DNA of 32,662 nt from an uncultured Oscillospiraceae bacterium. Lineage in GTDB: Bacteria > Bacillota > Clostridia > Oscillospirales > Oscillospiraceae. Position numbers and translations under genes: made by a program. The DNA is taken from NCBI GenBank assembly GCA_944386975.1, contig CALXDC010000033.1:1-32662 (forward strand), read 5' to 3'. The notes below the pieces were generated by a model. The model saw nothing but the letters and a program-made list of their open reading frames with translations. It ran no database searches and was not told where the DNA came from. Positions within the stretch are counted from its first letter, which is position 1, and each line of letters opens with the position of its first letter. Positions 1-32,662 of the stretch are shown in pieces.

Positions 1-36
1 GCAAAGCCCGGAACTCTTGCAAACTCTGGTTTTCTG

Positions 37-55
37 TGATACTATTTTGATACTA
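37..55. repeat. Tandem 8-bp direct repeat, 11-bp period
   Basis: TGATACTA occurs at 37-44 and again at 48-55, one helical turn apart. It lies in the gene-free end of the recombinase element. It could be a protein-binding pair near an attachment site, but nothing else supports that. Confidence 0.4.
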
Positions 56-178
56 AGAAAACGAGGTGTCCCAAATAGCAGGTGAAATATTAACATATTT
101 GCGAAAGTTTTTCCTGTAAAACCACCTCAAATACGCCCCCATATATTTGAATTTGCCGAGTGGGAGTAACTGCACGAA

Positions 179-213
179 CCCCGAGAAGCCTTGCGCCGCA
201 AGGCTTCTCGGGG
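179..213 (+). terminator. Strong intrinsic terminator
   Basis: Two 17-base arms (179-195 and 197-213) are perfectly complementary and are followed by TTTTCCTCTT. It would end transcription coming from left of the window. It also marks the gene-free border of the recombinase element. Confidence 0.75.
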
Positions 214-227
214 TTTTCCTCTTGGCG

Positions 228-248
228 TTTGACCGCATTTTGACCGCA
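228..248. repeat. Tandem 10-bp direct repeat, 11-bp period
   Basis: TTTGACCGCA occurs at 228-237 and 239-248. It sits directly before the first unit of the 34-bp-period array and has the same 11-bp period as the TGATACTA pair at 37-55. A role as a recombinase-binding site is possible but inferred. Confidence 0.4.
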
Positions 249-250
249 AA

Positions 251-427
251 AATCCTGAGATTTGGGTTCGAGTGGGAGGAAATAAATCCTGTCATTTAGG
301 GTAAAAAGTATGCGAACCAATCCTGTTATTTAGGGACGACAGGAAGCGAACAAATCCCGTGATTTAGGGGCAAGGCGCATCACAGGATTGATTGGCTTTT
401 AGGGGTAATGAATCCTGTGATTTGGGG
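251..427. repeat. Iterated 17-bp repeats on a 34-bp period
   Basis: Units of consensus AATCCTGTGATTTAGGG begin at 251, 285, 319 and 353, exactly 34 bp apart. Another direct unit lies at 411-427 and an inverted half-unit (ATCACAGGATT) at 379-389. The units at 319 and 353 also share a GCGAAC-like sequence just before the repeat. Regular spacing, degenerate units and position beyond the 3' end of a tandem recombinase operon suggest arm-type binding sites at an element end, or iterons. Function is inferred. Confidence 0.75.
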
Positions 428-489
428 ATGGATAGGAATTTCAACGCCAAGCAGTAACCTGCAAGCGATATCCGATGAGCGAATTATAA

Positions 490-525
490 AAGGCAGCCGC
501 GGTTTCCATGAACCGCGACTGCCTT
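490..525 (-). terminator. Terminator of the recombinase operon
   Basis: The 15-base arms at 490-504 and 511-525 pair with one mismatch around a 6-base loop. On the minus strand the hairpin is followed by TTTATAATTC. It lies about 30 bases past the stop codon of the 544-aa recombinase gene. Confidence 0.7.
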
Positions 526-554
526 ACTATTTTCTTGATTTTGTCTTTACTGCC

Positions 555-2189
555 TTACTTTACTGCTTTTATCTTTGCGATGCCGTTTATCATCCCAGGA
601 GAAGTAACATCCAGGGACTGCCCGGGTTCCAGGCGCACGGAGACGGTTGCCTGGGTAAAACGCCAGAGTTCTTTTGCACGTACAGTCATGATCTCTTTCC
701 CATCTTCTAAACGCCCCGTTGATACCACAGCTTCATCGGGCAGGACAGGCTCCAGTGTCTTATCCCGATCCAGGAGATTCAGCAGATGTTCCTGGGCTTC
801 CGGGCTGGTCATGCTGCAGTAATGGTCGTAAGTGACATTGCCTGCCAAAGAGTGTCCCAGGAGGAATTCACTGATTCCGCTGCCGTCTTTGATGCCATTA
901 TTTCTCAGGCGGTGATGATAATGACTCTGGAGCAGTCGGCTTCCTGCTCCACTGGCGGAAGATGGGGCGGGCTTCAAAGCATCAGGCCCGACGCCGCAGC
1001 GGAGCAGCGCCTCCTTGCAATAGGCGGCAAGCTCTTTGCTGGTCATGCGCTTTCCAGAACTGCTCTCCAAAATCCGGCGTCCCTTCAGGTCAATTCCCCG
1101 GCTCTTGAGTTCTTCGGCGCGACGGAAGAGTTCCCGGGCGCTGAAGGAGCATACGGGTTTTGTATAATCGCGTGTTGCTCCGGCAGAAAACTCTTTAATG
1201 ATGACAATCTGTGCCGTTGTTTCTTCCCGTCCCATCTGATTAAAACGCACATCGTCCCAGGAGAGCTTACATACATCGCTGCCGGTAAATCCCTCCTTCT
1301 CCAGTAGAACTCCCGTTGCGCCAATATCATCAACATCGGCCTCTGCAATCATTTGATTCAGACGGCGCTCCTCTTTTTCAGAAAGCGACTCCTTCTGCTG
1401 CGCCTTTTTCTGCTGGACCTCGATATTCCTTTTCTTCCGGGATGGATTTCCCGCCAGGAAAGTGGTAAAGGGATTTTCGCCGGAGTAGATGCCACGATCC
1501 CGGCAATATTCCCAAAACTGTTCAGCAAACCGAAAAATTGTTCCCCGTCTTTTATCGGACAATTTTTTATAGGCAGTGGAAAGAGCTTTCTTGGAAACAG
1601 CATCCATTGTGTATTTGTCCAGAAGGCCAGCCAGCTTTTCCAGTTCGCGCTTGCTGCGGCGCAAGGTTTCATCCGAGGTATGCGCCCTGGCTTTCCGTTC
1701 CTTCAAAAAGGAATCTGCGTGAATTTGAACGGCCCGGGCAATGGGCATTTTTCCGGCATAAAGGTCTCCGTTCTCATCTGCCAGTGTGGTGGCATTCTTC
1801 ACAGCGAGCTCTTTCGCTTTCGCCATGACCTTTTCTTTAATCATTTTTTCATCCGTAGTATCGAGATAAAGGTCAGCCTTAACAGAAAAAGATTCTGCAG
1901 AAGGTTCGCGCTCATCGGCTTTCAAACGGTTCTGTATTTTGCGGCGGGAAGGCCCTTTCATCTGCAGGACTTTTCCATCACTCGGGGAGCGAAGACTGAT
2001 GCGTCCCCGGAGAATATAGAACTTGCCTATATTCGGTTTCCCCGTTCTCCGCTGCTCATTGAGCGTATATGTATATTTGTTTCCTTTATAAAAACACACT
2101 CCCTCTCCATGAAGCAATCCATCCTTGTTACGACAAGTAGTATAGGTAACGCAGTCATGCTGTGCTGAGGGCTTTGTTTTTCCACTCAT
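555..2189 (-). CDS. Tyrosine-recombinase-like protein, catalytically degenerate partner
   Basis: This 544-aa protein belongs to the phage-integrase fold. Its last part carries the recognisable block with GHS (H446) and DHY (Y457, or Y454) in the expected order. A basic, lysine-rich central stretch (about 250-270) precedes the catalytic domain. Box I reads GFTGSDVCKLSW, with threonine 302 where the family has arginine. The box II region (RLLQSHYHHRL) gives no clean HxxR. It therefore seems to lack one or both catalytic arginines. The start ATG at 2189 overlaps the stop of the upstream recombinase (ATGA), so the two are translationally coupled. Arrays with several recombinase genes, such as Tn554 and RIT elements, are the nearest known parallel. 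It may be an accessory or structural subunit. The family call is solid; loss of activity rests on a by-eye alignment. Confidence 0.75.
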   Translation of the reverse strand: MSGKTKPSAQHDCVTYTTCRNKDGLLHGEGVCFYKGNKYTYTLNEQRRTGKPNIGKFYILRGRISLRSPSDGKVLQMKGPSRRKIQNRLKADEREPSAESFSVKADLYLDTTDEKMIKEKVMAKAKELAVKNATTLADENGDLYAGKMPIARAVQIHADSFLKERKARAHTSDETLRRSKRELEKLAGLLDKYTMDAVSKKALSTAYKKLSDKRRGTIFRFAEQFWEYCRDRGIYSGENPFTTFLAGNPSRKKRNIEVQQKKAQQKESLSEKEERRLNQMIAEADVDDIGATGVLLEKEGFTGSDVCKLSWDDVRFNQMGREETTAQIVIIKEFSAGATRDYTKPVCSFSARELFRRAEELKSRGIDLKGRRILESSSGKRMTSKELAAYCKEALLRCGVGPDALKPAPSSASGAGSRLLQSHYHHRLRNNGIKDGSGISEFLLGHSLAGNVTYDHYCSMTSPEAQEHLLNLLDRDKTLEPVLPDEAVVSTGRLEDGKEIMTVRAKELWRFTQATVSVRLEPGQSLDVTSPGMINGIAKIKAVK

Positions 2190-3850
2190 TTTCGTTCCTC
2201 CTTTATATCATTCCATTTTGAAATGTCAATCTGCTCTGCCTGGTCAATCCACTTTTGATATTTGGTAGGGCTGGTGACAGGGCCAATCACCGGGCGGTTT
2301 TCCCGCAGTCTCGGTGAGTCCTTTGCGCCTGTTTGGGGCTTTGGTGGTGAAACCACTGTGCCGTCGGTGATAAAATCCATACGATTTCCACTTTCACTGG
2401 TGATGCCATGAAACGTTACCACAATAGGTTCTTTGCCCGCAGTGATGCGGTATGCGCTGTATCCTGTCAGATCGACTGTTTTGCCTGGGACCGGACAGAT
2501 GGCGTTGTAATAGGGATGCCGGCTGTATTCCGGCAGAAATGTATGGCGTTCCAGCTGTCTGGCAATATCCGACTGCACATCATAATTTGTATAGTCCTTG
2601 TTACTGGTTTCCGAATTTTTGTGTCCCATGAGATAGTCCACATCTGCGGATGCCATCCCGCAGAGATGTATCGCACGCCCTGCCCAATCGCGGCGCAGAG
2701 CATAGGCTGATACATCGGTGTCCGGCACGCCATCGCTGTCCAAATCCGGCTCTCTTCGTGTCAGGGCCGCTACCAGTCGAAAGTTCGCCTTCTGAAAACC
2801 GCACAGTTGGAGCAATTCTTTTACAAAGGCTGACAGACCGGATGGGTCAGCATAACGGCAAGGGTCATCCGGATAAGAAACCAGAGGCATCTCGGCAATT
2901 TCCTCACTTGTATAACCAAGACTGCTGAGATAGTCCATCCGCTGAAGAATCAGATGATGCATCAGCGAGCCGCAGATACAATAGCGATAAGCGGCATCTG
3001 TCTTCAGCCGTGGAATGCGGTTCCCATTTTTGATTTGATAAAGAATCGGAATCACCACATATCCATCCCGCAATGAGATATCTCCAATTTTAACGGCGCA
3101 CGCTTCTGCAGTGCGGGTTCCACCGGTCTCCATCAGTCCCGCGCCCATCGCAAGTCCGTAATGCGGCATTTTTGTCAGCAGATGTGCAAACTTCACCCGG
3201 ACATCTTCGGGAATATATTTCACCTGGTCGGCCATGGGGAGCGCTTCGATTCCTTCCGTATTGAACAGCCGAGGCGGAAGTGCCGGATTCAGTTCATACA
3301 GCTGCTTCAGGATCCAGTTGACCCGGAGCAGATATTGAGACACGCTTTTGTTCGCCGTAACAGGATTTCCGTTGCTGCGTTTGCTCTTTAGTGCCTTTTC
3401 CACCAGGGCATCCTTGATCTCCGCAAAATCCGCAGAATCGGCTTCCGTACCCAGAGCGTCCAGTAGGCGCAGAATCCGATTCTCAAAATAAGTACAGGTC
3501 CACTTCATGGTATCGTCATCCCAATCCGGGTTGCGGATTCCCAGCTCTCGAAATACTTTGTAGGTCGCAGTATATACGCCGTATGAATCGTCTAATTTCA
3601 CTTTTGCGGCGCTTGGTATTGATTTTCCCTTGCATTCCTTTTCGATAAGATTGGCAAGAATCCCTGCTTCGTAGTTTTCATCCGCGATGGTCGGGTCGAA
3701 AGAACGCTGGTGTTTGGCCCCCATCCGCACGCCGGAGATGGTACTCTTTGCATAACCTGTCAGAATCACTTTGCGGCTTGATTTGATTCTGCTGGTAATA
3801 TGTGCACATATATCAGGGACACCAATATTGATATTTTTAGGAAAGCCCAT
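2186..3850 (-). CDS. Tyrosine recombinase of an integrated element
   Basis: This 554-aa protein is a site-specific tyrosine recombinase that should cut and rejoin DNA ends of the element. Visible residues are R246 in GTRTAE (box I), R386 in YALRRDWA (tyrosine replaces the usual histidine of HxxR), H410 in MGHKN, and nucleophile candidate Y420 in KDY. It is longer than typical integrases of 350-400 aa because of a long N-terminal region (1-210) that is probably for DNA binding. The reading frame continues upstream, but ATG 3850 has AGGAGG eight bases before it and is the likely start. It is the first gene of a two-gene operon, overlapping the 544-aa recombinase by 4 bp. Its ribosome site lies inside a hairpin. 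Confidence 0.85.
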   Translation of the reverse strand: MGFPKNINIGVPDICAHITSRIKSSRKVILTGYAKSTISGVRMGAKHQRSFDPTIADENYEAGILANLIEKECKGKSIPSAAKVKLDDSYGVYTATYKVFRELGIRNPDWDDDTMKWTCTYFENRILRLLDALGTEADSADFAEIKDALVEKALKSKRSNGNPVTANKSVSQYLLRVNWILKQLYELNPALPPRLFNTEGIEALPMADQVKYIPEDVRVKFAHLLTKMPHYGLAMGAGLMETGGTRTAEACAVKIGDISLRDGYVVIPILYQIKNGNRIPRLKTDAAYRYCICGSLMHHLILQRMDYLSSLGYTSEEIAEMPLVSYPDDPCRYADPSGLSAFVKELLQLCGFQKANFRLVAALTRREPDLDSDGVPDTDVSAYALRRDWAGRAIHLCGMASADVDYLMGHKNSETSNKDYTNYDVQSDIARQLERHTFLPEYSRHPYYNAICPVPGKTVDLTGYSAYRITAGKEPIVVTFHGITSESGNRMDFITDGTVVSPPKPQTGAKDSPRLRENRPVIGPVTSPTKYQKWIDQAEQIDISKWNDIKEERK

Positions 3851-3858
3851 GGTTATTT

Positions 3859-3905
3859 CCTCCTGTAACTGGAAAGCTTTGTTGAAAAGCTTCCATTTAC
3901 AGGAG
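3859..3905 (-). promoter_or_regulatory. Hairpin sequestering the recombinase ribosome site
   Basis: Positions 3861-3879 and 3887-3904 are inverted copies with one mismatch and one bulged base, and 3860 pairs with 3905. The Shine-Dalgarno of the 554-aa recombinase (CCTCCT on the plus strand, 3859-3864) falls almost wholly inside the stem. In mRNA this would lower initiation unless the stem is opened. This may keep recombinase levels low, or the inverted repeat may itself be a recombinase-binding site. Confidence 0.6.
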
Positions 3906-4016
3906 TATGGAATAAATAGACATTGCCACAATATACATCCATGTTCTGCTGTCGAAAATGGAGGTTTTGAATCCCCAAATACCGAATATTCCTACTTTAG
4001 CCCAGAAAAAGCTAAA

Positions 4017-4050
4017 AGCGGAGCGACCATCAAATGATGGACGCTCCGCT
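4017..4050 (-). terminator. Terminator of the XRE repressor gene
   Basis: The arms AGCGGAGCG/CGCTCCGCT and inner CCATC/GATGG form a long hairpin. On the minus strand it is followed by TTTAGCTTTTTC. It lies about 20 bases past the stop of the 70-aa repressor gene and separates that module from the recombinase operon. Confidence 0.75.
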
Positions 4051-4070
4051 ACAATCATGTACGATTATTT

Positions 4071-4283
4071 TTAATTGTTTTCATCCGGAATGTACTCAAC
4101 GATATCCTCAATGCGGCAATGAAGCGCTTTGCAGATTTTCCCCAGCGCCTCCATGGTCACCGGTTCGTCTTTCCCCATATGCGCCAGTGCATTGGAGTTG
4201 ATGCCCGCAACAGTTTTTAAATCTGTTCGCTTCATCTTATTCTTAATCAACAAGACCCAAAGCCGTTCATAGGACCATGCCAT
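4071..4283 (-). CDS. Small XRE/Cro-type HTH repressor
   Basis: This 70-aa protein is almost entirely a Cro/C1-type helix-turn-helix of the short YozG-like kind. A first helix (YERLWVLLIKNKMK) precedes the HTH (RTDLKTVAGINSNALAHMGK), then MEALGKICKALHCRIEDIVEY, a typical end of this fold. A GTG nine bases upstream also fits the frame. ATG 4283 is preferred because AGAGGTGGGG lies at proper distance before it. The gene diverges from the xis-int operon and a perfect palindrome lies between the two promoters. The likely role is repression of the excision genes, with autoregulation. The target is inferred from position. Confidence 0.8.
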   Translation of the reverse strand: MAWSYERLWVLLIKNKMKRTDLKTVAGINSNALAHMGKDEPVTMEALGKICKALHCRIEDIVEYIPDENN

Positions 4284-4302
4284 TCGCCCCACCTCTGAAA
4301 CT

Positions 4303-4331
4303 ATTTTAACCCAGAAAGAAAAAAATGTGAA
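4303..4331 (-). promoter_or_regulatory. Promoter of the XRE repressor gene
   Basis: On the minus strand TTCACA (4331-4326) and TAAAAT (4308-4303) are separated by 17 bp. It drives the 70-aa HTH gene that starts at 4283. Confidence 0.6.
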
Positions 4332-4338
4332 TACGTAG

Positions 4339-4353
4339 ATCTAAATTTTAGAT
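4339..4353. promoter_or_regulatory. Palindromic operator candidate
   Basis: ATCTAAATTTTAGAT is a perfect 7+1+7 palindrome. It lies exactly between the -35 boxes of the divergent repressor and xis-int promoters. This is where a small Cro-like dimer would control both. Confidence 0.6.
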
Positions 4354-4359
4354 TTAATA

Positions 4360-4388
4360 TTGACATTATAAATCCGTCGTGCTATTAT
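4360..4388 (+). promoter_or_regulatory. Promoter of the xis-int operon
   Basis: TTGACA (4360-4365) and TATTAT (4383-4388) are separated by 17 bp, a near-consensus sigma-A promoter. It is followed by a leader of about 250 bases before the excisionase gene. Confidence 0.75.
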
Positions 4389-4394
4389 ACTGAT

Positions 4395-4649
4395 AGAAAA
4401 TAAAACAACGGCAGTGCACGGGAGGTGCGAACTCCCATGCACCTGCGCAGGTGATACGAGCACCTACACAACGGATCTACATCCGCACCGCAGGATTAGT
4501 ATACCTTATTTTGCCCCCATAGGCAAGACAAGAATTTGTGGTGACGGAACAGTGTCCCGAACGCTGTCATACCGACCGCTTCACACCGTGTAGGCTTATG
4601 CCCTGCACGGTGTTTTGTTTTCCAAATTATCAGGAAAGGACGAAAAAAC
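4395..4649 (+). promoter_or_regulatory. Structured leader with internal terminator
   Basis: The leader is rich in complementary GGTGC/GCACC blocks (about 4420-4475), including the perfect palindrome CACCTGCGCAGGTG. It ends with a terminator: arms 4584-4594 and 4602-4612 pair with one G-U, followed by TTTTGTTTTCC. The terminator lies between the promoter and the first gene, so readthrough must be controlled, presumably by alternative pairing with upstream blocks or by a protein. I do not recognise it as a named riboswitch. Confidence 0.55.
4584..4612 (+). terminator. Attenuator hairpin before xis
   Basis: The arms CACCGTGTAGG and CCTGCACGGTG enclose CTTATGC and are followed at once by TTTTGTTTT. 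It ends 37 bases before the excisionase start codon, so it acts within the xis-int transcript. Confidence 0.65.
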
Positions 4650-4835
4650 ATGGAAAACAAGCGGTTTTTGAATGTGAACGACGTGGCGGACTATCTGGGC
4701 ATCTCTGTTCCCACCGCCTACAAAATCATCCGTCGTCTGAATGACGAGCTCAGCAAGATGGGGTACCTGACCGTATCCGGCCGTGTCAGCAAGACTTATT
4801 TCGAGCAGAAGGTCTACGGCGGTGTCACCGCGTAA
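4650..4835 (+). CDS. xis: Excisionase-family HTH protein
   Basis: This 61-aa protein has the MerR-like/excisionase helix-turn-helix: FLNVNDVADYLGISVPTAYK followed by the IIRRLNDEL recognition-helix end and a short wing (GYLTVSGRVSKTYFEQKVYG). Such proteins bend DNA at element ends and turn integrase toward excision. The length is typical. AGGAAAGG lies about 10 bases before the ATG. It is 11 bases upstream of the integrase gene, the usual xis-int order, and its control is likely through the divergent HTH repressor and the leader attenuator. The family is clear; activity on this element is inferred. Confidence 0.85.
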   Translation: MENKRFLNVNDVADYLGISVPTAYKIIRRLNDELSKMGYLTVSGRVSKTYFEQKVYGGVTA

Positions 4836-4846
4836 GGAGGTGCGCT

Positions 4847-5944
4847 ATGCCGGTTTACAAGGACAAGAAGAACAACACCTGGTATGTGAAGGGCCGCTAC
4901 AAGGACTGGACCGGAAAGACGAAGGACCTGATGAAACGCGGCTTTGCGCTGAAACGGGAAGCTGTGGAGTGGGAGGAAAACTTCCGCCTGCGTCTGGCCT
5001 CCAGCCTGGACATGACCTTCTCCGAATTCTGCCAGATCTACGCAGAGGATCTGGGTAGCCGCCTGAAAGACAGCACCTGGGAGACCAAGGCCGCCATCAT
5101 CAGGACAAAACTGCTGCCCTTTTTCGGAGCCATGCGTATGCGTGAGATTACCTCTGTGGAGATCATCCGCTGGCAGAACGAGATGATGAAGCAGAAGCTG
5201 CCAAACGGAAAGCCCTATTCCCAGACCTATCTGAAAACCCTCCACAATCAACTCAGTGCCATCTTTAATCACGCAGTGCGCTTCTACAAGCTGTCGGAGA
5301 ATCCGGCCCGAGTGGCCGGTGCCATCGGCGAGAAGGAGGGCGGTGAGATGAGCATCTGGTCGGAAGAGGAGTATCGCCGCTTTGCTGAGGCGGTGATGGA
5401 CAAGCCGGTTTCCTATTACTGCTTTGAGATGCTCTACTGGTGCGGCATCCGGGAGGGCGAACTGCTGGCGCTGACCCGGAAGGATTTCAACTTCAAAAAA
5501 CAGGAGGTCAGTATCTCCAAGACCTACCACCGCATCAAAGGAGAAGACCGCATCACCTCCCCCAAAACCAAACAGAGCATACGTGTCGTCTCTATGCCCG
5601 CATTTCTCTGTGAGGAGATTCAGGATTATTTCTCCATGGTGTACGACCTGCGGCCCAACGACAGGGCCTTTCCCGTGACCAAGAGTTTTCTCAGCCGGGA
5701 GCTGGAGCGCGGGGCGGCGGAGAGCGGCGTCAAACGCATTCGTGTTCACGATTTACGCCACTCCCATGTGTCGCTGCTCATCCATCTGGGATACAGCGCG
5801 GTGGCCATCGCCAAACGGGTGGGGCACAAAAGCATTGACATCACCTACCGCTATGCCCATCTGTTCCCCTCCATTCAGACCCAGATGGCCAGCCAGCTGG
5901 ATCAGCTTCGAGAGGAGGCAGACCATGTCGCAGAAGAATCTTGA
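4847..5944 (+). CDS. int: Site-specific tyrosine integrase
   Basis: This 365-aa integrase catalyses integration and excision of the mobile element. It has the usual three parts: an N-terminal arm-binding region (WYVKGRYKDWTGKTK, residues about 12-26), a SAM-like core-binding domain (about 55-150), and a catalytic domain. Catalytic residues are complete: R202 in GIREGELLALT, K240 in the beta-hairpin, H301 and R304 in HDLRH, H327 in GHKS, and Y336 in YRYAHLF. TAAGGAGG overlapping the end of xis serves as ribosome site. The 3' end overlaps the next gene by 20 bp. Length and domain order are normal for Tn916/phage-type integrases of Firmicutes. The attachment site was not found. Confidence 0.95.
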   Translation: MPVYKDKKNNTWYVKGRYKDWTGKTKDLMKRGFALKREAVEWEENFRLRLASSLDMTFSEFCQIYAEDLGSRLKDSTWETKAAIIRTKLLPFFGAMRMREITSVEIIRWQNEMMKQKLPNGKPYSQTYLKTLHNQLSAIFNHAVRFYKLSENPARVAGAIGEKEGGEMSIWSEEEYRRFAEAVMDKPVSYYCFEMLYWCGIREGELLALTRKDFNFKKQEVSISKTYHRIKGEDRITSPKTKQSIRVVSMPAFLCEEIQDYFSMVYDLRPNDRAFPVTKSFLSRELERGAAESGVKRIRVHDLRHSHVSLLIHLGYSAVAIAKRVGHKSIDITYRYAHLFPSIQTQMASQLDQLREEADHVAEES

Positions 5945-6245
5945 CCGGAAGGGCCGCTGGAGATGCCACACCGTAGCCTTTCGTGTATCGCCGGAGGAAC
6001 GGGAAGCAATTCGCATCAGGGCCAGACTTTGCGGGTTGACGCTGCAGGAATATATCACCCGGAGGTGTCAGGAACAGGAAGTGGTCGTGGTGGGCAATCC
6101 CCGGGTGTACAAAGCGTTGAAAACCCAGATGCAGCAGATTCTGGCCGCCTTGGAAGGTGCAGCGGAAGGAGGTGGGGCCTCCGAAGAACTGCTGGAAACC
6201 ATCCAATTTGTGGCACGGATTTTAGACGGTATGAACGTCGGCTAA
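5925..6245 (+). CDS. MobC-like ribbon-helix-helix mobilisation protein
   Basis: This 106-aa protein has HTVAFRVSPEEREAIRIRAR then GLTLQEYITRR, the pattern of the small RHH proteins annotated as plasmid mobilisation/relaxosome (MobC-like) factors. A VVGNPRVYKALKTQM stretch follows, common in the clostridial members, then a helical tail with AEGGGASEE. The family helps a relaxase recognise oriT or acts as a regulator. The start ATG 5925 lies inside the integrase gene and is preceded by GAGGAGG. The overlap shows it is co-translated with int. No relaxase gene is present in the window, so it may act on an oriT in trans or be left over from a larger element. Confidence 0.7.
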   Translation: MSQKNLDRKGRWRCHTVAFRVSPEEREAIRIRARLCGLTLQEYITRRCQEQEVVVVGNPRVYKALKTQMQQILAALEGAAEGGGASEELLETIQFVARILDGMNVG

Positions 6246-6291
6246 TGCCACAAGTACATTCCAAAATTTAAAAATCAAGGAGGAAAGCATT

Positions 6292-7194
6292 ATGAATGAA
6301 ATGCAAGGAATCAATCTCATTACTGTCGCGCAGAACCTTGCGACGGCAAACACCCCGGAAGGATTGCAGGAGGCTATGAAGCAGCTTCATCTGAGCTGTC
6401 TGACACAGCCCGTAGCGGTTGTACGCGAAATCTCCAGGCATCTGGAGGAAATCTCCAAAGTCCAGTTGGTGGACCGCGTGCGTGACACTGTGAAGAACGG
6501 AAAGTACAGTAAGGATGCAGCTGTCGCTCTGGAGGACGTGGAAAATCTTACCGCTCCCGTTCTCGCCGCACCGATTCTCAGTGAGAAGGCCCGTCAACTC
6601 GCACTTCACGTGGAGTGCCTGATCTCGCTGCGGAGTTACTGCAGCCAGCGCGTACAGATGCTGGAGGCCATCCAGCATCTCCCCGGCGAAGAAGCGGAGG
6701 CACTCGCCGGGATGTTGACCGACCGTCTCACCGTTCTGCTCATCCTGGAGGTGCTGGTAGAGAAGGCAGCCGGCGACAAAGCGCTCAACCGGCAGATTGA
6801 CCTCTGGCAGATGCTCTATATTGCCCGGACGGAGGGACAGGTGGAGCTGGCGCCCTATTTCTTGGCACTGGACGAAGGGGACACCATACAGTGCCTGCTG
6901 CCCTGCTGCATCCCTTATGAAGCCTCCGCCAAAACGTATTACAGATGCGCCGGGATTCTCAAGGCTCTGGTGCATCAGAAGGAAATCCGGGAGTACGAGG
7001 CGTTGGTACATTCTCTTCACGGCAAGGTGGAACAGAAAGTGATATACCGCGTCAGCTGTGGTCGGGATGACGAGGATACGATGGCTCTGGAAGAACTCTA
7101 TGTGCTGCTGCGCGTCGCTTTGCATAACGCCGGTCCCGTTGTTTGGGAGTATCCCCGCTTTGAGAAAATCAAGAAGAATCTGGAGGAAAACTGA
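6292..7194 (+). CDS. Unknown element cargo protein A (300 aa)
   Basis: I do not recognise this protein. It is soluble, mostly helical and mildly acidic, with no signal peptide or membrane segment. Notable patches are a leucine/glutamine-rich N-terminal half resembling helical repeats (LQEAMKQLHL, AVVREISRHLEEI, MLEAIQHLPGEEAEALAG) and a cysteine cluster near residue 203 (CLLPCCIPY). AAGGAGG lies at about 6279, ten bases before the ATG. It starts 46 bases after the MobC-like gene and is separated by one base from the next unknown gene, so int, the MobC-like gene and the two unknown genes likely form one operon. Cargo or element-maintenance roles are both possible. Confidence 0.75.
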   Translation: MNEMQGINLITVAQNLATANTPEGLQEAMKQLHLSCLTQPVAVVREISRHLEEISKVQLVDRVRDTVKNGKYSKDAAVALEDVENLTAPVLAAPILSEKARQLALHVECLISLRSYCSQRVQMLEAIQHLPGEEAEALAGMLTDRLTVLLILEVLVEKAAGDKALNRQIDLWQMLYIARTEGQVELAPYFLALDEGDTIQCLLPCCIPYEASAKTYYRCAGILKALVHQKEIREYEALVHSLHGKVEQKVIYRVSCGRDDEDTMALEELYVLLRVALHNAGPVVWEYPRFEKIKKNLEEN

Positions 7195-7195
7195 T

Positions 7196-8014
7196 ATGAA
7201 TTGGATGAATTATCCCATGCTTCACAATTTGGCCCGCGTTCTGACCACCGCCCCTCGGGGGCGGCTGGTCGAGACGGTGCTGGCCCAGGTACAGACCTGG
7301 CAGGCAGCCGTGTCCGACACGGATTTGATGATGTTTCAGACGCTTCACTATGAAGTCTACGAGGCGCTGAAAGCCGACGTAGCGGCTTTGGAACTGCGCG
7401 ATATGGGTTCTCCCAGCCTGCACGCGGCGCTGCACGCCGCCGCGGTGTTGGACGAGCTGCGGGAGGGCACCGGATGCTGTCAGCCCACCTGGGAGGGTGA
7501 GGAGCTGAGTCTGGTACCGCCGGAGACCCGGAAACTCTGGTGGAGTGCGCCGGAAAGCGACGAGGAAGCTGAAGATGCGGTGATGGACACCCTGGCGGTC
7601 CTGATGGCCCAGACCCTCAACTATCCCCTGTCTCTGGAACTGACCCAATACCTGGTAACCTACGTGCTGGTGTTGGAACTGGAAAGGGTCAAACCGGAAA
7701 ACCATCCCCGCAGGGAAACAGCCCGCTGCATGAAGCTGGCCAAGTATCTCACCCCCTGGGAGCGCCGCCACTCCATTGCCTACATCTGCCATCAGGACGG
7801 GGAGATTTTCCTGCTGGACGGTGAAATCGACAGCGGGACCTGTGAGGACTATCTGAACGCCATCCGTCAGGTAGAGCAGCTGGTAGACCATGATACCTTG
7901 AAACGCCATTTGATTGACCGCACCGCTCAGCCCTGCTTTGACTTTGAACTGGAAAAGGCGGTCCATATCTGGCTGGGCGACGAGTATAAGCGCTGGGGAA
8001 GACTGGCGGAGTAA
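7196..8014 (+). CDS. Unknown element cargo protein B (272 aa)
   Basis: I do not recognise this protein. It appears soluble and helical, with tryptophan-containing patches (QPTWEGEELSLVPPE, RKLWWSAPESDEEAED) and a C-terminal part IAYICHQDGEIFLLDGEIDS that looks like beta strands. The ATG follows the previous stop by one base, with GGAGG nine bases ahead, so it is coupled to protein A. The ORF could be read 46 codons farther upstream, but that part overlaps protein A. A 5'-truncated, frameshifted second copy of its last two thirds lies at 15,901-16,446, so the gene belongs to a repeated mobile element type. A hairpin terminator follows at once. Confidence 0.75.
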   Translation: MNWMNYPMLHNLARVLTTAPRGRLVETVLAQVQTWQAAVSDTDLMMFQTLHYEVYEALKADVAALELRDMGSPSLHAALHAAAVLDELREGTGCCQPTWEGEELSLVPPETRKLWWSAPESDEEAEDAVMDTLAVLMAQTLNYPLSLELTQYLVTYVLVLELERVKPENHPRRETARCMKLAKYLTPWERRHSIAYICHQDGEIFLLDGEIDSGTCEDYLNAIRQVEQLVDHDTLKRHLIDRTAQPCFDFELEKAVHIWLGDEYKRWGRLAE

Positions 8015-8096
8015 CCACAAAGAGGCCGCCCGAATGGGCGGTCTCTTACCAATAAAAGACAATTCTCTGTATGACTGCCCACAGGCAAGGTATACC
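7469..8096. repeat. Direct repeat copy 1 (3' part of cargo gene B and terminator)
   Basis: Sequence from 7469 to about 8096 recurs at 15,901-16,521 in the same orientation, offset by about 8,430 bp. Identity is very high through the gene end and the terminator hairpin, then weakens in the last 50 bases (CTGTATGACTGCC against CTGTATAATTGCC). The repeats flank the ATPase/kinase-helicase island and could recombine to delete it. Confidence 0.85.
8021..8046 (+). terminator. Terminator of the integrase/cargo operon
   Basis: The arms AGAGGCCGCCC and GGGCGGTCTCT enclose GAAT. The hairpin begins six bases after the stop codon of cargo gene B. The T-tract is short. A sister hairpin follows the second, broken copy at 16,455-16,476. 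Confidence 0.65.
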
Positions 8097-8336
8097 AATG
8101 TGGAGTTTACCGGTTCTGTCTCTGCCGACAGTGGCTACCGTGTCACGGAAAAGGATGGCACCTACACTGTGGAAGAGTACACCCCGTCCTCCGGTGGCTC
8201 TGGCACCAGCGACTTCGCTGTGACTGTGGAGAAGGCCACCAACGGTACCGTGACTGCCTCCGCCTCCTGCGCTGCCAAGGGCACCAAGGTTAAGTATTTT
8301 CGAAATCTGGATAGCGGCGCTTCTATATGTAAATGA
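8085..8336 (+). pseudogene. Fragment of a repeat-bearing surface protein
   Basis: One frame here encodes GYRVTEKDGTYTVEEYTPS, then SGTSDFAVTVEKATNGTVTA and SASCAAKGTKV. This is the pattern of beta-repeat domains in large clostridial S-layer-like surface proteins. There is no start codon or ribosome site of its own, and homology-like sequence stops near 8296, followed by unrelated residues and a stop at 8336. It begins right where the element repeat ends, so it looks like a gene piece left at an insertion or deletion junction. The family is named by pattern only. Confidence 0.5.
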
Positions 8337-8396
8337 CAATCAAGAAGCAGCGAAATGCGCTGACTTGGCAACTGACAAACAGGATTACTAAAAAGG

Positions 8397-8436
8397 CCGG
8401 CGCGTTATTTCGCAAGGAAATGGCGCGCCGGTTTTT
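8397..8436 (+). terminator. Intrinsic terminator
   Basis: CCGGCGCG (8397-8404) and CGCGCCGG (8424-8431) pair, with an inner ATTTC/GAAAT stem, followed by TTTTT. It isolates the surface-protein remnant from the ATPase gene downstream. Confidence 0.75.
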
Positions 8437-8609
8437 CGTATATTTTCAATATAAATAAGTGGCAAACTGTCCAATGCGCAGCCTTCCTTTCATCCCATTT
8501 GAATTACAAACCGCTTTGCACTTTTGTATGGAAGCATTTTTGATATCAAACGCTCCCCGCACATTATTCCCTCAACAGATTGTGGAATGTTCCGAAACGG
8601 GAATTTTTA

Positions 8610-8638
8610 TTGATTTTCTGCATAATATGTTCTATAAT
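8610..8638 (+). promoter_or_regulatory. Promoter of the AAA_14 ATPase gene
   Basis: TTGATT (8610-8615) and TATAAT (8633-8638) are separated by exactly 17 bp. It lies 30 bases before the GTG start of the ATPase gene. The AT-rich stretch 8437-8609 before it has no convincing gene. Confidence 0.7.
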
Positions 8639-8668
8639 GGAAATATCTAAAATGCGGAGGTGATTGCA

Positions 8669-9892
8669 GTGGTAGAACGGAGAGAATATCTTGACCAACT
8701 GATTCAGTGGAAGGATGAACAGGTAATTAAGGTGGTGACCGGGATTCGCCGGTGTGGAAAATCCACCCTCCTGACGCAGTACCAGTCCTGGTTAAAAGAC
8801 AGCGGCATTTCTGAGAAGCAGATTGTTTCTGTTAACTTTGAAGAGCTGGAGTATGAGGAGTTGCTGGATTATAAAAGGCTGTATGCGTATTTGAAGGCGC
8901 GGCTGGTGTCGGGGGAAAAGACCTACATCTTCCTGGATGAAATTCAGAAGGTCCCCGCTTTTGAAAAGGTCGTAGACAGCCTGTATGTCAAGCCGGATGT
9001 TGACATCTATATCACAGGCTCCAATGCCTATATGCTTTCCGGCGACCTTGCGACCCTTTTGACCGGGCGGTATGTGGAGATCAAGATGCTGCCGCTTTCG
9101 TTCCGGGAATATCTCACCATGACAGAACTGGAGAAGGACCGTGGATTTGCGGAGTATCTGAAAACCGGCGGCCTTCCTTATCTGACGGTAATGGACCGTA
9201 CCCCGCAAAAGGTGGAAACTTATTTGGAGGGCATCTACAATACTGTGATCGTCAAGGATATCGAAGACCGGCAGGCCCGCAAAGAGAGCGACCCATCCAA
9301 ACGAAAGATCACCGACATTGCCCTTTTGAAATCCATCGCAAAGTACCTTGCCAGCGTAGTGGGCAGCCCCATCTCGATTCGGAGCATCACCGATTATCTA
9401 ACCTCCAGCGGCAGAAAGATCTCCCCCAACACAGTGAATGACTATGTGGAGGCGTTGACGGAATCTTTTATCTTTTATCCGGCAGACCGTTTTGATATTG
9501 TCGGCAAGCAGCTTTTGAAGATCAACAAGAAAATGTATATCGTTGATCTGGGGCTTCGCAACCACATCCTGCCGAGGAGAAACTATGATCTCGGGTTTTC
9601 CTTGGAGAACATCGTCTACTTTGAACTCCTGCGCCGGGGCTATAAGGTGATGATCGGCAAGATCGGAAGCACCGAGGTGGACTTTGTCGCGGAAAAGCAG
9701 GGCGTGTACACCTATGTTCAGGTGACTGCGGATATGACCGCAGAAGAAACCTTTGAGCGGGAAATGCGGCCATTGACGCTCATCCGCGACAATTACGAAA
9801 AGGTCATCCTCACAGCCGACCACCTGACAATTGGAAACTATAACGGCATCCAGGTCAAGAATCTGGTTGAATGGCTGCTGGGCCTGGATTAG
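8669..9892 (+). CDS. AAA_14/DUF4143 family ATPase
   Basis: This 407-aa protein is an AAA-type ATPase of the AAA_14 plus DUF4143 kind. The P-loop is GIRRCGKST (about 25-33), Walker B is TYIFLDEIQ (about 90), and sensor-like YITGSNAYMLS follows. The middle has the typical FREYL and GGLPYL...YLEGIYNTVIVKDI segments. The DUF4143 C-terminal part ends with EVDFVAEKQGVYTYVQVT, a PD-(D/E)xK-like nuclease core seen in the family. The role of the family is unsettled. Members are very common in gut bacteria, often near mobile DNA. GTG 8669 is chosen because GCGGAGG lies eight bases ahead; the GTG at 8660 overlaps that ribosome site. It has its own promoter and terminator. Confidence 0.9.
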   Translation: MVERREYLDQLIQWKDEQVIKVVTGIRRCGKSTLLTQYQSWLKDSGISEKQIVSVNFEELEYEELLDYKRLYAYLKARLVSGEKTYIFLDEIQKVPAFEKVVDSLYVKPDVDIYITGSNAYMLSGDLATLLTGRYVEIKMLPLSFREYLTMTELEKDRGFAEYLKTGGLPYLTVMDRTPQKVETYLEGIYNTVIVKDIEDRQARKESDPSKRKITDIALLKSIAKYLASVVGSPISIRSITDYLTSSGRKISPNTVNDYVEALTESFIFYPADRFDIVGKQLLKINKKMYIVDLGLRNHILPRRNYDLGFSLENIVYFELLRRGYKVMIGKIGSTEVDFVAEKQGVYTYVQVTADMTAEETFEREMRPLTLIRDNYEKVILTADHLTIGNYNGIQVKNLVEWLLGLD

Positions 9893-9919
9893 TAAAATCC
9901 AAACTGATAGGAAACTGGG

Positions 9920-9943
9920 CAGTCCCCTCACTTGAGGGGACTG
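9920..9943 (+). terminator. Terminator between convergent genes
   Basis: CAGTCCCCTCA and TGAGGGGACTG pair around CT, followed by TGTTTTATTG. It follows the ATPase gene by about 28 bases and may also serve the convergent minus-strand operon ending at 10,016. Confidence 0.75.
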
Positions 9944-10015
9944 TGTTTTATTGCTTCGTATCGGGCAGAGTTCCATGTGCCTGGGATATCCCCGTTTGGG
10001 AAGCACCGGTGCTGC

Positions 10016-11320
10016 TCACACTCCTGCAAGATCATTCCAGAGTGTGCTGATCTGGGCGGGATCAAATGTTATTTCGGCGCACAGCTTGTAGAGACGGCGC
10101 CGATAGATGGTTTCCTTGGCTGCATATTGGCCCTGGATGGCACAAGCGGTGCCGAAGCAGAACTTCACAGAAGAGATTTCCTCGGAAGGGACTGCGGTCA
10201 ATGCGCAGTCTTTCCGCAGCTTTTTCATCCTGCCCAATATGAAATCGGCCTGATAATCGTCCGGGTTATAATGGACAATGACCTCCTTCGTATGAGCGGA
10301 GAAAATTGCGCGCAGGATGTCGTCATTGAGCAGTTCCGCCAGATACGGCGCCTGGATGAAAATGCGCTGTGCCTTGAAAGCGGCACAATGGTACAGGATA
10401 TCCTGAAGCTCACCATCCAGCAACGGGCGGTCCGCGTAATAGGTAGCCTCCAGAGAATCTGTCCAATCGCTCTGCATCCCACGGAGCTTGTACGCTGCAA
10501 TCAGATCATTGGGCAGCTGCTCCTTCGCCGGGGAAGCGGTGCAGGGGCGGCTGGGCGGAGAGAAGAGGTTCCAGGCGCCCAAGTGCCGGCAGTGAAGCTG
10601 TTCCGCCAGCGCATCCGCGTAGGCTTGGATCCCCGACTGGAAGTGAAAGGCCAGAGAACGGTCCGCCTGGTTCCGATAAACGAAGCAGAATTCGCGCTGA
10701 TAGGACAGCGTGTGGTAGGAGATATCGAGGATCCGATACAGCTCAGCGCTCTCCGCGGCGTTCTGGAACACCGTATTTGCCAGCCGGCTTTCCCGGTAAA
10801 TTGCCGCCAGCGTATCAAACTTGCTGCGGAGGAATTCCAGATTGAGTGGATATACCTCCAGCAGGTATGCCTGCCCCCGCGGCGGCTCCCGGTAGGTGCC
10901 CAGGAGGGGCGCGTCTGAGATCTCTCCGGTGACCTGGTTTACCGATATGCGGCTGAGCTGGCTGCGCAGGGTCTTGACCTTCTTCTGGGTCTCCAGTACC
11001 TTTTTCCCCAAATCGGTCAGGACGATGTCGCCGCAGGAAACAGCGGCGAACTGCTCGCTGTCCAGCTGCGATACGATTTGCAGCATAATGCTCTCCGGCA
11101 GGCCGAACTGACTGGCAAGGTCGGGGAGGGATTTGGCGCCGATGCGGATGGCAGTGAGGACACATTCCTGAACAAAGGAGAGCACCTGGACACGCCGTTC
11201 CCAGACCGTCAGGCCGATTTCTTGTACAGGAATATAGACCGGGACCCGGCAGATGAAATCATAGCCGGAAAGCTGCGGAGGAATGTATTTTTCAACATTT
11301 TTTTGCCATTCAGACAGCAT
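10016..11320 (-). CDS. Winged-helix protein with degenerate PLD-like C-terminus
   Basis: This 434-aa protein has an N-terminal region with a winged-helix look (about 45-110: LTAIRIGAKSLPDLASQFGL, then DIVLTDLGKKVLE) after a PVYIPVQEIGL strand motif. The C-terminal part (about 316-420) follows a phospholipase D-like pattern: AQRIFIQAPYLAELL, then EVIVHYNPDD, then SSVKFCFGTACAIQGQYA where active PLD enzymes have HxK(x4)D. Here serine replaces histidine and the aspartate is missing, so it is probably not an active nuclease or lipase. It starts 11 bases inside the kinase-helicase gene, so the two are co-translated and likely form one complex. It may be a DNA-binding or sensor subunit. The PLD link is by-eye and moderate. 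Confidence 0.75.
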   Translation of the reverse strand: MLSEWQKNVEKYIPPQLSGYDFICRVPVYIPVQEIGLTVWERRVQVLSFVQECVLTAIRIGAKSLPDLASQFGLPESIMLQIVSQLDSEQFAAVSCGDIVLTDLGKKVLETQKKVKTLRSQLSRISVNQVTGEISDAPLLGTYREPPRGQAYLLEVYPLNLEFLRSKFDTLAAIYRESRLANTVFQNAAESAELYRILDISYHTLSYQREFCFVYRNQADRSLAFHFQSGIQAYADALAEQLHCRHLGAWNLFSPPSRPCTASPAKEQLPNDLIAAYKLRGMQSDWTDSLEATYYADRPLLDGELQDILYHCAAFKAQRIFIQAPYLAELLNDDILRAIFSAHTKEVIVHYNPDDYQADFILGRMKKLRKDCALTAVPSEEISSVKFCFGTACAIQGQYAAKETIYRRRLYKLCAEITFDPAQISTLWNDLAGV

Positions 11321-14300
11321 TGGTAAGCTCCTTTATATCGATTTCCTGACAAAATTCGGGATGCTCCTGCATATAACCGATTACATAGGGGAAGCGGTTG
11401 CCGGGAATACGGGGATTGCGGAGAAACTTTCCGTCACCGACAATAATCAGGGCCCGTTTGGCACGGGAGAAGGCGACGTTCAACCGTGCTTCCTCTTTCA
11501 AGAAACCGATACGCCGCTGATTGCTGCTTCGGACGGTGGAGTAGATGATGATATCACGCTGGCTGCCCTGGAATGCATCCACGGTGTTGATATCGACTTC
11601 AATGTGGCTCAACGGGATTTGCTTGAGGCGGTTCCGGATCAGCTCCAGCTGCGCTCGGTACGGCGTGATGATGCCGATGGAATACGTCTCCCCCTGAGCG
11701 GCGATTTCCTGGTTCAGCCTTTGCAGGCAGCTTTGGATCACAGTGACTTCCAGATGGTTGATGTATCCGCGCTGGTGACCGACGGACTGCTCAAAGCGGG
11801 CGGGACCGGCTTTGGAGGTGGTCAGCCAGGTGATGGCGCGGCCGTTGAGCATGGGAAGGTTGGTGGTTCGCTCCGATGCCTTCACGCCGTTCTGCACTTT
11901 GCCGTCGTAAAAGAGAAGGCTGATGAGATCGCCAATCGCCGGATGCATCCGGTACTGGGTGGAAAGCGTCTCCTTGCAGCTGTCGGGCAGAATCTCAAAC
12001 AGCTTTCCGAACCCGGTGTTTTGAAGTTCAGCGATCTGGGTGGACTGGAAGCTGGCTTTGAGGGCATTTCGGTCAAAGACCGGCGGGAGCTGCTTGTGGT
12101 CACCCACCAGAATGGCTTTCCGTGCCCGGACCAGGGGAACCATGATTTCCGGCAGGGTTGCCTTTGCCGCCTCGTCTACAATTACGTAGTCAAAGGTTGT
12201 GTCACGGACCCGAGGGTCCGAAATGACACCGATGCAGGTGCCTACAATGATGGAGGCGTTTTTGATATAAAACTCTCCCAGCTCATTGCTTTCGCTGATG
12301 CGTCGGATCCATTGTTCGGAAATCAGGCAGCTCTGCAAGTAGGGATTGGTACGGCTTTTCCCGTAAGTGTTTTCAAAGCCTGCAGCGATCCGTTCCAGAC
12401 GTGCGCGCTCTGTTTCTTCCAGATTTGCAAGCTTCAGTTCTTCCAACACTTGCGCGTATTTACAGAACGGCTCCATGGGGATGTGCTGTTCCGATAAACG
12501 CTGGGCCAGCCATGCTTTGCAGTTCTCAATGCTTTCCTTTACCCATAGGGCCTGGCAGTGCTCCAATCCGAAACGGTCATTGATCTTGGGGTCAATGTTC
12601 TCTTCGCGGCCGATGCGGATGGTCGTATGCTCCAGATAGGCTGCAAGGTCCTCCAGTAGTTTATCCACGGCGGCATGGGATTGAGATACAATCAAAATTT
12701 TCTGATCCAGTGCGGGATTCCGCTGATTTTCCCCCAGAATCTGCCGAATCACTTCCACCAGAACGTTGGTTTTGCCGGTACCTGGAGGACCTTGGATCAA
12801 GGCTATATCCTCCGCTTCCAGCGCTTTCCGGACGGCGCGCTTCTGGGTGAAATCCAGCTGCTCATTATAGAAGCGGGGCGTGGTCTTGAGTTGAAAATAC
12901 CCAGGCTGCTCAGCACCTACGAAAATACCCTTGAGGTTGCCGCCGTTGACGGTTTCTGAGCGGCGGAATTCCTCCAGCGCCGCTTCCTGACGGCGGTATT
13001 GCTGGATCTCTTTGCGGTAATCCAGGCAGATAGAGCCGTTGTTCGGCAGACGGGGCTTCCTGGGTGCGGCCTTGACGGCCATCACGGCGCCGTCCTCCCG
13101 GTATTCCCAGAAGGTACCCACCTCTGCCAGAATTGGATTCTTTTTGAACCGTCCGCGCTGTTCGAAAATAAACAGGGTATCCTGGCTGAACGCCTCGTCG
13201 GGCACGCTGTCCGGGTCCAGCCGGAAAAGGAACATCCCGTCTTCGTAGCGGACGCTGGTGTAGTACAGCCGGACAGTATTCTTAGACGCGTCTGCAATCA
13301 TGGCCTGGATGAATTCCCGCCAGATACCGTACTGCGCGTCGTATTCCCGGTCGATGTTTTTCTGCGAGTAGATATCCGCTTGGAAATCAGCAATCCGGTT
13401 GCTCAGGATCTGGCTGCAATTGTTGGGGAGAGGGGTGTTTGCAATTTTGTGTGAAAACAGGAATTGAAAATGCCCGGGAACCTCCATGGAAAAGCGCTTG
13501 TGCTGCTCCCGCTTGAAGGCATCCAGCCTGCGGAAAGAGACTACCTGGAAAAAATCGTCTGACAAAACGCATTCCATGGAGATGCTGATGCCGTCAAAGC
13601 AATAAATGGAGGCCTGACCCTCGGTGCGAAGCCGGATCAAGCCGCCCGTGAACTGGGCGGGAAGGAAGCTATCCAGCAGCTCCAGGTAGGGCATCTCCCG
13701 CCGTACCAGGTTGCGTTTTTTCAGATCATCGAGTACGTTGGTGGGGACGGCGAAGAAGTACCGCTCGTCACTGCCGCAGTACCGCTGGTAGAGGGGAGCC
13801 AGGGCCAGCTCGCAGTCGTCAATATTTTCATATCGGTCCGCCGGGGCGGGGGCGCACATTTTCAGCAGGACTTCCTTTAGCTTTACGTCGATACCGCCGG
13901 CGGATTGGATGGCCGCAGACATTTCGGAAGCCGCCACCGGGACTTCACCGGTAAAAAGGAAGTAAATTACGGCGCCCAACGAATAGATGTCGCTGCGCTC
14001 GGTGGCGTTTTCACTGTGGACGGTCACTTCCGGCGCAGAATAATTCTGGGTGGCAAACTGATATGTGGTTCCGTCCTGGAACATCCCACGGATTTTTGCG
14101 ATTCCGAAATCAATCAGCTTCAGCTCAAACGACTCGGTAATGAGGATGTTGGAGGGATTGATATCCCGGTGGATCACGGAGTTCCGATGGGCGTGCTGGA
14201 TGGCGTTGGTCAGCTGCTTCACCAGGTTGTACCGGGTGGAGGCGTTCGGGATCACATCCAGCATCTGGGACAGGGGACGCCCCTGGACATACTCCATGGA

Positions 14301-14549
14301 AATGATGCCTTCACTCCGGCCATCCGGAGCGGTCTGAATATCCGAGCGGAAGATACGGACAATATTTTCACAGGCCTTTAATCGTGTCAGTGCCTGCGTT
14401 TCCTTCTGGAAAATGGCCCGGTAAATAGGGGTTTCCAGATTCTGGATGCGTTTTACCACAAAGCGAAACCCTGCTTCGTTTTCCACCAGCTCTACAATTG
14501 TTCCGGAGTCCTTCTGCTTACTCAGCGTCTGAATCACTTTTTGCTCCAT
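11310..14549 (-). CDS. Ser/Thr kinase fused to UPF1-like SF1 helicase
   Basis: This is a 1079-aa two-enzyme fusion. Residues 1-250 form a Hanks-type kinase: VVK (K33), HRDINPSN (D129), DFG (147-149) and APE (172-174), with a weak glycine loop. Residues 260-560 are an unassigned linker domain. Residues 565-1045 form a UPF1/SMUBP2-type superfamily 1 helicase: DFTQ, GPPGTGKT (587-594), VDEAA (791-795), GDHKQLPP (816-823), STQYRMHP (863-870), VDAFQGSQRD (about 990-999) and NVAFSRAKRAL (1024-1034). All core residues look intact. ATG 14549 is preferred over farther upstream codons because AAAGGAAC precedes it. Co-translation with the winged-helix/PLD-like gene and position in a mobile-element island suggest a phage or plasmid defence role. 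That role is inference. Confidence 0.9.
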   Translation of the reverse strand: MEQKVIQTLSKQKDSGTIVELVENEAGFRFVVKRIQNLETPIYRAIFQKETQALTRLKACENIVRIFRSDIQTAPDGRSEGIISMEYVQGRPLSQMLDVIPNASTRYNLVKQLTNAIQHAHRNSVIHRDINPSNILITESFELKLIDFGIAKIRGMFQDGTTYQFATQNYSAPEVTVHSENATERSDIYSLGAVIYFLFTGEVPVAASEMSAAIQSAGGIDVKLKEVLLKMCAPAPADRYENIDDCELALAPLYQRYCGSDERYFFAVPTNVLDDLKKRNLVRREMPYLELLDSFLPAQFTGGLIRLRTEGQASIYCFDGISISMECVLSDDFFQVVSFRRLDAFKREQHKRFSMEVPGHFQFLFSHKIANTPLPNNCSQILSNRIADFQADIYSQKNIDREYDAQYGIWREFIQAMIADASKNTVRLYYTSVRYEDGMFLFRLDPDSVPDEAFSQDTLFIFEQRGRFKKNPILAEVGTFWEYREDGAVMAVKAAPRKPRLPNNGSICLDYRKEIQQYRRQEAALEEFRRSETVNGGNLKGIFVGAEQPGYFQLKTTPRFYNEQLDFTQKRAVRKALEAEDIALIQGPPGTGKTNVLVEVIRQILGENQRNPALDQKILIVSQSHAAVDKLLEDLAAYLEHTTIRIGREENIDPKINDRFGLEHCQALWVKESIENCKAWLAQRLSEQHIPMEPFCKYAQVLEELKLANLEETERARLERIAAGFENTYGKSRTNPYLQSCLISEQWIRRISESNELGEFYIKNASIIVGTCIGVISDPRVRDTTFDYVIVDEAAKATLPEIMVPLVRARKAILVGDHKQLPPVFDRNALKASFQSTQIAELQNTGFGKLFEILPDSCKETLSTQYRMHPAIGDLISLLFYDGKVQNGVKASERTTNLPMLNGRAITWLTTSKAGPARFEQSVGHQRGYINHLEVTVIQSCLQRLNQEIAAQGETYSIGIITPYRAQLELIRNRLKQIPLSHIEVDINTVDAFQGSQRDIIIYSTVRSSNQRRIGFLKEEARLNVAFSRAKRALIIVGDGKFLRNPRIPGNRFPYVIGYMQEHPEFCQEIDIKELTNAV

Positions 14550-14607
14550 GAATTGTTCCTTTCTTACCTCGATAGATGGCTTGAATGCATGGTAACAGGA
14601 TATAAAA

Positions 14608-14636
14608 AGTATAGCATAGTTGATGGATATCTGCAA
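14608..14636 (-). promoter_or_regulatory. Promoter of the kinase-helicase operon
   Basis: On the minus strand TTGCAG (14636-14631) and TATACT (14613-14608) are 17 bp apart, about 60 bases before the start codon. A second TTGACA-GATATA pair lies just upstream and may be an alternative. Confidence 0.55.
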
Positions 14637-14682
14637 TTGTATATCGTCTATCAAACAACCAGTGTCAAATTTTCAACCCAAA

Positions 14683-14732
14683 AAACACCCCATCTGCCGC
14701 GCACAAAACGGTATACGGCAGACGGAGTGTTT
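14683..14732 (-). terminator. Terminator of the 146-aa orphan gene
   Basis: The 17-base arms at 14683-14699 and 14716-14732 pair with two mismatches. On the minus strand the hairpin runs into TTTTTTGGG. It separates the orphan gene from the kinase-helicase promoter, so they are probably distinct transcripts. Confidence 0.7.
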
Positions 14733-14810
14733 GAGGAAGGGGGATTCTTGTAAGACGTGGGGCGGTATATCGTCCCGCCGAGGTAACGAAAATGGTTCGG
14801 CTCCTGGAAA

Positions 14811-15251
14811 TTATTTCACAGAACAGACATAGTTGACCAGTTCCACGAGAAAATGCTGGGGGAGATGTGTGGCGCCGCGCGAGAGGATGCTGATCATCAA
14901 TTGAACGAGAATCCAATGTTGGATTACTGGTAACCAATTGGCATGATAACAGCCGTCTTTATCAGTGAGAATTTGATCCAATACGTCAAAGTACGTTACC
15001 ACATCATCAGCGTTGCGGCAAAAGCACAGGGACTGCATATAAATTTTAACTTTGTCATCCACCTCCTTGTCGGGAACTGTTGTACGGATTCCTCTGTATT
15101 CGGCTGCAGCCGCACAGTCTTCCACTGTCATAGCGCCTAAGGCTAAGAGCTCTTCTGAGCCGATCAATTTCCCGGTTCCGGCCAGATTAAATGCCATGGC
15201 AGCAACGGCAGTGCCGTATGGGATTTTTTTGTTCGAATTCAAATTATTCAT
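14811..15251 (-). CDS. Unknown small protein (146 aa)
   Basis: I do not recognise this protein. It is soluble and mostly helical, with an alanine-rich segment (YGTAVAAMAFNLAG, LLALGAMTVEDCAAAAEYRG) and a hydrophobic C-terminal half (LPVIQHWILVQLMISIL), perhaps a packing helix rather than a membrane span. The reading frame extends farther upstream, but ATG 15251 has AAGGAG eight bases ahead and is the likely start. It lies on the same strand as the kinase-helicase operon but has its own terminator. Upstream there is a long leader with a terminator-like hairpin. A helper role for the neighbouring system is possible but unsupported. Confidence 0.6.
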   Translation of the reverse strand: MNNLNSNKKIPYGTAVAAMAFNLAGTGKLIGSEELLALGAMTVEDCAAAAEYRGIRTTVPDKEVDDKVKIYMQSLCFCRNADDVVTYFDVLDQILTDKDGCYHANWLPVIQHWILVQLMISILSRGATHLPQHFLVELVNYVCSVK

Positions 15252-15289
15252 AGTATAACTCCTTTTTATTCTGGGCAGAAAACGGTACG

Positions 15290-15434
15290 CAGATGGGAAA
15301 CTGCCCAATCCATCTGCGCAGCAGAGCGGAACTTTATGCGCCGCGGTTGTTGTCTCAAAAATGAATAAAAAAATAGGCAGACCCTCCTCACAGTTCCAAG
15401 CGGTTCTGTTTTGCAAGAGTTCTGCCTTTACTTA
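15290..15434 (-). promoter_or_regulatory. Leader with attenuator-like hairpins
   Basis: On the minus strand AGGCAGA (15427-15421) pairs with TCTGCCT (15381-15375), then runs into ATTTTTTTATT, a terminator placed before the 146-aa gene. Closer to that gene, GCAGATGG and CCATCTGC (about 15290-15319) form a second hairpin. Either the leader attenuates the orphan gene or this is the terminator of a gene now lost on the right. Confidence 0.45.
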
Positions 15435-15900
15435 CAGCAATGCAGATGCATGCTGTTTCAAATAGAAATGTTTTGATTTTAAGCTTTCAAAAAATGTAAT
15501 TCAACTATTCAATTTTAGTGATTGAAGAATGCCGACACATTCTCTCATTGCCCTACGCTTTGATAATATATCCAAAATCAAAAATTGTCAATATGGAATT
15601 CCGATTTCTTGTATTTTTTGCAAAACTGAAAGAAATCAAAACTTTTTTGTAAAAAACGGAAGCATGGCAAGCGCAGCGTTTTATGGTCTTTTTAATATAC
15701 TTTTGTATAAGAATTGGCTCAAATTTATAAAATTTGAAGATTCCATCCTTTCGGTATTTTTCAGCAAAAACACAACTTATTAAGAGTCATGGGTTTGTCG
15801 AAACATATATGGCTGTAGTCAATTGCACCATTGTATAGAAACAATACGCATCCCAATGCATCTAAGTTTTAGGACTTCCTTATCTTAAATATGTTTCCTT
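15435..15900. other. AT-rich gap without a convincing gene
   Basis: This stretch is strongly AT-rich compared with its neighbours. One 84-codon plus-strand frame (15,529-15,783) exists, but it has no ribosome site and a composition expected of random AT-rich DNA. It ends abruptly where the broken second copy of the element cargo gene begins, so it is probably an insertion or deletion scar. Confidence 0.5.
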
Positions 15901-16446
15901 ACTGGATGCTGTCAGCCCACCTGGGAGGGTGAGGAACTGAGTCTGGTACCGCCGGAGACCCGGAAACTCTGGTGGAGCGCGCCGGAAAGCGACGAGGAAG
16001 CTGAAGATTCAGTGGTGGAGACCCTGGCGGTGCTGATGGCCCAGACGATTAACGATCCCTTGTCTCTGGAACTGACCCAATACATGGTAACCTACGTGCT
16101 GGCGTTGGAACTGGAAAAGGTCAAACCGAAAAACCACCCCCGCAGGGAGACCGCCCGCTGTGCCAAGCTGGCCAAGTATCTCACCCCCCTGGGAGCGCCG
16201 CCATTCCATCGCCTACATCTGCCATCGGGGCGGGGAGATTTTCCTGCTGGACGGTGAAATCGACAGCGGAACCTGCGAGGACTATCTGAATGCCATCCGT
16301 CAGGCGGAGCAGTGGGTAAGCCATGCCGCCTTGAAACGCCATTTGATCGACCGCACCGCTCGCCCTGCTTTGACTTTGAATTGGAAAAGGCGGTTCATAT
16401 CTGGCTGGGCGACGAGTATAAGCACCGGGGAAGACTGGCGGAGTAA
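15901..16446 (+). pseudogene. Truncated, frameshifted second copy of cargo gene B
   Basis: This copy matches codons from about residue 93 to the end of the 272-aa cargo protein at 7,196-8,014, with scattered substitutions. The 5' third is absent and replaced by AT-rich DNA. One extra C in the C-run near 16,184-16,190 (six instead of five) and one missing base near 16,361 shift the frame and then restore it. It therefore cannot make the intact protein. The downstream hairpin and about 45 further bases also match. It is a relic of a related element, or of an unequal duplication. Confidence 0.9.
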
Positions 16447-16454
16447 CCACAAAG

Positions 16455-16476
16455 AGGCCGCCCGAATGGGCGGCCT
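16455..16476 (+). terminator. Terminator hairpin, second copy
   Basis: AGGCCGCCC and GGGCGGCCT pair perfectly around GAAT. It is the counterpart of the hairpin at 8,021-8,046, located the same distance after the broken gene copy. Confidence 0.6.
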
Positions 16477-16685
16477 AACAATAGCATTTCCCTGTATAAT
16501 TGCCTTAAGGCAAGGCGCACGATAGAAATCAAGACCGCCAATACTTCATGGTTGCTGGCCTGCTCCTTCATGCCGTTTTTGGGGTTCATTCACTTCCACT
16601 AAAAAAGTAAATTTTTTGTTTTAAATGGGGAATATTACAAATTCTGTCGAAAAATGCAGCAATTTTCCATAAATTCCCCAAATAC

Positions 16686-16709
16686 GGCCCTCGATGAGGG
16701 CCTTGTTTT
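16686..16709 (+). terminator. Intrinsic terminator in mobile-element debris
   Basis: GGCCCTC and GAGGGCC pair around GAT, followed by TTGTTTT. No intact gene lies just upstream, so it probably belonged to a lost element gene. Confidence 0.6.
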
Positions 16710-16771
16710 GATAAGGTTTCAACGGCCCGCCATTGTGAACCTTGACAAAACAATGGGAGTGAAAATACAGT

Positions 16772-16800
16772 CATGAAATTTCATGCGCGCAGGGCGCACC
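16772..16800 (-). other. oriT-like nick core beside a palindrome
   Basis: CATGAAATTTCATG (16,772-16,785) is a perfect palindrome. Six bases farther, the minus strand reads GTGCGCCCT (16,799-16,791). This nonamer is the core around the nick site of IncQ/pIP501-class (MobA-type) transfer origins. The usual inverted repeat 5' of the core is not evident. With a MobC-like gene at 5,925 it may be a relic transfer origin. Tentative. Confidence 0.35.
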
Positions 16801-16871
16801 ACAAAAACAGGCAAAAACGGGGCGCATGAAGTTTTCGCGCATGTGGGCCGACGCATACGCTATGATTTCAT

Positions 16872-16929
16872 GGCCGTGCCGCTCACAGCGGCAGATGGCC
16901 GTTTTTTGCTATGCTTTGCATAGCAAAAA
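16872..16929. repeat. Two adjacent perfect hairpins
   Basis: GCCGCT/AGCGGC around CAC (16,878-16,892) sits inside a GGCC pair. Next to it TTTTTGCTATGC/GCATAGCAAAAA (16,903-16,929) forms a perfect 12-bp stem with a TTT loop. They lie about 70 to 130 bases from the oriT-like motif and may belong to a transfer-origin or replication region of a decayed element. Confidence 0.5.
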
Positions 16930-17043
16930 GACCCTCTTACGATCCGAAACGATGGAGAAGGGATTGCCGCCGCAGTGTACAGCTGGCGCTGGCGCAGTCT
17001 CAGAAGACCGATGCACATGAGCCGGAATTGGTGGAGGAACACT

Positions 17044-17187
17044 ATGTCTGGCTGGAATATGAAGCAGTTGGATCATAAGTATACTCCTTCAGCACTGCCT
17101 GTCAGAAAACTTTTACTATTGGAGGAACCGCAGGCTTCTTTCCGGGACCAACTGGAGGCGCGAGAAAAATATCGAAATTATTTATAA
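17044..17187 (+). CDS. Possible small ORF (47 aa)
   Basis: The ATG at 17,044 has GGAGG six bases upstream and opens a 47-codon frame containing ALPVRKLLLLEEPQASFRDQ and a charged end (LEAREKYRNYL). It overlaps the end of another open frame (16,866-17,078, ending EEHYVWLEYEAVGS) that has no clear start. The overlapping, acidic-ended layout resembles coupled genes of a mobile element, but both are short and unrecognised. They may be remnants. Confidence 0.3.
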   Translation: MSGWNMKQLDHKYTPSALPVRKLLLLEEPQASFRDQLEAREKYRNYL

Positions 17188-17207
17188 TAGATGATAAAAT
17201 TTCCGAT

Positions 17208-17237
17208 TTGCTAAAGGAAGTTTATCAATGCTATACT
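17208..17237 (+). promoter_or_regulatory. Probable gdhA promoter
   Basis: TTGCTA (17,208-17,213) and TATACT (17,232-17,237) are 18 bp apart. It would give gdhA a leader of about 310 bases. Confidence 0.5.
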
Positions 17238-17244
17238 AACTTTA

Positions 17245-17554
17245 ACAAACAGGGTTCCTTCCTCCTCTGTGAAGAGTTCACGGAGTTCTCTGTTGTGACG
17301 AGAAAAAGGGAGGTGTAATGTAAGTTCCACCAATCTGCCACGGGAACACTGTGGCAAGAAAGAGTAGCAAGCGTATTGCTCAGTATTATGAAAGAGTAGG
17401 AGCGGTCATCTGCCTTGTCATTATTGGCGTATGCGCGGCCACCGCGGAAAGCAAAATTCCAAGTGTTCGAGGCCTACGAGGAAGGTGTCCAAATTTTCAA
17501 TTTCCGTAACATTTCTTATCAACATGCCAGATTAAAAAGCAGGAGGAAACCAAT
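17245..17554 (+). promoter_or_regulatory. Long gdhA leader
   Basis: About 310 bases lie between the promoter and gdhA. They include hairpins such as GTGAA/TTCAC (about 17,270) and TGCCAC/GTGGCA (17,336-17,356), and a good GGGAGG ribosome-site-like sequence near 17,310 that is not followed by a long frame. I see no match to a riboswitch class I know. The ribosome site of gdhA is AGGAGG near 17,541. Confidence 0.35.
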
Positions 17555-18907
17555 ATGAATGCATACGTGGAAAGAGTCATCGAGTATGTGAAGAAGCGCC
17601 ATGGCGACGAGCCGGAGTTCGTGCAGACCGTAGAGGAAGTGTTCAGCTCCATTTCCCCTGTGATCGACGCCCATCCTGAATATGAGAAAGTGGATCTGCT
17701 GACTCGCATGGTGGAGCCGGAGCGTATGTTTACCTTCCGGGTCGTGTGGTGTGACGACGCCGGCCAGTGGCACACCAACATCGGTTACCGCTGCCAGTTC
17801 AACGGCGCCATCGGTCCCTTCAAGGGCGGCCTGCGCTTCCAGGCAAACGTGACGCCCAGCATCATCAAGTTCCTGGGCTTTGAGCAGACCTTTAAGAACA
17901 GCCTCACCGGCCTGCCCATGGGCGGCGGTAAGGGTGGCAGCGATTTCGATCCCGCCGGCAAGAGCGACGCGGAGATCATGCGGTTCTGCCAGAGCTATAT
18001 GACTGCACTGTATCGTTACATCGGGCCCGACATCGACGTGCCTGCCGGCGACATGGGCGTGGGTGGCCGCGAGATCGGCTATCTGTTCGGCCAGTACCGC
18101 CGCCTGAAGGGCGTGTGGGAGAACGGCGTGCTCACCGGTAAGGGCTTCACCTACGGCGGCAGCCTGACCCGTCCCGAGGCCACCGGTTACGGCGCTATGT
18201 ATTACCTCCAGGAGGTTCTCAAGCACGAGGGCGAGGACATCAAGGGCAAGACCATTGCCTGCGCCGGCTTCGGCAACGTGACCTGGGGTATCTGCAAGAA
18301 GGCCCATCACCTGGGCGCCAAGGTCGTCACCCTGTCCGGCCCCGACGGCTACATCTACGATCCCGACGGCGTCTCCTCCTCCATGGAGAAGGTGGACTAT
18401 CTGGTGGAGATGCGCAACAGCGGCCGCAACAAGGTGAAGGATTATGCCGACAAGTTTGGCGTACAGTTCTTCCCCGGCGAGAAGCCCTGGGGCGTGAAGG
18501 TGGATGTGGTGATGCCCTCCGCCATGCAGAACGACGTTCACATGGAGCATGCCCAGCAGATCGCTGCCAACGGCATCAAGTACTACATCGAAGTGGCCAA
18601 CATGCCCACCACCAATGACGCTCTGCAGTTCCTCATGAGCCAGCCCGGCATGATCGTTGCTCCTTCCAAGGCTGTCAACGCCGGCGGCGTGGCCGTTTCC
18701 GGTCTGGAGATGAGCCAGAACAGCGAGCGCCTGGTCTGGACCGCAGAAGAGGTGGACGAGAAGCTGAAGGGCATCATGAAGACCATCCATGCCATGAGCG
18801 TGGAGGCTGCTGAAGAGTACGGCCTGGGCTACAACCTGGTTGCCGGCGCCAACATCGCTGGCTTCAAGAAGGTTGCCACCGCTATGATGGAGCAGGGCTG
18901 CTTCTAA
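17555..18907 (+). CDS. gdhA: Glutamate dehydrogenase
   Basis: This 450-aa enzyme interconverts glutamate with 2-oxoglutarate plus ammonia in the cytoplasm, using NAD(P)H. It is hexameric in this family. Visible marks are GPFKGGLRF (K90), GLPMGGGKGGSDF with catalytic K126, PAGDMGVGGREIGYLFG, the Rossmann fingerprint AGFGNVTWG in the second domain, and SKAVNAGGVAVSGLEMSQN near the end. Length and motifs match the bacterial 450-aa class. Cofactor preference cannot be read safely by eye. AGGAGG lies eight bases before the ATG. It is monocistronic, ended by a strong terminator. GC-ending codon use is stronger than in the mobile region, in keeping with a highly expressed core gene. Confidence 0.97.
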   Translation: MNAYVERVIEYVKKRHGDEPEFVQTVEEVFSSISPVIDAHPEYEKVDLLTRMVEPERMFTFRVVWCDDAGQWHTNIGYRCQFNGAIGPFKGGLRFQANVTPSIIKFLGFEQTFKNSLTGLPMGGGKGGSDFDPAGKSDAEIMRFCQSYMTALYRYIGPDIDVPAGDMGVGGREIGYLFGQYRRLKGVWENGVLTGKGFTYGGSLTRPEATGYGAMYYLQEVLKHEGEDIKGKTIACAGFGNVTWGICKKAHHLGAKVVTLSGPDGYIYDPDGVSSSMEKVDYLVEMRNSGRNKVKDYADKFGVQFFPGEKPWGVKVDVVMPSAMQNDVHMEHAQQIAANGIKYYIEVANMPTTNDALQFLMSQPGMIVAPSKAVNAGGVAVSGLEMSQNSERLVWTAEEVDEKLKGIMKTIHAMSVEAAEEYGLGYNLVAGANIAGFKKVATAMMEQGCF

Positions 18908-18948
18908 AAAAACTGCGGGGCACAGCCTCGTTTGAGTTGAAGCTCCAA

Positions 18949-18983
18949 AGAGGGCTGGGAGCATTGCTCCCGGCCCTCTTTTT
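18949..18983 (+). terminator. gdhA terminator
   Basis: Arms of 15 bases at 18,949-18,963 and 18,965-18,979 pair with one G-U, followed by TTTTT. It begins about 40 bases after the gdhA stop codon. Confidence 0.9.
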
Positions 18984-19020
18984 ACATTGCGTCTCCATCA
19001 CCGCATCTCCGCGGGGTACA

Positions 19021-19053
19021 AAGAATCCCCCGGCCTGAGGACGGGGGATTCTT
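19021..19053 (-). terminator. Terminator of the deoR-type gene
   Basis: The 12-base arms AAGAATCCCCCG and CGGGGGATTCTT pair perfectly around a 9-base loop. It sits 15 bases past the stop of the minus-strand regulator and may work on both strands. Confidence 0.75.
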
Positions 19054-19067
19054 ACAGAAATATGTCT

Positions 19068-19850
19068 TCAGCAGATCAGCTGTACGTTGTTGGCGGCGAA
19101 CCACTCCAGCCATTCCGCTGGCGGTTCCCGGTCCGTGATAACGGCGTCGATCTGATCCAGCCCGAAGAGCTTGGTAAAAGCGACTTTTCCGAACTTGGTG
19201 TGGTCCGCCAGGAGATAGACCTTCTGGGACCGCTCCACCATCAGACGCTTGATCTCTGCCTCGTCCTCGTCGCTGTCAAAGGCACCGGAGCCCAACTGCA
19301 AGCCTTTGCAGCTGACCAGGGCTACATCCATGTTGTACCCTTGGATCGTGTTGCGGGCAATGACGCCCTGGAAGGAATAGGATTTCTTGTTCAGGAACCC
19401 GCCCGTTGACATGATCTTGATCTTGGTATCCGCCAGCTCCCGCAATACGTTGGCTGAATAGGTCATCAGCAGCAGATCCTCCCGGCCGCTGATAAGTCGG
19501 ATCGTCTCCATCACAGTGGAACTGGAGTCGGCGCCGATGGCTGCCCCGTTGCGGGGAATCAGGTCCGCCGCCATGCGGGCAATGGAACGCTTCTCCTCCA
19601 CATTGGTCTGAGCCCGGCGGTCATAATTGACACGGATCACCGCATCCCCCACATTCAGGACAGCGCCGCCGTAGGTGCGAGCCACTAGCCCCTCTTTCTC
19701 CAGCTTCTCCAAGTCTCGCCGAATGGTTTCCTCCGTCACCTCAAACTGCTTGCTTAATTCTGAAACAATGACCCGCTTTTCAGTTTTTACCATGGTCCGG
19801 ATGCTGTCGAGTCTATCCTTCTGCGCCATTTTTATTCCCGTCCTTCTCAT
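19068..19850 (-). CDS. DeoR-family transcriptional regulator
   Basis: This 260-aa sugar-responsive repressor has an N-terminal DeoR helix-turn-helix (VSELSKQFEVTEETIRRDLE, then KEGLVARTYGGAVL) and a DeoRC effector domain (ADSSSTVMETIRLI, LLADHTKFGKVAF) that normally binds a phosphorylated sugar. ATG 19,850 has AAAGGAG seven bases ahead; a second ATG at 19,829 has a weaker site. It is the last gene after the leftward catabolic operon but has its own near-consensus promoter. It is the only regulator in the locus, so it most likely controls both divergent operons through the TGTTGA/TCAACA motifs near 25,000. That target is inferred. Confidence 0.92.
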   Translation of the reverse strand: MRRTGIKMAQKDRLDSIRTMVKTEKRVIVSELSKQFEVTEETIRRDLEKLEKEGLVARTYGGAVLNVGDAVIRVNYDRRAQTNVEEKRSIARMAADLIPRNGAAIGADSSSTVMETIRLISGREDLLLMTYSANVLRELADTKIKIMSTGGFLNKKSYSFQGVIARNTIQGYNMDVALVSCKGLQLGSGAFDSDEDEAEIKRLMVERSQKVYLLADHTKFGKVAFTKLFGLDQIDAVITDREPPAEWLEWFAANNVQLIC

Positions 19851-19864
19851 GTATAGGCTCCTTT

Positions 19865-19893
19865 ATTATACTGAAAAGTTTCGCATATTTCAA
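19865..19893 (-). promoter_or_regulatory. Promoter of the deoR-type gene
   Basis: On the minus strand TTGAAA (19,893-19,888) and TATAAT (19,870-19,865) are exactly 17 bp apart, between the reductase stop and the regulator start. It lets the regulator be made when the catabolic operon is off. Confidence 0.75.
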
Positions 19894-19916
19894 TAAGCAA
19901 TCAGGACGTGCAGGGA

Positions 19917-20912
19917 CTATTGGTCCAATTTTTCAGCCAATTCCCGCATCATCGCTGCATCGTCCGCGCTGAGATCGACATCGGCGGACCGGGCGTTGGC
20001 GCGAATCTGTTCCGGTTTGGAGGCGCCGCTGAGCAGCAACACATGCTCGTCCTGGCTAAGGACCCAGGCCAGCACCAGGTCGGCGGTGGTGCAGGAGTAT
20101 TTGGCGCACAGCGGCCGGAGCTGGTCGAGAAAGTCAAAGACCCGAGGCAGATTCTCCGGCTGGAACCACTTCTTGGGGATTTGAGCCCCCACTGGTTTGT
20201 AGTCCCGGGGTAGCGCGCCACTGAGAAGGCCCATCTCCAGCGGGGAGTACGCCTGCAGGGCAATGTGGTGTGCCCGGCATAGGGGCAGCAGATCCTGCTC
20301 CACCCCCCGGTCCAGAATGCTGTATTTGGCCTGGACGATGTCCAGTGATCCGTATTTAAGATATTCTTCTACCTGCTGGGGCGTCACATTGGCCGCGCCG
20401 ATGGCCCGAATTCTCCCCTGTGCCTTTAGCTCGTTGAGCAGTTCCATGGTCTCTTGAATAGGGGTGTAGTACGGCTCCACCGACTGCCAGTGGGACATAT
20501 AGACGTCAATGTAGTCGGTCCCCAGGCGTTCCAGGCTCTGATCGATCTCATGGAGGACGGAGCCGCGGGAGAGGTTTTTGTACAGCTGCGTATCCCCCAC
20601 TTTGTTGAAGAGGGCTCCCTTGCGGTCCCACACGACGCCGAACTTCGTGACGATGCAGATGTTCTCTCGACCGATCTGCCGCAGCGCCTTGCCCACGATC
20701 CGCTCGCTGTTGCCGAAGTTGTACCCCGGCGCGGTGTCGATCATGTTGATACCCACTTCGGGACAGGCGCAGATGGTGGCGATGCTCTTGCATTCCTCCT
20801 CGGCCTGCTTGGCGGGATCCCGCCCCCACGCGGGGCCGCCGCCGATGGCCCAGGTACCCAGATTGATGCGGGATACCGGCTTATCCAGCGTCCCGATTTG
20901 AATGGTCTTCAT
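19917..20912 (-). CDS. Aldo/keto reductase
   Basis: This 331-aa NAD(P)H-dependent oxidoreductase has the AKR (beta/alpha)8 fold. The catalytic tetrad is visible: D59 and Y64 in MIDTAPGYNFGNSE, K90 in VTKFG, and H141 in YMSHWQ. GAANVTPQQVEEYL and the SGASKPEQIRANA cofactor loop near the end are typical. It resembles the YajO/L-glyceraldehyde reductase-like class. In this operon it follows two aldolase genes, so it plausibly reduces an aldehyde made by aldol cleavage, or oxidises the incoming sugar or polyol. Start ATG 20,912 has GGAGG seven bases ahead. It is 45 bases downstream of the aldolase gene on the same strand. Confidence 0.9.
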   Translation of the reverse strand: MKTIQIGTLDKPVSRINLGTWAIGGGPAWGRDPAKQAEEECKSIATICACPEVGINMIDTAPGYNFGNSERIVGKALRQIGRENICIVTKFGVVWDRKGALFNKVGDTQLYKNLSRGSVLHEIDQSLERLGTDYIDVYMSHWQSVEPYYTPIQETMELLNELKAQGRIRAIGAANVTPQQVEEYLKYGSLDIVQAKYSILDRGVEQDLLPLCRAHHIALQAYSPLEMGLLSGALPRDYKPVGAQIPKKWFQPENLPRVFDFLDQLRPLCAKYSCTTADLVLAWVLSQDEHVLLLSGASKPEQIRANARSADVDLSADDAAMMRELAEKLDQ

Positions 20913-20957
20913 GGCGTTCCTCCCTGTCAGTTTTGTGATCCTGTCCGGCAGGATCCC

Positions 20958-21812
20958 TTATTTCGCAAACCATCCCGCTGCCTTGCCATTGCTGCCGAAC
21001 AGCAGGATCTTATTCTCCGCCCGGGCCTGGACAGCATCCCGGACCTTGATGTTCAGGCCCTGATACTTCTCGTTTTCCGGGCATGCGTGGATGGCGTCCA
21101 TGGCGGCCTCGCACAGCTCCGTGTGGATGTTGATCTTGGTGATGCCAAGGTCGATGGCCCTGCGGATATCGGCGTCGCCGATGCCGGAGGCGCCGTGTAG
21201 CACCAGAGGAATGGAGACACTGTTTCGCACCTGCTCCAGGATGTCGAAGTTGATCTGCGGAGGGGCGGTGTAGGCGCCGTGTTGGTTGCCGATGGCGATG
21301 GCCAGGGAGTCGATCCCTGTGCGCTCCACAAACTCCGCTGCCTGTGCGGGGTCGGTGTACAGGTAGTGGGCCAGGGCCTCCTCGTAGTCGGTCTCCGCCC
21401 CCACATGCCCCAGCTCCGCCTCCACCGGGATGCAGAGGGGGTGGAACTTGTCCACCACTTCCTTGGTGCGGCGGATGTTCTCCTCGAAGGGATAGGCGGA
21501 ACCGTCGATCATCAGGGAGTTGTAGCCGATGTCAATGGCGTGGCTGACGATCTCAAAGCTGCGGCCGTGGTCCCAGTGGATGGAGCAGGGCAGGGCGGTC
21601 TGGGTGGCGTAGGACCGCATCATGTGGATGAAATGGTTGATATCCGTGTTGACCAGGAAGCCGCTGCCGAAGGAGAGAATCACGGGGGACTGCAGCTTTT
21701 CGCAGGCCTGCATCACGCCGGAGAGCATCTCCACGTTCCAGATGCAGAAGTTGGCCACAGCGTAGTGCTCCTTCTGGGCCTTTACAAGCATGTCCTTTGT
21801 TGATACGAGCAT
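20958..21812 (-). CDS. Class II FBP/tagatose-bisphosphate-type aldolase
   Basis: This 284-aa metal-dependent aldolase would cleave a ketose (bis)phosphate into DHAP and an aldehyde. Family residues are D81/H82 in HWDHG, MIDGSAYPFEENI (103-113), E133 in EAELGHVG, H178 in GNQHGAY and H206 in LHGASG, the zinc and phosphate sites of FbaA/GatY/KbaY. Length matches GatY/KbaY. GAGGTG precedes the ATG. It lies 54 bases after the fuculose-type aldolase gene. A second aldolase of the same family (29,943-30,770) ends the opposite operon. They differ clearly (IWNVEML against NVTTYCDA at the N-terminus), so they are not a recent duplication and may act on different substrates. Confidence 0.9.
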   Translation of the reverse strand: MLVSTKDMLVKAQKEHYAVANFCIWNVEMLSGVMQACEKLQSPVILSFGSGFLVNTDINHFIHMMRSYATQTALPCSIHWDHGRSFEIVSHAIDIGYNSLMIDGSAYPFEENIRRTKEVVDKFHPLCIPVEAELGHVGAETDYEEALAHYLYTDPAQAAEFVERTGIDSLAIAIGNQHGAYTAPPQINFDILEQVRNSVSIPLVLHGASGIGDADIRRAIDLGITKINIHTELCEAAMDAIHACPENEKYQGLNIKVRDAVQARAENKILLFGSNGKAAGWFAK

Positions 21813-21866
21813 AGTGACACCTCAACTTTTTCGTTCTGATGAGTAGTAGGGGATACGCCCGCGGGG

Positions 21867-22505
21867 TCAGACTTCCAGGGGGCGGGCCATGAGGCGCTGG
21901 ATCTCCGACTGGGGGATGTCTACGGTGGGGCCCAGGACCTTGGCGATAAACAGCTGCTTGGCCATCTTTTCTGCGGCCTCCACCCGCTGGAAGGCCTTCT
22001 CCAGGGTGGAGCCCACGGAGAGCACGCCGTGGTTGCCCAGGAGCACCAGGTTCCGCTCCTTCAGATAGGGGGCGGCCTGGTCGATAATATCCGCCGTGCC
22101 GGGCACGCCGTAGGGGGCCACGGGGATGTCCTTGAAGTGGAAGAGAATCTCCGGGTGGCACTTGGCGGAGATGGGAATGTGGCACATGGCGTGAGCGGTC
22201 AGATAGGGGGAATGGCAGTGGATGGCCGCAGTGATGTCATCCCGCAGCTCATAGCTGCGCTTGTGCATGATGGTCTCGGAGGAGGACTTCTTCGACCCGT
22301 GGATCTGACGCCCCTCCTCGTCTATGACGCAGATGAGGTCCTCCGTCAGGGTACTTTTCCGGGTTCTGGCAGGGGTGATGTACAGCAGGCCGCCCTCCTT
22401 GATGGACAGGTTGCCCTCGTAGGTGTTGACCAGCTGGGCGGCCTCCATCGCCTTGGACACGCGGATGATCTCCCGGATTACATCGTAGTTGATTTCCTGG
22501 CTCAT
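21867..22505 (-). CDS. Class II aldolase/adducin family (fuculose-phosphate aldolase-like)
   Basis: This 212-aa zinc aldolase has the fold of L-fuculose-1-phosphate aldolase and L-ribulose-5-phosphate 4-epimerase. Active-site residues are E77 in SSSETIMH, H96 and H98 in HCHSPYLTAHA, and H159 in GNHGVLS. GNLSIKEGGLLYITP near the N-terminus is the phosphate-binding pattern. It would split a ketose-1-phosphate into DHAP and an aldehyde. Start ATG 22,505 has GGAGG 11 bases before it, and that site overlaps the end of the FGGY kinase gene. Close linkage to a kinase gives the kinase-then-aldolase order expected for deoxysugar or pentose/tetrose catabolism. The exact substrate cannot be named. Confidence 0.92.
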   Translation of the reverse strand: MSQEINYDVIREIIRVSKAMEAAQLVNTYEGNLSIKEGGLLYITPARTRKSTLTEDLICVIDEEGRQIHGSKKSSSETIMHKRSYELRDDITAAIHCHSPYLTAHAMCHIPISAKCHPEILFHFKDIPVAPYGVPGTADIIDQAAPYLKERNLVLLGNHGVLSVGSTLEKAFQRVEAAEKMAKQLFIAKVLGPTVDIPQSEIQRLMARPLEV

Positions 22506-22511
22506 GTTTGT

Positions 22512-23999
22512 TTACCTCCAAATTCCTCTTATCGTGTCATTGGTTTCAAATTGAAGCAATGCCTGCTCCCACTTTTCGTGGTATGCCGGACGCGGGGAGT
22601 AGGTACTGCTTGTAAACGAGTGTTTGGCGATCTGCTGCATTTCGCCGAGATCTGAGACCGCCCCCACGGCGTACAGCTGCATCAGGATGTTGCCCAAGGC
22701 ACTGGAGACGACGCTGCCTGTGACGACGGGCATGGCCAGGGCGTCTGCCAGTCGCTGCATCAGAAAGGGGTTGCGCGTGCCGCCGCCAATGGCCACCAGC
22801 CGCTGGAAGTCGTTCCGGCCCGTGATCTGCCGGATCTGCCGGAGAGACCACAGAGCCTGAAGCACCATGCTGTCCAGAACGCAGTTGGCGGTCTCTCCCA
22901 CACCGAAGGGCGGCGTTTGCCCCGTCTCCCGGCAGTAGTCCGCAATGGCCTGCAGGATATCGCCCTGCTCCACCCGTAGAGCGGGGTCGCAGACGTTGCA
23001 GTAGGTGTGGTTCTCTTTCGCTGTGCGGCACGCCTCCAGAACGTCCTCATAGGTCAGCCGGGGCTGCGTGCGCCGCCAGGCCTGTATGCACTTTTCAAAC
23101 AGCCACATGGCGTTGAAATCCCGGCATAGGGACGAGTGGAAGGGGCCCTTCACCGTTTTAAAGGCGCCTTCAAAGCCCTGATGGGACACGACAGGTTCGT
23201 TGGTCCGTGCCCCAAAGATGATGGAGGTCCCCACGCTGGCAAACACGCTGTGCTCGTCCAGCTCCGGGGCGGCCAGCAGGGCGGACTCCGTGTCGTGGCT
23301 GGCGACGGTGACCACCTGGAGCTCCCGGCCAAGCCCTCCGGCGACCGTGTCCCGTAGCGGGTGCACCGCGCCGCCGCCCTTCACCAGCTCCGGCAGGATG
23401 GCGGAGGGGATCTCCAGCCGGTCCAGCACATCTACCGCCCACCCGCCGCCGGTGGAGAGGAGACTGGCCACAGACGCCATGGACTCCTCACCGTGCATTT
23501 GGCCGGTGAGGGCGTAGTTCAAAAGGTCGGGGAGCAGCAGCATGCGGCTGCTCCGGTGGATGGCGTGCCGGGGATCCCGGGCATCGCAGAACAGCTGCAT
23601 GAGCACCCGGATGTCCGTGGGGTAGACCCCGGTGGCGCAGTAGAGCTCCCAGAGCGGCACGCGCTTTTCAATCTCCTGCAAGACGCCGCGGGTGCGCCCA
23701 TCCTTATAAAAGAGCGGGAGCTCCATCAGATCGCCGCGCTCATCCAGCAGCCCGTAGCCGTTGCCGAAGGTGTCGATTCCCAGGGCCTGAAGGGACATGC
23801 CCTTTTGGATCAGCTCCTCCGCATATCCCCGGACCGCGGCGAGGATGCCCGGGACATCAACATAGATGTGGCCGCCCCTGGCCAGCGGAGGCACCTGGAC
23901 GCTGCGCTGGTCGAGGATCCTGATTTGTCCGGCCTCGCAGCAGGCCGCCAGCATCTTGATGCTGCCGCCTCCCACGTCTGCCGCCAGACAGCCGCTCAT
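22512..23999 (-). CDS. FGGY-family carbohydrate kinase, rhamnulokinase-like
   Basis: This 495-aa ATP-dependent sugar kinase has LAADVGGGSIKM as the N-terminal phosphate-1 motif, GIDTFGNGYGLLD, VASHDTESALLAAP (near-identical to the SHDT-A segment of rhamnulokinases), SVGTSIIFG, and IGGGTRNPFLMQRLADAL as the adenosine/phosphate-2 region. It would phosphorylate a ketose, probably at C1, feeding the adjacent fuculose-type aldolase. ATG 23,999 is chosen over GTG 24,008 because GGAGG lies eight bases ahead of it. The gene ends 6 bases before the aldolase start, so the two are coupled. Length is normal for the family. Confidence 0.92.
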   Translation of the reverse strand: MSGCLAADVGGGSIKMLAACCEAGQIRILDQRSVQVPPLARGGHIYVDVPGILAAVRGYAEELIQKGMSLQALGIDTFGNGYGLLDERGDLMELPLFYKDGRTRGVLQEIEKRVPLWELYCATGVYPTDIRVLMQLFCDARDPRHAIHRSSRMLLLPDLLNYALTGQMHGEESMASVASLLSTGGGWAVDVLDRLEIPSAILPELVKGGGAVHPLRDTVAGGLGRELQVVTVASHDTESALLAAPELDEHSVFASVGTSIIFGARTNEPVVSHQGFEGAFKTVKGPFHSSLCRDFNAMWLFEKCIQAWRRTQPRLTYEDVLEACRTAKENHTYCNVCDPALRVEQGDILQAIADYCRETGQTPPFGVGETANCVLDSMVLQALWSLRQIRQITGRNDFQRLVAIGGGTRNPFLMQRLADALAMPVVTGSVVSSALGNILMQLYAVGAVSDLGEMQQIAKHSFTSSTYSPRPAYHEKWEQALLQFETNDTIRGIWR

Positions 24000-24039
24000 T
24001 CCTGTCACCTCCCAAGTCAGGCGCTCCGCCTGTCAACTG

Positions 24040-24912
24040 TCATGTCTCTTCCACGCCCGCCTGCTCCATCACCGCGCGCAGGCACTCCATGGCCTCCCGG
24101 GCGGCGTCCGGAGCGGTCATTCCGGCGTAACGGTCCACCGTGGGCGACATGGGCTCCAGAATGACCGGCCCGTCATAGCCGGCCGTCCCAAAGGCTCCCA
24201 CAATGGCGGCACAGTCGATGGTGTCGTTGGTCCCAGGCAGCGCCCGCCGGTGGTCGTCCTGCTCCTCGCGGCTCCGCGTGCTGTCTGCGTTGGAGAGGTG
24301 GAGGTTCACCACCCGGTCCACATGGCGCAGCGCGTAATGGAGGTCGTCCAGCCGGCTGCCGCTGGTGTACCAGTGGATGGTGTCGAAAACGAAGCCGATC
24401 TCCGGTGAGACGCTCTCCGCCAGGTTTACAACGCCCATCAGTGAATGGAGGAAGGGGTAGCGGAACTGATCCCGCACGGTCTTGGCGCCCATGAACTCAA
24501 GCCCGTACTGAATGCCCTCCTCCCGCAGGACGTGGTACACGGCCTCCAGGCGGCGGCAGTGCCAATCGAAATTCTGGGAATAGGGGTAGACGTTGCTGCC
24601 CGGCCAGATATGGTTGTAGGCCCGGCGGCATCCGGCGAGACGCGCCCGGTGGGCCCACTCCCCGAATTCCCGCACGCGCCCCGGAAACTCCGCGTCGGGG
24701 ATCCGGTACATGTCCGCCGGAGCCATGATAAGACCGAAACGCATTCCAAAGTCCGCCAGGACTCGTCCCGCCTCTGCCGCCGCCGCGTCCGTCTCGAAGG
24801 CCCCCGCCGGGACCTCGATGCCGCGGAACCCGCTTTGCCGCGCGGCCTCCAGCAAAACAGGGAAGGGATGGTGGTTCATCCCCATCGTCCTTGGATTCAA
24901 ATTGGTATACAT
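24040..24912 (-). CDS. Sugar (phosphate) isomerase/epimerase, TIM barrel
   Basis: This 290-aa protein belongs to the xylose isomerase-like TIM barrel (AP_endonuc_2) family. The metal site shows as E139 in YGLEFMG, D177 and H180 in FDTIHWY, H205 in NLHLSNAD and E253 in ILEPMSP. Members isomerise or epimerise ketoses, hydroxypyruvate or keto-inositols. It is the first gene of the leftward operon, 40 bases ahead of the FGGY kinase, so it probably makes the ketose that the kinase phosphorylates. Start ATG 24,912 has GAGGAG eight bases ahead. Precise substrate is unknown. Confidence 0.9.
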   Translation of the reverse strand: MYTNLNPRTMGMNHHPFPVLLEAARQSGFRGIEVPAGAFETDAAAAEAGRVLADFGMRFGLIMAPADMYRIPDAEFPGRVREFGEWAHRARLAGCRRAYNHIWPGSNVYPYSQNFDWHCRRLEAVYHVLREEGIQYGLEFMGAKTVRDQFRYPFLHSLMGVVNLAESVSPEIGFVFDTIHWYTSGSRLDDLHYALRHVDRVVNLHLSNADSTRSREEQDDHRRALPGTNDTIDCAAIVGAFGTAGYDGPVILEPMSPTVDRYAGMTAPDAAREAMECLRAVMEQAGVEET

Positions 24913-24968
24913 TGTGGATTCTCCTCTCTATTTTTTGCAGACCCCACATTACAATGTTGTTTTTCCAA

Positions 24969-24998
24969 ATTATACAACAGATTTACGTTTGATTTCAA
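24969..24998 (-). promoter_or_regulatory. Promoter of the leftward sugar operon
   Basis: On the minus strand TTGAAA (24,998-24,993) and TATAAT (24,974-24,969) are 18 bp apart. CAACA half-sites at 24,975-24,979 and 24,996-25,000, and ACAATGTTGT at 24,951-24,960, overlap or follow it and are candidate operator pieces. Confidence 0.7.
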
Positions 24999-25024
24999 CA
25001 TAATTTTTGAAATAAACAAAATAT

Positions 25025-25054
25025 TGTTGACAATCAACATATTTCTTGTAAAAT
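25025..25054 (+). promoter_or_regulatory. Promoter and operator of the transporter operon
   Basis: TTGACA (25,027-25,032) and TAAAAT (25,049-25,054) are 16 bp apart. The -35 box lies inside the palindrome TGTTGACAATCAACA (25,025-25,039), so a bound repressor would block the promoter. The same TCAACA motif occurs at the leftward promoter (24,995-25,000). DeoR-type control is inferred. Confidence 0.7.
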
Positions 25055-25209
25055 TTCTGTTAAAACCCATGAAGTTTTTCTGTTTCGGTAAAAATTGCTT
25101 GCATTGCGCTGTTGAATCCACTATACTTGCATCAAGCCTGAATCACTTCCGCAAAGCGGGAGAACTTCAGAAAATTCCGAAAATTTTTTGGATGGAGGTT
25201 GTGAACACG

Positions 25210-26520
25210 ATGAAAAAATTCCTTAGCTTCTTTTTGGCGGTCACAATGATCTTTACGCTCGCCGCCTGCGGAAACAACACAAATAGTGGGAATCAAAACG
25301 GTTCCGCCGGGGACGGTCAGTCCGACGGCAACACCATTCGCATCGGCGTCCTCACCCCGCTGACCGGTTCCAGCGCCCAGCTGGGCAACCAGGTAGCCGC
25401 GATCTATCAGATGCTCACGGATGTGATCAACGAGGAGCACCCGGAGCTGACCATGGCCATGGCCGCCTCGGCGGGGATCACCAGCATGGACGGCGCGAAG
25501 CTGGAGCTGGTCATCGCCGACCACAAGAGCGACGCCACCACCGCCGTGTCCGAGGCCAAGCGCCTGATCACCGAGCAGAACGTGGTGGCGATCTGTGGCG
25601 AGTTCACCAGCGCCATTGCCAAGGCGGTGGCCGTGGTCACCGAGCAGTATGAGGTCCCCCTGATCGTCTCCTGCTCCGCCGTCAGCCTGACCGACGGCAC
25701 CAACGACTTCCAGTGGTTCTTCCGCTACGCCATCACCGACGAGACCTATATCAAGGATACCTTTGATTTCATGAACTACCTCAACGAGAACTACGACGCC
25801 GGCATCAAGACCATCGCCATGTTCTCCGAGGACAGCGAGTTCGGCGCCAACATCGTCCCCATCGAGGAGAAGTACGCGGCGGAGTACGGCTATGAGATCG
25901 TAGAGAAGATCAACTACTCCTCCAGCGCCACCAACCTGACCTCCGAGGTCCTGAAGATCAAGGAGGCCGACCCCGACGTGCTGCTGATGTCCTCCTTCGT
26001 GTCCGACGCGCTGCTGTTCTTCAACACCTGCAAGGAGCAGAAGTATACCCCCAACTTCATCATCGGCCAGCGGGGCGGCTTTATCCAGAGCGACTACCTG
26101 ACCGCCATGGGCGATGAGAACAACTACATCTGCACCACCGGCAGCTGGGCCTCCGACATCAATACTGACGTCACCAAAGAGCTGGTGGACCTGTGGGCAA
26201 ACTCGTCCTATAACACCGAGAAGGTGGATCTCATGGACAGCCATGTGAAGGACGCTATGAATCTTCTGTTCCTGGCCATGGCCATCGAGCAGGCGGGCAC
26301 TACCGAGAGCACTGCCCTGCGGGAGGCTCTTCTGAACCTGGACTACGACATGGATACGCTGATGATCCCCTGGAACGGCATTTCCTTCAACGAGTACGGG
26401 CAGAACACCCAGTCCAATGGCTTTGTGACCCAGTACTATGACGGCGCCTACCACACGGTGTTCCCTGCTGCGGGAGCCTCCATGGAGCCGGTGTTCCCCA
26501 TGCCGGAGTTCGACTACTGA
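25210..26520 (+). CDS. ABC transporter substrate-binding lipoprotein (LIV/HAAT type)
   Basis: This 436-aa extracellular receptor is anchored by lipid. The signal is MKKFLSFFLAVTMIFTLAAC with lipobox cysteine C20, then a Ser/Asn/Gly linker and a type I periplasmic-binding fold of the Peripla_BP_6 class (IRIGVLTPLTGSSAQLGNQ, LVIADHKSDATTAVSEAKRL, IVSCSAVSLTDGTNDFQWFF, TIAMFSEDSEFGANIVPI). A longer open frame exists upstream, but ATG 25,210 with GGAGG 11 bases ahead begins a clean lipoprotein signal. It is the first gene of the rightward operon with the matching permeases and ATPases. The family normally binds amino acids, amides, urea or aromatic acids. The neighbours here are sugar enzymes, so the ligand may be a sugar derivative. 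That is inference. Confidence 0.93.
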   Translation: MKKFLSFFLAVTMIFTLAACGNNTNSGNQNGSAGDGQSDGNTIRIGVLTPLTGSSAQLGNQVAAIYQMLTDVINEEHPELTMAMAASAGITSMDGAKLELVIADHKSDATTAVSEAKRLITEQNVVAICGEFTSAIAKAVAVVTEQYEVPLIVSCSAVSLTDGTNDFQWFFRYAITDETYIKDTFDFMNYLNENYDAGIKTIAMFSEDSEFGANIVPIEEKYAAEYGYEIVEKINYSSSATNLTSEVLKIKEADPDVLLMSSFVSDALLFFNTCKEQKYTPNFIIGQRGGFIQSDYLTAMGDENNYICTTGSWASDINTDVTKELVDLWANSSYNTEKVDLMDSHVKDAMNLLFLAMAIEQAGTTESTALREALLNLDYDMDTLMIPWNGISFNEYGQNTQSNGFVTQYYDGAYHTVFPAAGASMEPVFPMPEFDY

Positions 26521-26558
26521 TCCCCGTGTCCGGCCGACCTGACTGAACCGAGAAAAAC

Positions 26559-26594
26559 GCAGGGCGCCGTTTTGCAGCCAAAACGGCGCCCTGC
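26559..26594 (+). promoter_or_regulatory. Stabilising or partial-termination hairpin
   Basis: GCAGGGCGCCGTTTT and AAAACGGCGCCCTGC pair perfectly over 15 bp around GCAGCC. No T-tract follows (TGAAAAAG). It sits between the binding-protein gene and the permease genes, where such stems often protect the upstream message and raise receptor over membrane subunits. Confidence 0.7.
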
Positions 26595-26644
26595 TGAAAA
26601 AGATCGCCATACGATCATACACCGCTTTATGAGGAGGAGCCGCC

Positions 26645-27505
26645 ATGAGCGTTTTTTTGCAAGGTCTATATGAGGGCATTATCAATGGCTCGATCCTGGC
26701 GCTGATCGCAATGGGCATTGCATTGGTGTGGGGCGTGATGAATATTCTCAGCTTTTCCCAGGGTGAATTTCTGATGTTGGGCATGTTCGTCTCCTACTAC
26801 GCCAACCGCCTGCTGGGTCTGGATCCCATCGTCGCCATGCCTCTGTCCGCCCTGGTCCTGTTTGTACTTGGCATCATCATTTATAAGCTTATCATCGCCA
26901 GAGCCCTGCGGGGACCCATCTTGTCCCAACGATTGATCACCTTTGCGCTGAGCATGGTGCTGGTCTACTCCGCCCAACTGTTTTTCGGTGCGGAGTACAA
27001 GACACTGTCCAATCCGGTTAAGTTCTCCGGCACCATCGACCTTGGGTTCCTGACCATTGCCAAGCAGAAGCTGGTGCCCTTCCTGCTGGCGCTGATCGTG
27101 GCGGGCCTGCTGTTTTGGTTCCTGCGCTACACCCGCATGGGCAAGGCCATTCAGGCCACCAGCATGGACCGCTATGCCGCCGGTTTGGTCGGCATCAACC
27201 CCGACCGCGCCTACACCATCTCCTTTGCCCTGGCCAGTGCCGTGGCGGGAGCTGCCGGCTGTGCGCTCACCTACTATTATTACCTCTATCCCAACGTAGG
27301 CGCCACTTTCCAGCTGTGGGGCTTCATCGCTGTGGCCATGGGCGGCTTCGGCAGCATCACCGGAGCCTTCTTGAGCGGGCTGCTTATGGGCATCGCAGAC
27401 ACCCTGACTGGGCTATATGTCAACACCGCCATCAAGTACATCGGCGTCTGCGTGGTCTTCCTTGTCGCTGTCTCCTTCCGTCCGAAGGGCATTTTTGGGA
27501 AGTAA
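26645..27505 (+). CDS. livH: LIV/HAAT-type ABC permease, LivH family
   Basis: This 286-aa integral membrane protein has about eight hydrophobic spans. It opens with LYEGIINGSILALIAMGIAL, then VWGVMNILSFSQGEFLMLGM, the standard LivH signature. The cytoplasmic coupling region is YTRMGKAIQATSMDRYAAGLVGIN, followed by AVAGAAGC and GFGSITGAFLSGLLMGIADTL near the end. It forms the pore with the next gene product. GAGGAGGAG precedes the ATG. The name marks the family only and does not mean leucine transport. Confidence 0.93.
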   Translation: MSVFLQGLYEGIINGSILALIAMGIALVWGVMNILSFSQGEFLMLGMFVSYYANRLLGLDPIVAMPLSALVLFVLGIIIYKLIIARALRGPILSQRLITFALSMVLVYSAQLFFGAEYKTLSNPVKFSGTIDLGFLTIAKQKLVPFLLALIVAGLLFWFLRYTRMGKAIQATSMDRYAAGLVGINPDRAYTISFALASAVAGAAGCALTYYYYLYPNVGATFQLWGFIAVAMGGFGSITGAFLSGLLMGIADTLTGLYVNTAIKYIGVCVVFLVAVSFRPKGIFGK

Positions 27506-27516
27506 GGGAGGAACAC

Positions 27517-28515
27517 ATGAAAAAGTTGTCGTCAAAGCGTTATCTCCTCTGGGCGGGCATCCTGGTCATCCTGATCGTCCTGCCCCTTCTGTTCAACACC
27601 GCATTTTCCCACCACATCATGACCATGATGTGCATCTGGGCCCTTCTCGGCATGGGCTGGAATTTCATCGGCGGCTATGCCGGCCAGATCTCCAACGGTC
27701 ACGCCATCTACTACGCCTTCGGCGCCTACGCCAACGCCATGCTGCTGCAGTGGTTCAACCTCTCCCCGTGGATTGCCATGTGGGTAGGCTGCCTGCTGTC
27801 CGCCGGCATCGCCTTCCTGATCGGCAAAGGGCTGCTGCGCTTCCGGGGCCACGTCTTTGCCATTGCCACCATGGCGGTGGCGGAGTGCGTCCGTCTGATC
27901 TTCATCAACACCAAGGCGGTGGGCGGGGCCACCGGCGTCTACATCTTCAGCGCCAAGCTGAACCCCATCCTGTACATGCAGTTTTCCAGCACCAGAACCT
28001 ACGTCTACCTGTATATGGCCATTGTCGTGTGCGTGCTGCTATTCGTGCGCTGGCTGAACAAGACGAAGTTCTGCTACTACCTGCGGGCTATCAACGGCAA
28101 CGAGACTGCCGCAGAGAGTGCCGGCATCAACGCCGCCAACTATAAACTGCTGGCCTACATGCTCAGCGCCGTGATCGTCAGCCTGGCGGGAAGCCTGTAC
28201 ATGCAGTTCATGCTGTACACCGACCCCTCTATGATCCTTACCTCCAACATCTCCATGATGATCGTGCTGGTCACGGTGATGGGCGGCGTGGGGACGGTAT
28301 ACGGCCCCATCATCGGTGCCATCGTGCTGACCTACATCTCGGAATACACCCGCGTCTATCTGAGTCACTACAACGGTCTGGATATGGTGATCTACGGCGT
28401 GCTGGTCATCCTGATCGTCCTCTTTATCCCCGACGGTCTGATCTCCATTCCCGGCCGGATCAAGCGGCACCGGGAGCGCCGGCACACAGCAGGAAAGGAG
28501 GCGCCTGCCAAATGA
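27517..28515 (+). CDS. livM: LIV/HAAT-type ABC permease, LivM family
   Basis: This 332-aa membrane protein is the second pore subunit. Family marks are ALLGMGWNFIGGYAGQISNGHA near the N-terminus, FRGHVFAIATMAVAE, the coupling segment YYLRAINGNETAAESAGINAA, and GGVGTVYGPIIGAIVL. The basic C-terminal tail (RIKRHRERR) is cytoplasmic. The start at 27,517 follows GGGAGG by six bases and lies 11 bases after the LivH stop; longer frames upstream overlap livH and are not real. It overlaps the LivG gene by 4 bp. Confidence 0.92.
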   Translation: MKKLSSKRYLLWAGILVILIVLPLLFNTAFSHHIMTMMCIWALLGMGWNFIGGYAGQISNGHAIYYAFGAYANAMLLQWFNLSPWIAMWVGCLLSAGIAFLIGKGLLRFRGHVFAIATMAVAECVRLIFINTKAVGGATGVYIFSAKLNPILYMQFSSTRTYVYLYMAIVVCVLLFVRWLNKTKFCYYLRAINGNETAAESAGINAANYKLLAYMLSAVIVSLAGSLYMQFMLYTDPSMILTSNISMMIVLVTVMGGVGTVYGPIIGAIVLTYISEYTRVYLSHYNGLDMVIYGVLVILIVLFIPDGLISIPGRIKRHRERRHTAGKEAPAK

Positions 28516-29240
28516 ACAGCATTCTTCAAGTCAACGACGCCACCAAGAAGTTCAGCGGCCTGATGGCCAACGAGGGGATTACCTTCCATGTGGACCGCGG
28601 GGAGATCGTGGGCGTGGTGGGCCCTAACGGGGCGGGTAAGACAACCCTCTTCAACTCCCTCAGTGGTGTCCACCAGCTGACCCGGGGCTCCATCATCTTC
28701 GATGGTACCGACATCACAAAGCTCAACAGCCACAAGATCTGCAAGCTGGGCATCGGCCGCACCTTCCAGATCCCCCAGGCCATCGTGACGCTGACCGTGG
28801 AGGAGAACGTGCTGATTGGGGCTCTGTGCCACACCAACAACATGAAGGAGGCGCGGCAGCACGCCGACGAGACCATCGAAGTCTGCGGCCTGGCGGCGCT
28901 GGCAAAAAAACCCGCCTCCATCCTCAATGTGGCCCAGAAAAAGCGTCTGGAGATCGCCCGGGCGTACGCCACCGACCCCAAGCTCCTGCTGTTGGATGAG
29001 ACCATGGCCGGCCTGACGGCCACCGAGCGGGTGGAATCCGTCAAGCTGATCGAAAAGATCAACGCCAAGGGCGTGAGCATCCTGATGATCGAGCACAACA
29101 TGGATGTGGTCATGCGGGTGTCCAACCGCGTCATCGTTCTGGACGCAGGCAAGGTCCTGGCCATCGGAACGCCGGAAGAGGTGACCTCCAACGAAGCGGT
29201 GATCAACGCATATCTGGGAGGAGGGAAGAAGGATGCTTAA
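28512..29240 (+). CDS. livG: LIV/HAAT-type ABC ATPase, LivG family
   Basis: This 242-aa cytoplasmic ATPase drives transport. Walker A is GPNGAGKTT, Walker B is LLLLDETMAGLT and the H-loop is IEHNMDVVM. The signature region reads NVAQKKRLEIARA, where LSGGQ-like sequence is normal. LivG proteins are known for a loose C-loop, but this one is unusually altered, and DETMAGL replaces DEPAAGL. The start overlaps the LivM stop by 4 bp. It pairs with the LivF-type ATPase encoded next, which overlaps it by 8 bp and carries a canonical C-loop. Confidence 0.93.
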   Translation: MNSILQVNDATKKFSGLMANEGITFHVDRGEIVGVVGPNGAGKTTLFNSLSGVHQLTRGSIIFDGTDITKLNSHKICKLGIGRTFQIPQAIVTLTVEENVLIGALCHTNNMKEARQHADETIEVCGLAALAKKPASILNVAQKKRLEIARAYATDPKLLLLDETMAGLTATERVESVKLIEKINAKGVSILMIEHNMDVVMRVSNRVIVLDAGKVLAIGTPEEVTSNEAVINAYLGGGKKDA

Positions 29241-29937
29241 GGTCGAACATGTGAAGACAGGCTACGACGGTGTCCCCGTCGTGCACAACGCGTCTCTCCA
29301 GGTGGAGCAGGGCTCCATCGTGGCGCTGGTGGGCTCCAACGGGTCCGGCAAGACCTCCCTTCTGCGGGCCGTGACAGGCGCGCTGCCCATCATGCGCGGC
29401 GACATCCTGTACAAGGGCCAGTCCATTGCCGGGGTGAAGTCCTTCAAGCTGGTGGAGATGGGGATCTCCATGGTGCCGGAGGGGCGCCATCTGTTCGGAA
29501 AGATGTCCGTGCGGGACAACCTGCTGATGGGGGCGTACTCCGTCCGTGACAAGGGGGAGATTGAAAAGCGGCTGCAGTCGATCTACAAGCTGCTCCCCCG
29601 GGTGGAGGAGCGCCAGCGCCAGCAGGCGGACACCCTCTCCGGCGGTGAGCAGCAGATGGTGGCCATCGCCCGGGGCCTAATGTCAAAGCCGGAACTTCTG
29701 ATCCTGGACGAGCCTTCCTTGGGTCTGATGCCCAAGCTGGTCACGGAGATCTTCGAGTTTATCCAGCGCATCAAGGATTCCGGTGTCACGGTCATCATCG
29801 TGGAGCAGAACGCCGTGGCCACTCTGGAAATGAGCGACTACGCCTATGTCATGCAGAACGGCGAGACCGTCCTGGAGGGCACCGGACAGGCGCTTCTGGC
29901 GGACGAGCAGGTCAAGAAAGCATATTTGGGAGGATAA
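29233..29937 (+). CDS. livF: LIV/HAAT-type ABC ATPase, LivF family
   Basis: This 234-aa cytoplasmic ATPase is the second motor subunit. Walker A is GSNGSGKTS, the signature is TLSGGEQQMVAIARGLM, Walker B is LLILDEPSLGLMP, and the H-loop histidine of ABC ATPases is replaced by IVEQNAV, as is usual in LivF. VPEGRHLFGKMSVRDNLLMGA is a typical family stretch. It overlaps LivG by 8 bp and ends 5 bases before the second aldolase gene, so the transporter and the catabolic genes share one transcript. Confidence 0.94.
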   Translation: MLKVEHVKTGYDGVPVVHNASLQVEQGSIVALVGSNGSGKTSLLRAVTGALPIMRGDILYKGQSIAGVKSFKLVEMGISMVPEGRHLFGKMSVRDNLLMGAYSVRDKGEIEKRLQSIYKLLPRVEERQRQQADTLSGGEQQMVAIARGLMSKPELLILDEPSLGLMPKLVTEIFEFIQRIKDSGVTVIIVEQNAVATLEMSDYAYVMQNGETVLEGTGQALLADEQVKKAYLGG

Positions 29938-29942
29938 GGAAG

Positions 29943-30770
29943 ATGCTGGTTACATTAAAAGAGCTGCTGGAGCAGTACAAGACCACCGACAAGGCGGTGG
30001 GCGCCTTCAACGTTACCACCTACTGCGACGCCCAGCCCGTCATTACCGCCGCGGAGAAGCGGAACGCCCCGGTCATCATCCAGGTGGGCGGCTTTGCTAC
30101 CCGGTATATGGATCTGGCGCTCTGGGGTCCCCTCCTCACCACCATGGCCCGGCGGTCTACGGTCCCCGTCTGCGTCCACCTGGACCACTCCAAGGACGTG
30201 GAGGAGTGCCAGCGCGCCATTGACGCCGGCTTTTCCTCCGTCATGTACGACGGCTCCCAGTTGCCCTATGAGGAGAATGTGCGGCTGAGCAGAGAAGTGG
30301 TACGCCGGGCGGTGGAAAAGGGAGTCAGCGTGGAGGCGGAGATCGGCTCTGTGGCCTACTCCGGAACAAACGCCTTTAAAGCGGAGGCATCCGACCCAGA
30401 CACCACGGCCCGCTTCGTGGCGGACACCGGCATCGATGCGGTGGCGGTGGCGGTGGGGACGCTGCATCGCATGGAGAAGCAGGCAGCCCATCTGGATTTC
30501 GGCCTTCTGCATGCCATCGAAGAAAAGGTGGACATCCCCCTGGTGATCCACGGCTCCTCCGGTTTGTGCGACGAGGACTTCAAGCAGATGTGCGCCTCCC
30601 ACGTTACGAAGGTCAACATTGGCACCGCCCTGCGCATGGCCTTCGACCAGGGGCTCCGCACCGCCCTGCGGGACCACCCCGAGAGCAACGTATTTACGGA
30701 GATCGCCCACATCCCAATGGAATATGTGGAGCGGAAGGTGCTGGAAAAGCTGGCGTTGCTGGGCTTTTAA
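29943..30770 (+). CDS. Class II FBP/tagatose-bisphosphate-type aldolase, second copy
   Basis: This 275-aa metal-dependent aldolase has D81/H82 in HLDHSKD, YDGSQLPYEENVRL, E133 in EAEIGSVA, H175 in GTLHRMEK and H203 in IHGSSGLCD. All metal-site positions of the family are kept. GTLHRM replaces the common GTSHGAY loop, which may affect the substrate pocket. The gene starts 5 bases after livF with AAGGA in the overlap and is followed 20 bases later by the PfkB kinase gene. The kinase-aldolase pair resembles tagatose- or fructose-type bisphosphate cleavage. It is only distantly related to the aldolase encoded at 20,958-21,812. Confidence 0.9.
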   Translation: MLVTLKELLEQYKTTDKAVGAFNVTTYCDAQPVITAAEKRNAPVIIQVGGFATRYMDLALWGPLLTTMARRSTVPVCVHLDHSKDVEECQRAIDAGFSSVMYDGSQLPYEENVRLSREVVRRAVEKGVSVEAEIGSVAYSGTNAFKAEASDPDTTARFVADTGIDAVAVAVGTLHRMEKQAAHLDFGLLHAIEEKVDIPLVIHGSSGLCDEDFKQMCASHVTKVNIGTALRMAFDQGLRTALRDHPESNVFTEIAHIPMEYVERKVLEKLALLGF

Positions 30771-30790
30771 CGGCAGAACAGGAGCAGCGT

Positions 30791-31759
30791 ATGGATGGAT
30801 TTGACGTCATCTGCATAGGGAATTCCGCGGTGGATGTGCCGCTCCACCCGGTGGGGCCAGAGATCTTTTCCCACGACTCCTATCCCATAGACCGCATTAT
30901 CCCCCAGGTGGGCGGGAGCGGGACCAATGTGTCCACGACCCTGTCCCGCCTTGGCAAGCGGGTGAAGCTGGTCACCCTGTTGGGCAACGACATGCTGGGG
31001 GACTATCTGGTCCGCCACTGTGCCACCAATGGGATCGACACCTCAGCCATTTTGCGGAGCAGCGCGGTGGACACGCCTCTCAGCATCGGCCTTGTCCGAG
31101 AGGACGGGGAGCGAAGCTTTGTGGTGAGCCGGTCAAGCAGTACCTTTGCCTTCTGCGCCGACCATGTGGACCCGGCGGTATTTGCCGGTGCCCGGATGCT
31201 GATGTTCTCCAGCATATTCATCATGCCGGAGTTTGACGACGCCGGGTTGACACGGATCTTCCGGGCGGCCAGGGAGGCGGGACTGATTGTCTGCGCGGAT
31301 ATGATGCGCAGTAGGACCGGCCAGCGAATGGACGCCATTGCCTCGGCTCTGCCCTATGTAGATTACTTTTTTGCCAATTTTGAAGAGGCGGCGTTCCTCA
31401 CATCCCAGCCCACCCTCAACGCAATGGGGAAGGCCCTGCTGGATGCGGGCGTCGGCCATGTGCTGATCAAAATTGGGAAAGAGGGCTGCTATATCTGTGA
31501 CAACGAGACCGCGTGCACGCTTCCGGCCTTCCGAAACGAGCACCCTGTGGATACGATCGGCGCCGGAGACAATTTTGCAGCCGGATTCCTCTCTTCGGTC
31601 CTGGACGGCGCGTCATTTCCACAGGCCGCCCGATTTGCCAATGCCACCGCCGCCATCTCCGTGGGCGCGCCGGGGGCGACCAATGGTGTGCAGAGTAAGC
31701 CGCAGGTGGAAGCATTTTTACAAAAGGAAGATAGTTTGCATACTTCTGCTCCAGGCTGA
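30791..31759 (+). CDS. PfkB-family carbohydrate kinase
   Basis: This 322-aa ribokinase-like enzyme phosphorylates a sugar or sugar phosphate using ATP. It starts with DVICIGNSAVDVPLHP, has the substrate loop GGSGTNVSTTLSRLG (41-55), and ends with the anion-hole/catalytic motif DTIGAGDNFAAGF (D260). FANFEEAAFL and VLIKIGKEGCY are typical internal landmarks. ATG 30,791 has AGGAG seven bases ahead. It is the last gene of the rightward operon and a terminator follows. With the aldolase just before, it likely makes the phosphorylated ketose that the aldolase splits. Substrate is not readable from sequence. Confidence 0.92.
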   Translation: MDGFDVICIGNSAVDVPLHPVGPEIFSHDSYPIDRIIPQVGGSGTNVSTTLSRLGKRVKLVTLLGNDMLGDYLVRHCATNGIDTSAILRSSAVDTPLSIGLVREDGERSFVVSRSSSTFAFCADHVDPAVFAGARMLMFSSIFIMPEFDDAGLTRIFRAAREAGLIVCADMMRSRTGQRMDAIASALPYVDYFFANFEEAAFLTSQPTLNAMGKALLDAGVGHVLIKIGKEGCYICDNETACTLPAFRNEHPVDTIGAGDNFAAGFLSSVLDGASFPQAARFANATAAISVGAPGATNGVQSKPQVEAFLQKEDSLHTSAPG

Positions 31760-31858
31760 TGGATCAAATTGCAAAGATTCCATTGAGAGAATCGGTTATT
31801 TCCGTACAGAGAGCGGATGGCCTTCTTTATATATTAAAAAATAATCGAATCAATTAGC

Positions 31859-31885
31859 GAGGGGAGTGGAAGCACTCCCCTCTAT
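31859..31885 (+). terminator. Terminator of the transporter operon
   Basis: GAGGGGAGTG and CACTCCCCTC pair perfectly around GAAG, followed by TATTTACTTT. It lies 100 bases past the PfkB kinase stop. Confidence 0.8.
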
Positions 31886-31889
31886 TTAC

Positions 31890-32620
31890 TTTATCCGTGA
31901 GAATGTATCCGATCTGCAGCATGAGCAACGACTATCTGGCGGATGAAGCGGAGACCGAGTATTAGGAGAAAAATAGCCCCTAAAACAACATAACGGCATG
32001 TGCAATTTTGCCTACCTGTTGAACCGAGACTGCATCGAATATCACGCCACAAACATCATCACCTGGAGTTTAATTATCTCCTATTTTAAAGGCTTTCAAC
32101 TGACCAAGTCCGACACTATGTCGGCCAACGAGCCGAGGTCCGGCAATTACTACGCCCAGCCTGGCCTTTGGCAATTTGCCGGTTCTGGCTAAAGGTGTGT
32201 GGATAGCGGCTGTCAAATCGGCAACAATGATAGAGTTGTCATCCTGCGCAACCCGGGCAGCAGTGACTTCGGTTTGGTCGTGGAGACTATGAACCACGAT
32301 GGAATCAATTCCGGCGATCCTTCTATAGCGGTAAAATTCCAGCTGCAAACCAGAAGATAACTCCTTTTTAGCTATTAAGGAACAGGAAATCTGTGGCGAC
32401 CTCTATTGCCGCTACACAGACATTGTGGGTGATATCCCTGACCGCAAAATGCCCCCAAAAAGTCCTGGAAAAGAAAATAATAGCAGTAAAAACGCAAGAT
32501 ATTGAAAGTAGCACTCAACCAAGCCCGCTACATATTGTAGAAACCACGAAACCGTAATCGAGTGGGAATAAGCCCATAAACAGTGCAAGGGACCGTTGCA
32601 AAATAGGCCTATAAAAATGA
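31890..32620. other. Gap without a convincing gene
   Basis: This region is lower in GC than the operon before it and holds only short frames. A frame ending MSNDYLADEAETEY (from 31,921) has the look of an acidic protein tail but no gene body ahead of it. A 92-codon minus frame at 32,070-32,348 starts with TTG, has AAGGAG about 12 bases ahead, and gives no recognisable family. I read this as decayed DNA between operons. Confidence 0.45.
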
Positions 32621-32662
32621 GCGAGGTTTGGAGCCCGAAAGGGTTTCCAAACCTCGCTTGTT
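32621..32662 (+). terminator. Terminator at window end
   Basis: GCGAGGTTTGG and CCAAACCTCGC pair, with an inner CCC/GGG stem around GAAA, followed by TTGTT at the end of the window. The gene it belongs to is not visible. Confidence 0.65.

Follow-up and report, generated by a model that had tools for sequence, protein, structure and literature searches.

In the passages of PMC11291487 and PMC11672841 that deal with it, Mokosh is presented as a combination of an RNA helicase and a PLD nuclease, which is thought to degrade viral transcripts or other phage nucleic acid. As given in the relevant part of PMC11672841, Mokosh type I has a Ser/Thr kinase domain, and its COG1112 RNA helicase and its PLD nuclease are encoded separately; type II consists of a single protein in which the helicase and the PLD are joined. 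The mechanism is listed as unknown in the corresponding entry of a 2026 review (PMC12926258).

The stretch of DNA analysed here, which is called the window, comprises the whole of contig C33, 32,662 nucleotides long, from the draft genome (2.66 Mb) of an uncultured, gut-type Oscillospiraceae bacterium. Two of its genes, mkoA and mkoB, are compared below with Mokosh and with other described systems.

The mkoA-mkoB gene pair

The features of the pair are given in window coordinates.

11310..14549, minus strand: mkoA, encoding a 1079-aa protein with a Ser/Thr kinase, a linker and a UPF1/IGHMBP2-like SF1 helicase; PADLOC-DB models PDLC03921 (1.7e-187) and PDLC03920 (9.9e-180), residues 13-1068
13785..14513, minus strand: MkoA kinase domain, approximately residues 13-255; Pfam and residues K33, HRD 127-129, DFG 147-149 and APE 172-174
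12870..13784, minus strand: MkoA linker, residues 256-560, without a Pfam match of its own
11370..12869, minus strand: MkoA SF1 helicase domain, approximately residues 561-1060; Walker A 587-594 and DEAAK 792-796
10016..11320, minus strand: mkoB, encoding a 434-aa protein with a winged helix and a degenerate PLD fold; PDLC03923 (1.1e-26), residues 17-231
10988..11176, minus strand: MkoB winged helix, approximately residues 49-111; AlphaFold2 model, MarR-like by Foldseek, with weak sequence support
10019..10435, minus strand: MkoB C-terminal PLD-fold part, residues 296-434; AlphaFold2 and Foldseek, dN/dS of 0.105 versus F. plautii
10148..10174, minus strand: MkoB site aligned to HxKx4D, residues 383-391, SSVKFCFGT; H and D lost
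11328..11333, minus strand: AAGGAG within the end of mkoA, the likely ribosome-binding site of mkoB, read from the sequence
10028..14641, minus strand: cassette also present in F. plautii ATCC 29863, at 89% identity; DNA comparison of a 17-kb locus, flanks non-homologous

The two reading frames overlap by 11 bp (11310-11320), and the AAGGAG is separated from the ATG of mkoB by a spacing of 7 nt. The ATG at 14549 was used as the start of mkoA, with AAAGGA located just 5' of it; the longer ORF in the list begins at a TTG at 14654.

The Pfam matches of MkoA are Pkinase (2.5e-34), AAA_11 (6.4e-44) and AAA_12 (2.7e-51). Together with the motif residues of the kinase and helicase parts, where Walker A reads GPPGTGKT, they confirm the original prediction of an intact Hanks-type kinase and an intact UPF1-like helicase within one polypeptide. 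The helicase is nearest to IGHMBP2/UPF1 proteins, and the NCBIfam IGHMBP2 model scores 286.8 against MkoA, which is under its cut-off of 348.9. HRD, DFG, Walker A and DEA[AG][KR] are present in 35 of 35 MkoA rows of the main set, which leaves out three cyanobacterial plasmid rows and G345; K33 is present in 34 of the 35, the remaining row ending at a contig edge. The three plasmid rows carry HRD, DFG and Walker A, and their Walker B reads DEAS or DEAG; G345 (L163), a remote relative on a long branch, keeps Walker A and has neither DFG nor a Walker B match. HRD and Walker A are separated by 454-474 residues in the window's clade and by 454-496 in the rows with an intact PLD. Since this spacing is not longer than in the PLD-intact rows, there is no sign of a substitute domain gained in MkoA, the linker being known by its length and not by its fold; on the same measure, a new nuclease domain gained in MkoA was rejected.

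Both proteins are matched by PADLOC-DB, the first by the two MkoA models and the second by the MkoB models PDLC03923, in a partial match, and PDLC03922 (1.5e-15). Among five kin, the MkoA models match all five, and the MkoB models match two at the strict threshold of 1e-40 and the other three at 1.2e-29 to 4.5e-17. These models match nuclease-intact and nuclease-dead systems alike. Since they match both genes as Mokosh type I, the pair already has a name and is almost certainly the Mokosh type I gene pair; an unnamed system was rejected as a candidate because PADLOC names both genes. The matches agree with the earlier expectation of a defence-type module of two overlapping genes, and they contradict the claim that the pair is not recognisable as a named system, because a described system is what it matches. 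The overall interpretation of the original prediction therefore stands for the overlapping defence-type module and the dead PLD and falls for the lack of a name. The novelty is smaller than had been hoped, and the dead PLD is the most useful part of the finding.

Fold of MkoB and its PLD site

For the MkoB of the window, Pfam gave no match above the cut-off, PLD included, and a PDB sequence search with MkoB profiles gave weak matches only. The AlphaFold2 model, which was based on a 20-row alignment, has a mean pLDDT of 87.7. With this model, Foldseek against the PDB returned MITD1 as the best match (7.2e-05), together with NucT (6.4e-04), Zucchini (2.7e-03) and Nuc (1.5e-02); six matches have E <= 0.001, and their TM-scores by target are 0.34-0.54. 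The winged helix is matched by MarR-type proteins with rmsd values of 1.4-2.6.

HxKx4D was not found in the MkoB of the window by the motif scan or in the alignment. The sole HxK of the protein is HTK at residues 343-345, which has no D at the right spacing and lies elsewhere than the aligned site, and the residues aligned to HxKx4D vary among relatives. The ORFs, the AlphaFold2 model, the Foldseek matches and the motif scan thus bear out what had been predicted for the partner gene, namely an 11-bp overlap, a winged helix and a PLD-like part without catalytic residues. The PLD is very likely not a nuclease in the window system, and the PLD-like part of MkoB is probably structural or sensing. 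An unusual active site in MkoB may escape AlphaFold2, Foldseek and the motif counts.

HxKx4D is present in 5 of 39 full-length MkoB proteins and missing from 34, in a clade-biased set that does not give a natural frequency; the count of dead PLDs is skewed to the window's clade because the scan patterns came from that clade and the best 80 loci were kept. The carriers are two loci of the window's phylum (L037 and L071) and the plasmid copies of Anabaena, Pseudanabaena and Nostoc. The MkoB of L079 ends at a contig edge and was excluded from the PLD counts, and the set contains near copies (L092/L093 and L079/L095/L101). In the MkoA tree, which was obtained by a quick search and midpoint-rooted, the window falls in a clade of 28 rows (SH-aLRT 97), nearly all Bacillota, in which HxKx4D occurs in none of the 27 scored rows. 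The PLD label needs two changes on this tree, and the starred branches force only one.

When the window copy is compared with that of F. plautii ATCC 29863, dN/dS is 0.049 for MkoA and 0.104 for MkoB. By part, the same two copies give 0.035 (kinase), 0.056 (linker) and 0.053 (helicase) in MkoA, and 0.066 (winged-helix part), 0.110 (middle) and 0.105 (PLD-like part) in MkoB. Purifying selection acts on the dead PLD region, less strictly than on the catalytic domains. A pseudogene was rejected by these ratios.

A longer MkoB of 575-593 aa is found in five loci (L096-L100), which form their own clade in the MkoA tree (SH-aLRT 99); this clade groups with the PLD-intact rows (SH-aLRT 93) and not with the window's clade. 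The five proteins lack HxKx4D, and all of them carry RNxxxH at residues 515-530, which is present in no other MkoB row there and which resembles the Rx4H motif of HEPN RNases. One of the five was modelled, with intermediate quality (pLDDT 73.2, pTM 0.48) and a helical C-terminus. With the L097 MkoB model, Foldseek found PLD folds and TrmB/TrmBL2, and HEPN is not among the 50 matches listed; Pfam gave no HEPN at E <= 1 for the MkoB of L096-L100. Because neither the listed Foldseek matches nor Pfam include HEPN, the putative HEPN-like RNase of these proteins is a lead at the level of the motif only. A literature search, outside which most subscription papers and preprints fell, found no report of a dead PLD or of HEPN in Mokosh, and the passages on HEPN that it found concern other systems.

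Pairing, spread and mobility

MkoB was searched for in overlapping genome samples from the window's family (200 genomes), phylum (398) and class (391) and from the classes to which G228 (250) and G816 (291) belong. An MkoB profile match (E <= 1e-12) or a direct match of the window protein was obtained in 11 genomes, the window's own included, and MkoA lies directly upstream in all 11; one of them (G1085, locus L069) has an mkoA broken by an insertion. On the MkoA side, the MkoA alignment was scanned against genome contigs with the patterns [IV]IHRDINP and IDFGI[ACS]KI from the window's own clade, and the best 80 loci were kept. For 28 of these (L076-L103) the match extends over most of MkoA; for the others it lies mainly in the kinase. 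An ORF occupies the MkoB position at 28 of the 28, with a gap of -74 to +10 bp, the ORF of L079 ending at a contig edge. Single-sequence phmmer with the MkoB of the window recognised 24 of these ORFs (E < 1e-3), and the other four were assigned by position; one of the four, the MkoB of L097, was not reached by phmmer and yet was matched by the profile. Three loci (L078, L097 and L101) are the same as those of G1073, G1002 and G645, and each was counted once. The two genes thus occur together elsewhere, and the low dN/dS (0.049 and 0.104) combined with the recurrence in distant genomes indicates that the pair is more than chance.

Within the family, MkoB was found in 3 of 200 genomes, own included, one of which has a weak partial match. 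Of 11 genomes of the genus, two have the cassette, one of them the window's own; the other copy is identical in DNA (100%). In the class, 77 of 391 genomes match the MkoB model; among the matches listed most are short winged-helix stretches, and the long matches were used. In two remote genomes, G642 (profile match 3.4e-8) and G936, helicase and winged-helix genes stand together with no kinase fused to the helicase; a separate kinase-like gene of G642 was read by eye, for which Pfam gives DUF4145 only. Because G345 is without DFG and other remote relatives are without a fused kinase, the fused kinase appears to be dispensable in some branches. A weak, frame-broken MkoB-like stretch is present in G119, with no MkoA on its 4.6-kb contig, and the locus of G726 (L043) has neither MkoA nor MkoB. 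The search by tblastn of the MkoB of the window against plasmids and phages gave no match at 1e-5, and none was confirmed in the viral contigs searched for MkoB and MkoA.

The comparison of the window with the F. plautii locus (17.2 kb) shows a single homologous block at 10028-14641 of the window, which ends on both sides; a 4.6-kb pair cassette moves between two Flavonifractor-type genomes. In F. plautii, three genes that encode serine-recombinase domains come after the cassette, and in the window a tyrosine integrase is located at 4847-5944, approximately 4 kb from the cassette. No known defence gene was seen directly flanking the pair in the window when the neighbours were scanned by Pfam and NCBIfam. 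The Nostoc plasmid copy adjoins type II CBASS genes, and neighbours of other kin match a type I restriction enzyme model (L092) and a type II methyltransferase model (L084). At 1e-20, PADLOC matched 2 of 10 large neighbour ORFs of kin, which were picked by size and scanned singly; the 95 neighbour ORFs of kin gave mixed PADLOC matches, a figure that has no matched control and so does not measure enrichment. In the search for an empty site of the island, the backbone common with G1212 starts at 17083 of the window, and no left edge was located. Neither Rfam at gathering scores nor a tRNA scan gave a match.

Proposed mechanism and comparison with described systems

The best explanation, to which we assign a probability of roughly 0.55, is that mkoA and mkoB form a Mokosh type I anti-phage module, in a lineage whose MkoB PLD nuclease has turned into a catalytically dead PLD-fold domain, with the kinase as output. 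It starts from what was computed here, that is, the gene identity, the recurrent pairing, the intact kinase and helicase residues, the PLD fold without the known site, the purifying selection and the mobility of the cassette. If the window copy serves in defence, the MkoA helicase would engage foreign nucleic acid, the presumed ligand being RNA or an RNA-DNA hybrid, as proposed for Mokosh, and the winged helix and pseudo-PLD of MkoB would serve to bind nucleic acid or MkoA. In the presumed order of activation, the ATP-driven engagement would switch on the MkoA kinase, and the kinase, as the putative effector, would phosphorylate MkoB and/or host targets.

Because the nuclease site is lost and MkoA shows no sign of having acquired a domain, the output would have to come from the kinase or the helicase. 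The kinase is our tentative choice as the main output, and it is favoured over the helicase alone because neither HRD nor DFG varies across the 35 rows and no other domain shows a lower dN/dS. The role of a signalling switch is plausible from the residue conservation, and the invariant kinase residues would fit a regulatory kinase equally. Output by the helicase, in which MkoA would strip or unwind phage RNA or R-loops, host nucleases would finish, the kinase would tune and the pseudo-PLD would be an RNA- or protein-binding platform, is somewhat unlikely. It accords with helicase motifs that are complete in all 35 rows, with the helicase and winged-helix genes kept without a fused kinase in G642 and G936, and with G345, which has Walker A and no DFG. 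However, the main set shows no variation in HRD or DFG, both of which are present also in the three plasmid rows, and a kinase dN/dS of 0.035 is beyond the expectation for an optional tuner.

The reading as an ordinary Mokosh type I system, in which the MkoB nuclease would be the effector that degrades phage nucleic acid under guidance of the helicase and the kinase would be regulatory, is improbable for this locus. The family is a named one with the same gene order, HxKx4D is carried by L037, L071 and the three cyanobacterial plasmid copies, and the system is described in the relevant part of PMC11672841 as helicase, PLD nuclease and kinase; however, the motif is missing from the window and from 27 of 27 scored rows of its clade, and the residues aligned to the site vary between relatives. 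Decay, with loss of the PLD site marking inactivation of the system, is the least probable reading. The lost active site and the insertion-broken mkoA of L069 would suit a remnant, but both ORFs of the window are open with low dN/dS, and the dead-PLD state is common to the 28-row clade (27 rows scored), nearly all Bacillota. The winged helix and dead PLD could also be taken for a TrmB-type regulator with kinase signalling in a housekeeping role outside defence, since the L097 MkoB model, from another clade, finds TrmB/TrmBL2, a winged helix with a sensor domain. This role is about as improbable as the ordinary nuclease system and was rejected because the distribution is patchy (2 of 11 genus genomes for the cassette and 3 of 200 family genomes for MkoB, own included) and the cassette is mobile: it lies in unrelated contexts in two genomes and adjoins serine recombinases in F. 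plautii, and named defence models match both genes.

Beyond the Mokosh type I module with a dead PLD that we prefer for the window, a still more tentative proposal than the kinase output is that a large and mainly Bacillota branch of Mokosh works without the PLD nuclease. Its kinase effector would be set off by the helicase, its pseudo-PLD would be the sensor, and the C-terminus of MkoB would be a replaceable effector slot that holds a PLD nuclease, a dead PLD, or a dead PLD with a HEPN-like RNase. If this proposal is true, the cutting of nucleic acid is not the conserved core of Mokosh. The dead PLD beside an intact kinase and helicase suggests that something other than the PLD cutter does the work here. 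A branch with kinase and helicase and no nuclease site is a natural experiment that separates the parts of Mokosh, and it indicates which mutants to make first.

Among described systems, PglW of BREX and MAD6 share with MkoA a Hanks kinase in a defence protein; the kinase part of MkoA matches PglW at 9.8e-18 and MADS6 at 9.2e-35, but the scores are far under the curated cut-offs (63.3 bits versus 990 for the NCBIfam PglW model). The PglW and MAD6 kinases work with other partners. TrmB/TrmBL2 proteins have a winged helix and a domain that Foldseek paired with the MkoB model of L097, and they are absent among the 50 matches listed for the window model; we know of no kinase-helicase gene linked to these regulators. 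The PLD-like domain of MITD1, the best Foldseek match of the MkoB of the window, is catalytically dead and binds membranes, and MITD1 is a eukaryotic cytokinesis protein without a winged helix or a helicase partner. Mokosh type II resembles the pair in its UPF1-like helicase, and the MkoC model matches MkoA at 4.3e-40, best in the helicase part; however, the window has two genes where type II has a single protein, and a kinase is present. With Mokosh type I, the pair shares the fusion of a kinase with a COG1112/UPF1-like helicase and, after it, a gene with a PLD fold, in the same order as in the PLD-intact copies. It differs in that the MkoB of the window lacks HxKx4D, and the stretch from Walker A to Walker B is 205 residues in the window (162-208 in its clade) versus 267-313 in the four measurable PLD-intact type I copies. 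The window system therefore has the Mokosh type I architecture in a dead-PLD variant, a known kind of system in an unusual form.

MkoB variants in related loci

The MkoB proteins of a separate MkoA clade (loci L096-L100) are encoded at the following positions, and in each of them the PLD site is lost and a C-terminal RNxxxH (HEPN-like) motif is present:
L096 5191-6930, MkoB
L097 10002-11729, MkoB
L098 9990-11771, MkoB
L099 4130-5869, MkoB
L100 5312-7078, MkoB

As shown by motif comparison, RNxxxH is conserved at the C-terminal part in 5/5 of these proteins, and the lost PLD site together with the HEPN-like motif points to a possible nuclease swap within Mokosh. HxKx4D is also absent from the MkoB of a relative in genome G345, where the kinase of the adjoining MkoA-like protein lacks DFG and Walker A is intact.
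L163 9156-14626, MkoA-like protein and adjoining MkoB

Two further loci are PLD-intact:
L071 7554-8948, additional gene immediately downstream of mkoB, kinase-like on visual inspection
L162 7717-12267, Mokosh type I pair on a Nostoc plasmid

A Pfam search at 0.01 gave no match for the additional gene of L071. Annotated genes of type II CBASS lie near the plasmid pair: cGAS-like, E2, Mov34/JAB-type and HNH endonuclease.

Repeats and candidate recombinase genes of the window

7469-8044 and 15901-16476, direct repeat, ~580 bp, two copies
about 16772-16930, dispersed sequence, ~158 bp
555-3931 (-), two adjacent large ORFs

The direct repeat copies (90-96% identity, spacing 8432 bp) lie on both sides of the Mokosh region. 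The ~158-bp sequence has many copies across the genus genomes, mostly at 74-82% identity, and the Rfam search of the window gave no match to it. Of the two ORFs at 555-3931, the second has a weak phage-integrase match, below the cut-off, and the two are possibly a paired tyrosine-recombinase module.

Split arrangements

L042 6642-11853 (genome G936), kinase-type ORFs (two, separate), followed first by a helicase ORF that carries no kinase fusion and next by a winged-helix frame
L074 2673-9656 (genome G642), three consecutive genes: kinase-like, UPF1-like helicase without kinase, winged-helix gene

In L074, the first gene is kinase-like by eye and Pfam returned DUF4145 only; the trio has the appearance of a Mokosh type I relative in split form. 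L042 is another split arrangement, and its winged-helix frame has an MkoB model match at G936:C21:12114-12302.
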